Below, piece by piece: positions 1-49,306 of a stretch of DNA of 49,306 bases; positions within the stretch are counted from its first letter, which is position 1; each line of letters starts with the position of its first letter. The DNA is taken from positions 1 through 49,306 of the forward strand of contig CAIFEY010000022.1 of assembly GCA_903789635.1 (NCBI GenBank). The letters are read 5' to 3'. Source of the DNA: an uncultured Eubacteriaceae bacterium (GTDB lineage: Bacteria; Bacillota; Clostridia; Peptostreptococcales; Anaerovoracaceae). The notes beneath the pieces were generated by a model. It searched no databases. It saw only the letters and a list, made by a program, of their open reading frames with translations, and was not told the DNA's origin. The position numbers and the translations under genes are program-made.

Positions 1-53
1 CCCCTAAAGTAGATTTCGATCTTTTTGCTGTCTACTTTAGGGTGATCATATCA
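1..53. repeat. Left terminal inverted repeat with internal hairpin
   Basis: The first 53 bases are identical to the reverse complement of the last 53 (49254-49306); identity stops abruptly inside. The repeat holds a perfect 12-bp hairpin, CCCTAAAGTAGA (2-13) with TCTACTTTAGGG (31-42), and a 17-nt loop. Because both window ends stop on the same base of the same repeat, a dispersed element that broke the assembly is the simplest reading. A true linear-replicon terminus is not supported by any gene here. Confidence 0.85.
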
Positions 54-294
54 GAGATAAGTGGGAAAATGGAGGTCTATCGCTGGTTTTTCCCAAATTT
101 CAGGCCGCCATGTCAGTTTCCCAGCGCGCCGCACGCCCCCCCCAAATAATCATAAAGCCGCCGAATACCTCTATATTCCTGAGTTATATTGTATACACGC
201 CTCGCCCCATGCTTCATCGATCAACAGCCGCGCGGCAGGCTTTCTCGATTTGGAAGATTCGGCCTCGCACGCGTCCGCGCCGGCGCTAATTTGC
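54..294. other. Gene-free stretch next to the left repeat
   Basis: No credible coding region is visible. It contains GGGAAAA (63-69) facing TTTTCCC (88-94), followed by CCCAAATTTC. The same CCCAAATTTC word recurs near the right end (about 49193), so both ends may carry parts of one repeat family. Downstream the stretch is GC-rich and leads to the stop codon of the reductase gene at 295. Confidence 0.5.
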
Positions 295-1275
295 TTATTC
301 TAAGATCGTGTCCCGAATCGACTCCTCGATCGGCCGCGGATGGTAGCCGAGTTCCAGGGTCGCCTTCTCGTGCGAGAACTTGCCGTTCGTCTGCAGGGTC
401 TTAAGCGAATACGGCGTGAGCAGCGACGGCCTCTTGAGACAGGCACGCGCGACCTTCTCGCCCGCCGGCGCGACGAACTCCGCGAGCCTGTACGGGAGCA
501 CCATGTTCAGCGGCCGCTTGCCCGCGCAGCCCCTCGCCAGGTCCATCATCTGGCGGACCGTGATGTAGTGGCCGCTCAGCAGGTAGCATTCCCCCTGCCG
601 CCCGCGGCGCACGCAGGCCAGGATGCCGTCCGCGACGTCGCGGGAATCGACGAAGTCGTAGCCGCCCGGGACCACCGTGTGGAACTTGCCCTCTGCCATC
701 GCGCGGATCGTCCTGACCGAGTGGTTCTGGAGGAGGCTGTCGCCCGGGCCGATGATCCCGGACGGGTGGACAATGCTCGCGTTCATCCCGCGCTTGGCGA
801 AGTCGAGCACGAGCTGGGACGCGGCCGCCTTGGACTTGGCGTACTGCCCCTGGACGTCCGCCGGGGAGAACGCCTCGACCTCGCGGATGACGGTCCCCTT
901 CTTCCTCTCCGGGATCGCATGGACGGAGCTGACGTAGATCACGCGGTCCACCCGCGCGTCCCTGGCGCATTCCAGGACGTTCCTCGTCCCGCCGACGTTG
1001 ATCTTATGCACCATCGGGTCCGGCCTGCTGGCGATCGTGATCCTGCCCGCGCAGTGGAGCAGGACCAGTTCCGTGTCCTTGGGACGCCAGAAGAAGCCGG
1101 AAAGTGACGGCTTGTCCGTCACGTCGCCGGTGAAGGCTTCTGCCCCTTCCGGGAGCAGGTCCTCCTCGCCCGGGAGGACGAGGGCGCGGACATTCTTCCC
1201 GTCCGCGAGCAGTTTCTCCGTCAGCACGGAGCCGAGGTGCCCGGAGGCCCCGGTAATCAGATAAAGCGTGTTCAT
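295..1275 (-). CDS. NAD(P)-dependent SDR/epimerase-type reductase
   Basis: This 326-aa protein belongs to the extended short-chain dehydrogenase family (NAD-dependent epimerase/dehydratase, dihydroflavonol-reductase-like). Seen: an N-terminal nucleotide-binding motif TGASGHLG at residues 8-15 and a catalytic YAKSK (Tyr145, Lys149) with preceding serines near 116-117, the standard Ser-Tyr-Lys set. The family reduces or epimerises sugars, sterols or similar substrates in the cytosol; the substrate cannot be read here. I start at the ATG at 1275, because AGGTGG lies 8 nt upstream, rather than at the in-frame GTG at 1287. It stands alone on the minus strand, separated from the metalloprotease gene by about 335 bases. 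Confidence 0.85.
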   Translation of the reverse strand: MNTLYLITGASGHLGSVLTEKLLADGKNVRALVLPGEEDLLPEGAEAFTGDVTDKPSLSGFFWRPKDTELVLLHCAGRITIASRPDPMVHKINVGGTRNVLECARDARVDRVIYVSSVHAIPERKKGTVIREVEAFSPADVQGQYAKSKAAASQLVLDFAKRGMNASIVHPSGIIGPGDSLLQNHSVRTIRAMAEGKFHTVVPGGYDFVDSRDVADGILACVRRGRQGECYLLSGHYITVRQMMDLARGCAGKRPLNMVLPYRLAEFVAPAGEKVARACLKRPSLLTPYSLKTLQTNGKFSHEKATLELGYHPRPIEESIRDTILE

Positions 1276-1610
1276 TCGATTCACCACCTGTAGATTTCTC
1301 GTTGTTACCTAATCGTTCTTTAATCGTTCTTTAATCGTTCTCTGTTGCTTCTCTTTTCGTTCTCAATTCATGCTCCTCGATACTCTCAGATATATCATAT
1401 ATAACATATTTATTGTAAAAGCTTGGTAAATGGTATGTAAATATTATGATAAATGCGATTATTTAACCGCTTTCCGTCCCTTCCCCGTACAGGGAAAGGG
1501 ACGAATCGGTTATCATGCATATTGTTTTCTTCCAGTGCATTCTTCCAGTGCAGCGTTGCAGCATTGCAGCCGGATGGCGGCGCTGCATGGAAGGATCTCA
1601 GCTTGTCTCA
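1276..1610. other. Intergenic: 11-bp tandem repeat and a long hairpin
   Basis: Upstream of the reductase lie three tandem copies of the 11-mer TAATCGTTCTT (1310-1342, last base of the third copy changed). An AT-rich stretch (about 1385-1425) could hold the minus-strand promoter. At 1464-1512 sits a compound hairpin: TAACCG pairs with CGGTTA outside, and CGTCCCTTCCC with GGGAAAGGGACG inside with a one-base bulge. It has no U-tract, so it is not a convincing terminator. No protein gene is visible. Confidence 0.55.
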
Positions 1611-2255
1611 TTACCGCGTAAACACGATGCTTCCGCCCTCGGTCGGGTGGTCGTAGATCAGAACCTCGCGGGCGTCGGTCTTGAAGCGGAGCAGCGCCTG
1701 GATGATCAGGATGTCCCCGCCCGCGCCGAGCGTCATGATGGAGGAGACCAGCGTGATCAGCAGGGACCCGGCGGCGATGCCGTAAATCAGCGGCAGGAGG
1801 CCGACCAGGATCAGCGGCATAATTCCGCCGACGATGTACTGGTCCTTCCTGAGCGGCGTTTTGCAGGTGCAGTAGGCCGCGCCGTACTGCGGGATGATGC
1901 CGAATGCGATGTCATGGAAGTGATGCTCCGCGAACAGCCCCCAGAAAAACCCGTGGACCAGCTCGTGCACGACGGTCAGGGCGAACGTCCCGATGACGAA
2001 CACCGGCAGAAAAACGGCGAGTTTCCCGAATGAGAGGCTGAGGGAGATTTTGTCCCCGAGCGGATGAAGGTGGAAGTAGACGATCGCGAGGATCACGTAG
2101 AACGGGATACTCGCGGCAAGGATCACAACGTTGGCGCGCACCAGGCTGATCGTCAGGTCGGTCCTCCGGTAGCCCTCAGCTTCCAGCCGGCCGGAGACCT
2201 CGTTCAGGCGGTCGACCCGGCGCTGCTCGGCGGCGGTCAGTTTTCTCGGATTCAC
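1611..2255 (-). CDS. DUF3267-type putative membrane zinc metalloprotease
   Basis: A 214-aa membrane protein. Seen: hydrophobic segments at about residues 42-62 and 78-95, the zinc-protease motif HELVH at 97-101 directly after the second, and two further hydrophobic stretches before the C-terminus. This order matches DUF3267 family proteins, presumed intramembrane-associated zincins; no substrate is established. The start is a GTG at 2255 that overlaps the TGA of the upstream aminopeptidase gene (GTGA overlap), with AGGAGG upstream inside that gene, so translation is probably coupled. The C-terminal part (YDHPTEGGSIVFTR) is soluble. An upstream extension of the frame overlaps the aminopeptidase gene and is a shadow. 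Confidence 0.8.
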   Translation of the reverse strand: MNPRKLTAAEQRRVDRLNEVSGRLEAEGYRRTDLTISLVRANVVILAASIPFYVILAIVYFHLHPLGDKISLSLSFGKLAVFLPVFVIGTFALTVVHELVHGFFWGLFAEHHFHDIAFGIIPQYGAAYCTCKTPLRKDQYIVGGIMPLILVGLLPLIYGIAAGSLLITLVSSIMTLGAGGDILIIQALLRFKTDAREVLIYDHPTEGGSIVFTR

Positions 2256-3667
2256 GCCTCTACCTCCTCCATGTCGATCGGTTCCGACAGGAACAGCGCG
2301 CGGGTGAGACGGACCATTGCGTCCGGGTCTTTGGCGCCCGCTGCTTCGTAGGACGAGTGCATCGCGAGCTGCGGCAGCCCGATGTCCGCGGTGTGCATGG
2401 ACACGTGCGCCTGGGAAATATTTCCAAGTGTCGATCCGCCCGGCATGTCCGAACGGTTCGTGAAGACCTGGCACGGGATGTCATTTTCCCGGCAGAGCCT
2501 CCGCACAAAAGCTCCGGAGAACCCATCCGTCGTGTACTTCTGGCTGCCGTCGTACTTCAGGACGATGCCGCGGTTCATGACCGGCCGGTTGACCGGGTCC
2601 GCCTTCTCCGCGTGGTTCGGGTGGACGGCGTGCGCGTTGTCGCAGGACAGCATGATGCTCGAGGCGACGGCCGCGAGGTACTGATCCCGGCTGAGCCCGA
2701 ACGCGTCGGCGATCCGGGTCATCACGTCCTCCAGGAACGTGGAATCCGCCCCCTGCGCCGTGCCGCTCCCGACCTCCTCGTTGTCGAAGACCGCGTGCAT
2801 CCGGACCGTCCCCTCGGACTCCTCGTCCGCCTGGCCTAAGAAGCCGAGCAGCGTCGTGAAGCAGCACTCGAGGTCGTCTAAGCGCGGTGACGCAATGAAC
2901 TCCCGGTTCCTGCCCCAGTGCACCGGCTTCATGCGGTTGTAGACAAAGAGATCATAGTCGTAGATCTTATCCGCACTGATGCCCAGCTCTTCCGCGAGCA
3001 GACTCCCGACCGCATCCTTGGAATCCATTCTTTCATTGTTACTGCAATTATTATTATCATTATTGTCATTTTCGTCGGCCATGCCGTCCCCGCCGCCGGA
3101 GGTCAACGCACTGCTCATCGCTTCGGTCAGCGTTTCCGCGAGCACCGGCAGCATGTCCGTCTGCAGGTTCAGCTCCTGGCCCTTGTTCACAGTCTTATTC
3201 ATGTGGATCGCGAGCGAAGGGATCATCAGCAGGTCACGGTCGATGTCGACGAGCTTCTCGCGTAAGCGCCCGTCTTTGTCGTCAAAGAACACCCTCCCCG
3301 CGAGTGAAAGCGGTCGGTCGAGCCAGCTCTGCACGATCATGCCGCCGTAGCGCTCGACGTTGAGCTTGACGTACGCGCCGGATGCCTCCATCTCGGGATT
3401 CGCCTTGACCTTGAAGCACGGGGAGTCGCTGTGGCTCGCCGTGATGCGGAACGTCTCCGGGGCCTTCTCCGGAAGGATGAAGCTGATGATCGAAGAGTGA
3501 TTCCGCATGACGTAATAGCGCCCGCCCTGCCTGAGGTCCCACGGCCTGGACTCGCTGAGCCGCTGAAAGCCCCGCTTCTCCGCTTCCCCTCTGACCGTTT
3601 CAACCGCGTGAAAGGCCGTCGGGCTCTGTTCAATCATTTCCAGTACGAACTCCGTTGTCTGACTCAT
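2252..3667 (-). CDS. apeB: M18 family aminopeptidase
   Basis: A 471-aa cytosolic metallo-aminopeptidase of family M18 (aspartyl/leucyl aminopeptidase type), releasing N-terminal residues from peptides with two metal ions. Seen metal/catalytic regions: ASHSDSP with His79, RLDD around 262-265, DNEEVGSGT at 295-303, and SMHTADIG near the C-terminus. Length fits the family (about 430-480 aa). Odd: residues about 186-216 form a low-complexity Gly/Asp/Asn insertion encoded by an AT-rich patch (about 3020-3110), unlike the flanking sequence. Start chosen at 3667 because AGGAGAG lies 6 nt upstream; a longer frame exists but lacks such a site. The stop overlaps the start of the DUF3267 gene. Confidence 0.9.
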   Translation of the reverse strand: MSQTTEFVLEMIEQSPTAFHAVETVRGEAEKRGFQRLSESRPWDLRQGGRYYVMRNHSSIISFILPEKAPETFRITASHSDSPCFKVKANPEMEASGAYVKLNVERYGGMIVQSWLDRPLSLAGRVFFDDKDGRLREKLVDIDRDLLMIPSLAIHMNKTVNKGQELNLQTDMLPVLAETLTEAMSSALTSGGGDGMADENDNNDNNNCSNNERMDSKDAVGSLLAEELGISADKIYDYDLFVYNRMKPVHWGRNREFIASPRLDDLECCFTTLLGFLGQADEESEGTVRMHAVFDNEEVGSGTAQGADSTFLEDVMTRIADAFGLSRDQYLAAVASSIMLSCDNAHAVHPNHAEKADPVNRPVMNRGIVLKYDGSQKYTTDGFSGAFVRRLCRENDIPCQVFTNRSDMPGGSTLGNISQAHVSMHTADIGLPQLAMHSSYEAAGAKDPDAMVRLTRALFLSEPIDMEEVEA

Positions 3668-3758
3668 TCCATACTCTCCTGTGTTGTGTTGCTTATTTTT
3701 TACGATGTTGGTATTATTAAAATTAACGTCGGCATGAATCATGCCCACTAGTCCTTTT

Positions 3759-3767
3759 AGTATACCA
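3759..3767 (-). promoter_or_regulatory. Extended -10 element of the aminopeptidase promoter
   Basis: On the minus strand TGGTATACT (TGn plus TATACT) lies about 92 nt before the aminopeptidase start. The -35 region is weak, as is usual for extended -10 promoters. Further upstream is a perfect 13-bp palindrome, TGTAAATTTTACA (3816-3828), that could be an operator. Confidence 0.5.
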
Positions 3768-3815
3768 TGTACTGCGGGCGTGGCTGTGCATTCTTCTGGA
3801 TTCTTTACAAATTCA

Positions 3816-3828
3816 TGTAAATTTTACA
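3816..3828. promoter_or_regulatory. 13-bp palindrome, possible operator
   Basis: TGTAAATTTTACA is a perfect palindrome around a central T. It overlaps CATGTAAAT, the same word that forms the inverted repeat before the Crp/Fnr gene (5491-5541). That shared word suggests one regulator, possibly that Crp/Fnr protein, at both places. This is inference from two sites only. Confidence 0.35.
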
Positions 3829-3888
3829 AAGTTCAGATGTAAACGCCCTAAAAATCACTCGTCTGAGATTGTGCGTCGAGACGAGGAA

Positions 3889-3926
3889 GGGGCTGTGAAA
3901 ACCGCCCCCAGTATTTTCACAGCCCC
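3889..3926 (-). terminator. Hairpin downstream of the UDG-like gene
   Basis: A perfect 13-bp stem (GGGGCTGTGAAAA with TTTTCACAGCCCC, 12-nt loop) starts 10 nt after the stop of the UDG-like gene. There is no clear U-tract on the minus strand, so termination is inferred from position and stability. A second hairpin (CTCGTCT 3858-3864, AGACGAG 3879-3885) follows. The stem core GCTGTGAAAA recurs in the terminator at 15410-15445. Confidence 0.5.
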
Positions 3927-3935
3927 ATATTTATC

Positions 3936-4694
3936 CTATAATTCCAGTGCGTTTTTCACCCGGCGCTGCAGTTCCGGGACGATCTCCTCCGGGAACCACG
4001 GGTTCTTCTTCAGCCAGATGTTGTTCAGCGGGCTCGGGTGGACGATCGGAAAGTATTCCGGCAGGTAGTCGGCGAAGTGCCTGACGGTCTCGGTCAGATT
4101 CTTCTGCTCCCTGCCCTTCAGGTAGTAATGCGTGGAAAAACCGCCTCCCAGGATCGTCAGGGAGACGTTCGGCATCTGCTGCAGGAGCAGAGGGTGGTAT
4201 TCCTTTGCGACGAAGGAGCGCGGCGGCAGGTCACCGGTCCTGGCCTTGCCCGGATAGTAGAAGTCCATCGGCATGATCGCGACCTTATCAGAATAGAAGG
4301 TTTCCCGGTCGATCCCGAGCCATTCCATCAGGCGCACGCCCGACTGGTCGTTGAACGGGATGCCGGTTTCCTCGACCTTCTTTCCCGGCGCCTGCGCGAT
4401 GATCAGGATTCTGGCCTCCGGGCTGATCTGAAAGATCGGCGGGACGCCGCGGTCGGTGTAGGAGCGGTTGCGTTCGTCGTTCATCAGTTGCTGGGTGATC
4501 TGTTCGATCGCCTGGATGCCTTGGGATGTCAGGTTTTCCTGAACTGCCGGGGTTTCCTGAACCCTCTGAGTTTCCCTAGTTCGCTGGATTTCCTGGTCCA
4601 CCTGAGTTTCCAGGGTTCGTTGGATTTTCTGCGGCTCGCTCGCGGTGGAATTGTCCGCCGCCGCGGCCGTACGTTCAATGTCAGTCGTATTCAT
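3936..4694 (-). CDS. Uracil-DNA glycosylase superfamily protein
   Basis: A 252-aa protein. The C-terminal two thirds (from about residue 80) resemble the UDG superfamily used for base excision or nucleic-acid repair: ILIIAQAPGKK in place of the family's GxxPG loop, GIPFNDQSG, and a late VHPSPLN that matches the catalytic HPSP loop. Odd: residues 1-75 are a low-complexity Gln/Thr/Glu segment with recurring RTxETQ and VQE units, absent from ordinary UDGs and probably disordered or coiled-coil. The ribosome site is weak (GGGA), so the exact start is less sure. It follows a short gap after the Crp/Fnr gene on the same strand. Confidence 0.75.
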   Translation of the reverse strand: MNTTDIERTAAAADNSTASEPQKIQRTLETQVDQEIQRTRETQRVQETPAVQENLTSQGIQAIEQITQQLMNDERNRSYTDRGVPPIFQISPEARILIIAQAPGKKVEETGIPFNDQSGVRLMEWLGIDRETFYSDKVAIMPMDFYYPGKARTGDLPPRSFVAKEYHPLLLQQMPNVSLTILGGGFSTHYYLKGREQKNLTETVRHFADYLPEYFPIVHPSPLNNIWLKKNPWFPEEIVPELQRRVKNALEL

Positions 4695-4756
4695 GCTTTC
4701 CCGTTTCTCTATCCATTACTATAATGTACTTTTATGCCTCTTCTGCTTTAAAGGCC

Positions 4757-5455
4757 CTACTTCAATGCCTCTTCGTTCAGGATGATGATCTCCTTACCCT
4801 GCAGGTCGATCAGGCCCTCATCCTTCATCTTGGTCAGTTCGCGGGAGAGGGACGGGCGCGCGACGTTCAGGTACTCCGCCATGCGTTCGCGGTTCATTTT
4901 CAGCGGGCCGGTCGTGTTGTCCTTGGTCCAGATCATCAGCATCTTGGAGATCTTCTGGCGCAGGGATGCCCCGTTCATGATTTCCAGGCGTTCATCCTGC
5001 CGCTTAGCCTTCAGGGCAAAGACGTACAGCATGTTGGAAATCAGCTTGGCGTGATAGGAACATACGTTCACGCATGTGTGCAGCAGGAAGTCCTTCGGCA
5101 TCAGGATCAGCGTCGACTTCTTGATCGCCTCCGCGTAGCTGTCGTAGGTCTCCGGGCTCAGGAACAGGTCCTCGGCGCCGATGATGTCGCCGAGTTCAGT
5201 CATCGTCGAGATGATCTCCCGCCTTCCGGTGGAAGAGTCGCGGCCCAGCAGCACCGAACCGTCGACCAGCAGGAACATCTTCTTAGGCTTGTCCGTCTGT
5301 GTGAAGAGAAACTCGCCTTTGTCTAAACTCACGAGCTCTGCCCCGCTGCAGTCAAAACAGCTCCGGATGTCCTCCGCCGTCATCTCCTTAAACAATGTAC
5401 ACTCCGTCAGCCGCTCCGTAACCTCCTGCGCATTCTTCGCCAGCTGCTTCTTCAT
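4757..5455 (-). CDS. Crp/Fnr family transcriptional regulator
   Basis: A 232-aa regulator. An N-terminal cyclic-nucleotide-binding-like beta-roll (about residues 15-130, with LVDGSVLLGRD) is followed by a dimer helix and a C-terminal winged helix (RMAEYLNVARPSLSRELTKM, near 180-200) of the Crp/Fnr type. No N-terminal Fnr-type Cys cluster is obvious, though Cys residues occur early (CTLF, CFDC). The ligand is unknown. The ATG at 5455 is preceded by AGGAGG at 5-nt spacing, so I prefer it to the longer frame. A 9-bp inverted repeat in its upstream region (5491-5541) suggests autoregulation (inference). Confidence 0.9.
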   Translation of the reverse strand: MKKQLAKNAQEVTERLTECTLFKEMTAEDIRSCFDCSGAELVSLDKGEFLFTQTDKPKKMFLLVDGSVLLGRDSSTGRREIISTMTELGDIIGAEDLFLSPETYDSYAEAIKKSTLILMPKDFLLHTCVNVCSYHAKLISNMLYVFALKAKRQDERLEIMNGASLRQKISKMLMIWTKDNTTGPLKMNRERMAEYLNVARPSLSRELTKMKDEGLIDLQGKEIIILNEEALK

Positions 5456-5490
5456 TCCTTCCTCCTTTGGCAAAACCGGACAGTAAACTC

Positions 5491-5541
5491 CATGTAAATG
5501 AATTCTCAGTATTTATATATCCTAGTTGTTGTATTTACATG
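5491..5541. promoter_or_regulatory. Inverted repeat CATGTAAAT before the Crp/Fnr gene
   Basis: CATGTAAAT (5491-5499) and ATTTACATG (5533-5541) form a perfect 9-bp inverted repeat with a 33-bp AT-rich spacer that includes a likely minus-strand -10 region (TATATAAATAC). A pair of operator half-sites is plausible, with the adjacent Crp/Fnr protein as the obvious candidate. Confidence 0.4.
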
Positions 5542-5582
5542 CTTTAGTAATTATGCCCCGAAAAAGAGTTCCAAAAACAAAA

Positions 5583-5633
5583 AGGGCGGCCGACCCTGAA
5601 CGGAATGACGAACATTCCGCAGAGCCGGCCTTT
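5583..5633 (-). terminator. Compound hairpin with minus-strand U-tract
   Basis: CGGAATG and CATTCCG pair around a 5-nt loop, with GGCCG and CGGCC pairing outside. On the minus strand it is followed by CCCTTTTTGTTTTTGG, a good U-tract. It would stop minus-strand transcription coming out of the gene-free region before it reaches the Crp/Fnr promoter. Confidence 0.6.
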
Positions 5634-6444
5634 GGGTTATTTCTATGGGGGCTTTCGCCCTTGGTCGTTGCTTAACCTGCCGGTTTAATCACCATAACCA
5701 TAAAATACCGTACCGTTAACTGTATTACCGTACAATTAACTTTTGCTTTGTTTTGTGTTTTGCTCACTTTGCTTGTCGTTATTATAGCAATGGCCCGGCA
5801 GTGATTTCCGTCACATATGTTACGATTCGTTACACTTTCAGCGAGTTTTTCCGACAAAAATTTTACTTATTGTCTAAATAGCTTGTTCTGCCGTACTTCG
5901 GTGATTTCAGAGAAGGAGGACGGATGCTTCCGTGTGGTCGCATCCGCCAATTGTAGCAGTCGTTGCGGAATCGCTCGCTTAGGGTGCCCGTGTTTTAGGA
6001 TTTTTGGAGTAATGGTTGGCGGGGGCCTGTGATTATTCGCGGGGGTAATGGCAGTCGGGGTCGCATGAGGGACTGCGAGATAGAAAATACCGGGGGACAA
6101 ACCACGCATACAGCGTTCACCAGATATTTCCATTTTCTTAGGAATATCCCTCTCCAATTTCCCGATTTCCGAACTCACCTCCATTTTGTCGGATAACACC
6201 CTCCCTAAACGGTGAATTCCGAAGCTTCCATGCTGTGATCACATCAATTTCACGCTTGTCGTCTCCGTAGCGGTCATCTTTACCACCGTTATCCAAGGGG
6301 GTGATCGCACATCTGCTGTTATCCTGCATCCATATTCCAGAGATTATACCTATAACGCCCTCGATTCCAACCAATAATGAACACTGCGATATTCGGCAGT
6401 CGGGTATGCCGTCTCGTCTATTCGGAAATTTGCATTCAGGCCCC
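5634..6444. other. Gene-free stretch left of hairpin array A
   Basis: No coding region with a ribosome site is visible. Features: a possible plus-strand promoter (TTGCTC, 17 nt, TATAGC, about 5760-5788), a small hairpin CGGATGC...GCATCCG (about 5931-5947), and one isolated copy of the GGGTGCCCGTGTTTT word (5982-5996) that is abundant in the repeat tract at 8.0-8.8 kb. The rest shows short scattered inverted repeats only. Confidence 0.4.
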
Positions 6445-7063
6445 TGAATTCCGAGTTATTTTTTTAACATTCGGAATTCATCCTTTTCAGTGGGTCGTTT
6501 CCGACAAGGGACACCGCGGCGACGACATGAATGCGGTCGCCGCGGAAGGAGGCAACGCGCGAGCCATGAAGCTGCGCGTTGCTGTAATTGTAGTAGTGGT
6601 AGAAACTGGAGATCACAGGGATGCATCTCCAGTTTCTAGTTATTATAAGAAAGGTAGAAATCGGCCTCCGCTGTCGCGTCGTCCGATTTCTATGATTTTT
6701 TCGCCGCGCGCCCTGAATGCCGGGATGGCGCGCGGCGAGCGGCCCGCCGGCCCTTTCGCACAGCTGGGGTTGGGGCCGCGGGCAGAAGGTTGAGATCCGG
6801 CTTCGCTAACGCTGACGCCGGATCTCTATGATTGTTTCCCCCGCACGCTAAAGAAGAATGAAAATAAGCGCGCGGGGGAGCTTTAAGTATACAGGATGCA
6901 CCATTAAATGGAACTCATTACACTTTAAATTGTTAATTGCGTACCCGACGGTTTCCAGCAATTACCATCCTGAGCAAGACCGCTGTTTTTTCGGATGACT
7001 TCTCCCGGAAAAGCACCCTCAAAATTCCGGGCTCCGGACTCGGCAGCCTCGGGCTGCTTTTTT
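6445..7063 (+). ncRNA. Hairpin array A, candidate structured RNA
   Basis: At least nine consecutive hairpins with different stems. Left/right arms: 6445-6454/6471-6480, 6514-6523/6536-6545, 6552-6560/6574-6582, 6600-6613/6625-6638 (14 bp), 6655-6664/6683-6692, 6701-6712/6727-6738 (12 bp), 6742-6753/6773-6783 (one bulge), 6792-6801/6817-6826, 6837-6848/6868-6879 (one mismatch). A weaker one follows at 6934-6964. Period is about 40-55 nt and loops are 11-19 nt. Two hairpins share flanks but not stems: after 6692 and after 6826 the linker reads CTATGATT then TTTC, while the stems read AGAAATCGG and AGATCCGGC, each with its own complement. That pattern suggests selection on structure. A terminator (7043-7063) closes the segment on the plus strand. 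The strand and the transcript are inferred. Confidence 0.45.
7043..7063 (+). terminator. Rho-independent terminator after array A
   Basis: GCAGCC (7043-7048) and GGCTGC (7052-7057) with a 3-nt loop, followed by a run of T, form a classical plus-strand terminator. No protein gene precedes it on that strand, which supports transcription of array A as a non-coding RNA. Confidence 0.7.
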
Positions 7064-7388
7064 GGTTCTGTCAATGTGAATTAGGATCGGTTTTATGAAG
7101 AAATCAAAAAACGGTCTGTCAATTTTTTCCCGAAGAAGAAAATATGAATTCTTGTACGCCGATCTGTACACGAAAATGCCGTGAACCGCTCCTCTGCTCC
7201 CCATCCTGACGTCCAGAGAGCGTCCATGATATCAGCGTCCGAACGCGACTTTAATCAAACCTCAAGTTGTCAGACTCCATCTGTTTCACGTCAAGATTCA
7301 CCATTCCATTACAGCGATTTCTGGCATCGATACTCACTATCGTTGATCCGATTGTGCACAACCGTTCCGAAATCGTCGATCTTTACAC
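7064..7388. other. Gene-free spacer between arrays A and B
   Basis: Nothing recognisable as a gene. It is less GC-rich than the arrays and holds only short inverted repeats (for example CGATA...TATCG near 7328-7342). Confidence 0.4.
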
Positions 7389-7466
7389 AATAACATAATT
7401 AATTTTTTAACATTCCCGAGAACGGGATTTTTCACCGTTTGACAAAATCCCTCTGCCTGTACTAAT
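7389..7466 (+). promoter_or_regulatory. AT-rich leader and promoter of array B
   Basis: The leader (7389-7415) ends in ATTTTTTAACATTC; 23 nt later comes a perfect -35 TTGACA (7439-7444), a 16-nt spacer, and an extended -10 TGTACTAAT (7458-7466). The AT-tract could act as an UP element. The leader is repeated with one mismatch in 27 bases on the minus strand at 23682-23708, and its last 17 bases with one mismatch before array A (6456-6472). Confidence 0.65.
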
Positions 7467-7472
7467 CTCGGA

Positions 7473-7975
7473 TATTGTATACTTTCGTCATCAATCCCAC
7501 TGTTCGAACCGTCCGGTATCCCGGAGGGCCAACGCCTTGCCCGGAGGGCAGCGCGGCGGCGGCTTTACTGTTATCATCACCGCCGCCGCGCCCTCGGCGC
7601 GCCACTTTCCTCAACAAGGCGCGCCGAAACAATCAAAGGAATTGGACCAAAGCGGCAGCGACGTCCAATTCCCTCCTTCGGCCGACCCCCAACTCAAGCA
7701 AAAGGCGGCCGGCCTACAATCCCGGTTCCGAGCTTCGTCTCGGAACCGGCGACATTGCCGCGCCTCGCGCGGCAGCAACAATCGGAGGATGCGAAGCAAA
7801 CCTGCTGAGCATCCTCCCACCTTCCAAGACAATCCCGGAACGCGGTCGACACTCGGAGACCGCGTTCCTACCATAAATGCAATAATAGCCACCGGACAAG
7901 CCCCGCGCCGTCCGGTGGCAGCCTTCTTAAAAAATCGAAGAACTCGCGAAGCCCTGCGCTGAACGAGTTCTACCA
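7473..7975 (+). ncRNA. Hairpin array B, candidate structured RNA
   Basis: About ten successive hairpins downstream of a strong promoter. Arms: 7551-7562/7580-7591 (12 bp), 7594-7603/7618-7627, 7638-7647/7663-7672, 7679-7687/7704-7711 (one bulge), 7722-7732/7739-7749 (11 bp, 6-nt loop), 7756-7763/7767-7774, 7784-7792/7809-7817, 7837-7847/7858-7868 (11 bp), 7888-7897/7910-7919, 7939-7946/7964-7971. Stems are perfect but share no sequence, so this is not a repeat array of the CRISPR type. Some linkers recur: TTCCTACCATA after 7868 and TTCTACCATT after 7971, resembling TTCTATGATT in array A. Reading frames through it change with each hairpin and lack ribosome sites. No clear terminator follows. 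Function is unknown. Confidence 0.45.
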
Positions 7976-8036
7976 TTCCCCCCTCTCCGCGCCAGCGGCC
8001 ATGCGCCCCCGCCGAACATTAATCTCGCACATCCTC
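7976..8036. other. Short spacer after array B
   Basis: C-rich spacer without a recognisable signal, joining array B to the degenerate repeat tract. Confidence 0.3.
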
Positions 8037-8827
8037 CGACCTCCTTTACGCCCGCGACCAACCCATAAACCCCAGCCGAGCAAAAACATCAAAACACGGC
8101 CGCCATCGCATGCGAATTACGGACCTACACAGCTCCCAGAACACAGGCGCCATCAACTCACGGCTTCGCTCTACAAGCTGTACCAGAACACAGGTGCCCG
8201 AACCAAGCGACTCCGCAGCGACAGCTGCATTTCGCTTCCGAGCCCCGCCATACGACTTGCGGCAAACCAATCGAGCTTCACTTATAGCTCGCGAATCGTG
8301 AGGGCAACTGCATAAGGAAGCGTACCGCTTCCCTCAAACGGCCCCGCGACCTCCTTCACAGCCGCGACCAATCACAATCCCTCGCCAACCAATAAGCCAA
8401 AAACACTGAAACACAGGCACCATCAGCGAGCGATTCCGCAGTGACAGATACAATTCCGCGAAGAACGACAGCAGGATTTCGTTGGAGCTGCACTCTTTCT
8501 TAGTGCAGCTCCCGAAATCCTATGAGTTCTGAGCAAGGAATTGTCTGTCACGAGGACCTAGTGAGCTGAGGGTGCCCGTGTTTTCTCTTAGTGCAACTCC
8601 CGAAATCCCTTGAGTTCTGAGTATTGAATTGTCTGTTACGAGGACTTAGCACGCTTCGGGAACCCGTGTTTCTGTGTATACACTTGCCAAGCGCGAAGCC
8701 TTAGCGAACTGATGGCGCCCGTATTTCCCTAGGAGCTGCCGTTGTCCGTATTCCGTGCGCTGATGGCGCCCGTGTTTCCCTAGGAGCTGCCGTCGTCCGT
8801 ATTCCGCGCGCTGATGGCGCCCGCCTA
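8037..8827. repeat. Tract of degenerate direct and inverted repeats
   Basis: The tract is built from copies of a word AACACRGGCRCCATCA in both orientations (plus strand near 8092, 8140, 8188, 8408; minus strand near 8566, 8655, 8711, 8762, 8813). Clear parts: an ~85-bp direct repeat (8037-8121 and 8346-8430); an 88-bp direct repeat starting at 8499 and 8587; a 51-bp unit starting at 8709, 8760 and 8811; and a large imperfect inverted repeat covering 8412-8580 whose centre is a strong hairpin (GGATTTCG, bulge, GGAGCTGCAC at 8474-8493; complement 8503-8520). A palindrome GGAAGCG...CGCTTCC lies at about 8312-8328. No coding signal fits; the tract ends at the stop codon of the next gene. Confidence 0.7.
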
Positions 8828-9028
8828 CAACAGGGAAACTTCGAAGCACTGGTCCTTCCACGAAATGTCGTCCACCCGGAACCCGTACGCCTTCAGTTCC
8901 TCCCTGTGATACTGGAAGCGGTGGTCGATCTTCACGTCGGAGACCTCCTCCGCCTTCTCGAACGAGATGACCTCGTGCTGGCCGCAGTTCACCTGGATGT
9001 AGCGCCAGAGCGGATCGTACTTACTCAT
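8825..9028 (-). CDS. Small conserved-looking hypothetical protein
   Basis: A 67-aa soluble protein starting MSKYDPLWRYIQ, with a predicted mix of helix and strand and no membrane segment. I do not recognise a family. It overlaps the 3' end of the ADP-ribosylglycohydrolase gene by a few bases on the same strand, a typical sign of co-translation, so the two probably act together or at least are co-expressed. An upstream in-frame start at 9034 is possible. Its last codons border the 51-bp repeat tract. Confidence 0.6.
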   Translation of the reverse strand: MSKYDPLWRYIQVNCGQHEVISFEKAEEVSDVKIDHRFQYHREELKAYGFRVDDISWKDQCFEVSLL

Positions 9029-9833
9029 TGGCACCCTGTACTTCCTTGACGCGGGCCTGGAATGCCGTGAGGATCGCCTTCTCGTCGCTGTCCAGGTGCT
9101 TCAGGACGACTTCCTTGTACTCCTCCGGGATTCCGTAGAATGCCTCGCCGATCGCGCCGGCCATGCAGGCGATCGTGTCGCTGTCGCCGCCCAGGGAGAC
9201 GGCGCCTCTGACGACCTCCTCGTAGTTGTTGGCTTCGAGGAAGGCGGTAATCGCCTCAGGGACGGATCTCTGGCAGGTCGCGATGAATCCGTAGTTCGGG
9301 CGGATCTCGTCCAGGGTCCTGGTCAGGTCGTAGCCGAAGTGTTCGGTGATGTACCTGCGGATCGCGTCCTTGTCGGAACCGGTGCGGGCCAGGAAGACGG
9401 CTGCGGCGACGGCCTTGGCGCCCTTCAGGCCTTCCTTGTGGTTGTGGGTGACGCCTGCAGTAAGCTCAGCGGCGTGCAGCGTCTCCTCCATGGTCGGATA
9501 CAGCCAGCCCGCGGAGGACACACGCATCGCGCATCCGTTTCCGTAGCTGTGGTACGGCTTTGGCTCCGTCTCGCGCAGCCAGAGGTTGAAGCGGTCGCCG
9601 TAGCCGGCATCCGGATACTTCTTTCCGAAGGCCTGCATGTCCTCGATGACGGCCGCGCGGATCGCGTCGTCCGACTCCGTTCCGTGCTCGGTCAGCGCCT
9701 TGCCGACCGCGAGCGTCATGTAGGAATCGTCCGTCGGCTTGGACTCCTCCGTCAGCAGCTTAAAGTTAAAATCGTTCGTATTGTTGAATTCGTAGACCGA
9801 ACCGACGATATCTCCAAAAATTGCTCCCAGCAT
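9021..9833 (-). CDS. ADP-ribosylglycohydrolase family protein
   Basis: A 270-aa protein of the DraG/ADP-ribosylglycohydrolase family, Mg-dependent enzymes that remove ADP-ribose from proteins, nucleic acids or small molecules. Seen: GDIVGSVYEF at 7-16, TDDSYMT at 34-40 (metal-binding Asp residues in TDD), and GGDSDTIACMAGAIGEAFYG at 215-234 with the second metal-binding Asp group. Length is typical for the compact bacterial form. AGGAGG lies 7 nt before the ATG. The target cannot be told from context; no ADP-ribosyltransferase toxin or nitrogenase gene is nearby. The small 67-aa gene overlaps its 3' end. Confidence 0.9.
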   Translation of the reverse strand: MLGAIFGDIVGSVYEFNNTNDFNFKLLTEESKPTDDSYMTLAVGKALTEHGTESDDAIRAAVIEDMQAFGKKYPDAGYGDRFNLWLRETEPKPYHSYGNGCAMRVSSAGWLYPTMEETLHAAELTAGVTHNHKEGLKGAKAVAAAVFLARTGSDKDAIRRYITEHFGYDLTRTLDEIRPNYGFIATCQRSVPEAITAFLEANNYEEVVRGAVSLGGDSDTIACMAGAIGEAFYGIPEEYKEVVLKHLDSDEKAILTAFQARVKEVQGANE

Positions 9834-9910
9834 TGAATTACCTCCTGAAATCAGCTTTTGCGGTGATTTCTCTATCTTTGTTCATTGTATACACGGGTGA
9901 GAATCAGGAA

Positions 9911-10504
9911 CTAGCAGCCCGAGCCGTCGATGCTGCACGCAGCGCCCTGAACCGGCTGCTCCTCGACCGGGCGGGAACGCAGTCCTGCGTCCTCCGGCTT
10001 CAGCGTGACGAATCCGTCCTCGCTGACAAAGCACGGGATGCCGATGCTTCCCTTCGCCTTTGCCGCGTCGAATGCAGGGTCCGCGTCGCGCAGGTGCAGG
10101 AATTCCTTCAGGTTCTTCACGTGTTCGCCGATGTCGATGAAGCGGAACGACTCCGGGTTGTCCTCGGCCTCAACCTCGACGTAGGTGCAGTCCGGGCAGG
10201 TCTCCATGCTGTAGACCGTGATCACGGACTTGTCCTCCATCGCCGCATATTCCGGGTTCTTCGTAAACATGTATGCAGCATACGAGCAGAACGGCTTAAC
10301 CTTGACGCCTGCTTCCTTTGCCGCATTCATGACGCAGTCCAGGAGCTTTCCGGCGATTCCCTGCCCGCCGTAGTCCGTGTTCGTCGCCGTGTGGCGGATG
10401 ATCCAGAACGTCTTCATGGATGAATACACGCATGTTCCGATCAGCTTGTCGCCGTCGTAAGCCGCAGCGCGGTTCTGGTCCTGTTCATATTTAATGTCTA
10501 TCAT
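9911..10504 (-). CDS. GNAT (NatD1-like)-glutaredoxin-like fusion
   Basis: A 197-aa two-domain protein. Residues 1-92 resemble the compact N-acetyltransferase-like domain of the YjdJ/NatD1 group (TDYGGQGIAGKLLDCVMNAA near 44-62 is the acyl-CoA loop). Residues 93-175 form a glutaredoxin/thioredoxin-like domain with CPDC at 103-106 and the cis-Pro loop GIPCFV near 155-160. The tail adds CSIDGSGC. The C-terminal domain is clearly related to the free-standing protein at 25082-25345 (shared KEFLHLRD / KDFLKLRD and IPCFV / VPCFV). A joint acyl-transfer and thiol-redox role is inference. GAGGAG precedes the ATG. Confidence 0.8.
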   Translation of the reverse strand: MIDIKYEQDQNRAAAYDGDKLIGTCVYSSMKTFWIIRHTATNTDYGGQGIAGKLLDCVMNAAKEAGVKVKPFCSYAAYMFTKNPEYAAMEDKSVITVYSMETCPDCTYVEVEAEDNPESFRFIDIGEHVKNLKEFLHLRDADPAFDAAKAKGSIGIPCFVSEDGFVTLKPEDAGLRSRPVEEQPVQGAACSIDGSGC

Positions 10505-10638
10505 AATTGCAGTCTCCTCTCAATTTAATGGTCTCTTGGGTGGTCGTCTCTTCCGCAGCGTCTGCCTGCGTTTATTGGGACAAAGTCAACGTTTCACATG
10601 TTTATCTTATGCCCCAAACGCGCCGAAAAAAACAGCGC

Positions 10639-11262
10639 CTATCTGATGGGTTCCAGGGTGATGATCTTATCCGGGACTGCCTCAGGATCGACGGTGACGG
10701 AAGTCTCCGGAACGCGCTCCACGCCCGGGATCACGTCCATGACCTCCTGGATCGTCTCCTGCACGTCGTACCCGCGGCTCCCCTCGCGGAAATGCATCAG
10801 GATCTTCAGGCTCGGCGTCTTCATCTGTGAGATGATCTCCTTTGCCTGCGCAGAATCGATCGTGAAGAACCCCGCGCACGGAATCAGCAGGACGTCTGCC
10901 TTCTTAAGCCGCTCGTACTCGTCAGGCTCCGGCAGCCGCCCGAGGTCGCCAAAATGCACGATCGTCAGCCCATCCGCCTCCAGGAACGTCATCCTGCAGA
11001 GGCCGCGCTTATCGCCGTTCACGTCGTCGTGCGGGACGATGATGAAATCGGCCGGGAACGGGCTCTTTCTGCCGGTCAGGCGGATCAGCCCCGCCGCGTT
11101 GTGGTCGTGGTGGTCGTGCGAGCAGTACACCGCGTCCGCCTCGATGCCCTTGGCGAGCGTGGTCCCCGGAACGCTTCCGTCCTCGTACGGATCAAAGACG
11201 ACTGACCCCTCCTCTGTGCTCACCCGGAAACATGAATGTCCGTAATATTCTATTTTTACCAT
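10639..11262 (-). CDS. MBL-fold metal-dependent hydrolase (UPF0173-like)
   Basis: A 207-aa metallo-beta-lactamase-fold protein. Seen: HDHHDH at 49-54 giving the HxHxDH metal motif, FGDLGR further on, and a late ILMHFREGSRGYDV with another candidate metal-binding His. The pattern fits the UlaG/UPF0173 group of small cytosolic hydrolases (lactonase or phosphodiesterase type); substrate unknown. It lies between the GNAT-glutaredoxin gene and the QueG-like gene, all on the minus strand with gaps over 100 bases, so they may be separate units. Confidence 0.85.
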   Translation of the reverse strand: MVKIEYYGHSCFRVSTEEGSVVFDPYEDGSVPGTTLAKGIEADAVYCSHDHHDHNAAGLIRLTGRKSPFPADFIIVPHDDVNGDKRGLCRMTFLEADGLTIVHFGDLGRLPEPDEYERLKKADVLLIPCAGFFTIDSAQAKEIISQMKTPSLKILMHFREGSRGYDVQETIQEVMDVIPGVERVPETSVTVDPEAVPDKIITLEPIR

Positions 11263-11416
11263 AATTTTGTACCCCTTCTGTCTTTATTTTTTCTAGTCGT
11301 ATGGCCGCCGCAAATCCGTGCAGCCGAGCTCCGCAGTGCCGCAGGCGCAGTATTTCGGATATCCTCGTTGATTTTGACAAAATCCGAACCGCCCGGCACC
11401 CAGCCGGACCTGCCGT

Positions 11417-12301
11417 CTACAGCATGTCGCGGAATTTCTTCACCGGGATCTGCGACTCGCAAGGCACCTTGGTCTGGCACTTTCCGCAGCCGAAGCGCGG
11501 TGCGTAGAGTTCACCGGAATGCGTCAGCCACGGAGCGCAGATCGTGTGGTCCTTTCCGTGCTCCAGCGTGATCGCGTCCGCCGGACAGCGCCTCGCGCAT
11601 GCGCCGCACATCGAGCAGTAGTCGTAGATGCCCTCGTACGGCCGCTCGTCCGGTTCGACTTCCGTGTCAAAGATCACGCTGCAGTATCTCCCCGCGACGC
11701 CCCGCCGCGTGATGAGCCCCTTGGAAAGCCCGAAGGTCCCGAGACCTGCCGCATAGGCGGCGTGGCGCTCGGACCAGTTGCTGCCGTACGTCTTCTCGTC
11801 GATCCCGTCGTAGCCGGTGATGCCCTTTCCGCCCTTGACCGCGCGGAAGCGTTCGTCGACGAGCGGGACCAGCGCAGAGGCGCCGTCCTGCTGCAGCCGA
11901 TCGCGGACGGCCGTGATGAAGCTCTGGATGAACGCCTGGCCCTCTACCCTGCCGATCAGCCAGAGGTCGGACGGGACTGTGTCGCTCTCGCGGTTGCTCT
12001 TCTTCACCTCGTCGGAAAACGGCAGGAACATCGACATGACCGTCCCCGCTCCCGGAAGCCACTCTTCCGGCTTCATGAACCACGGCCCGATGACGCCGTA
12101 GCGCTTGTATTCATCGAACAGCGGGTCCTGCGCCGACGCGAAGCCGATCAGCGGCTCGTCGAACAGGTGCGTGCCGATCAGGTCTGCCTTGTCGGACATT
12201 TTCTCCGTGACCGTGTTGCCGTCCAGCGAACGGAATACCTCCAGCACCTCGCTGATGATTTTCTCCTTATCCGGACCGTTTGTCCGGTTAATCTCTCCCA
12301 T
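11417..12301 (-). CDS. 4Fe-4S protein, epoxyqueuosine-reductase-like
   Basis: A 294-aa iron-sulfur protein. The C-terminus carries two cluster motifs: CSMCGACARRCP (Cys229, 232, 235, 239) and C255 with CGKC at 272-275 and PC at 281. The body has GLGTFGLSKGLIT and the length and order seen in QueG-related reductases, but the protein is shorter than true QueG and lacks its C-terminal repeat, so it may be a paralogue of unknown substrate. AGGAGGGG stands 6 nt before the ATG at 12301. The next gene upstream (free-methionine-sulfoxide reductase) is on the same strand about 70 nt away and may be co-transcribed. Confidence 0.8.
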   Translation of the reverse strand: MGEINRTNGPDKEKIISEVLEVFRSLDGNTVTEKMSDKADLIGTHLFDEPLIGFASAQDPLFDEYKRYGVIGPWFMKPEEWLPGAGTVMSMFLPFSDEVKKSNRESDTVPSDLWLIGRVEGQAFIQSFITAVRDRLQQDGASALVPLVDERFRAVKGGKGITGYDGIDEKTYGSNWSERHAAYAAGLGTFGLSKGLITRRGVAGRYCSVIFDTEVEPDERPYEGIYDYCSMCGACARRCPADAITLEHGKDHTICAPWLTHSGELYAPRFGCGKCQTKVPCESQIPVKKFRDML

Positions 12302-12370
12302 TTCTTTCCCCTCCTTAATATATTGCTGCTATATATCACTGCACAGTGCGCTATATATCGCTGCACAGCG

Positions 12371-12832
12371 TTATAACGCGCGGAAATCCGTGCATACCTC
12401 CAGCACCTTCACGAACAGCTCGAGGCCATCCTGGTCGGATTCGTCGAAGCGGCCTATGAGCGGGCTGTCGATGTCCAGGACGCCGATGACCTTGCCGCCG
12501 CAGTGAATTGGGACGACGATCTCGGAGTTGGACGCGCTGTCGCAGGCGATGTGCCCGGCAAACTCGTGGACGTTCCTGACCAGGAGGGTTCGGTCCTCTC
12601 CCGCCGCGGTGCCGCATACGCCCCTGCCGAACGCGATGTGAATGCATGCCGGCTTCCCCTGGAACGGTCCGAGCACGAGACGGCCGCCGCTGACCAGGTA
12701 AAATCCTGCCCAGTTGAGGTCCGGGAGCGTGTCCATGATCAGCGCGGACGCGTTGGACAGGACCGGGATGAAGCTGCTGTCTTCTTCGGCCAAACCCTTC
12801 AGCTGTTCAGCCATCAGCGGATAATCAATCAT
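12371..12832 (-). CDS. msrC: Free methionine-(R)-sulfoxide reductase (GAF domain)
   Basis: A 153-aa single GAF-domain protein matching fRMsr, which reduces free methionine-(R)-sulfoxide with thioredoxin-type electrons in the cytosol. Seen: the three family cysteines Cys63 (PACIHI), Cys73 (GVCGTA) and Cys97 (HIACDSAS), the aromatic WAGFYL at 41-46, and IGVLDIDSP towards the C-terminus. Full length for the family. AAAGGA precedes the ATG at 12832. It would protect against oxidation, in keeping with the nearby thiol-redox fusion protein, though no operon link is shown. Confidence 0.9.
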   Translation of the reverse strand: MIDYPLMAEQLKGLAEEDSSFIPVLSNASALIMDTLPDLNWAGFYLVSGGRLVLGPFQGKPACIHIAFGRGVCGTAAGEDRTLLVRNVHEFAGHIACDSASNSEIVVPIHCGGKVIGVLDIDSPLIGRFDESDQDGLELFVKVLEVCTDFRAL

Positions 12833-12966
12833 GCATAAATCCTTTCTGTATGTCTTGGAAGAACGTTCCGTCTTCTTTCGCCTTTCAGCGATTTCTCATG
12901 ATTACAGTATAGCGCGGCGCGCCCCGGATAGCAAACACCGCGGGCGCTTATCCGCAGAAAAAAAGA

Positions 12967-12993
12967 CGGGGAAGAACACCTCGTCCTTCCCCG
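12967..12993 (-). terminator. Terminator of the first exported-protein gene
   Basis: CGGGGAAG (12967-12974) pairs with CTTCCCCG (12986-12993); on the minus strand a T-run follows immediately (from 12964 downwards). It lies about 90 nt after the stop of the exported-protein gene at 13086. Confidence 0.7.
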
Positions 12994-13085
12994 CATGAGC
13001 GAAAATTATTGTGAATTCTATTAAAGTCAGATTGCTGTTTTGATTCTTGTCCTGCATCGGATCTTGATGCCTGGATCAGTTCTGT

Positions 13086-13919
13086 CTATTTCTGCTTAAC
13101 CTTGATCGCGACAACTCCGCTGGCCGGCTTGGCCTGACGGTATACCTTGAGGTACAGAGTTGCGGATCTATTGAACTTGTACTTCATGCCGTAGCTCTTT
13201 CCGTTATCGTTGTATGAAGGATATAAGCCGATGTCCATATTGCCGAGGATCGCTCCGCCGGAAGAAGACGTGTGGACGTAGATGTAATTGTCTACTAAGC
13301 CCTGCGCGTATACCTTAAATGTGCCCTTCTTCACTCTGACCTTCATCCATCCGGAAGACTTGCTTCCTGCCGGGAGGACGGCGTAATACGTCTTATTGCG
13401 CTTGATCGTCTTCGCTTTGGACTTGGAGCTTCCCGAGCTGTTCTTAAACGTCTTATTGATAAAACTAACGGTGTAAGAATTCGCGCCTCCGGAGCAGGAT
13501 ACGTTAGACAGTTTGACATTATATGTCTTGCCCGCTTTTACACAGAAGTAGGACTTCTTCTGATACTCCGCCGCTGTTGTGGAGGTGAACGGAGCGAGAT
13601 ACAGATCTCTGGAAATCTTCTTCCCCGATGATGAATACAGGGTGACCGTAGCACCGCCGACGTCTGTGGAGTATACCGCAAGCAGTCCAGTGTGTGCAGC
13701 CTTGATCTTAAAGGTTGTCGCAGCGCTGTACGTGGAATTCTGAACTGTGTACTGTGACGGAGCGGATGTGCTTCCAGCTGCTGCAGATACCGTGGTCCCT
13801 GCATTGACCGCCGTCGGAGTGGTGTCCGCGAAGGTCGGCACGGTAAAGCACATCGCAAGGATTACCGTCAGTCCGACGATCAGTGCGCCGAATCGAATAG
13901 CATGGATTCTTCTAATCAT
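13086..13919 (-). CDS. Exported protein, two PPC-like domains (paralogue 1)
   Basis: A 277-aa secreted protein. Residues 1-31 are a signal peptide (RR, hydrophobic core, cleavage after TFA). The mature part has two similar beta-rich halves, each with GLLAVYS-like and KTYNVKLS or KTYYAVLPAG elements, resembling bacterial pre-peptidase C-terminal (PPC) beta-sandwiches. The block SKAKTIKRNKTYYAVLPAG, followed by SGWMKVRVKKGTFKV, is shared with the next two exported proteins, and all three end in AIKV or TIKV followed by a short tail. This copy is basic and lacks the acidic tract. AAGGAGAG precedes the ATG at 13919. Function unknown; binding at the cell surface is a guess. Confidence 0.75.
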   Translation of the reverse strand: MIRRIHAIRFGALIVGLTVILAMCFTVPTFADTTPTAVNAGTTVSAAAGSTSAPSQYTVQNSTYSAATTFKIKAAHTGLLAVYSTDVGGATVTLYSSSGKKISRDLYLAPFTSTTAAEYQKKSYFCVKAGKTYNVKLSNVSCSGGANSYTVSFINKTFKNSSGSSKSKAKTIKRNKTYYAVLPAGSKSSGWMKVRVKKGTFKVYAQGLVDNYIYVHTSSSGGAILGNMDIGLYPSYNDNGKSYGMKYKFNRSATLYLKVYRQAKPASGVVAIKVKQK

Positions 13920-14266
13920 AAGGTCTCTCCTTTCAAGTAGCCTCTGCGGGCGGAGTTTCGCGCTTCGCAGAAGAGGTGGCTTGTCCGATTCGTCCTTACT
14001 GAAATAATTAAATATCGCGTTTATCTTAAGGAATGCCTGCACGGTTCAGTATAACATATCCGGGCGCCGGATTCCGTCTCGATCTAAAAATATAGTAAAT
14101 TTCTATAGTATCGCTGTTAAAATATGATACGCTCGTTCAGCATAGTCCCATTTTTTCAGATTCTTTCACAAAAATATTATACACCATTTCCGCCGCGCGT
14201 AAAATGGTGTATAACAAACTTTCCGTAATTTTCTTGTAAATTTTGATAAAAAATATCCGGCGCCGA
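13920..14266. other. Intergenic: promoter region and terminator
   Basis: It holds the likely minus-strand promoter of paralogue 1 (weak candidate TTAACA, 17 nt, TACTAT around 14090-14130) and, at 14177-14214, the terminator listed separately. No coding region is visible. Confidence 0.4.
14177..14214 (-). terminator. Terminator of the 69-aa membrane-protein gene
   Basis: A perfect 13-bp stem, TTATACACCATTT with AAATGGTGTATAA and a 12-nt loop, is followed on the minus strand by TATTTTTG. It lies about 50 nt after the stop of the small membrane-protein gene. Confidence 0.7.
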
Positions 14267-14476
14267 TCACTGCCTGTGGTGCTTGATGTTGCTGCGCTCG
14301 ACGAACGTGTTGATGATCAGGATCAGCACGAAGAAGATCAGCGTGCTGAACACCAGCGTGATGATGCGTACGTTCGTGTGCAGTGCAAACATGACGATCA
14401 CCTGGATGATGAACAGGATCACGGCGTCCCTGACGGACGACAGGATGATGCGTTTCATATCGACATTGTTTTTCAT
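14267..14476 (-). CDS. Small two-helix membrane protein
   Basis: A 69-aa protein with two predicted membrane segments (about residues 18-35 and 38-59), a basic N-terminus (MKNNVDMKR) and a short His-rich tail (NIKHHRQ). GAGGAG lies 8 nt before the ATG at 14476 and a terminator follows, so it looks like a real, independently expressed gene. No family recognised. Overlapping longer frames on the same strand are Arg/His-rich shadows. Confidence 0.7.
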   Translation of the reverse strand: MKNNVDMKRIILSSVRDAVILFIIQVIVMFALHTNVRIITLVFSTLIFFVLILIINTFVERSNIKHHRQ

Positions 14477-14661
14477 ATTCGTTTCTCCTCACCGGCCGGT
14501 CGTTCCCGGCACATATCCGCTCTATTATACACCGGCAGCCGGCAGAACCGCAAACCTTTCCGGGAATCGGCCCCTGCCCCGCGTGGACTTTGTCCTGTGA
14601 ACTTTGTCCCTGAAACCGCCAGCAGAAACACCCGGCTGACCGCAGCCGAAACCCCGCGGAA

Positions 14662-15240
14662 TCAATCTCCGAGCTCCTTCTCCAGCAAAACCAGGTGCAC
14701 GCACTCGATGCCGTTGAACGTGCACGGCGCGATGCCCGCCTCGCGGTAGCCGAGCCGGCTGTAGAACGCGCGCGCGTTGACGTTCCGCTCGTTCGTGTCC
14801 ATGCGCAGGACGGTGCAGCCGTGCGCGGCCGCGAATTCCTCGTAGAACTTCACGAACGCCCCGCCGAGCCCGCGCCCCCTGCTTTCCGGGTCGATCACGA
14901 GCGTGTGCAGGACCATGACCTCGCTGTCCGCCGCCTCGAACTGCCAGTCCGCGCCCGCGTACACGTCGACCTGCAGCTGGTTGATGATCGCCGTGCCGAC
15001 GATGCTTCCGCCGCATTCTTCGACAAAGATATCGCCCCTGCTGAGCGCCTCTTCTGCTGTTCTGCGGGTCGGGTACACGCCGCGCGCCCAGCCGATCGTG
15101 ACCGCGCCGCTCTCCTCCGCCGTGTGGATGTGGTCGTAAATCTCCTCGATTCGGTCCAGGTCGCCGGCCTCCGCCTTGCGGAATGTGCAGGACTCGGACA
15201 GGATACGGGTATCTTGCATGTCGGTGCTTTGCTGAGTCAT
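14662..15240 (-). CDS. GNAT family N-acetyltransferase
   Basis: A 192-aa acetyltransferase. Seen: an N-terminal RKAEAGDLDRIEEIYDHIH typical of GNATs, VMVLHTLVIDPESRGRGLG, where RGRGLG is the acetyl-CoA-binding loop, and MDTNERNVNARAFYSRLGY (motif B). The family moves acetyl groups from acetyl-CoA to amines; substrate unknown. Start at 15240 is supported by AGGAGG 6 nt upstream; an in-frame upstream start at 15258 lacks it. It stands alone between two members of the exported-protein family. Confidence 0.9.
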   Translation of the reverse strand: MTQQSTDMQDTRILSESCTFRKAEAGDLDRIEEIYDHIHTAEESGAVTIGWARGVYPTRRTAEEALSRGDIFVEECGGSIVGTAIINQLQVDVYAGADWQFEAADSEVMVLHTLVIDPESRGRGLGGAFVKFYEEFAAAHGCTVLRMDTNERNVNARAFYSRLGYREAGIAPCTFNGIECVHLVLLEKELGD

Positions 15241-15409
15241 GGGGTGCCTCCTTAACATTATGAGCGAGCGGCGAACGGGAATCTGCGGGCGGCCGGAAGA
15301 CTGCCGCAGGCGTTCGACTGCTTGAGTGCGATCAATATACCTTAAGTATACCCTGAACGTGTGCAGGCGGCAATTTCCTTAGAAAAGAAATGGCTGTCGG
15401 ACATGAAAA

Positions 15410-15445
15410 GAGCTGTGAAAAATGAACCAACATTTTTCACAGCTC
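15410..15445 (-). terminator. Terminator of the second exported-protein gene
   Basis: A perfect 15-bp stem, GAGCTGTGAAAAATG with CATTTTTCACAGCTC and a 6-nt loop, is followed by TTTTC on the minus strand. It begins 10 nt after the stop of the exported-protein gene at 15455. The stem resembles the hairpin at 3889-3926. Confidence 0.85.
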
Positions 15446-15454
15446 CCGCATGAA

Positions 15455-16267
15455 TTACTGATTAACCTTGATTGCCGCGATGCCGGCGGAGTACGAGTAC
15501 GGACGTGAAATTTCAATGTACAGGTATCCGGATTTCGTCACCGTGCTGTATGAATAGTAGTTGTAGTCGTCGTCGTTCTCCTTGAGCGCGATCGAAAGCT
15601 CATCGAAGTTTTTGATTGTGCCCTTTGCCGGGAAACAGTAGATGGAGAGATCGTCGCTGACCAGGCCCCACTCGTTGAGCTTGAATTTTCCTTTCTTCAG
15701 CTTGACCTTCATCCAGCGGCTGGAGGTCTTTCCGGCAGGAAGGACGGCGTAGTAGGTCTTGTTCGTCCGAATCGTTTTGGCCGTCTTCTTGCTTGCGCCG
15801 GAGCTGTCCTTGTACGAATCGTTTTCATACCAGAATCCATAGACATCCGAACCATCATCGGTAGTGACGTCTGAGAACTCCAGGCAATAGGTTTTTCCCG
15901 CCGTTACGGCGAAGTGCAGAGTGCGCTGATATTCCATGATGTCCTCGTCTGAAGTGATCAGCATAGACCTGCTCAGCCGATGTCCGTTTGCGTCGTAAAG
16001 GGTGACATACCCCTCGTCGATGTTGTAGCCCGCGACTGCCATGTCGCCTGTGCGTCCCGCGGTGATCAAGACAGTAGTCTCATCGCTGGACTGCACATCC
16101 GTTACCAAGAATGTGTCCTCCTCGGCAATATAGGTTTCACCGGATGTCAGCGTCTGAACATCGTCATCGCTGGCATAGGATGGGACAGCGAAGCAGACGG
16201 CAAGCAGCAGGGTCAGAACTGCGACCAGCAGGCCGAACTGCAGCACCTGAACGTTCTTTTTTTGCAT
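15455..16267 (-). CDS. Exported protein, PPC-like (paralogue 2)
   Basis: A 270-aa secreted protein with a signal peptide (MQKKN, hydrophobic core, cleavage after SYA near residue 33). The mature part is acidic and beta-rich, with two halves similar to paralogue 1: GDMAVAGYN and VTLYDANGHRLSR in the first, KTIRTNKTYYAVLPAGKTS followed by SRWMKVKLKKGKFKL in the second. It ends IAAIKVNQ. AAGGAGAG lies 6 nt before the ATG at 16267. It is next to the third paralogue on the same strand, with about 266 bases between them, so each probably has its own promoter. Function unknown. Confidence 0.75.
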   Translation of the reverse strand: MQKKNVQVLQFGLLVAVLTLLLAVCFAVPSYASDDDVQTLTSGETYIAEEDTFLVTDVQSSDETTVLITAGRTGDMAVAGYNIDEGYVTLYDANGHRLSRSMLITSDEDIMEYQRTLHFAVTAGKTYCLEFSDVTTDDGSDVYGFWYENDSYKDSSGASKKTAKTIRTNKTYYAVLPAGKTSSRWMKVKLKKGKFKLNEWGLVSDDLSIYCFPAKGTIKNFDELSIALKENDDDYNYYSYSTVTKSGYLYIEISRPYSYSAGIAAIKVNQ

Positions 16268-16533
16268 AAACTTCTCTCCTTTCGGTGCTGGCTGCAATCC
16301 ATTGCAATAATTGCAGCGGCAGCTAATGTGTGTGTATTATCCAACTAAGTTGTTAGTTGTTTGTGATCGCACAATTTTCAGTTTATGTATCACAGGAATA
16401 GTATATCCTCTCAGGAGGGAGTTGTGCAACTGTTTTCCTATTTGGCTCGAGCGTCACCCATGGTTGATGTGATTTGGGGATGACAAAAAGATAAAAACAG
16501 GCCCGATTTGGGCATGTGTGCATTGTGCTGCCG

Positions 16534-17538
16534 CTACTGATTGACCTTGATTGTGACGAAGCCGCTCGTATACAAGCTCGGCCTGCTGACCTTGACGTAC
16601 AGGGTGCAGGTCTTGGTGAGCCTGCCGGATACAGTGTGACTGGCGAAGTTATCTTCTGCGTGAGCAGTCAGCTTCTTACATCCCTTGGCCCTGCCCTTGG
16701 ACGGGAGGCAGTTGACGGTCACGTTTCCGTTGACGAGTCCCCACGCCGTGAGTTTGAAGCGTCCCTTCTTCAGCTTGACTTTCATCCAGCGGCTGGACGT
16801 CGCCTCTCCGGCAGGAAGCATGGCGTAATAGCTCTTGTGCGTTCGGATCGTTTTTGCCTTTGAACGACTCTTCCCTGCCTGATCTTTGCCGATCGCGTAC
16901 CCGAATTGGATTGTGCAGGTGTCCGATTCTTCCGTTATATCCCCGTCGTTCTCGTCCACATCATCGTAATCGGAATCGTCATAGTCTTCGTCCCAGTAAT
17001 CCTCGTCCTCGTAGTCCCAGTCTTCGTCGTAATAGTCGTCCTCGTCCTCATAGTCCCAGTCTTCGTCTTCGTAGTCCTCGTCACCCCAATCTTCATCATC
17101 GTAGTAGTCATAATCGTCAATATCGTAATCGGATGGGGTCATCCCAGAGAACTCCAGGAGATAGGTCTTGCCTGGAATTACGCCGAAATTAACCGACGGG
17201 TCGGTCTCAGAAAAGGCGGTGAAGCTGAGCTTCTTACTAAGCGGAATTCCGGAAGGATCACAGAGAGTGACATAACCGCTGCTTAAGTCAGAGCCGCCGG
17301 TGACCGTGAGGACTCCGGTGCAGCCGGGGGTGATTTTCAGGGTTGTCTTATCGCCGTCTTTGATGTTTGTGATGGAGTAGGTCGCGCCGTTCGTGGCATC
17401 CACGGTATAAGTGCCCCCGAATGCAATTTCTTCCGGACTGTCCGCGTAGGACGGTGCGGCAAAGCAGAGCGCCAGCAGAACAGCCAGACCTGCTGTGAGA
17501 AGATCAAGCCGTAGTGGTTTCGCTTTCAGTATGTTCAT
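16534..17538 (-). CDS. Exported protein with long Asp/Glu/Tyr/Trp tract (paralogue 3)
   Basis: A 334-aa secreted protein. Signal peptide 1-32 (cleavage after SYA). A first PPC-like half (about 33-135) is followed by an extraordinary acidic tract at residues 137-200 (DNA 16939-17130) made almost wholly of Asp, Glu, Tyr and Trp, with recurring DEDWDYEDED-type units, then a second half with RSKAKTIRTHKSYYAMLPAG and SSRWMKVKLKKGRFKL. It ends FVTIKVNQ. The tract sits where the other two paralogues have only a short linker. Its composition suggests cation (calcium) or surface binding, which is inference. AAGGAG precedes the ATG at 17538. Confidence 0.75.
   Translation of the reverse strand: MNILKAKPLRLDLLTAGLAVLLALCFAAPSYADSPEEIAFGGTYTVDATNGATYSITNIKDGDKTTLKITPGCTGVLTVTGGSDLSSGYVTLCDPSGIPLSKKLSFTAFSETDPSVNFGVIPGKTYLLEFSGMTPSDYDIDDYDYYDDEDWGDEDYEDEDWDYEDEDDYYDEDWDYEDEDYWDEDYDDSDYDDVDENDGDITEESDTCTIQFGYAIGKDQAGKSRSKAKTIRTHKSYYAMLPAGEATSSRWMKVKLKKGRFKLTAWGLVNGNVTVNCLPSKGRAKGCKKLTAHAEDNFASHTVSGRLTKTCTLYVKVSRPSLYTSGFVTIKVNQ
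16939..17130 (-). repeat. Coding tract of degenerate Asp/Glu/Tyr/Trp repeats
   Basis: In-frame low-complexity DNA within paralogue 3. GAT/GAC, GAG/GAA, TAC/TAT and TGG codons alternate; units such as GACTACGAGGACGAG recur at about 30-60-base intervals. Expansion and contraction by slippage is likely, so length may vary between strains. Confidence 0.7.
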
Positions 17539-17933
17539 AAACTTTCTCCTTTCAGCTTTCACTGCATGAAACGTAATCCGTCAGAGGTCATGCCGACCAG
17601 TACAAGCCGCGGGACGTGGCCGGTGCGCATTTGCCGATAAATGCGTAATTTTCTGATATATAAATATACCTATATTATATATCCGTCAGTTGTGCAGGTG
17701 CAATCGTTCTGGGCGAATCGTTGCTCCCGTATCTGAGATTGTCGCTGGGCCGAATAAAAACAGCAAAAAACAAACAACGCCTGCCGGCCTGCGCGTTGCA
17801 GTGCCAGCGGACGTCTTCTGTTTCGATTATTCGATTGTCGATTGTCTGTGATCGACTGACGATTAACGATTGTCGATTATCATGCTCATCCGCGGGAGGT
17901 GTCTGTGACCTGGGCGGGTGAACTTTGTCTGCC
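17539..17933. other. Intergenic, no gene seen
   Basis: It contains the upstream region of paralogue 3 (AT-rich at about 17640-17690). Around 17820-17880 there is a run of related TCGATTGTC / CGATTGTCGATT words (direct and inverted) that may be structured. No coding region with a ribosome site. Confidence 0.4.
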
Positions 17934-18407
17934 CTACTTGCTGAGCTCCATGCTCTTCTTAGGCGCGAAGACGCGGGAGAAGGCAAAGCGTACGGCCGGA
18001 CCGCACACCAGCAGCTGGTAGGAGATGGCGACGGCGATGTTGAGGCCCCATGCTCTCAGCCATGTCGCGAGGCTCGGCTCGTTGAACAGCACGGTCGCGA
18101 TCAGGCTCATCAGCGGGCACATGATCATGCAGATGCAGAATGAGATCGTGCAGGTGATCTTCAGCGGGCTTGCGGATCTCGGATCGACGAAACGGAAGGC
18201 GATCATCTTTGCGAGCTTTCCGACGACGAGGAACTCGAGGATGAACGCGATCGGCGCCATGATCGGCAGCTCGTGGACGGCGGCAAGGAACGCGGTTCCG
18301 GAGACCTGTCCGGTCGCGAGCATGATGTTGTACACCACCATTCCGTAAACCATGGCCGTGGCCATTACTGCGGTGAAAATGATTTCCTGAAAAATTGTCT
18401 TTGGCAT
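17934..18407 (-). CDS. DUF2798 family membrane protein
   Basis: A 157-aa protein with four predicted membrane helices, arranged as two similar halves (TAVMATAMVYGMVVYN and TISFCICMIMCPLMSLIA each start a half), as in DUF2798 proteins. The role of the family is unknown. Start placed at 18407, where AAGGAG lies 5 nt upstream; the in-frame ATG at 18422 is less well placed. It stands alone, with a minus-strand terminator of the upstream unit at 18461-18499. Confidence 0.75.
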   Translation of the reverse strand: MPKTIFQEIIFTAVMATAMVYGMVVYNIMLATGQVSGTAFLAAVHELPIMAPIAFILEFLVVGKLAKMIAFRFVDPRSASPLKITCTISFCICMIMCPLMSLIATVLFNEPSLATWLRAWGLNIAVAISYQLLVCGPAVRFAFSRVFAPKKSMELSK

Positions 18408-18460
18408 TATTACTCCTTTCAACGTGTGAAACAGCGGGATAACCGGGTTGACATAAAAAA

Positions 18461-18499
18461 ACAGCTGGTTTGTAAGATTACTCGTTACAAATCAGCTGT
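18461..18499 (-). terminator. Strong minus-strand terminator
   Basis: ACAGCTGGTTTGTAA (18461-18475) pairs with TTACAAATCAGCTGT (18485-18499) over 15 bp with one wobble position; a run of T follows on the minus strand. It closes transcription coming from the 419-aa gene and the Ig-like remnant. Confidence 0.8.
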
Positions 18500-18599
18500 C
18501 TGATTCCTCACTGCGTAGTTCAATTGGTGATTAGTATAACACAGAAACAGGTTTCATGTAAGGGAAAATCAAAATCCGGAATTTTCCGGCAAGTCCTCC

Positions 18600-18689
18600 C
18601 TACTTTACCGTAACCTTGATGCTGGTCCGAACGCCGTTGGTCGCAAGGACGTAGACGTGGCAGGTGCCGGCTTTCTTAGCGGTGATCCA
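18600..18689 (-). pseudogene. 3' remnant of a bacterial Ig-like (Big_2-type) domain
   Basis: On the minus strand this stretch reads WITAKKAGTCHVYVLATNG and then VRTSIKVTVK before a stop codon. That is the last two strands of a Big_2-type domain (ITAKKAGT...VYV.ATNG....VTV), the usual C-terminal end of such surface proteins. Nothing upstream encodes the rest: the preceding codon is the TAA of the 419-aa gene, and the remnant happens to be in frame with it. I read it as the broken end of a deleted surface-protein gene; a role as readthrough extension is unlikely. Confidence 0.6.
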
Positions 18690-19949
18690 TTAGTTACGTG
18701 TCACAAACGCTTTGAAGCTTGCCAGCTCCTCCATCATCGCCGGGCGGTCGGAATACAGCTGATGCAGCTGCCAGAAGGTCTCGATGGCCTGCTGCCTGCC
18801 GCCCCACTTGACCATCTTCTTCAGCAGGCGCACGATCGTGCGGTAGTTGGAGCGCTTCACGGACCTCTCGGCGCGCGCCATGATCTTCTGCTGGCAGATC
18901 GCGAAGAACTGATCCGGGTAATCCTTTCGCAGGTACTTCTCGTAATCGAAGATGTCCTCCGGATCGCGGCTGAGGTCCTCAAGCAGGAGCGGCCATTCCT
19001 TCTCAGAAACCAGGATTTCCCGATAGCAGTACTGCCGGCACTGTTCCTGGACCTGCTTCAGCAGAGGGCCGCGGACGTCGTCCCACGTGTTCTGCTCCTG
19101 GCAGATCCCCTTCACGATGTCCCAGTAGCGTGCCGAACTGAACAGCAGGATCTTCTTCGCCTGCGTGAGTTCCTTCTCCGTGTCGCCGGACTGCTTGTAC
19201 ACCTCGAACAGCACGTTGTTCCAGTCCTCCGGGTTGTCGTCGTAATAGTCATCCCTGATCTTCGGCAGACAAAGCCGTTCCGCGGCGTCGTAATCTCCGT
19301 CCAGGGCGGCCTCCTGGACCGCGATGAGGCGCATGCTGTCGTTGTCCAGGTTCTGTTCGAGCTCCTCGCGCGTGTTCTCCCTTCCGTAGACCTGGCGGTG
19401 GACCTTGTAGCGGATCGCCTGGAGCTCCCGCAGATCGAATTCAGGGAACGCCCGCTGCTCTGCCTCTGCCGCGAATTCGTCCAGGAGCTTCTCGATCTTC
19501 GCGAGGCTGCGCTTGTCGATCAGCGGGACAGCGAGATCGAGCAGTTTATGGCGCATGTCGCTCCATTCTTCGTAAACTTCCTTCTTCGACTCCCGCAGCA
19601 GAAGGTTCAGGGTCTGTGTCTTGATCGTTTTCTCCTGCAGAAGGGACTCGGCCGCCAGATTCTCGATCTTCTCCGTGATCGTGTATACCGCGTCAACCAG
19701 CCATCCGGAGCTCGTGTCCGCCACCATGGAGAGCTTACAGAGAAAGGTCAGCAGGTACAGGAAGCACTTCAGGGACGTGATGAGGTCGCCGGTGCTGCGC
19801 TCGTATTTCTCTACCGTCCCCACGCAGTCCAGCGCGGCAAAGCAGATCTGGTCGCAGTCCCGCGCATAGATGCTCCTGTTGTGGGTGTTCGCGCGCTTGG
19901 CCGCGTTCATTGTGTTTCTCAGTTCGGTTAACAGTTCAGGTGCAGGCAT
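18690..19949 (-). CDS. Unassigned 419-aa helical-repeat protein
   Basis: A 419-aa soluble, helix-rich protein without signal peptide or membrane segment. Cysteines occur in the N-terminal part (CDQICFAALDCVG). The C-terminal half has repeated helix pairs of TPR-like character (AQEAALDGDYDAAERL-like, DWNNVLFEVYKQSGDTEKELTQ), so a protein-protein scaffold is likely. It resembles the C-terminal parts of some SWIM-zinc-finger-associated proteins, but no such finger is present. I cannot assign a function. GGGAGG lies 7 nt before the ATG. The Ig-like remnant follows directly. Confidence 0.65.
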   Translation of the reverse strand: MPAPELLTELRNTMNAAKRANTHNRSIYARDCDQICFAALDCVGTVEKYERSTGDLITSLKCFLYLLTFLCKLSMVADTSSGWLVDAVYTITEKIENLAAESLLQEKTIKTQTLNLLLRESKKEVYEEWSDMRHKLLDLAVPLIDKRSLAKIEKLLDEFAAEAEQRAFPEFDLRELQAIRYKVHRQVYGRENTREELEQNLDNDSMRLIAVQEAALDGDYDAAERLCLPKIRDDYYDDNPEDWNNVLFEVYKQSGDTEKELTQAKKILLFSSARYWDIVKGICQEQNTWDDVRGPLLKQVQEQCRQYCYREILVSEKEWPLLLEDLSRDPEDIFDYEKYLRKDYPDQFFAICQQKIMARAERSVKRSNYRTIVRLLKKMVKWGGRQQAIETFWQLHQLYSDRPAMMEELASFKAFVTRN

Positions 19950-20059
19950 TGCAGTTCCTCCCGTGTAGTTTCTTGGGTGTGTAATGACTGACGTCGATAT
20001 ATTATGTCGACGTTATATCGGCATTGTGTTGATAAAAAATAACCTTGAAATTAAATAAA

Positions 20060-22690
20060 TCAGATGAACAACCCCGTCAGGCTCTCCCGGCAGTTCTTCA
20101 CTTCCTGGGGCGTTCCCTTTGCCACGACGCGCCCGCCGGCGCTGCCTCCGCCCGGACCCATGTCGATCAGGTAGTCCGCGCTGCGGATCACGTCGAGGTC
20201 GTGCTCGATGACGATGACGGTTGCGCCGAGGCCGATCAGGTGCCGGAAAACCCCGAGCAGCGTCTCCACGTCCTTCAGGTGCAGCCCGATGGTCGGCTCG
20301 TCGAACACGAATACGGTGTCCGCCTGCCCCTTCCCCATCTCGCTCGCGAGCTTGAGGCGCTGCGCCTCGCCGCCGGAAAGTCCCGGGGTTTCCTCGCCGA
20401 GGGTCAGGTAGCCCAGGCCGAGGTCGTGCAGCACGCGGAGCCGCCTCTGGACCTGCGTCATGCCCCTGCACGCCGTCAGCGCCTGGTCGACGCTCATGTT
20501 CATCAGGTCTGGGAGGCTGTAGAGGCTGCCGTCCTTTGCCCTGCGAAGAATCTCGCTCGCCCGCTTGCTGTAGCGCGAACCGCGGCAGTCCGGGCACGTG
20601 ATGTCGACGTCCGGCAGGAACTGCACGTCCAGGGAGATCTGGCCGGTCCCGTCGCAGGTCGGGCAGCGCAGCGCGCCGGTGTTGTAGGAGAAGTCCCCGG
20701 CCTTGTAGCCGTGCTGCTTCGCGGCGTCGGTCTTCGCGTAAGCCTTGCGCAGGTTGTCGTGGATCCCCGCGTACGTCGCGACGGTGGACCGCACATTGAT
20801 GCCGATCGGAGTCGCGTCGATGAGCTTGACCTGCCGGATGCCGTCCGCCTCGACGGCCTTCACGTGTGCAGGCAGCTTCTCCCCCGCGATCTCAGCCTCC
20901 AGCCCCGGAATCAGGCTCTCCAGGACCAGCGTCGTCTTGCCCGACCCCGAGACCCCGGTGACGACCGTCAGCCGCCCCTTCGGAATCGCGACGTCGAGCG
21001 GCCGCACGGTGTGAATCTGCTCCGTCGACAAAAAAATCCTTCCCTCAGAAAACAGCTCTGCCGGCTCAACTTCCCCTTTTTTCGAACGTCTGCCGGTTAT
21101 TTCGCCTGAATTGTTTATTGGATCCCTGCCGCGCACGGCTTCCGAACGATTTTCCGAAACAGCTTCTGTGACATGTTCTGTAACGTCGCCAACCGGTTCG
21201 GACTTAATAATCTCAGGAGGTTCCGTCCGCTTCAGGTACGGCCCGATCACCGACTTCGGGTTCTCCTCGAGCTCCTCGACGGTGCCCTCCGCGATCACGT
21301 CGCCCCCGTCCGCGCCCGCGCCTGGGCCCATCTCGATCAAATAATCGCTGTGCTTCAGCACCTGCGTGTCGTGGTCGACCAGGACGACGGAATTCCCGTC
21401 CGCGATCAGGTCGTCCATGACGCCGGTCAGTCCGCGCAGGTTGTACGGGTGCAGCCCGATCGACGGTTCGTCCAGCACGTACAGGACGCCGGTCGTCCGA
21501 TTCCGGACGGCCCTCGCGAGCTGAATTCTCTGGCGTTCGCCGGTCGACAGTGTCGACGCCGCGCGGTCCAGGGACAGATACCCGAGGCCGAGGTCCAGAA
21601 GCCGTCTCGCCGTGTCCTGGAAGGCCTCGCAGATGTTCGCCGCCATCTCCCGCATGGACGCGGGTACAGAGTCCGGTACGCCCTGCACCCACTGGACCAG
21701 TTCGTCCAGCGTCATCGCGGTTGCCTCGTCCAGGCCGATCCCGCGGAGCCGCGGCGCGCGCGCCTCCTCCGACAGCCTGGTCCCGCCGCAGTCCGGGCAG
21801 ACGTCCTCCTTCAGGAACTTCTCGAGGCGCTTCATGCCCTTGTCGTTCTTGACCTTGGACAGCGCGTTCTCGACCGTGTAGTTCGCGTTGTAATAGGTGA
21901 AGTCGAGCTCCGTGCTCTGCTGCGTCTTGGGATTGACGTAGAGGATGTGCTTCTTCTCCGCGGGTCCGTGGTAGACGATGTCCTTCTCCTCGTCGGTCAG
22001 GTCCTTGAACGGCACGTCCGTCCGAACGCCCATCTCGCGGCAGACGTCCTTCATCAAAGCCCACATCAGCGAGCCCCAGACGGTGACGGCGCCCTCGTCG
22101 ATGGTCAGGTCCTCGTTCGGGACCAGCGCGTCCTGGTTGACGGTGCGGACCATGCCCGTTCCGCCGCACGTCCTGCAGGCTCCGCGGCTGTTGAACGCGA
22201 GGTCCTCGGCTCCTGGGCCGTAGAACTTGTCCCCGCAGACCGGGCAGGTGATCTCCGTCATCGCCGCGACAGCGACGGTCGGCTCCACGTAGTGCCCGTT
22301 CGGGCAGACGTGACTCGCCAGGCGCGAGAACATCAGCCGCAGGCTGTTCAGCAGCTCGCTCATGGTTCCGAACGTGCTTCGGATGCCCGGGACGCCCGGC
22401 CTCTGGTGCAGCGCGAGCGCCGCCGGGACGTAGCGGACCTCGTCGACGTCCGCCCGCTGCGCCTGCGTCATCCTCCGCCTCGTGTAGGTCGACAAAGACT
22501 CCAGGTACCGCCTCGACCCCTCCGCATACAGGATGCCGAGCGCGAGCGACGACTTTCCCGAACCGGAGACGCCGGCGATCCCGACGATCTGGTTCAGCGG
22601 GATGTCGACGTCGATATTCTTCAGGTTGTGCACCCGCGCGCCCCTGACCTGCATCACGTTTGGAATTTTTCGCTTGCTTCTGTCCATCAT
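20060..22690 (-). CDS. UvrA-like ABC ATPase (class II UvrA type)
   Basis: An 876-aa protein with two ABC ATPase halves: Walker [10 protein letters not shown] at 40-48 and a second GVSGSGKTT in the C-terminal half, two LSTGE/LSGGE signatures, and Walker [10 protein letters not shown] and FDEPTIGLH. Zinc-binding CPVC/CRTC, CPDC and CPTC/CPDC pairs are present. It is shorter than housekeeping UvrA (about 940 aa) and has a hydrophilic, low-homology linker between the halves (about 490-560). Proteins of this shorter class are linked to DNA-binding-drug resistance or accessory repair; no UvrB gene is nearby. The frame begins ATG-ATG; the second is better spaced from GGGAG. Confidence 0.85.
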
Positions 22691-22852
22691 TCTCCCTGTT
22701 TTATTCTCCCTGCTTTTTCACCATGAGTAATAACCAATTCCATATCGCCGCTGCTGTCCTCGGTGCCGTCGCTGCCGACGAACATAACGAAGTACAGGTA
22801 ATATGGCGGGCGGTTACGATTCTAATACGACTGCAGTTTTCTGCTGTAAAGA

Positions 22853-23311
22853 CTACAGTTTCCTGCTGTAAAACAGCACATCCGGGAACGGGTTGTAGTA
22901 GTACGGGTCGCACTTCCGGAACCCGTATTTCTCGTAGAGGTGGATCGCTGGCTTGAGCGGGATCAAGGTGTCGAGGACCATCTCCTCGTACCCGGCCTCC
23001 TTCGCCCGCGCCATGATCTCCTCGACCAGCCGGTCGCCGATGCGGCGTCCCCTTCCCTCCGGCCGCACGAACAGGCGCTTCATCTCGCAGCGCGTGTCCG
23101 AATGGCGGTGGTACGCGACCATGCCGAGCACCTCGCCGGTGTCGATCGCGACCAGCAGCTCGCCCTCCGGGGGCGTGTATTTCTTCGCCGGATCGCGCAG
23201 TTCCTCCTCCAGGTCCTGGAATCCCAGGTCGCGCCCGAGGCGCTGTGTATATTCGATGATCAGTTCCCTGACCTCCGGGATGTAGTCCTTCCCGTCGCAA
23301 ATCTTAAGCAT
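22853..23311 (-). CDS. GNAT family N-acetyltransferase
   Basis: A 152-aa acetyltransferase. Seen: VLGMVAYHRH and MKRLFVRPEGRGRRIGDRLV (acetyl-CoA loop RPEGRGRRIG), then MVLDTLIPLKPAIHLYEKYGF, the family's last motif. Substrate unknown. The ribosome site (AAAGGCG) is moderate. About 160 bases separate it from the UvrA-like gene downstream on the same strand, so joint transcription is possible but not shown. Confidence 0.85.
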   Translation of the reverse strand: MLKICDGKDYIPEVRELIIEYTQRLGRDLGFQDLEEELRDPAKKYTPPEGELLVAIDTGEVLGMVAYHRHSDTRCEMKRLFVRPEGRGRRIGDRLVEEIMARAKEAGYEEMVLDTLIPLKPAIHLYEKYGFRKCDPYYYNPFPDVLFYSRKL

Positions 23312-23653
23312 GGTAGTTCGCCTTTCTTTCTCATTCTATACCGGATGATGCCGCTATGACTGCCGTTGCATCTGGTTATCATCGAGTGAACAGCCAGTAT
23401 TCGGGGCCGCCCGGCCGACGCCGTGGTGGGCTCCGTAGTGGATGCCGTGGCGGACGCGGCGCACCGTCGGATTTTGTCATTACTTACTATTTTAGACGGT
23501 TTGCGTTTGGTTGTACATGAAAAACCCGTAATGCCGGAAGATTGCCTCCTTCTGATTTTTCGGGTGTTGGAAGATTGCCGCCCTTCGATTTTCAGCCAGC
23601 TGCGGAATGAAGCGTACATGAGTTTATGCATTGATTATGCATCGCCCGCGTTT

Positions 23654-23708
23654 TGTCAATCTGCGGAAGGGGCATTTTCTTGAATGTTAAAAAATAAATT
23701 ATGTTATT
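23654..23708 (-). promoter_or_regulatory. Third copy of the array leader with -35 box
   Basis: On the minus strand the leader (23708-23682) matches the array B leader in 26 of 27 bases. Then, after 22 nt, comes TTGACA (complement of 23654-23659) followed by AAAACGCGGGCG; CATAAT lies 14 nt further, a short spacing. It points away from the GNAT promoter into 23340-23650. The conserved order (T-tract, AACATTC, about 23 nt, TTGACAAAA) argues for a shared promoter module. Confidence 0.6.
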
Positions 23709-24149
23709 TCATTTTTTTATCGATAATCGGAACGGCTGGGGTCAAAAGAAACCGCCGCCCCGATCGTATTACGGTGATCGGCGCCGGAAATCTTGAAATT
23801 CGGGGGAAGTTTCCTTTCGATGCGTTAACTTATTCTGTCAATTTAGCCAAAACAAAACGCGTTTATAGCTCATATGCTGTTGTGCGTCGGAAATCCGCCT
23901 GTGATCGTCGTCGGAACGGCGAATGATGGAGAATGTATGTTTTGATTTGCGTGCAATTGTTTAGAAAACGAAACGGAATCCGAAATGACCGAACCATTTT
24001 GAAAATCTTCATAAATCAATCCAATACTGCGATTAGCAAAATCCGAAGCGGCGCGCAGTGCACTTATTGACGGCGTCATAGCTATCGTCCGGCGATCACG
24101 CCCGGGCGGCTGGCAGACCACGGCCGCCGCCCTCCGCCCGCAAGAAAAA

Positions 24150-24168
24150 AACGGGGCCCGCCCCCGTT
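24150..24168 (-). terminator. Second minus-strand terminator after the operon
   Basis: AACGGGG and CCCCGTT with a 5-nt loop, followed on the minus strand by a run of T. It backs up the terminator at 24244-24280. Confidence 0.65.
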
Positions 24169-24243
24169 CTCTCTGTCCGTGACAGTTTGTGACAGTTCTT
24201 TCTGCTCCTATATATGGAGGAAATAGTTCGGATCCGAAAAAAA

Positions 24244-24280
24244 TCCGTGAAGAATCAATAACTGAGTAATTCTTCACGGA
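24244..24280 (-). terminator. Terminator of the CMD-like gene / salvage operon
   Basis: TCCGTGAAGAAT pairs perfectly with ATTCTTCACGGA over 12 bp (13-nt loop) and a run of seven T follows on the minus strand. It lies about 50 nt after the stop at 24328. Confidence 0.85.
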
Positions 24281-24327
24281 ATCTTGTTTGCTGAATATAT
24301 TCAGTTGTCATTCGCGTCGTCGACAGG

Positions 24328-24882
24328 TTACTTGACGTCCTTTCTCCATGTCGCCGGCTTGAATTCGTCCTTGATCGGGATCAGTCTCTGATCCACGTCG
24401 ATCTTCATGACAGAGTTGAAATTGTTCGTAGCGATCATCTGTCCGGCAAAGCCGACGATGACGACGAGTTCTTCATCAGAATAGAACTTCTTCAGCTCAG
24501 CCCACATCTCGTCGGAAACGGCTGTCGGATCCTTTACGATCTGCTGTCCGAGCTGGCTCAGCAGCTCCTCATGAGCCTCGAACTTGATGCTGTTCGGGTC
24601 GATTCCGAGTGCCTTCAGGTCGCTGATGAAAAACAGTGAGCAGAGCTGGTAGCTGTTGGTCGTGGAGATGGAGTGCGCATAAATCGTCGCCGCTCTCAGT
24701 CCGATGACCTCAACCAGACGGTTCCAGGACGTGTACCATCCCATGTAGGCGTCATAGGTCGCGTAGTCCAGAAGCATAGCCTTTTTCATGTTCGTCAGGT
24801 TGTTGTTTGCTTCCTGCTCTTCCCACGCTTTCAGCGCCTCACCGGTGACGTCCTTCTTCTCTGCGAATTTTACTCTAGCCAT
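24328..24882 (-). CDS. Carboxymuconolactone-decarboxylase/AhpD-like protein
   Basis: A 184-aa helical protein. The pattern RAATIYAHSISTTNSYQLCS and, later, FYSDEELVVIVGFAGQMIAT plus NNFNSVMKI fits the CMD/AhpD fold (the family's helix pair and the closing 'N.FN' helix). The family's CxxC is reduced here to a single Cys (SYQLC), so a peroxidase-type thiol cycle is doubtful. Start at 24882, with GGGAGGAT 6 nt upstream. It is the last gene before the terminators and shares the strand with the glutaredoxin-like and aldolase genes upstream; membership of the same operon is likely but not certain given a gap of about 200 bases. Confidence 0.6.
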   Translation of the reverse strand: MARVKFAEKKDVTGEALKAWEEQEANNNLTNMKKAMLLDYATYDAYMGWYTSWNRLVEVIGLRAATIYAHSISTTNSYQLCSLFFISDLKALGIDPNSIKFEAHEELLSQLGQQIVKDPTAVSDEMWAELKKFYSDEELVVIVGFAGQMIATNNFNSVMKIDVDQRLIPIKDEFKPATWRKDVK

Positions 24883-25081
24883 AGGTTTATCCTCCCAATA
24901 CTCATTAAGAATTGCACCCGTTGAATCAGATGCAGGTGTACCTCTTTCCCACATATAATAGCATATATTCGTGTAAATTACACATATTATTTGTATGTTT
25001 ATATGTATTTTTCGACAAAGATTTTTCTGGACTTGCAGCAAGCCCTATACCGATTGCGGCTGCTGGATTCCGGAGCACCTC

Positions 25082-25345
25082 TTACAGACCGAGCTTCTCC
25101 TCAGCTTCTTTCAGCGTGAACAGGATTGTGTCGTCGTCGAATACGAAGCAAGGAACTCCGGCATATCCGTTCTTCTTTACTTCATCGAACTCTGGACGGG
25201 AGTCTCTGAGCTTCAGGAAGTCCTTGAGATAATAGATGTCCTCGGAGAACTCCTTGTAGACGTAATCGGCCTTTTTCTCCTTCAGCTCGGCATCCGCATC
25301 GCAGCACTCGTAGCAGGATTTGATTCCATACATAGTCATAGACAT
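25082..25345 (-). CDS. Glutaredoxin-related protein
   Basis: An 87-aa thioredoxin-fold protein: MYGIKSCYECCDADAELKEK gives the beta-alpha start with CYECC at the active-site position, KDFLKLRDSRPEF follows, then the cis-Pro loop GVPCFVFDD. The same module forms the C-terminal domain of the fusion protein at 9911-10504. The active site is CxxC (Cys-Tyr-Glu-Cys) with an extra Cys. A redox role is likely, the partner unknown. AAAGGAG precedes the ATG at 25345. It lies between the aldolase and the CMD-like gene. Confidence 0.8.
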   Translation of the reverse strand: MSMTMYGIKSCYECCDADAELKEKKADYVYKEFSEDIYYLKDFLKLRDSRPEFDEVKKNGYAGVPCFVFDDDTILFTLKEAEEKLGL

Positions 25346-25472
25346 AATAATTGCTCCTTTCCGGGGTTTCCAGGACGCTGGCCGAACAGACGATGCTGCC
25401 GTTGGCCGCGTCCTGTCCCCGCTTTGCTATTAATAAATTGATTGAATATGTGGAGACGATAGTAATTCGGAC

Positions 25473-26120
25473 CTATTTCTTCTGTCCGTAAGACTGGAAT
25501 TTCACGAGGACCTTCTCCATTTCCTCGTTAGAGATGACGTTCGGCATACCTGCGCAGCTTGCGCGCCACTGCAGCTCAGCCAGGTACTCGCACTCGAGTG
25601 CGAGGCCATAGGCTTCCTTCAGGTCCTTTCCACAGGCAACCATACCGTGATTTCCAAGCAGGACGGCGTTGGATTCACCGGCTGTCTCGACGGCAAGCTT
25701 TGCCAGTTCCTGCGTACCGTACGTGACATATGGCGTACATGGAATTTCTGCTGTGTTCGCGTCAGCGATGACGTAGTGGACGGCTCTGATTGGCTGCTGC
25801 AGGACCGCATAGGTTGTGCAGTACATGGAATGCGTGTGAACGACGGCCCTTGCTTCTGGCTTATGCAGGTAGAAGTTTGTGTGCAGCGCCCACTCGCTGG
25901 ACGGGACGCGATCACCCTCGATGATGTTTGCGTTCAGGTCTGCGACGACAATGTCCTCCGGCTTTGTCTCAAAGTAGTTCATGCCGGATGGGCTGATCGC
26001 CATGTATCCAGTTTCCGGATCATAAATACTGATATTGCCGGAGGTGCCGGTCGTCAGGCGGTCCGCACTCATCTTCTTTCCGTATTCAACGACTAATTCT
26101 CTCTCGTGTTCAAGAAGCAT
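25473..26120 (-). CDS. Class II aldolase (fuculose-phosphate aldolase-like)
   Basis: A 215-aa zinc aldolase of the FucA/AraD/adducin family. Seen: TGTSGNISI near 22-30 (phosphate loop), SSEWALH with the catalytic Glu near 73-79, VHTHSMY (two zinc His near 93-95) and NHGMVACG (third zinc His near 155). The family splits ketose-1-phosphates into DHAP and an aldehyde. Next to MtnK- and MtnA-like genes it best fits cleavage of 5-deoxyribulose- or 5-methylthioribulose-1-phosphate, as in the DHAP shunt; L-fuculose-1-phosphate is the alternative. GAGGAG lies before the ATG. Confidence 0.85.
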   Translation of the reverse strand: MLLEHERELVVEYGKKMSADRLTTGTSGNISIYDPETGYMAISPSGMNYFETKPEDIVVADLNANIIEGDRVPSSEWALHTNFYLHKPEARAVVHTHSMYCTTYAVLQQPIRAVHYVIADANTAEIPCTPYVTYGTQELAKLAVETAGESNAVLLGNHGMVACGKDLKEAYGLALECEYLAELQWRASCAGMPNVISNEEMEKVLVKFQSYGQKK

Positions 26121-26217
26121 AATGTTCTCCTCTCGTTATTTATTCGCGATTGATCGTTCGGTGTGCCTGTAAGTTGCACACGTATATCACCGTATATTAT
26201 AGTACTTCGTTTTCTTA

Positions 26218-27663
26218 TTATGAATTGGCGTGTTCCCGATTTGCTTTCCAGATCGGATAGTAGCTCTGGATCAGCGAATCGTTCTGAGGCTGGAAAATGT
26301 GACTGCTCTCCTCCTCCGCCTCGTCGATGATCCCGAAGTGCTCGTTGCACAGCACGATCAGCCCGTACGCTGTCGCCTGCTCGTAGCCGGCAGAAAGTTT
26401 CAGCGGCATTCCGAACAAATCTGCCTCCATCTGGCACAGCGCAGCGGATCGGAATCCCCCGCCGAATCCTCGGACTGTGTCGGCCTGATTTCCAGTGAGT
26501 CCGCGCAGCAGTCGGAACTGCTCATAGGTCGCGCAGGCGATGTCGGCGAGCACAGCCCAGATCATATCCGTCGGGTTGAACGCCGGTGACACCGGAGACG
26601 ACATGAAGAACCCACCGTGCTTCAACGACTTCTGTTTCTGGAACAGCAACGACGTGAAGGATGCCGTGCATCCGAAACTCGTCTTCTTTCCATACTCCTG
26701 CTCGAGTTCCTCGTAGGTATACTGCGGGAAAAGTTTGTCCTTGATTCGCTGGTAGTTCAGTCCGGTTACGCCCGGGTTCATCTCGACCATGTAGGAGGTT
26801 CCGGACAGGTAGCTGTCCGTCCACACCTGCTGCTCGGGGTCGTAGAATTTATCCTCCATGAGCACGGCGACCGGACTGGTCGTGCCGGAAACCACGGCGA
26901 TCTCGCCGGGACGGGTGTTTCCGCTCTTCAGCGCAAGCTGGGTATCCGCGCCTCCGATCAGGAAGACGGCGTCCTCCGCCATGTGGAACCGTTCGATCAG
27001 TTCCCTGGAGATGGTTCCCGTGGAAGTCCCGCTGTTCACGATCTGCGGGAGGATGCTGTGTTCGATCCCGTATTCCTCACAGACGGTGTCAGACCAACTC
27101 CGTCTCTCCAGGTCGTAGAGCGCCGATTCACACGCCTGTGACGGCTCGATAACCGTCTTTCCGGTGAATATCTGCGCCATCCACTCACTCAGGCTCGTGA
27201 ACGAGCTGACTTCCGCCATCTTTTTCGGGTATTTCTTTCGGAATCCCATGATCTTGGCGGCTCCGAAGTCCTCGGTCACCCATTTCCCCGAGATCCTGTA
27301 AAGCTCCTCGCGGTTATGAATATCATCCATGTATTCACGCCCGCGGTTGTCGATATTCGGGAGTCCGTAAACCCCTTCGCCGTCTTTGCCAAGCAGGACA
27401 AAGCTCTGCCTTGCTCCTGCGGCACTCACCGCACACGGATGGACGTTCGGATAGTCATCGGCGAGGCTCTGCAGGCCGTTCAGGATGTTGCTTTCCCAGT
27501 CTTTCGGGATGAAGTACTGTGCGTCCTCGTAGGAAGAGTCTACGTAATACTCGTTGTTAAACGTCCTCATGGCCAGGATCATACCGGTGGAATCGGCCAG
27601 CACCGTTCTCGTGCTCCCCGTTCCGAAGTCGATCAGGTAATAATATCTGGTAGTTTTTTCCAT
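26218..27663 (-). CDS. FGGY family carbohydrate kinase
   Basis: A 481-aa sugar kinase: LIDFGTGSTRTVLAD at the N-terminus (phosphate 1), IGGADTQLAL and VVSGTTSPVAV in the middle, GGGFRSAALCQMEADLFGMP near 400 (FGGY signature 2). It resembles autoinducer-2/xylulose kinase branches of the family; the sugar is unknown. The ATG at 27663 has AAGGTAGG 5 nt upstream, inside the stop region of the dehydrogenase gene, so the two are tightly coupled. A pathway that also holds a MtnK-type kinase may phosphorylate two different pentose or deoxypentose substrates. Confidence 0.85.
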   Translation of the reverse strand: MEKTTRYYYLIDFGTGSTRTVLADSTGMILAMRTFNNEYYVDSSYEDAQYFIPKDWESNILNGLQSLADDYPNVHPCAVSAAGARQSFVLLGKDGEGVYGLPNIDNRGREYMDDIHNREELYRISGKWVTEDFGAAKIMGFRKKYPKKMAEVSSFTSLSEWMAQIFTGKTVIEPSQACESALYDLERRSWSDTVCEEYGIEHSILPQIVNSGTSTGTISRELIERFHMAEDAVFLIGGADTQLALKSGNTRPGEIAVVSGTTSPVAVLMEDKFYDPEQQVWTDSYLSGTSYMVEMNPGVTGLNYQRIKDKLFPQYTYEELEQEYGKKTSFGCTASFTSLLFQKQKSLKHGGFFMSSPVSPAFNPTDMIWAVLADIACATYEQFRLLRGLTGNQADTVRGFGGGFRSAALCQMEADLFGMPLKLSAGYEQATAYGLIVLCNEHFGIIDEAEEESSHIFQPQNDSLIQSYYPIWKANREHANS

Positions 27664-27669
27664 GTGCAC

Positions 27670-28686
27670 CTACCTTCCGGAACTGTCGGCGTCTGCCGAT
27701 TCCTTCAGTTTCGCATAGTTATATATACTGTGTTCCGGATCGCGGCCGTCCTTCCAGTCGCGGATGTTCTCCAGCAGGATGTCCGACTGGTGGTCGGTCA
27801 CCTCGTACGTTGCGCCGCAGATGTGCGGGGTCAGCAGGACATTGTCCAGCTTTCCGATACGCAGGTCTTCTTCCTCCGGCGGCTCTGTTCCCAGAACGTC
27901 AATGATTGCCCCCCGGATCTTATGGTCACGCAGGACGTCCTCCAGAGCGTCGTAATCCACCAGCGCTGACCGTGCCGCGTTGACGAACAACGCATCCGGT
28001 TTCATGGATTCCAGGAGCTCCCTGGTGATCATGCCCTTTGTCGACTCGAGAACTGGTAGATGCAGCGTCACGATGTCGCTGTCGCGGAAGACTTCCTCGA
28101 TTGTCTTCTTGTGGAAGGATGGATCGTCCGCGGTGACGAATGGATCATAGTACGAGATATCGCAGCCAAAGGCCTTGAAAATCCCGGAAACGACGCCGCT
28201 GATGCGGCCGAAGCCGACGAAGCCGACCTTCTTACCATGCAGCTCGTTCCCCATCCACAGGTAGTACGGCGTCGTGCCCTGCGTCCACTTGCCCTCCTGG
28301 ACCCACTGGACTGCCGGGATGATCCGGCGGTAGTAGGTCAGGACCAGCCCGACGACCATCTCCGCAACCGCCTGTGTGTTTCTGCCCGGTGTGCAGAGAA
28401 TCGGTATGCCGTGTGCGGAGCAGGCGTCCACATCGAGATTTGCCGGGGTTCCCCGGCAGTCACCGATGAACTTTAGCCCGTCATACTCCTGGAGAACCTT
28501 CTCCGTGATGCGGTCCAGCTCTGTGATGAACGCATCCGGTCTGATCTCCTGAAGTTTCGCGAGCATCTCGTCCTCGTAGAAGCGTTCGCCGGTCGTCGTC
28601 CACGGGTCGTAGACCACCTCATCAAACAATTGTTTCAGCTCCTTAAGACCGCGGTCTGAGAAAGGAGCACGTACATAGATCTTCAT
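27670..28686 (-). CDS. D-2-hydroxyacid dehydrogenase family protein
   Basis: A 338-aa NAD-dependent dehydrogenase of the D-isomer-specific 2-hydroxyacid family. Seen: GFVGFGRISG (nucleotide loop, near 155-164) and SYYDPF after it, NAARSALVDYDAL with the substrate Arg, VLGTEPPEEEDL with the catalytic Glu, and LTPHICGAT with the catalytic His. All three active-site residues are kept. Substrate unknown; in this operon it may oxidise or reduce an acid or aldonate product of the sugar route. It sits between the kinase and the isomerase genes with gaps of 6 and about 14 nt. Confidence 0.85.
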   Translation of the reverse strand: MKIYVRAPFSDRGLKELKQLFDEVVYDPWTTTGERFYEDEMLAKLQEIRPDAFITELDRITEKVLQEYDGLKFIGDCRGTPANLDVDACSAHGIPILCTPGRNTQAVAEMVVGLVLTYYRRIIPAVQWVQEGKWTQGTTPYYLWMGNELHGKKVGFVGFGRISGVVSGIFKAFGCDISYYDPFVTADDPSFHKKTIEEVFRDSDIVTLHLPVLESTKGMITRELLESMKPDALFVNAARSALVDYDALEDVLRDHKIRGAIIDVLGTEPPEEEDLRIGKLDNVLLTPHICGATYEVTDHQSDILLENIRDWKDGRDPEHSIYNYAKLKESADADSSGR

Positions 28687-28700
28687 TGTCTGCCTTTCCT

Positions 28701-29752
28701 TTAATAGAATTCGCTGCTGCCCTCGTTGAAATAATTATTGAGCGTGTATGGCGTGTAGACATCCTTATCGGTGACCACACCGGAAATCAGATGCGGCGGG
28801 ACGACATCGAATGCCGGGTAGATGGCCTTTACATTTTCCAGCGTGTTCTGGATGCCGCGGTACTGCAGCACCTGCTTAGGATCACGCATCTCGATCGTGA
28901 TGTCATCGCGCGTATACTTTCCCTCGTCCGGAATGCCCGTGACGAAGTACGGGATTCCGAAGTACTTACAGAGGATCGCGATCTGGAAGGTTCCGACCTT
29001 GTTCGCGATGTGTCCGTCGCGTGCGATCGTATCCGCCGCGGAGGTGAAAGGTCGATTCCCTGGTTCTGAATGGCAAAGGCGACCATATTATCGGTAATTA
29101 CCGTCGTGTCGAATCCCATCTCGGCGAAGCAGCTCGACGTCAGCCTTGCCCCCTGCAGGTACGGGCGTGTCTCCGCACAGAAGACCTTAAACGGCTTGTT
29201 CTGCTTCTTGGATGCGCGGATCATCGCACCGATGATCGTCTCTCCGTAGCACTGCGTCAAAATCGTCCCGTTCTCCGGAATCAACTCCACGAGCCGGTCA
29301 CCGACGAGCTGCATGGTGGAATACCTGCGGTTCAGGGATTCGATCGTAGAATCGACGATCGGCTGAATCGGATCCTCCCCTCTCTCCAGCGCTTCGATGC
29401 CGAGCTCCGCACAGCGTTCCGTGATGATTCCGTAGCGGTTCGCCGTCGTCGGGCGGGAGTGCGCCAAATCATAGCTGGCCTGCTTCAGAAATTCCTTCTG
29501 CTGCTCCAGCGGCTTCTCACGGCACTCGTAAGCCGCAAGTGCCATGCCCATGCCGACAGCCGTGTACGGTCCCGCGCTCTGCGTAACCATGTCCGCGATC
29601 GCCTGCACGACCTCGTGGTACGTCGTGCACTCGACGAATTTCCTCTCCGTCGGAAATACCCTGCGGTCGAGGATCCTTACTTTTCCGTTCTCATACCATG
29701 CCACGTTCTCATATTTCAGAAGGAACGGCATGCCTCCGTCTTGTCTTTCCAT
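28701..29752 (-). pseudogene. mtnA: MtnA-like aldose-1-phosphate isomerase, frameshifted
   Basis: Two frames together give a full MtnA-family isomerase (S-methyl-5-thioribose-1-phosphate or 5-deoxyribose-1-phosphate isomerase). The first frame runs from 29752 through ILTQCYGETIIGAM, FCAETRPYLQGARLTS and VITDNMVAFAIQNQGIDL; the second continues FTSAADTIARDGHIANKVGT to the stop at 28701. The break is at 29047-29049: the coding strand reads GACCTTTCACC where GACCTTTTCACC would keep frame, so one T of a homopolymer is missing. Catalytic Cys and Asp regions are present. It is either a real inactivation or a single-base sequencing error. The start at 29752 has only a weak ribosome site. Confidence 0.8.
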
Positions 29753-29769
29753 TATTACAACCAGTCCTT

Positions 29770-30975
29770 TTAGGCGATAATATTCTCGTAAATGCGCATC
29801 AGTTCCGTGCCGTCCGCAATCCTCTCACGCTCCATGATCAGAGCGATTCCCATCTTGACGAGGATTCTCTCGAGACGGATACGCTGCCCATGGTCTTCTA
29901 CGGAAGACACCTCCATAACCTTGGTGTCGCCCACAACCCTGCGGATGATTTCAGTACCTGCGTAGCCGAGAGAATCGGAGATGATGCCGGCGAGATAGCT
30001 GTCGCGGAAGCCCTTAGCCTTATACAGCGGGAATTCTACAATTTCGTCGTATTCCGCCGCGAGCTTGGACTTTGTCAAATCAAACAGTTCGGATATCGTG
30101 CGCGTGAGCGCGGAGATCGCATCCTCCTTATCTGGCGCGGTCACCTGCTTGTTGGCCAGCGAGAAGAAGATGTTTCCGATAACATTTCCGATGTCGTAAC
30201 CCATTGGTCCATAGAATGCGAACTCAGGGTCGATGATCTTCACGCCGTCTTCGTTGGCAAAGATGGAGCCCGTATGCAGGTCACCGTGGATCAGTGCCTG
30301 AGCATTGTTCATGAAGTTGTTGCGCAGCTTGCCGATCTCTGCGTGCAGGCTCTCGTCGTTATACAGGAACTTCTCGACGAATTCCTCGTTGCCCGGTGTC
30401 AGAATGTTGCGGTCCTTGTAGTTGTAGTACGGCTCGGTAAGGACCAGATCCTCCGTGATATCGCAGAGTTCCGGATTCGTGAAGAATTTCACGTAGTTTT
30501 TCTTCTCCTGTCTGTCTACGACGAGGTCCGTCGTCGGCAGCAGAACCTTGGCCAGGAAGGTTGAAATCTCTTCGGCGAGATGGCCGTATACACGATCGGC
30601 CGCCAACTCCTTACGCAAGTTGCGGTATGCGGAGATGTCCTCCATGGAAATCGCCGACATCGTCTCATCGTAATGGTAAACCTCCGGGATGTACGACGGA
30701 GCGAGCTTGCCCTCGATCGTTAGGATCTGCGCTTCGATCTGGTTGCGGTGAATGTCCAGCGGGCGTCCGGAGGAACGCAGCAGTTTATCGGCCTGTTTGA
30801 TAATGACTGATTTGCCATCAGACGGACGTGAGACTCGGAATACGTAGTTGATATTTCCGTCTCCGATCTCCGTCGCTTCCAGTTTGTCGGATGGATCAAA
30901 AAAATTCAGCACCTCAAGTGCATAATCCTTCGCGTCTTCTGCCTTCATTAAAAAGAACGAGTCAAATTTTGACAT
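29770..30975 (-). CDS. mtnK: S-methyl-5-thioribose kinase
   Basis: A 401-aa kinase of the MTR-kinase branch of the aminoglycoside-phosphotransferase-like fold. Seen: GDGNINYVFRV (nucleotide loop, near 35-45), HGDLHTGSIF (catalytic loop) and IDPEFAFYGPMGYDIGNVIG (metal-binding DPE and the family's AFYGP), which together are diagnostic for MtnK. It phosphorylates 5-methylthioribose, and in some bacteria 5-deoxyribose, at C1 with ATP; the product is the substrate of the adjacent MtnA-like isomerase. GAGGAA lies before the ATG at 30975. A hairpin (30999-31023) separates it from the NhaC gene. Confidence 0.9.
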   Translation of the reverse strand: MSKFDSFFLMKAEDAKDYALEVLNFFDPSDKLEATEIGDGNINYVFRVSRPSDGKSVIIKQADKLLRSSGRPLDIHRNQIEAQILTIEGKLAPSYIPEVYHYDETMSAISMEDISAYRNLRKELAADRVYGHLAEEISTFLAKVLLPTTDLVVDRQEKKNYVKFFTNPELCDITEDLVLTEPYYNYKDRNILTPGNEEFVEKFLYNDESLHAEIGKLRNNFMNNAQALIHGDLHTGSIFANEDGVKIIDPEFAFYGPMGYDIGNVIGNIFFSLANKQVTAPDKEDAISALTRTISELFDLTKSKLAAEYDEIVEFPLYKAKGFRDSYLAGIISDSLGYAGTEIIRRVVGDTKVMEVSSVEDHGQRIRLERILVKMGIALIMERERIADGTELMRIYENIIA

Positions 30976-30998
30976 AACACACTTCCTCAAAAATATAT

Positions 30999-31023
30999 GG
31001 TCCCGACAAAAATCATCGGGACC
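30999..31023 (-). terminator. Intercistronic hairpin between nhaC and mtnK
   Basis: GGTCCCGA and TCGGGACC form a perfect 8-bp stem with a 9-nt loop; on the minus strand ATATATTTTTG follows. It probably lowers or processes the transcript between the transporter and kinase genes. Confidence 0.6.
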
Positions 31024-31044
31024 TTAGAGCAACAATATGATTTA

Positions 31045-32398
31045 TTAAGCAGTTTCCTTGTTGTCCTCGTGATGCGGACGCTCATGAACGATTCCCTTCG
31101 ACCAGCCGATGAGGATGAAGATGACTCCGAATACGAACATCAGGATACTGTATGTGCAGAACGGAACGATAGAGAGCGGGGAAATCTTAGCAAGTCCCGC
31201 AGCTGCCAGCAGCTGTCCTGCCCATGGGCAGATTCCGTTTCCTGCAGAAGAGAACAGGTCCAGGATACTTGCGGAGCGAACTCTCGAAACTCCGTACTTG
31301 TCGGAGATGTCTGCAGCGATCGGTCCTGCCGTAATGATGGATACCGTGTTGTTGGTTGTTGCGAGGTCAAGCAGCGTAACCAGTGCGGCGATGGAGAGCT
31401 CTGCACCCTTTCTTCCGCGTACGTGCTTGGTCAGCGAGTTAAGCAGCCAGTCTATTCCGCCGAGGTACTGCATCAGTACGACGAGGCCTCCGACCATGAC
31501 CGCGATAACTGCGGTGTTCTCCATTGCTACGATTCCATCTCCAACAACTGTCTCCAACAACTGTAAGAGATTTAATAAATCCGAAGCTTCCCTGCGCCCA
31601 TCCGACGATCAATCCGCTGAAGATTGCGGCGCCCATGGAAATGATGACGTGTACGCCGATCAGGGACAGTACGATAACCAGGATGTAAGGAATCAGCTGG
31701 ATTGCACTCCAGGTCAGGTCGCTCTTGTTCAGTGATGTAGAGGTGGATTTCATCGCGTAGTAGACAATTGTGAGGATAACTGCAGGCAGAACCATCAGGA
31801 AATTCGCTCTGAACTTATCTCTCATCTCTACTTCCTGCGTTCTGGTCGCGGCGATGGTCGTATCGGAAATGAATGACAGGTTGTCTCCGAACATTGCTCC
31901 AGAAACGACGGCTCCGCAGACCAGAGCCAGTCCCATGTCAGTCTTTCCTGCGATGTTGATTGCAACCGGCATCAGCGCAGTTACGGTTCCCATCGAAGTA
32001 CCCATTGCGAAACTCAGTACGCAGCCGATAACGAACAGTCCCGGAAGGACCATGCTGGAAGGAAGAAGCTTCAGACCGAGATTGGATACAGAGTTAACAG
32101 CGCCCATGTTTTCTGCTAACAGGTAGAAGATACCTGCCTCAAGGAAGATGAAGAACATCAGAATCAGTGTGTCGTCTCCTCCTCCTTTGCACATCATTGT
32201 GATGATGTCGTCGAACGTGTTGCCGTCCGTCCTTCTTTTTCTGGAACACTGTATCAGTGCGATGATCATGGCGATCAGGATGCCGACATTCAGCGGCAGC
32301 GCACTGGCGTTATGCGTAACGATTGTAATCACGATATACAGCACGATGAATACAATCAACGGCATCAGGCCAGAAAATTTGCCTTTGTTGTTGTTCAC
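31045..32398 (-). pseudogene. NhaC-type Na+/H+ antiporter family transporter, frameshifted
   Basis: Two frames join into one NhaC-family transporter of about 450 aa with many membrane segments (GILIAMIIALIQCSRKR, FAMGTSMGTVTALMPVA, DLATTNNTVSIITAGPIA). The break is an exact 13-bp tandem duplication, TCTCCAACAACTG at 31538-31550 and 31551-31563; removing one copy restores the reading ...SLTVVGDGIVAMENT. The start is a GTG at 32398 (AAGGAG 5 nt upstream); an ATG 15 bases earlier overlaps the ribosome site. As first gene of the salvage operon it may import the nucleoside- or sugar-type substrate with Na+, an inference from position. Confidence 0.85.
31538..31563. repeat. 13-bp tandem duplication in nhaC
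   Basis: Two perfect adjacent copies of TCTCCAACAACTG. Thirteen is not a multiple of three, so the duplication alone explains the frameshift; loss of one copy by slippage would restore the gene. Confidence 0.9.
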
Positions 32399-32445
32399 AA
32401 TAACTCCTTTCATTGAATAATTACAAGAATGATTTTCAACTGAAT

Positions 32446-32474
32446 TTTACAACATATCTCCACAGATATCAACA
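32446..32474 (-). promoter_or_regulatory. Promoter of the nhaC-mtnK salvage operon
   Basis: Minus-strand TTGATA (complement of 32469-32474), 17-nt spacer, TAAAAT (complement of 32446-32451): five of six matches in each box. It lies about 48 nt before the GTG start of nhaC. Confidence 0.65.
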
Positions 32475-32545
32475 AAATATCACAATAAACATATCGGTTT
32501 TCCCTATTAACGCGATAAAGTAATATTGTAAAAATGAATACGTAC

Positions 32546-32634
32546 ATGTTGAAATCATGATTATTTTTATAAAAGACAATTATTCACTATTAAAATAAGT
32601 ACTTATTCTAGTACAAATGTCATGCTTTCAACAT
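32546..32634. promoter_or_regulatory. Putative operator pair for the DeoR regulator
   Basis: ATGTTGAAATCATGA (32546-32560) and TCATGCTTTCAACAT (32620-32634) are an inverted repeat of 15 bp with one mismatch, 59 bp apart, enclosing the palindrome AATAAGTACTTATT. Spaced operators with looping are common for DeoR-family repressors; the assignment is inferred from position. Confidence 0.5.
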
Positions 32635-32684
32635 TTTCGGTCATTACCATGGCATCACATTACGATCGCATTCATCAAACGCCA

Positions 32685-32713
32685 TTGACCACCCCGCCGC
32701 GGTATATTAAAAT
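32685..32713 (+). promoter_or_regulatory. Promoter of the DeoR-type regulator gene
   Basis: TTGACC (32685-32690), 17-nt spacer, TAAAAT (32708-32713), about 51 nt before the ATG at 32764. Confidence 0.65.
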
Positions 32714-32763
32714 AATTTTCGAGTATTGCATGACAATTACAATATTTGTTAGGAGAGCGTAAA

Positions 32764-33543
32764 ATGCTGAAGATCGATCGACAGGCGAAAATTGAATCCA
32801 TCCTCCAGGAACACGGCAGTGTCCTGATTCATCAGCTCAGTGATCAGCTGCACTGCAGTGAGGAAACGATCCGCCGTGATCTTAGGGAGATGGAGGCAGA
32901 ACGGAGACTGGTACGCACGCGCGGCGGAGCCTACCTCGATGAAAAATATAACAAGAGCTATCCGGTCGACCTGCGCCGCAAGTATTATCCGGAAATCAAG
33001 GCGCAGCTCGCCACTGAGGCGCTGCATTACATCCACAACAACGATGTGATCTGTCTGGATTCCAGCACGACCTGCCTGACACTTGCCGAGCAGCTGATCC
33101 AAACCGACTTTGACTTAACGATCATCACGAATTCCCTGCCGATCTGTATGGTCTGCATGGCTCATACCGACAAGATTCGCTTGGTCTGCCTGGGCGGAGA
33201 CTTTCAGAAGCCGACGGCATCGTTTGTCGGTCACACGGCATTGCAGTCCCTCGACCGATACTTGGCGGACTTTACCTTTCTGAGTCCGCCTAAGCTCAGT
33301 TTGGAGTTCGGCATGACGGACAACACGGTCGATCAGGCCGTGATCCGTGAGAAGATGCTTCGCCACGCGAAATCGAGCATACTTCTCGCCGACCACACCA
33401 AGTTCCACGATGACGCCACCGTCCCGTTCGGAAAGATGTCCGATCTGACCGCGATTCTTACCGACGCACAGCTGCCTGTCGCCTGGAGAGAGTACTGCCG
33501 CGTGAACAGGATCCGTCTGACCGATCGGATAAAAGAAAAATAG
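32764..33543 (+). CDS. DeoR/GlpR family transcriptional regulator
   Basis: A 259-aa repressor: N-terminal winged helix (IESILQEHGSVLIHQLSDQL, then CSEETIRRDLREME, residues about 10-47) and a C-terminal sugar-phosphate-sensing domain of the ISOCOT fold (DSSTTCLTLAEQL, LGGDF, LLADHTKF). The family binds a phosphosugar that lifts repression. Placed divergently from the salvage operon, it is the natural candidate for its control, perhaps sensing a 5-deoxy- or 5-methylthio-pentose phosphate (inference). AGGAG lies 8 nt before the ATG at 32764, preferred over the in-frame ATG at 32746. Confidence 0.9.
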   Translation: MLKIDRQAKIESILQEHGSVLIHQLSDQLHCSEETIRRDLREMEAERRLVRTRGGAYLDEKYNKSYPVDLRRKYYPEIKAQLATEALHYIHNNDVICLDSSTTCLTLAEQLIQTDFDLTIITNSLPICMVCMAHTDKIRLVCLGGDFQKPTASFVGHTALQSLDRYLADFTFLSPPKLSLEFGMTDNTVDQAVIREKMLRHAKSSILLADHTKFHDDATVPFGKMSDLTAILTDAQLPVAWREYCRVNRIRLTDRIKEK

Positions 33544-33574
33544 AGAAAAAACAATAGAAAACAAGAAATAAAAA

Positions 33575-33611
33575 AGCTGAGAAGAACATACCGCTCCGTT
33601 TCTTCTCAGCT
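33575..33611 (+). terminator. Bidirectional-looking terminator after the DeoR gene
   Basis: AGCTGAGAAGAA and TTCTTCTCAGCT form a perfect 12-bp stem with a 13-nt loop, with an A-run before and ATTATTTTAT after. It ends the DeoR transcript and may also stop minus-strand transcription. Confidence 0.8.
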
Positions 33612-33722
33612 ATTATTTTATATATTTATTGCGCATTTTGCGATGATTATACACGCATATTTATGCATTTCTCGGATACAACTTCGGATCCAATTATTGG
33701 GGTGGTCATCGGTATTCGGCCC

Positions 33723-34370
33723 CTACTCGTCCAGCCTCAGATTCTCCTGCTCCGTCACCCTCACCTTGCCGCCGTGGTCGTGGAAGTAGTCCTTGAGGTG
33801 CGCGGCGAGCTCGTTGGCGTCGTCGTACTGCTCCGTGCTGACGTGATTGGCGATGAACGAGTCCCCGCCCGCGGCGATGATCTCGTAGTCGCGGTTGTAC
33901 TGCACCTCGTAGTGGTAGGTCTTCCCGTGCAGCGTGCACGCCCAGGCCGTGCTGCCGGCGACATCGTGCTTATACGAGTTCGCGCGGAAGCCCGTGATGC
34001 CGATCGCGAGCATGCCGAGCAGGAACACGATGAAGATGATCGCGACGATCCTGATGATCCTGCGCGTCTTTCGGGACTTGCGGTTCTGGACCGCGAGCTG
34101 CTCGTTGATCTCGGCGAGGGCATTGGAGATCTGAGCGAGGTCGCTCTGCCCCGTCTCTGCGCCTGCTTCGGGATCCTCCGCCTGGCCTAAGAGCTGCGCC
34201 ACCGAGACGTCCAGCGCGTCAGCGAGGCTGCAGAGCATGTCGGCGTCCGGGACGGCTTTGCCCTGCTCCCACTTGGAGACCGTCTGGCGGACGACGTTCA
34301 GCTTGACCGCGAGTGCCTCCTGCGTCAGGCCGCGTTCCGTGCGGCAGCGTTTGATGTTTTCACTTAACAT
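33723..34370 (-). CDS. XRE-type HTH regulator with one membrane helix
   Basis: A 215-aa protein. Residues 1-60 are a Cro/C1-type helix-turn-helix (RGLTQEALAVKLNVVRQTVSKWEQGKAVP). An acidic linker follows, then a basic stretch (KSRKTRR) and one membrane helix (about 107-127), and an extracytoplasmic domain of about 90 residues with no recognised fold. Such membrane-bound HTH proteins may sense an envelope or external signal. Its target is not apparent; the neighbours on either side are unrelated in function. Confidence 0.85.
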   Translation of the reverse strand: MLSENIKRCRTERGLTQEALAVKLNVVRQTVSKWEQGKAVPDADMLCSLADALDVSVAQLLGQAEDPEAGAETGQSDLAQISNALAEINEQLAVQNRKSRKTRRIIRIVAIIFIVFLLGMLAIGITGFRANSYKHDVAGSTAWACTLHGKTYHYEVQYNRDYEIIAAGGDSFIANHVSTEQYDDANELAAHLKDYFHDHGGKVRVTEQENLRLDE

Positions 34371-34590
34371 AAATTTCCTCCTTTGCAGAATCCGATCGGA
34401 ATCCTTGGTTTCTGTTCAGGAAAATCGTAAGGCGATGCCGCCGCAGAGGCAAGCAACGGATGGTAACATCGCGCAACCGGCCTGCGCATCCCTGCATTTT
34501 CAACGGTTTTAATGAGATGGAAATTATTGGAAAATGTAGGGAGGCTCTGTGGACGGCCCTGCGCGGCGGCGCGGAAGAATCGGCGCAGGT

Positions 34591-35136
34591 TTACTTGCGC
34601 TTGTCCTCGACGTCCAGAACGTCGCCGATGAATACCCAGTGTGCCTCCCACTCGCCTTCGCTGTTCAGCGGGTAAGCCTTAGGGTCAGCGATGTAGTAGT
34701 CCTGGATTTCCTGCGCGAGGTCTTCCCTGGTCATCTGGTGCTGGTAGAGCTTCTTGCAGACAAAGGTCAGCTCGGCCTCAGCGAAAGCCACCGAGCCGCC
34801 GAACTCCACCGGTGTCAGCCCAGCGTTCGCCGCCTTGTCCTCGTCGCGTCCGGAGTGCGAACCCATGTAGGCGAGCGCCTTTTTGCACTCCTTAGGGTAG
34901 AAGCTGACGGTAAACTTGTCGTACTTCTGGAAAAACTCCCTCGTGTAGCGCGCAGGGTGCAGGAAGACGGTCACGATCGAGCCGCTCTTTCCCGGCCTCG
35001 TCCAGAGCGTTCCCATGGTTCCCCAGCTCACCGTGCAGGAATTGTAGTCATCCAGCGTGCCCGCGGTCACGAGTGCCCAGTGGTTCTTAAACATGTCGAA
35101 GATCTTAATGTCCATATTCTCAATATCAATGCTCAT
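34591..35136 (-). CDS. Flavin-reductase-like (FMN-binding) protein
   Basis: A 181-aa protein of the flavin reductase/flavoredoxin fold: HWALVTAGTLDDYNSCTVSWGTMG at residues 18-41 is the FMN phosphate region, HPARYTREFFQKYDKFTVSF follows, and CKKALAYMGSHSGRDEDK matches the family's late loop. These proteins bind FMN and pass electrons; the partner is unknown. The ATG at 35136 is preceded by AAAGGAG at 9 nt; a longer upstream frame is Arg-rich and lacks a site. No close operon partner. Confidence 0.85.
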   Translation of the reverse strand: MSIDIENMDIKIFDMFKNHWALVTAGTLDDYNSCTVSWGTMGTLWTRPGKSGSIVTVFLHPARYTREFFQKYDKFTVSFYPKECKKALAYMGSHSGRDEDKAANAGLTPVEFGGSVAFAEAELTFVCKKLYQHQMTREDLAQEIQDYYIADPKAYPLNSEGEWEAHWVFIGDVLDVEDKRK

Positions 35137-35486
35137 ATTAGAATTCTCCTTTGCCAATGTTTTCTTGAAACTGCAGCGCTTCATCCGGATCTCCCGGGTC
35201 CCTTGGATCGATCGATTCTTTCGGATCGATTGGGACGATTGGGAAACAAGGTTTCGAACGGTGTCCCCGGGAATTCGGATTCTGCGTGTCATACCTTTTT
35301 ATTATTTCCATGATTGGCAAAAAATAAACAGTTCATTTCGCTCGCGTGTCTCGTGTCCCGTGTTCAGAATTCGGCCGGCCTGCCGCAGAGCGCGGGAGAG
35401 ACGTCTGCTTTTTAGACAAAAGAAAACAGCAGCCGCAGGATTTCCCTGACAGCTGCATATTTTGTCAAAACATCAATAACCAAAAA
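35137..35486. other. Intergenic with terminator, no gene seen
   Basis: Contains GGATCGAT words in direct and inverted order near 35205-35235 and, at 35427-35455, a hairpin (CAGC/GCTG outside, CAGG/CCTG inside) followed on the minus strand by TGTTTTCTTTTG, likely the terminator of the 409-aa gene. Confidence 0.5.
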
Positions 35487-36716
35487 TTAAACTCTGCTTA
35501 CGCACGTGATCCCGCCCCGGTCGTTGTCGCACGGGACGATCTGCACGCGGTCTCCCCTGTGGACGCCGAGGTCCTCGAGAGGCTCGTTCAGCAGGGTCCC
35601 GTAGATCTTGTGGGTTTCTGCGTCGGTGTAGTTGCCTTTGACCCAGACGCGCTCCGGGTCGCTGCCCTCGTGCAGCAGGAGCACGGCGATGTCGTCCGGC
35701 TGCTCGTCGTCGCGGCACTCGTCCAGGAAAGTGAACGAACGGATGCGCTCGAGGTGCTCGTTGTCGGTGTCGTAGATCTTGCGGATCTTAGCGGCGTAGC
35801 GGTCCATGAAGCTGAGGTCGATGTCGACCTGGCTCAGGTCCAGGTAGTCGCATTCCTTCAGGTCCTCGTAACGCAGGATCATCATCGCCGGCGGCGTGTC
35901 GCGGATGATAATCTCCTTCTCCTTCAGCGCCGCAATGCGCAGCAGGTGGAAGCAGAGCCCGGACTGCTCGTCGATGTAGCCGTAGAAGATCGCGCCGTTG
36001 TCGTCCTCCATGAGGTCGTTCTCCAGGAGACGCATCAGGTGGTCGCGGCACTCGATGTAGACGAATTTATGGTAGAAGCTGCGGAAGCCCGTGTCCCCCA
36101 CCCGGAACATGAACCGCTCCAGCGGCGGCTCGAGATCAAAGAATTCGCCGTCCTCATTGATGCCGATCGGGTACTGGCAAATCTCCCTCCAGTCCTGCGA
36201 CTGAAGCTCCGGAATTGGATCTGACTTCAAGGCTTCCTCGAACCTGGCGCGCCCCTGTTCGATCAGTTCCCCCTCGATGCCTGAGGCTGCGTCCTGGAGG
36301 ATTTCCCCGTTTTTAAAGACCCTCCAGCTCTTGTCGTACGGGAGGTGAAGCAGCAGGATCTGCGTCTTTCCCTCGTACTCGTAGACGTCTAGGACCTTGA
36401 AGTGGGAATAGCGGTCAACCATGTGCATGCCCCATGACCTCGAATTCCCGTTGATGAAGTACGGGACGTCCTCGAACGGGACCATGCGGTTGGAGAGGAT
36501 CGCGAACCGATGCGTGGCTACCATCCCCGCGACCCGGCTGCTCGCCTCCGTGTATCCCTTGTGCATGATAATTTTGCCTGGTTCGTATTTTTCTGCGATC
36601 TCTTCCGGCAGGTTGACGTCCCTGACGAACATTCCCATCCCCGGAAGGATCTCATCCATGACCATCTTATAGTCTTTTACTCTCTTGTAGTTTTCTGCAG
36701 TGTACTCTTTTTTCAT
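35487..36716 (-). CDS. Unassigned 409-aa protein
   Basis: A 409-aa soluble, acidic protein without signal peptide, membrane segments or recognised motif. Seen: the first half has alternating strands (KVLDVYEYEGKTQILLLHLP), the middle is helical around FRSFYHKFVYIECRDHLMRL, and the last 70 residues (AVLLLHEGSDPERVWVKGNY, then HRGDRVQIVPCDND) resemble small beta-barrel domains found at the C-terminus of some uncharacterised Clostridia proteins. I cannot assign a function. GGAG lies 7 nt before the ATG. It stands alone, with a terminator downstream. Confidence 0.7.
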   Translation of the reverse strand: MKKEYTAENYKRVKDYKMVMDEILPGMGMFVRDVNLPEEIAEKYEPGKIIMHKGYTEASSRVAGMVATHRFAILSNRMVPFEDVPYFINGNSRSWGMHMVDRYSHFKVLDVYEYEGKTQILLLHLPYDKSWRVFKNGEILQDAASGIEGELIEQGRARFEEALKSDPIPELQSQDWREICQYPIGINEDGEFFDLEPPLERFMFRVGDTGFRSFYHKFVYIECRDHLMRLLENDLMEDDNGAIFYGYIDEQSGLCFHLLRIAALKEKEIIIRDTPPAMMILRYEDLKECDYLDLSQVDIDLSFMDRYAAKIRKIYDTDNEHLERIRSFTFLDECRDDEQPDDIAVLLLHEGSDPERVWVKGNYTDAETHKIYGTLLNEPLEDLGVHRGDRVQIVPCDNDRGGITCVSRV

Positions 36717-36788
36717 GTCATCGCTCCATTCGTGTTCTAATTGGCGACTGGCGTGAAACCAGTACAGAATATATGAATAAGATCGGGA

Positions 36789-37247
36789 TTACTCGTGCTT
36801 GTGTTCGCCGCCCCCGCAGTGGTGTCCGCATTCGTGTCCCTCGTGATCGTGACTGTGTTCATGATCGTGGCTATGGCCGTGGCCGTGCTCATGCTCGTGA
36901 TCTCCGTGGTCGTGATCACAGTTCGCACCGCTGCCTGCCTCAAGCGTTCCCGCAAGAAGCTGTGCCATCGCCTCATCGGCGCTCCCCTTGCAGCCGGAAA
37001 AAGCCTTGATCCCCTGCTTTCCCAGCGCTTCCAGTGCGCCGTCTCCGATCCCGCCGCAGACGACCGCGTTGATGCCCCATCCGCTCAGCAGGCCGGCGAG
37101 TGCGCCGTGGCCCTGTCCTTCCGTGCTGCGAACCTCAGACCCCGTTACCTCGGTGCCCTTGGTTTCATAGACCTTGAACGCTTCCGTCTTCCCAAAGTGC
37201 TGGAAGATTTCACCGGTCTCTCTGTCGTAGCATACGGCAATTCTCAT
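36789..37247 (-). CDS. NifB/NifX-like protein with His-rich tail
   Basis: A 152-aa protein. Residues 1-105 are a dinitrogenase iron-molybdenum-cofactor-type domain (MRIAVCYDRETGEIFQHFGK, VVCGGIGDGALEAL, CKGSADEAM). Residues 110-152 are a tail of His, Asp and Glu with several Cys (DHDHGDHEHEHGHGHSHDHE and onward), surely metal-binding. No nitrogenase genes are present; in Clostridia such proteins are thought to carry or sequester metals. The start at 37247 fits the family's usual MRIAV. Minus strand, alone. Confidence 0.85.
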   Translation of the reverse strand: MRIAVCYDRETGEIFQHFGKTEAFKVYETKGTEVTGSEVRSTEGQGHGALAGLLSGWGINAVVCGGIGDGALEALGKQGIKAFSGCKGSADEAMAQLLAGTLEAGSGANCDHDHGDHEHEHGHGHSHDHEHSHDHEGHECGHHCGGGEHKHE

Positions 37248-37894
37248 GATGTTCCTCCTCATTCTCCATTGATTCCGTTGAATCGATACTTTTTCTTAGA
37301 CAAAGTTTTCCCTCCGCAGAAAACCAACATTCCCTGCGGCTATACCGGGTTAATCCGGTATTTTAAATCCCTATGGTTTATAGTATAACAGGTGAAGGGT
37401 AAATCACCATTAAAAGTTTTATTAACTTTAAGGGCGAATTATCTGCCTAAATAAAAAACTCTCTGAATATCACAGAAATACTCTTCTTGTAATTGATTCT
37501 ATACCTCACAGACTTTCATGTTAAGCGTAAATATCTACAAATCCGTGATATTTAAAACATTTCCCGGAAATTTATCCGTGATTGATAAAATATAAACGAG
37601 GATATCGGGCGCTGAAACAAAATGCATGCGGAGAAAAAATTATGCGTAACTATTGCTTTTGCAACTATATTTTCATATGGGATTAGCAGGTATTTGCCCA
37701 TCTCCTCCTGAGAGCCCGTGCCAGCTCGATGCCCAGACTCATGCATGACTCATGCCAGACAAGGAATTACACCGCAACAGCCGCAGTGCCAGGATGGGCT
37801 GCGGCTGTTGGATCAATACATATTTACTTTACAGAAATAATTTATGGGAAACACGAGTCTGCTTCTCTGCTTCATTAGAAAAGTCAGTTTGCGG
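37248..37894. other. Intergenic 650 bases with several hairpins
   Basis: No protein gene. Near the NifX-like start lie ATACCGG...CCGGTAT (about 37338-37358) and an AT-rich promoter region. At about 37527-37555 AAATATC pairs with GATATTT; the word ATCCGTGAT occurs twice (about 37540 and 37577). At 37775-37810 CAACAGCCGCAG pairs perfectly with CTGCGGCTGTTG around a 12-nt loop; it lies after the S10 peptidase operon but lacks a U-tract. Confidence 0.5.
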
Positions 37895-39328
37895 TTAATC
37901 TTCCAGTGTGTCGTGGATGAACTGGCGCAGATCAGCCAGTGATTCCTCGCTGCATGCCGGGTCGAGGAAGACTTCGTGGTTTCCAGCGTACTCCTTATGC
38001 GTGATGCGGTCGAGCGGGAGACCTGCTGTGTTCAGCATGTATCTGGCATCTCCGATCGGCGTAGCAAAGTCATAGTATCCGCCGGCGAGCATGATTTTCA
38101 GTCCGCTGTTGTAGTTCAGTGCGGAGGAGAGGTGCTCGAGCGGGCTCTTGACCGAGGTGTAATCCCAGTTTACCGGGACCAGCTCGTTCAGGAATTCGAA
38201 GTTGATCCTGCGGAATTCCCTGTCGAAATGGATGTTCAGCAGTTTCTCCGCCTCTCTCCTGCCGGCTGCGTTCAGTGCGGAGCCGATGACGGAAGGATCG
38301 CAGGCAGCACCGTCGACACGGCCGTTTCCGTAGCTTCCGGAAGACGTGCGGGTATCATTCTGTCCCATATGACGCTCCTGTCCTGCGAGCAGCATGTCCT
38401 GATAAGCGAAGCGTATAAGCTTCAGGTGCAGCTGCTCCAGCGCCTCTCCAGGCAGGCCGGTGAAATACGTCAGCCTTTCCTTAATATGTTCGCGCTCCTC
38501 GGGCGTCATCGAGGCACCCTTCACCAACGCCGGGGCGTATTCCGATGCGGCAAAGTCCCAGGCTTCGTCTACAAACGTCTTCACATCCGGAAGTGAAGGA
38601 TCCTGGCTGTAGTAGTGATAGGTCGCTGCGATGGACGGGAGGTCGGTGACGCACTCGTTTACTCCGTCCGGAACGTAGAGTCCGCGGGAGAGGTCGAACG
38701 TCAGCGTCTGGCTGTAGAGGATGGCACCGTCGAAGAACAGGTCCTCGGTCATCTTCTGCAGGCGTCCGTTGTCGGTAGCGCCAAGGGCGTAGTCCAGCGT
38801 GATCGCAGCACGTGTGGATCCATAGCTTCCGCCGAAGAGGAACTTAGGAGAATTCCAGCGGTCGTTCTTATCCAGCCATTCCTTGATGATCTTGACGCAG
38901 ATTCCGGCGTCATTCTCGCTTCCGAAGTACAGGCTCTCCTTCTCCAGGTTGTAAAGCCTGGCGTAACCGGTTCCCGGGACGTCAATGAGCACCAGATCGC
39001 AGGTGTCCAGGATCCAGTTGTCGTTTTCCTTGAAGCAGAACGGCGGCTTGCTTCCGCACTTCTCATAGTCCGGCACGATCGGTCCGAGCGTGCTGCATCC
39101 GAACCAGGCGGACGCACCCGGGCCTCCCTCGACGAAGAAGATCACCGGACGGTTCTCCTCCGCATTCTTCTTGAAAAAGCTCAGCGTGCAGATCGACGCC
39201 TCCGGCTGCTCCTCACCGTCGACGAAGAGCCATTCCCTGGCTTCAGAAGTGTACTCCAGTCCGTTTGCGGATCCCTCCGAGCAGAAGGTCTGACCGATGA
39301 CGATCTTTCCAAAGTGTTCACAATTCAT
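37895..39328 (-). CDS. S10-type serine carboxypeptidase-like hydrolase (copy A)
   Basis: A 477-aa alpha/beta-hydrolase of peptidase family S10, without signal peptide and so probably cytosolic. Seen: oxyanion segment VEGGPGAS (residues 67-74), nucleophile GGSYG with Ser168 (the usual GESYG has Glu; here Gly), late GGYYDFATP with the catalytic Asp, and YAGNHEVF with the catalytic His. Copy B, two genes upstream, has the same length and order but keeps GESYG. Two divergent copies in one operon suggest different peptide specificity. AAGGAG precedes the ATG; it follows the PatB-like gene by about 11 nt and is last in the operon. Confidence 0.85.
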   Translation of the reverse strand: MNCEHFGKIVIGQTFCSEGSANGLEYTSEAREWLFVDGEEQPEASICTLSFFKKNAEENRPVIFFVEGGPGASAWFGCSTLGPIVPDYEKCGSKPPFCFKENDNWILDTCDLVLIDVPGTGYARLYNLEKESLYFGSENDAGICVKIIKEWLDKNDRWNSPKFLFGGSYGSTRAAITLDYALGATDNGRLQKMTEDLFFDGAILYSQTLTFDLSRGLYVPDGVNECVTDLPSIAATYHYYSQDPSLPDVKTFVDEAWDFAASEYAPALVKGASMTPEEREHIKERLTYFTGLPGEALEQLHLKLIRFAYQDMLLAGQERHMGQNDTRTSSGSYGNGRVDGAACDPSVIGSALNAAGRREAEKLLNIHFDREFRRINFEFLNELVPVNWDYTSVKSPLEHLSSALNYNSGLKIMLAGGYYDFATPIGDARYMLNTAGLPLDRITHKEYAGNHEVFLDPACSEESLADLRQFIHDTLED

Positions 39329-39339
39329 AGATGTTCTCC

Positions 39340-40512
39340 TTAATACAATTGATCCATTGCGAATTTTAAACTATGTAAATTTTTATTGAGTTCTTCACGT
39401 GGTATCGACAGTGCCATGCGGAAGAATCCTTCGTCTCCGCCGTAGGTGCTGCCTGGATCGACATGAAAGAATGCCTTGTTGATCAAAAAATCGTTTAGTT
39501 TGTTTTCATCTGCGCAGAAGTCCCGGGCGTCGACCCAGAGAATAAATGTCCCCTGCGGTTTCACCGCCTTGAACGACGGGATGTTCTGCTTGAAGAACGT
39601 GTCGACCAGTTCATAATTTCCCTTGATATAGTTCATCAGTTCGGACAGCCAGTCCGCACCTTCCCTGGTGTATGCCGCGCGGTATGCCGGGATCATCATC
39701 GGGTTCATGCTCCCGTAAAATTCCCTGTCCCGTTCCGCGAGGAACTTATCACGCAGTTCGCCGTCCGGAATGATCAGATTCGCCTGGTTCGTGCCGGTGA
39801 AGCTGAGCCACTTCCCGAGCGAGGTGGCGGTGATGACCCTCAGGTCGTTTCCCGCTGCCTGATTGAACGTCGTTAGCGTCACTCCCGGGTAAAGGCACTC
39901 GGCGAAGATCTCATCGTTGTAGATGATAATGCCGCAGCGTGAGGCCATGTCGGCAATCCGGCTGATCTCCTGCTCCGTGAATACTTTGCCTAACGGGTTG
40001 TGCGGGTTGCACATGATCAGCATCTTGTTCTCCGGGTCGGCCATCTTCGATTCCAGATCCTCCCAGTCGACAAAGTACTGACCGTCACGGTAGAGAAGCC
40101 TGCTGGCAACCTTCCTGCGGTCGCTGAGCTCGATGGCGTTCCAGTACATGTGGTAGCCTGGAGTCAGGCCGATAATGCCGTCCCCCGGATTAGTGCAGAT
40201 GCGCATGGTCGTCGCGATCGACGAGGTGATTCCGTAGACCGGGACGATCCAGTCGTTCTCGATCTCCCAGCCGCGGTGCAGGTGCATCCACTGACGAACC
40301 CGATCACGAAAATCCTCATCGTCCACGGTGTACGCATACAGGCCGGTCTTGGCCCATTTTACGATTTCCTCGATGACGAACGGTGCGGTCGGATACTCGA
40401 ACTCCGCGCCCCACATGCTGACATGGCCGCTTTCACCGATAATCGGCGGCGTGTATGCCTGCTTGACGGAATGCAGACCCGTGCGGTCGATCAAGTGATC
40501 AAATTCGCTCAT
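39340..40512 (-). CDS. PatB/MalY-type PLP aminotransferase or C-S lyase
   Basis: A 390-aa fold-type I PLP enzyme. Seen: YGITSSIATTMRI near 93-105, the cofactor-region NPHNPLGKVF (169-178), YNDEIF with the PLP Asp200, and SLGKWLSF with the Schiff-base Lys234. The sequence pattern is that of MalY/PatB cystathionine-beta-lyase-like proteins, which release thiol, ammonia and pyruvate from cysteine conjugates; an ordinary aminotransferase is the alternative. The RidA gene in the same operon favours an enamine-releasing lyase. The ATG at 40512 overlaps the end of the S10 copy B gene by 14 nt. Confidence 0.8.
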   Translation of the reverse strand: MSEFDHLIDRTGLHSVKQAYTPPIIGESGHVSMWGAEFEYPTAPFVIEEIVKWAKTGLYAYTVDDEDFRDRVRQWMHLHRGWEIENDWIVPVYGITSSIATTMRICTNPGDGIIGLTPGYHMYWNAIELSDRRKVASRLLYRDGQYFVDWEDLESKMADPENKMLIMCNPHNPLGKVFTEQEISRIADMASRCGIIIYNDEIFAECLYPGVTLTTFNQAAGNDLRVITATSLGKWLSFTGTNQANLIIPDGELRDKFLAERDREFYGSMNPMMIPAYRAAYTREGADWLSELMNYIKGNYELVDTFFKQNIPSFKAVKPQGTFILWVDARDFCADENKLNDFLINKAFFHVDPGSTYGGDEGFFRMALSIPREELNKNLHSLKFAMDQLY

Positions 40513-41932
40513 GATCGTGTTCACCCGCCCTTTCAGAAATGATAAACTTCCGAATGTCTTCCTCCATGTGCATCGCCTCCCGTTCGTTGACGTAAGGCAT
40601 GTGGCCGCCTTCGTAGTAGTTCAGCCAGAGGCGGTCCTCCGGGAAGTCATAGTGATTCAGCAGGTAGTTTACCCAGCCGACCGTGGTCAGCATGTCGTAA
40701 TAACCCATGCAGAACATCAGCTTCATGTTCGGATTTCGGTGAAGCGCCTTCTCCAGGTATTCCATCGGGGTGAGCGGGGTGGAGAAATCCCATCCTGCCT
40801 CGGCGCTGTTCCAGATTCCGACGTATTCCCCTTCCTCGGCGATATTCAGCTGCTTCTTCCAGATTCCGCAGAAGCTGCCGCAGAGGGCCGGCATCAGGAG
40901 CGCGTTGGACGGATCATCGGAGAACAGGTCATAATGGGATTCGTTCTTCTGATGCGGCAGACTGAATCTCGCATCGTAAATACCGATGGAACGGTTCTGC
41001 TTCCGCATTCCCTTTACCGGATAATCGAATACCTCGAAGCGGAGATCGTTCTCCATGAGATAGTCGACGTCGTAACCGGTGTACTTGCTCAGCTTCTCAG
41101 CGACAGCCTTTTTCTGACTGTCCGGAAGGCTTTTGCCCAGAGCCAGCGCCTGCAGGTATTCCTCGTAACAGAAGCGGTTGCAGCCGCTGACGAACTCGCG
41201 GAGCGTCCCCGGCTTCTCGTCTGCCCAGTACCACGCTGCCGCGGCAATCGAAGGCAGGTTCAGCACGTCGTTCGGGATCGGGAACTGTGCCTGGCCGTAG
41301 TTGAGGGCGCTTCCGACCATGATTACGCCGCTCAGGTGGAGCGGGCCGCCTGCGGATTCGAAGAAGTCCCCGTAGAACATCGTTCCGGCTACGATCGCGT
41401 TTCGGATTGTGCCGTAACTCTCACCCATGATGTAGAGCGGGCTGTTCCAGCGATCGTGCGCGGTCATCCACTGACGGATGCAGTTGACAAAAGTTTCGGC
41501 GTCGCGCTTGGTCGACGTGATCTCCGCTTTTGCCTCCGGGTTCAGGAGACGCGCGTAGCCTGTGGCGACGGCGTCGATGACGACGAGGTCGCAGGTGTCC
41601 AGCAGACAATTGTCATTGTTGATCAGCTCGAACGGGGCCTCGAATCGCATGTCCGGCCCGTTTCCGCATTTGACGCGCATCGGGGACAGCAGGCCCATGT
41701 GGACGTAGACGCTGCTGCAGCCCGGGCCGCCGTTCCAGGCGAACAGGACCGGACGGCCGTCGTAATGGTCGAGGTCACTTCTGACATAGGAAATGGTGAA
41801 CATCGTCGCATCGGCCGTCCCGTCACTGCCATAGACCGGGAAATCCTCGGAGACGGCAGTGTATGGGACCTCGCTGCCCTTTATCTGAACGGTCCCGGCC
41901 GATTCATATCTTTTCTTAACGTACTCGCTCAT
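40499..41932 (-). CDS. S10-type serine carboxypeptidase (copy B)
   Basis: A 477-aa family S10 peptidase. Seen: NGGPGCSS (67-74), nucleophile IMGESYGT with Ser172, GYYDMLTTVGW with the catalytic Asp, and YEGGHMPYV with the catalytic His; all canonical. No signal peptide, so intracellular action on imported peptides is likely. GGGGAGGGG lies just before the ATG at 41932, which itself overlaps the end of the amidohydrolase gene by about 17 nt. The long open frame on the opposite strand is a shadow of this gene. Confidence 0.9.
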   Translation of the reverse strand: MSEYVKKRYESAGTVQIKGSEVPYTAVSEDFPVYGSDGTADATMFTISYVRSDLDHYDGRPVLFAWNGGPGCSSVYVHMGLLSPMRVKCGNGPDMRFEAPFELINNDNCLLDTCDLVVIDAVATGYARLLNPEAKAEITSTKRDAETFVNCIRQWMTAHDRWNSPLYIMGESYGTIRNAIVAGTMFYGDFFESAGGPLHLSGVIMVGSALNYGQAQFPIPNDVLNLPSIAAAAWYWADEKPGTLREFVSGCNRFCYEEYLQALALGKSLPDSQKKAVAEKLSKYTGYDVDYLMENDLRFEVFDYPVKGMRKQNRSIGIYDARFSLPHQKNESHYDLFSDDPSNALLMPALCGSFCGIWKKQLNIAEEGEYVGIWNSAEAGWDFSTPLTPMEYLEKALHRNPNMKLMFCMGYYDMLTTVGWVNYLLNHYDFPEDRLWLNYYEGGHMPYVNEREAMHMEEDIRKFIISERAGEHDHERI

Positions 41933-43130
41933 TGTCCCCTCCCCGCGTATAACATAATTTACCATTTTTGAACACGGCTTCCGGATCGGCCATCATGCAG
42001 GAGATGTCCTTCTCCGGATCCCCGTCAACCAGCACCAGGTCGGCGGTCTTTCCCGCCTTAATCGTGCCCAGCATGTCATCCATGCCGAGGATCATCGCGC
42101 TGTTGATCGTCGCCTGCTGAAGCATTTCCGTGTTGGTGTAGCCGATTTCGCTGCGCACCGCGAACTCGTATCCCGGATGTGACTCATAGAAATCGTAGGT
42201 CTCATCGGTTCCCCAGCCGGTCAAGACTCCTGCACGGCTGGCTTTGACGATTCCCTGTGCGTGGTCGTAGACCTCTCCGATCTTGTCCAGAAGCCACTTC
42301 GGATGACCGCTGCCTTCTGCGGCGTGATACAGCTCGCCCACCGGAGACAGTGTCGGGACAATCGAGCTCTTTCCGCCGTTCTCCAGTATGATCTCCGTGC
42401 TTTCCCCGTCGATCATGGAGGCGTGCTCAATCGTGTGAATTCCTGCCTCGGCGCAGTACTTGATGCCCTCAGCCCCGTGGCAGTGGACCGCCGCATTCAT
42501 GCCCAGCGACGCTACGCTCTTCTGCAGGGCAAAGATCTCTTCCCTGCTGGTAATCAGCGCACCCGGCACGCCTGATGGATTCAGGACGGATCCGGTCGCC
42601 ATGTACTTGATGAAGTCGACGCCCTTTGCGCATTCGTCGCGGCAGGCCTTCAGGATCTCCTCGTTCGTGTTGACCTCATAATACAGGTCTCCGAAAGCGT
42701 CGTTTCCCTTAGCGAACGGACTCAGGCACCTGCCCGCGGTGAGGATGCGCGGACCCGGCACGATGTCCGCATTGACCGCGTCCCGGAGGGCGGTCCCGAT
42801 GTAGTGGATGTTGCCCAAGTCTCGGATGGTTGTGTATCCCCTGCGCAGAAAGAGTTTGGCGCACTTGACCGCATCGAACAGATTCTCGTTCTGTTTCTTC
42901 TGCACGAGCGATGCCAGATCCGACGTTGAAAAATACAGATGCATGTGCAGGTCGAACAGTCCCGGAAGGAGTGTCTTCCCGGCGCAGTCGATCGCCTGAT
43001 CATTAGTTCTCTTCGTTCCCGGCGCGCTGATGCTTTGAATACGGCCGCCGTCGACCGTGACGTCGGCAAGTTCCCCTTCATAACCCTCGGTCAGAGAAGG
43101 AATCAGATGAACATTTAATAATTGAAACAT
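41916..43130 (-). CDS. Amidohydrolase (imidazolonepropionase/prolidase-like)
   Basis: A 404-aa metal-dependent amidohydrolase. Seen: FDLHMHLY with His62 and His64, FIKYMATG with Lys175 (carboxylated metal bridge), VHCHGAEG with His216/218, IEHAS with His236, and WGTDE with the last metal Asp. The closest pattern is the group of Zn dipeptidases (Xaa-Pro/Xaa-Arg) related to imidazolonepropionase. With two S10 peptidases it would finish peptide breakdown (inference). AGGAGG stands 8 nt before the ATG. A hairpin GCCGGATTATCCGGC (43200-43214) lies in the gap after the alcohol dehydrogenase gene. Confidence 0.85.
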   Translation of the reverse strand: MFQLLNVHLIPSLTEGYEGELADVTVDGGRIQSISAPGTKRTNDQAIDCAGKTLLPGLFDLHMHLYFSTSDLASLVQKKQNENLFDAVKCAKLFLRRGYTTIRDLGNIHYIGTALRDAVNADIVPGPRILTAGRCLSPFAKGNDAFGDLYYEVNTNEEILKACRDECAKGVDFIKYMATGSVLNPSGVPGALITSREEIFALQKSVASLGMNAAVHCHGAEGIKYCAEAGIHTIEHASMIDGESTEIILENGGKSSIVPTLSPVGELYHAAEGSGHPKWLLDKIGEVYDHAQGIVKASRAGVLTGWGTDETYDFYESHPGYEFAVRSEIGYTNTEMLQQATINSAMILGMDDMLGTIKAGKTADLVLVDGDPEKDISCMMADPEAVFKNGKLCYTRGGDNERVR

Positions 43131-43235
43131 AGTGATAACCTCCTGTTATTCGCAGAACTGCGGCATTATTCATCAGCCGGGTCCCCTCCGGGGTCCGCTG
43201 CCGGATTATCCGGCGTGTAGCCTTTGTCTGAGCCT

Positions 43236-44420
43236 CTACTCGGCAAGTTTCAGGATCTCAACGATGTCCTGCCAGTCCAGCTTTTGGATATTCCCTATAT
43301 CGTGCTGATACGGGGTTCCGAAACCGACCGCCTGCTTGGCCATTTCCTCATACCTGCTCCGGTCAGGAATGCCGAGCTCGCTCATGCTCGTCGGCAGACC
43401 CATCCGCTGGAACAGTTCCTCCAGTCTCTCGATTCCGTGCCGTGCGGTTTCTTCCGGATGCTTCGGCTCGTCCTCGACCCCCATCATTTTAACCGCAAAC
43501 TGCTGGAAAGTCGGGAGATGATCCTTGTAGATGTACTTCATCCATGCCGGAGTCAGGACGGCAAGCCCTTTTCCGTGAACGACATCGTAGAAGCCGGAGA
43601 GCTCGTGTTCCATGAAGTGGCACGACCAGTCGGCCATCCTGCCGGACGCGCAGATTCCGTTGTGTGCCCAGTTCGCGATCATGGCGAGCTCTGCCCAGAT
43701 GTCGTAATTGTTTTCCCCGTGAAGCAGCCGCTCGGTGTTGGATATCAATGTCCGCATCGCGGCCTCGCAGATTCGGTCGCTGAATTCGGTGTGATCCACT
43801 GAGGTAAAGTACCTCTCCATCACATGGCTCATCATGTCACAGATTCCGGGATGGGAGACGGAATCCGGAATCGTCGTGTAGAGGTCCGGATCGATGATGC
43901 AGAACTTCGGGATGATGGCCAGATTGCCGTACAGCACCTTCTGGTTCGTCTCTTCCCGGGTAATCACGCTTCCCGCGCCGGATTCGCTTCCGGTCGCAGG
44001 CATGGTCAGGACTACGCCGACGGGAAGAGCTTCCTCAGGCTGGAGCCCGTTTTCGAAGATGTTCCAGATGTCCTCGGTGTTCGGGGCGCCCAGCGCGATC
44101 GCCTTCGCAGAGTCGATCACGCTTCCGCCTCCGCACGCCAGGATGAAGTCGATGTGCTCTTTTCGACAAAGTTCAATGCCCTCTCGGACCATCGGCAGCC
44201 TTGGATTCGCCTTTACCCCGCCGAGTTCGATGAACGAAATGCCGCACTCCTGCAGCCGATCCTTGATGGTATTCAGGAGGCCGGAGCGGATAATGCTGCC
44301 GCCGCCGTAATGCAGAAGGACCTTTTTCCCGCCGTATTTCCCAGTCAGCTCTCCGACCTGAAGCTCGGTCTCATGGCCGAAGACCATTTCTGTCGTATAT
44401 TGAAACGTAAAGTTGATCAT
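43236..44420 (-). CDS. Iron-containing alcohol dehydrogenase
   Basis: A 394-aa group III alcohol dehydrogenase: GKYGGKKVLLHYGGGS (NAD region, 28-43), GGGSVIDSAKAIA (95-107), TMPATGSESGAGSVIT, and the metal ligands in HPGICDMMSHVMERY and MEHELSGFYDVVHGKGLA. It is of the butanol-dehydrogenase-like branch (YqhD/BdhA type), which reduces aldehydes with NAD(P)H in the cytosol. It begins 3 nt after the RidA stop, with GAGGT inside the end of RidA as ribosome site, so the two are translationally linked. It may reduce an aldehyde made by this operon or by the aldolase of the salvage operon. Confidence 0.9.
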   Translation of the reverse strand: MINFTFQYTTEMVFGHETELQVGELTGKYGGKKVLLHYGGGSIIRSGLLNTIKDRLQECGISFIELGGVKANPRLPMVREGIELCRKEHIDFILACGGGSVIDSAKAIALGAPNTEDIWNIFENGLQPEEALPVGVVLTMPATGSESGAGSVITREETNQKVLYGNLAIIPKFCIIDPDLYTTIPDSVSHPGICDMMSHVMERYFTSVDHTEFSDRICEAAMRTLISNTERLLHGENNYDIWAELAMIANWAHNGICASGRMADWSCHFMEHELSGFYDVVHGKGLAVLTPAWMKYIYKDHLPTFQQFAVKMMGVEDEPKHPEETARHGIERLEELFQRMGLPTSMSELGIPDRSRYEEMAKQAVGFGTPYQHDIGNIQKLDWQDIVEILKLAE

Positions 44421-44423
44421 GAT

Positions 44424-44879
44424 CTATACCTCGACAATCGCTTCGATCTCAACCGGTGCATCCATCGGAAGCTGGTTCGTTCCGACTGCCGTCCTTGCGT
44501 GACGTCCGTTCTCGCCGAAAACCTGGAACAGCAGTTCGGATGCCGCATTGACGACAATGTGCTGATTGGTAAACCCAACGACACTGTTCACAAAAGCCTG
44601 AACTTTTACGATCCTCTTAACCTTGTCGAGATCGCCGATCTCTGCCTTGATGGCGGAAAGCATGTTGATGATGCATTCCCTCGCCGCTTCCCCGGCCTGT
44701 TCCTGGCTGACCTGGTCACCTACTTTGCCGACATACAGCAGGCGATCCTCATGCATCGGAATCTGTCCGGAGACGAACAGCAGGTTCCCCGTACGCACGA
44801 CAGGCACGTACATGGCCTTTGGAGCAGACTGCTCCGGAAGCTTGATTCCCAGTTCTTCGATTCTCTGTTCAGCAATCAT
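44424..44879 (-). CDS. ridA: RidA family enamine/imine deaminase
   Basis: A 151-aa RidA/YjgF-type protein. Seen: MIAEQRIEELGIKLPEQSAP, TGNLLFVSGQIP, the middle CIINMLSAIKAEIGDLDKVK and the end AVGTNQLPMDAPVEIEAI, all family features; it is slightly longer than classic RidA. The family hydrolyses 2-aminoacrylate and similar enamines released by PLP enzymes, here most likely the PatB-like protein. I start at 44879 (GGAGG 11 nt upstream); an ATG at 44903 lacks a ribosome site but cannot be excluded. First gene of the operon. Confidence 0.85.
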   Translation of the reverse strand: MIAEQRIEELGIKLPEQSAPKAMYVPVVRTGNLLFVSGQIPMHEDRLLYVGKVGDQVSQEQAGEAARECIINMLSAIKAEIGDLDKVKRIVKVQAFVNSVVGFTNQHIVVNAASELLFQVFGENGRHARTAVGTNQLPMDAPVEIEAIVEV

Positions 44880-44908
44880 CTTTTTCTTAACCTCCGTTTC
44901 CATATAAT

Positions 44909-44933
44909 CTGAAAAGCTATATAACGTTTTCAG
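44909..44933. promoter_or_regulatory. Inverted repeat in the leader of the RidA operon
   Basis: CTGAAAA and TTTTCAG, 11 nt apart, form a perfect inverted repeat between the promoter and the RidA start, a likely operator. Confidence 0.45.
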
Positions 44934-44959
44934 AACTATACTCGCTAATATGTTTAGTA

Positions 44960-44988
44960 ATTATAGTAGAAAATTTGTCATTTGTCAA
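44960..44988 (-). promoter_or_regulatory. Perfect consensus sigma-A promoter of the RidA-S10 operon
   Basis: On the minus strand TTGACA (complement of 44983-44988), exactly 17 nt, TATAAT (complement of 44960-44965): both boxes match consensus. Such strength implies tight negative control, in keeping with the inverted repeat just downstream. Confidence 0.9.
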
Positions 44989-45137
44989 TCGGTGCAGGGG
45001 GAAAGACGCTGTATACAACACGGTGTATCAAGGAATAAAATAGAATATAACGTAAGACATCACACCTGTTCGGAGCAAAAGCAGCTTCGGACAAGAAAGT
45101 CACTCAGTATAAGGATAAGAAAGAAAAGGACACGATC

Positions 45138-46064
45138 ATGAAACTTAAGAACATCGAACTCTGGAAGGACCGGCACGACGTCATGCTCACGGCGTTTCTC
45201 GGCGTGAACGACAGCATGGCACAAGGAAATAAAAAGCGCCCGGCGGTGATCGTCGTGCCGGGCGGTGCGTATTACAACTGTGATACAGCGGGGCTTGAGG
45301 GCGACCCGGTGGCGCTGTCGTTTGCGGCGGACGGATACCAGGCGTTCACCCTGCGCTACAGCACGGTTCCCAGGACGCCGGAGGGGAAGAAGGCCTTCCC
45401 TTCCCAGCTCCTCGACCTCGGCAAGGCGATGCTGATGATCCGCGAGAAGGCCGACGAATGGGACGTCGACACGGACCGGATCTGCGTCGCGGGCTTCTCC
45501 GCGGGCGCCCATCTGACAGCACTCTATTCGTCTATGTGGCAGGAAGGGCTTTTGTCTGAAGAACTTGGTGCCCCGGCCGAGGACTTCCGCCCCGCCGCGG
45601 TCATGCTGCTCTACGGCTATTACGACTACCGCACGGCTTATGGCAAATACAGCGCGCCAGAGGAATTTCCTCCCCTGCTGAAGATGCAGGCACCGCTCCT
45701 GGGAGCCGAGGTTCCGGACGAAGAGACGATGGACCGCTGGAGCCCGTACCGGCACGTGACCGCGAGCATGCCGCCCGCTTTCCTCGCCGCCGCGATGGAC
45801 GACCGACTGATCAGCCCGGAGAACTCCCTGATGCTCGCCGCCAGGCTCCACCAGGAGAACGTCCCGTGCGAGCTGCACATCTTCCGGCGCGGCGGGCATG
45901 CCTTCGGTGCCGGACTGAACATGGACCAGCCCTACCGCAGGGACAAGCGCCGCGGCGCCGCCGACTGGCTCCCGCTCGCGAAGGAATTCCTGAACGGCGT
46001 CCTTTATCCGGAAACCGCGGAGGAGCGTGAGCGCGACGTGTTCGCAGAAAGATACAACGGATAA
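45138..46064 (+). CDS. Alpha/beta-hydrolase esterase (acetyl-xylan-esterase-like)
   Basis: A 308-aa cytosolic esterase of the BD-FAE/acetyl esterase group. Seen: VPGGAYYN (oxyanion, HGG-like), VAGFSAGAHL with the nucleophile Ser (GFSAG), AMDDRLISPENS with the catalytic Asp, and GGHAFG with the catalytic His. The family removes acetyl or other acyl groups from sugars. AAAAGGA lies before the ATG at 45138. It is one of only two protein genes here on the plus strand and lies back-to-back with the RidA operon, end-to-end with the ABC permease gene. Confidence 0.85.
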   Translation: MKLKNIELWKDRHDVMLTAFLGVNDSMAQGNKKRPAVIVVPGGAYYNCDTAGLEGDPVALSFAADGYQAFTLRYSTVPRTPEGKKAFPSQLLDLGKAMLMIREKADEWDVDTDRICVAGFSAGAHLTALYSSMWQEGLLSEELGAPAEDFRPAAVMLLYGYYDYRTAYGKYSAPEEFPPLLKMQAPLLGAEVPDEETMDRWSPYRHVTASMPPAFLAAAMDDRLISPENSLMLAARLHQENVPCELHIFRRGGHAFGAGLNMDQPYRRDKRRGAADWLPLAKEFLNGVLYPETAEERERDVFAERYNG

Positions 46065-46074
46065 GAGATACAAT

Positions 46075-46860
46075 CTACTGCAGAAGCCGCTCGTAGCTGA
46101 ACTTCCCCATCGCCGTCTTAAGCAGGAGCGCCGCGACGGCCGCGCAGGCCAGGCCGAGCCCGAGAAGCAGCCAGACGTTCAGCAGAAGGATGCCGCTGAA
46201 CTGCCCGACGATCAAGAGGATCAGAGGGACGATCAGGAATACCGCAGACTGCTGTGATTCCTCGACGCTCTGCGCCTTTGCCGAACCGCGCACGATCAGC
46301 GTGATGGCGATCAGCGAGATCGCGGGCGAAACCAGCAGGATCACGACGGCCCAGCTGATGCTCGGGACCAGAAGCGTTCCCATCAGGAAAACCGCCTCCG
46401 TCTCGACGACGGCGAACATCGCGGCCAGCGAGATCAGCGACACCAGCATGCTGAGGAGGAACGAGGCCATGACCTTTGCCCGGAAAATCTGCGCGAGCGT
46501 GAGCGGGCAGTACAGCAGCGTCTCAAGCGTGTGGCGTTCCTTTTCCCCGACAAAGGCACTCGCCGCCATAATGGAAGCCGTGCTGATGGGAATCATCAGG
46601 AAAAACGCCGGCAGGACGTAGTTGACGACCATCCCGGAGAGCGTGAGCTCCATGCTCGACAGGCGGGCCGATGCCGGCATGATCGCGAGCAGTTTGGCGG
46701 TGTCCGGATCGTCCGGCATGAGGTGGATCATCACGATGAAGATCGACGGCATCACGACGACCAGGAGCAAAGGCAGAATGAGCAGGGAGGAAAACAGCCT
46801 GCGGTTGGCCGAAACGCCTCTGAAATCCTTCCTGATGATGGCAGACATAGCAGTGTTCAT
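46075..46860 (-). CDS. ABC-2 type transporter permease
   Basis: A 261-aa integral membrane protein with about six membrane segments and the element FVGEKERHTLETLLYCPLTLAQIF, typical of NatB/ABC-2 permeases. It forms an exporter with the ATPase encoded directly upstream; its start (46860) overlaps the ATPase stop by 4 nt (ATGA). The substrate cannot be read; Na+, a drug or a peptide are known cargoes of related systems. Confidence 0.85.
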   Translation of the reverse strand: MNTAMSAIIRKDFRGVSANRRLFSSLLILPLLLVVVMPSIFIVMIHLMPDDPDTAKLLAIMPASARLSSMELTLSGMVVNYVLPAFFLMIPISTASIMAASAFVGEKERHTLETLLYCPLTLAQIFRAKVMASFLLSMLVSLISLAAMFAVVETEAVFLMGTLLVPSISWAVVILLVSPAISLIAITLIVRGSAKAQSVEESQQSAVFLIVPLILLIVGQFSGILLLNVWLLLGLGLACAAVAALLLKTAMGKFSYERLLQ

Positions 46861-47807
46861 CGCGCTTCCCCCTTTCTGTTGTCTCTGCTGTCATTTCTTT
46901 TGTCCGTTAAGGCGAAGTAGATGTCTTCCAAAGACGGTTCTTCCAGGCTGACGGAATAGATGTCTCCGCCGCCCTCTACAAGGGTTCGGATCAGCGCCGG
47001 AATCTCCTCATTTTCCCGAATTTCCGCCTCGAACTCGTCATCCCGGCGTCTCTTAAGTTTGCATTCCGTGAGGTTCGGATTTCCCAGGACGTTGGCGGCC
47101 CGGATCCTGAGTGTCTTCGCGGCAAAGAGCCGACCTCGCAGTTCCTCCAGCGTCCCTGCTGCAAGCAGCGAGCCCTGTTCGATCAGACCGTATCGCGTGC
47201 AGATTTCCTGCGCGTACCGGAGCTGATGCGTGCAGAGGAAGACGGTGATCCCTTCCCTGCGGGCAAGCCCGTGGATCATCTGATTGACGTTCTGCGCACT
47301 CTCCGGGTCCAGGCCGGAGGTCGGCTCGTCGAGGAACAGCACATCAGGCCGGTGGATCAGGGCCCTGGCAAGGGATAACCTTTGCCGCATGCCGGTGGAA
47401 TAGCTCGCGAGCCTGCGGTCCTTCGCGTCGGTCAGATCCAGCTCACGAAGCAGCGATTCCGCGCGCGCCTTTCCCTCCTGGCGTGGCAGCCCGAACGCCG
47501 CGGCGTAGAACAGCAGGTTCTCCATGCCCGTCAGGTTGTCGTACATCTGCGCGTGCTCGGTCACGATCCCCGAGACGAGGTGCGCCTTCTCCGGCTGCCT
47601 GGCCGGGTCGATGCCCATGACACTGCACGAGCCAGCGGTCGGGGTCAGGACGCCGGTCAGGAGCTTCACGGTCGTCGTCTTGCCCGCGCCGTTCGGCCCC
47701 AGGAACCCGAACACCTCGCCGCCGCCGATGGACAGCGATAGGTCCTTCAGCGCCTGCTTGCCGCTGGGATAGGTCTTGGACAATGAATGTATCATCACTG
47801 CTTCCAT
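46857..47807 (-). CDS. ABC transporter ATP-binding protein
   Basis: A 316-aa ABC ATPase: Walker A GPNGAGKTT (about 37-45), signature YSTGMRQRLSLARAL, Walker B DVLFLDEPTSGLD and the switch His in FLCTHQL, followed by a C-terminal extension with a regulatory-type beta domain (about 225-316). This matches the NatA/CcmA-like class paired with ABC-2 permeases. The ATG directly follows the XRE stop, with GGAGGG inside the last XRE codons; the three genes are one operon. Confidence 0.9.
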   Translation of the reverse strand: MEAVMIHSLSKTYPSGKQALKDLSLSIGGGEVFGFLGPNGAGKTTTVKLLTGVLTPTAGSCSVMGIDPARQPEKAHLVSGIVTEHAQMYDNLTGMENLLFYAAAFGLPRQEGKARAESLLRELDLTDAKDRRLASYSTGMRQRLSLARALIHRPDVLFLDEPTSGLDPESAQNVNQMIHGLARREGITVFLCTHQLRYAQEICTRYGLIEQGSLLAAGTLEELRGRLFAAKTLRIRAANVLGNPNLTECKLKRRRDDEFEAEIRENEEIPALIRTLVEGGGDIYSVSLEEPSLEDIYFALTDKRNDSRDNRKGEAR

Positions 47808-48926
47808 TTAATTTCCCTCCTCCATCATTTGTAATCGATTGATAAGTGACTGAAAACGCCTGTCGCCTGCCAGGGGTTTGAAGGCAGGATTCTTGGCAAG
47901 AGCTGCCGTCATGCTGCGCTTAATCAGGCCCTCGTCTCTCGGCGGGAACGATCCCAGAGTCAATTCCTGCTCGAACCACTCGTCCAGGAGATTGAAGAAT
48001 TCATCCCCATGCAGGTGCAGTGGGTAAATGTTGCCGGCTGCCAGATCCGTGTACTGTGTGAGTGCATCCATCGCCTGCTCTGTCTTCCCCTGAAACATAA
48101 ACCCCTGGGCGATTGTGATGTAAATCCCGAGAAGAATGCTCGGGTGCAGGGTTTTCAGCTGAAAAGCGTCGACAATTTGGTCGAAGCGCCGGCAGGTTTC
48201 CGCGAATTGTTCCGGTTCCTGCAGGCAAAGATTCAGATACGATGGCAGCATATCCAGCAGGGTCATGATCTTGCGGTATATCCCGACTTGGAGGATTTTC
48301 TTTGCCTCGCGGTCATCGCCGGTCATCCGGTATGCGGAAGAAAGCAGCGGCTCTGCGGAACCCGTCTGCAGAGATTCCAGGCTTAGGATATCGATGACCT
48401 CGGTCGGACGCCTGAGTTGGAGCAGACAGAACGCCTCCATCAGCGTCGCATCCTTTTGCAGGTTCGGTTCATCTGCACCAGACCTTACACGTCGGAACCA
48501 TTCTAGAGCCGTTTCAAGAATCTTCTTCACCTGATCGGGGTCAGACGCCAGGTTTACATGATTAATCAGGAGCGTTCCCAGCTGGAACAGCAGTGGAAAG
48601 CACGAGAAATACTTCTTCTCAATATCGAGACATTTCTGAAATACTTCGTTAAAAGGCTGCTCCGAGAATTTCCTAGAAAGCATTACGTAGAGCTTTTGGA
48701 TATCATCCTTCTCCATTTGCGGCTCATATCCGATCAGTTCATCAATGCTTATCCCGAAGTAGGATGCCAGCAGCGGCAATAGAGAAATATCCGGCAGTGA
48801 GGACCCGGTCTCCCACTTGGAAACCGCTCCTTTCGATACGCCGATGTGCGCGGCCAGCTCGTCCTGCGTGATCCCCTTCTTGTGGCGGTTCTCGGTTAGA
48901 ACGCGGCCGAGGTTAATTTCTTTCAT
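47808..48926 (-). CDS. XRE HTH regulator with TPR-like C-terminal domain
   Basis: A 372-aa regulator. Residues 1-60 are a Cro/C1 helix-turn-helix (MKEINLGRVLTENRHKKGIT, then DELAAHIGVSKGAVSKWETG). The rest is helical repeat of TPR-like type (for example LLSSAYRMTGDDREAKKILQ), a layout used for peptide- or signal-sensing regulators. It is the first gene of an operon with the ABC transporter, so local control of the exporter is likely. AGGAGGT stands 8 nt before the ATG; the longer frame from 49010 lacks a site. Confidence 0.85.
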   Translation of the reverse strand: MKEINLGRVLTENRHKKGITQDELAAHIGVSKGAVSKWETGSSLPDISLLPLLASYFGISIDELIGYEPQMEKDDIQKLYVMLSRKFSEQPFNEVFQKCLDIEKKYFSCFPLLFQLGTLLINHVNLASDPDQVKKILETALEWFRRVRSGADEPNLQKDATLMEAFCLLQLRRPTEVIDILSLESLQTGSAEPLLSSAYRMTGDDREAKKILQVGIYRKIMTLLDMLPSYLNLCLQEPEQFAETCRRFDQIVDAFQLKTLHPSILLGIYITIAQGFMFQGKTEQAMDALTQYTDLAAGNIYPLHLHGDEFFNLLDEWFEQELTLGSFPPRDEGLIKRSMTAALAKNPAFKPLAGDRRFQSLINRLQMMEEGN

Positions 48927-49253
48927 GTGAATGTACCTCCTACAATCATAGTAGAGGAGGAAGCGCAGAGTTACAATGGAGAGATGTTTCACTTTCTTCG
49001 AAAAAGTCAACTGTTAAGAAACTCGGAGTGTCAACCGGCCGCATGGGATTGAAACAAGTGATACATTTCCATACGCTGGAATTACAACGGCAAGATTACG
49101 ACTGAGATTCCCTCGCTCGGATAAACGGGGTATATCGATTCCAGGCTTCGTCTCAGGCGATTTGGGAATTCGAGCCTATAGGCGCCTATTTTCCCAAATT
49201 TCCGGCGGTGCCTGGGAAAATGGCGAATTATCATCGAAATTCCAAACTTCCGG
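48927..49253. other. Promoter of the XRE-ABC operon and right-end stretch
   Basis: At 48948-48976 (minus) lies TTGTAA, 17 nt, TACTAT, a plausible promoter 22 nt from the XRE start. Beyond it no gene is seen. At 49160-49199 ATTTGGGAA pairs with TTCCCAAAT, enclosing a perfect palindrome ATAGGCGCCTAT (49178-49189); CCCAAATTTC here echoes the left end. Confidence 0.5.
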
Positions 49254-49306
49254 TGATATGATCACCCTAAAGTAGACAGCAAAAAGATCGAAATCTACTT
49301 TAGGGG
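49254..49306. repeat. Right terminal inverted repeat
   Basis: Exact reverse complement of bases 1-53, including the 12-bp hairpin; see the left copy. Confidence 0.85.

Follow-up and report, generated by a model that had tools for sequence, protein, structure and literature searches.

The non-coding island and its neighbours

The window, i.e. the whole stretch of 49,306 nucleotides that was analyzed, belongs to a single draft genome of 2.64 Mb in 77 contigs (97.9% complete), hereafter the own genome. Between a gene for a Crp-like regulator (4757-5473, - strand) and a gene for an ADP-ribosylglycohydrolase (9021-9833, - strand), both assigned by Pfam, the window contains a non-coding island with two arrays of hairpins, denoted blocks A and B, a middle region between them and a further long palindrome, denoted the C repeat. 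The features are as follows (unit strand and hairpin classes are described below).

5550-9020, no strand: non-coding island, delimited by the Pfam-annotated flanks, six inner ORFs without a Pfam match and the repeat map
6445-6885, + strand: block A; its unit strand, which reads 5' tag - hairpin - linker resembling GATTGTTT, is the + strand, and the units point to the middle
6600-6638, + strand: hairpin TAGAAACTGGAGAT/ATCTCCAGTTTCTA with a 14-bp stem, preceded by AGTGG (stem search)
6651-6738, + strand: double unit; class-1 hairpin at 6655-6692 (GG before TAG), linker TGATTTTT, GC-rich class-2 hairpin at 6701-6738
6787-6882, + strand: double unit; class-1 hairpin GAGATCCGGC at 6792-6826, linker TATGATTGTT, class-2 hairpin at 6837-6879
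6886-7499, + strand: middle, of which about 480 bp (6971-7451) are common to most of the better copies
7384-7451, + strand: best-kept stretch of the middle, ATAACATAATTAATTTTTTAACATTCCCGAGAACGGGATTTTTCACCGTTTGACAAAATCCC, including TGACAAA
7551-7975, - strand: block B, an array of the same kind, inverted; the unit strand is the - strand
7594-7672, - strand: double unit; class-1 hairpin GGAATTGGAC at 7638-7672, linker TTTGATTGTT, class-2 hairpin TCGGCGCGCC at 7594-7627
7756-7817, - strand: double unit; class-1 hairpin GGAGGATGC with a TC-type loop at 7784-7817, linker GATTGTTGC, class-2 hairpin TGCCGCGC at 7756-7774
7837-7872, - strand: class-1 hairpin GGAACGCGGTC-TCCGAGTGTC-GACCGCGTTCC, with GGTAG across its foot
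7888-7971, - strand: hairpins GCCACCGGAC (7888-7919) and GGT-AGAACTCG (7939-7971) (stem search)
8409-8583, no strand: C repeat, a single long hairpin of 175 nt whose ends are AAACAC..GTGTTT (repeat listing and folding)

None of the six ORFs inside the island gave a Pfam match at E ≤ 0.1, in agreement with the initial annotation, according to which no protein is encoded here. A protein-coding reading was rejected on this ground and because the three + strand frames from the conserved ATG of the middle, compared over the copies described below, are broken by stop codons. A phage origin was dropped as well: the region 6000-9000 had no match in 50,697 phage records, and the middle pattern had 0 matches among viral contigs. 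Elsewhere in the window, an M18 peptidase shows 45-51% identity to five uncultured Lachnospiraceae and Clostridia bins. A palindrome, CCCTAAAGTAGA...TCTACTTTAGGG, is shared by the two contig ends (window 1-42 and 49265-49306), and the ends of several other contigs share ~50-55 bp resembling insertion-sequence ends, many within hairpin islands.

Hairpin arrays compared to shuffled sequences

A plain search (stem of at least 7 bp, loop of at most 30 nt) identified 9 hairpins in each block (6445-6879 and 7551-7971); an imperfect extra hairpin, CGGCCG/CGGCCGG, is visible in the fold of block B near 7679-7714. The two blocks thus comprise 18-19 hairpins, mostly with perfect stems of 7-14 bp; about nineteen, with stems of 8-14 bp, had been claimed from the first reading of the sequence. 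When the blocks were cut out and compared to 30 shuffles each, block A contained 7 stems of at least 8 bp (shuffle mean 0.43, maximum 2; a wider listing gives 8 such stems, one of which ends exactly at the cut-out edge) and block B contained 9 (shuffle mean 0.33, maximum 2); in the middle, there was 1 such stem vs 0.23 in shuffles. Folding against shuffled controls, the check suggested along with that claim, showed both blocks to be about 10 standard deviations better than shuffled sequences, with RNA fold z-scores of -10.2 for block A, -10.6 for block B and -1.8 for the middle. For single-stranded DNA, the z-scores were -11.1 (+ strand) and -10.7 (- strand) for block B and -12.9 (- strand) for block A.

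Dispersal in the own genome and searches of relatives

The initial annotation pictured a single locus. However, when 6440-7990 was used as a DNA query, 107 matches on 25 contigs of the own genome were obtained, and a covariance model built on one double hairpin (R1), which matches the double unit at C22:6652-6742, yielded at least 70 matches (70 scored of 2003 candidates). Clustering 46 of the 107 DNA match positions and all 70 R1 matches at 2.5 kb gave copies or fragments at 48 places on 28 of the 77 contigs, the window included; some of these places hold fragments only, and contig breaks fall inside hairpin islands. Twenty-eight stretches taken around own-genome matches are referred to as array loci. 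One of them carries an array block of ~230 bp in three tandem repeats (L016:7500-8274), and the longest perfect stem noticed in an array hairpin, 24 bp, is found at L026:4089-4144.

With at most 6-8 candidates scored per relative, a DNA search of 60 relatives gave a single match, of 31 bases, and the 3' part of the island had no match; faint copies may have escaped such a search. R1 likewise gave no convincing match in relatives with up to 70 candidates scored per genome, a limit that might also hide faint copies (best E 0.011, in genome G004, where the matched locus has no hairpin array and no second copy exists in that genome). The middle pattern had 0 matches in genome_contigs, a collection that possibly leaves out the own genome, and no Rfam family matched the whole window at gathering thresholds. 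The search for homologues in Rfam and in related genomes, as proposed initially, therefore produced many paralogs in the own genome and none found in the 60 relatives.

At the places inspected, the islands sit between unrelated genes. Thirty flanking proteins were picked from an ORF list and scanned by Pfam; 17 had a match at 1e-5, to unrelated families, one being an integrase-type transposase, and no constant neighbour gene was identified among the 30.

Two alternating classes of hairpins

The arrays alternate class-1 hairpins, with variable stems, and GC-rich class-2 hairpins, in the order class 1 - linker - class 2 - AAGGTG-like sequence - class 1 and so on, when read along the unit strand. 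Class 1 consists of a 5' GTNG-like tag, a stem that varies with position, a TC/TC mismatch and, often, an inner mini-stem. Many class-1 loops read TC...TC on the unit strand, i.e. GA...GA on the other, outward strand: among 144 distinct hairpins selected by their linkers (a rule that some chance hairpins also satisfy), 53 have GA..GA loops on the outward strand and 2 on the unit strand, compared to 1.4 for shuffled loops (maximum 7 over 2000). An inner stem of at least 2 bp is present in 27 of the 46 distinct GA..GA loops (8.1 expected, maximum 17). The array loci have 385 hairpins, 81 of them with loops of the TC..TC or GA..GA kind; such loops were seen in 0 of 83 hairpins in ten 20-kb control stretches of the own genome, 0 of 22 in the remainder of the window, 3 of 268 in four congeners and 0 of 21 in five named Clostridia loci.

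The tag is similarly enriched. GTAG occurs in the 8 nt before the stem or its first 4 nt in 36 of the 144 linker-selected hairpins (2.6 expected), and GTGG near the palindrome in 15 (3.2 expected). In 48 of 78 distinct TC..TC hairpins, GTN[GA] lies 6-13 nt ahead of the TC (background 17%), most commonly at 8 nt (26 cases).

In 74 double units defined by the linker rule, 27 linkers contain GATTGT and 19 contain TTTTT. Outward linkers are composed of 36% A, 28% C, 25% T and 11% G. The T runs, which lie on the unit strand (e.g., TGATTTTTT), are what tandem intrinsic terminators might show that shield the middle against transcription arriving from either side. We consider such a role very improbable, given that the other 55 linkers lack a run of five T, with GATTGT in 27, and that a terminator scan of 5400-9100 found 9 sites vs 4.1 in shuffles, one of them an array hairpin, at a loop limit of 3-8 that would miss most of the array. 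To our knowledge, neither the TC/TC mismatch nor the tag is a feature of terminators.

Polarity of the units around the middle

The units run head to tail, with the tags outward, such that both sides face the middle. Counting hairpins of the TC..TC type that lie no more than 1.5 kb from a middle, we found 46 of 47 oriented toward it (9 farther ones were set aside); the same holds for 36 of 37 double units (5 farther ones set aside). The exceptions lie at L018:242-348, in a block that ends at the contig start, so that its own middle may be missing. According to the repeat map, inspected by eye, two loci (L024 and L018) have B-type units to the left of the middle and A-type units to the right, turned accordingly, which suggests that polarity is not solely inherited from one ancestral block; the independent turned cases are few, and polarity is partly inherited through whole-block copying.

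Such polarity would also fit divergent transcription, which counts against the reading of the arrays as REP-like DNA repeats that we come to prefer below. In that case, promoters in the middle would fire in both directions, and the outward strands would fold into chains of hairpins that contain tandem G.A pairs, are separated by A/C-rich linkers and serve as protein-binding or scaffold RNAs. The orientation of the units, the outward bias of GA..GA loops, the inner stems in these loops and the A/C-rich outward linkers are all consistent with this proposal, as is TGACAAA, which points outward from the right end of the middle. Divergent RNAs are the main alternative, though a tentative one, and deserve to be taken seriously in view of the strand bias of GA/GA, the richness of the linkers in A and C, and the polarity. 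Against them stand the stability that GA/GA mismatches have in DNA as well, the lack of a constant neighbour gene among the 30 scanned and of a matching Rfam family, along with observations on the stems and the middle presented in the next two sections.

Stems change while remaining paired

Paralogous hairpins that share a loop carry different, still complementary stems. In a loop-anchored test with nine loops, which were chosen from hairpins already seen, 93 of 303 distinct matches (chance ones and related copies included) had at least 7 of the 8 flanking pairs, compared to ~25 when arms were swapped between matches (the sum of nine control means). Eight of the nine loop families exceeded the control maximum and the ninth equalled it. 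There are 2-11 distinct 8-nt stems per loop family, although the GAGATCCGGC and GGAATTGGAC subfamilies keep the stem. The initial proposal that structure is kept while sequence changes is supported by these counts; the related statement that the stems share no sequence is correct in that stems vary, but they recur in paralogous copies and in families that share a loop.

In matches with at least 5 of 8 positions paired, there were 785 Watson-Crick pairs, 10 G.T, 13 A.C and 40 others, so that mispairs were near the 1:1:4 expectation under no preference, with a wobble excess on neither strand. Similarly, 156 stems were perfect vs 25 with one interior mismatch (3 G.T, 10 A.C and 12 others; six of the 10 A.C mismatches represent one shared CCCCCGCACGC variant). 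Selection on RNA should favour G.U on the transcribed strand, and since no such excess was seen, the mispairs argue against RNA selection and point to DNA over RNA. Double changes at 8 of 13 model pairs are compensatory, in an alignment that was chosen by hairpins and is, in this respect, partly circular. When folded as RNA, the unit strand was more stable in 40 of 52 regions and the outward strand in 12, and the folds contained 203 G.U pairs on the unit strand vs 96 on the outward strand, many seemingly at helix ends, where pairs are added by the G/T-rich linkers. With both the higher stability and the larger number of G.U pairs on the unit strand, outward RNA is not favoured. Of the earlier suggestion that the arrays function as RNA or as folded single-stranded DNA, possibly as a recombinase substrate, the DNA half is the better supported, and the RNA half found no direct support.

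Perfect stems without wobble intermediates would also result if the arrays were a neutral by-product, i.e. decaying repeats, without function or active mobility, whose short inverted repeats are perfected when template-switch mutations arise during replication. One study (PMC8794818) describes how stems can be repaired by intrastrand switching while the loop is preserved. The insertion-sequence-like ends shared at contig breaks in many islands are compatible with this explanation, too. However, it predicts neither the tag nor the TC/TC mismatch, the inner stem and the polarity toward the middle, and it has to be reconciled with the distribution of stem clusters outside the array loci. Clusters of at least three stems of at least 9 bp were absent from the ten control stretches of the own genome, and in 30 stretches of four congeners, sampled by position (400 kb of G008 and G006, 200 kb of G002 and G013), there were three (L077, L079 and L090, with 3-5 stems), different in kind from the window arrays. 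A purely neutral origin thus appears improbable.

The middle region

The ~480 bp of the middle (6971-7451) show 69-84% identity between copies. At its right end, TGACAAA is present in 28 of 29 copies, as TTGACA in 21 and CTGACA in 7; the only copy without it, in L014, is cut off close to the contig end. In the initial annotation, a strong promoter was placed before block B; this is really the conserved TGACAAA, and a promoter scan detected no sigma-70 site at TGACAAA or at the edge of block B, which weighs against divergent RNAs. So does the lack of a covarying RNA fold in the middle, where RNAalifold, applied to 21 copies, found a double change in only 1 of 44 pairs. As for the terminator that had been assigned after block A, a terminator-like hairpin is indeed present at 7042-7058, but its pairing is lost in several copies, as judged by eye from alignments. 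Where the parts occur together, their order is A - middle - B - C, with extra, missing or turned pieces in several loci.

A further motif of the middle, TTATGAAGAAAT...CTGTCAA at window 7091-7123, includes TTATGA[AG][GA]A in 25 of 29 copies. Read leftward, it presents TTGACA followed ~19 nt later by CATAAA, a possible candidate for a non-canonical leftward promoter.

The C repeat and other dispersed palindromes

The C repeat folds with z-scores of -10.5 and -11.0. Array loci contain 30 copies of at least 140 nt, the window's included, and the others are 69-90% identical; typical ends are AAACACGGG...CCCGTGTTT, and in several copies the arms change together, as seen by eye. Together with 8584-8840, the repeat at 8409-8583 forms a long nested palindrome, composed of the C repeat and half-repeats with a GGYGCCCGTGTTT-like common end motif.

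The congener cluster in L090 belongs to a dispersed repeat of ~265 bp with several perfect hairpins, distinct from the window's family. With a query around the L090 cluster, 39 matches were obtained in G002 and 38 in G008, and this repeat accounts for most of them. The G002 copy at L090:18760-19027 corresponds to an empty site in G008, whose chromosome carries 14 bases instead of ~267; non-coding repeats with several hairpins are thus gained or lost in the genus. The window's family, dispersed over 48 places, is putatively mobile; no empty site or target duplication emerged for it, and synteny around the Crp-like gene in 13 congeners, at best 40% identical, was unusable for this purpose.

Candidate mobilizing enzymes were sought by Pfam. 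The Y1 transposase domain typical of RAYTs (Y1_Tnp, PF01797) had 0 matches in the own genome and matched in 2 of 16 congeners (RAYT or IS200), and the reverse transcriptase domain (RVT_1, PF00078) also had 0 matches in the own genome; an element moved by a Y1 transposase or reverse-transcribed by enzymes of the own genome was discarded on this basis. One Transposase_20 gene is present on another contig of the own genome.

Interpretation

We propose, with a probability of about 0.5, that the arrays are islands of species-specific, dispersed palindromic DNA repeats that work like REP/REPIN. In such a mechanism, a protein would recognize each hairpin in folded single-stranded DNA by its tag, mismatch and foot, whatever the sequence of the stem. 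The arms would be kept complementary at the DNA level, through selection on the fold, intrastrand foldback template switching, or both; foldback template switching would copy one arm onto the other and spare the loop. A loop stable in single-stranded DNA, combined with template switching, could keep the stems perfect without G.U steps, and the blocks might then spread and be shuffled through recombination. Because neither a Y1 transposase nor a reverse transcriptase was found, the elements may be relics or may have been moved otherwise.

A bolder version, which we put forward as doubtful, is that the arrays represent a new class of elements: "bar-coded" hairpin arrays in which the tag, the GA/GA mismatch and the inner hairpin are constant, the 8-12 bp stem is a hypervariable self-complementary code, and the units are polarized around an organizing middle and kept by a non-RAYT mechanism, possibly also with a divergent structured transcript.

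If REP-like repeats are indeed at work, one genome holds scores of natural hairpin variants in which mainly the stem is free, and these would tell the features that a palindrome-reading protein recognizes (tag, mismatch, inner stem) apart from those to which it is indifferent. The arrays would also provide a test case for perfect stems produced by selection vs template-switch mutation, and would extend REP-like repeats, without the usual transposase, to a group that the REP papers considered here do not mention.

Comparison with known systems

Integron attC arrays have R and L boxes, with gene cassettes between the sites, whereas the hairpin spacing in the window leaves no room for a gene. The islands share with the large bacterial ncRNAs of Rfam a long structured intergenic sequence but match none at gathering thresholds. 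The C repeat and the 265-bp repeat of G002 and G008 are dispersed and non-coding like MITE-like long palindromes; this is a likeness in form, with neither a transposon-end match nor a target duplication established.

Dispersed hairpins of mitochondria, namely the sponge RHE, the double hairpins of Allomyces and LIMP of Lobosphaera, form families that differ between related species, according to portions of the respective papers (PMC2800124, PMC4524435). From the same portions, these elements resemble the arrays in being dispersed, non-coding, sometimes arranged side by side in twos and located in large intergenic regions. They differ from them in that the arrays lie on a bacterial chromosome and in which part is free: the loop in sponge RHE, where the stem is constant, but mostly the stem here, where the loop ends and tags are kept.

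The portions consulted of the literature on REP, mitochondrial hairpins and template switching contain no description of the window's family. Nevertheless, the initial statement that no described family fits was too strong, given that tagged bacterial palindromes (REP) come close; overall, the arrays appear to most resemble mobile bacterial palindromes. In the sections available, REP palindromes are described as having GTAG/GTGG tags, stems of 5-13 bp, loops with complementary ends and, in some families, non-complementary di- or trinucleotides between stem and loop, the commonest arrangement being inverted, head-to-head pairs with the tags outside (PMC3733652, PMC2817692, PMC3116915), whereas most REP genomes have few head-to-tail pairs or none (PMC3733652). 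The host looks like a member of the Clostridia, and the main text of two REP papers mentions neither Firmicutes nor Clostridi-.

Like REP/REPIN/BIME (the GTAG and CGTC super-families), the window's elements are short, tagged, intergenic palindromes that are clustered, carry mismatch dinucleotides and form inverted pairs. However, their stems vary from unit to unit, whereas members of a REP family share the stem; their tag is degenerate (GTNG), exact GTAG being present in only 36 of 144 hairpins; blocks of up to about ten head-to-tail units flank a 480-bp middle; class-1 hairpins alternate with a GC-rich hairpin; and the Y1 transposase of REP/RAYT systems was not found in the genome. Since a shared stem and a RAYT gene are both lacking, we describe the arrays as working like REP/REPIN and do not file them as one of these; with REPINs they share inverted tagged palindromes around a spacer, tags outside, in the form of arrays rather than single pairs.
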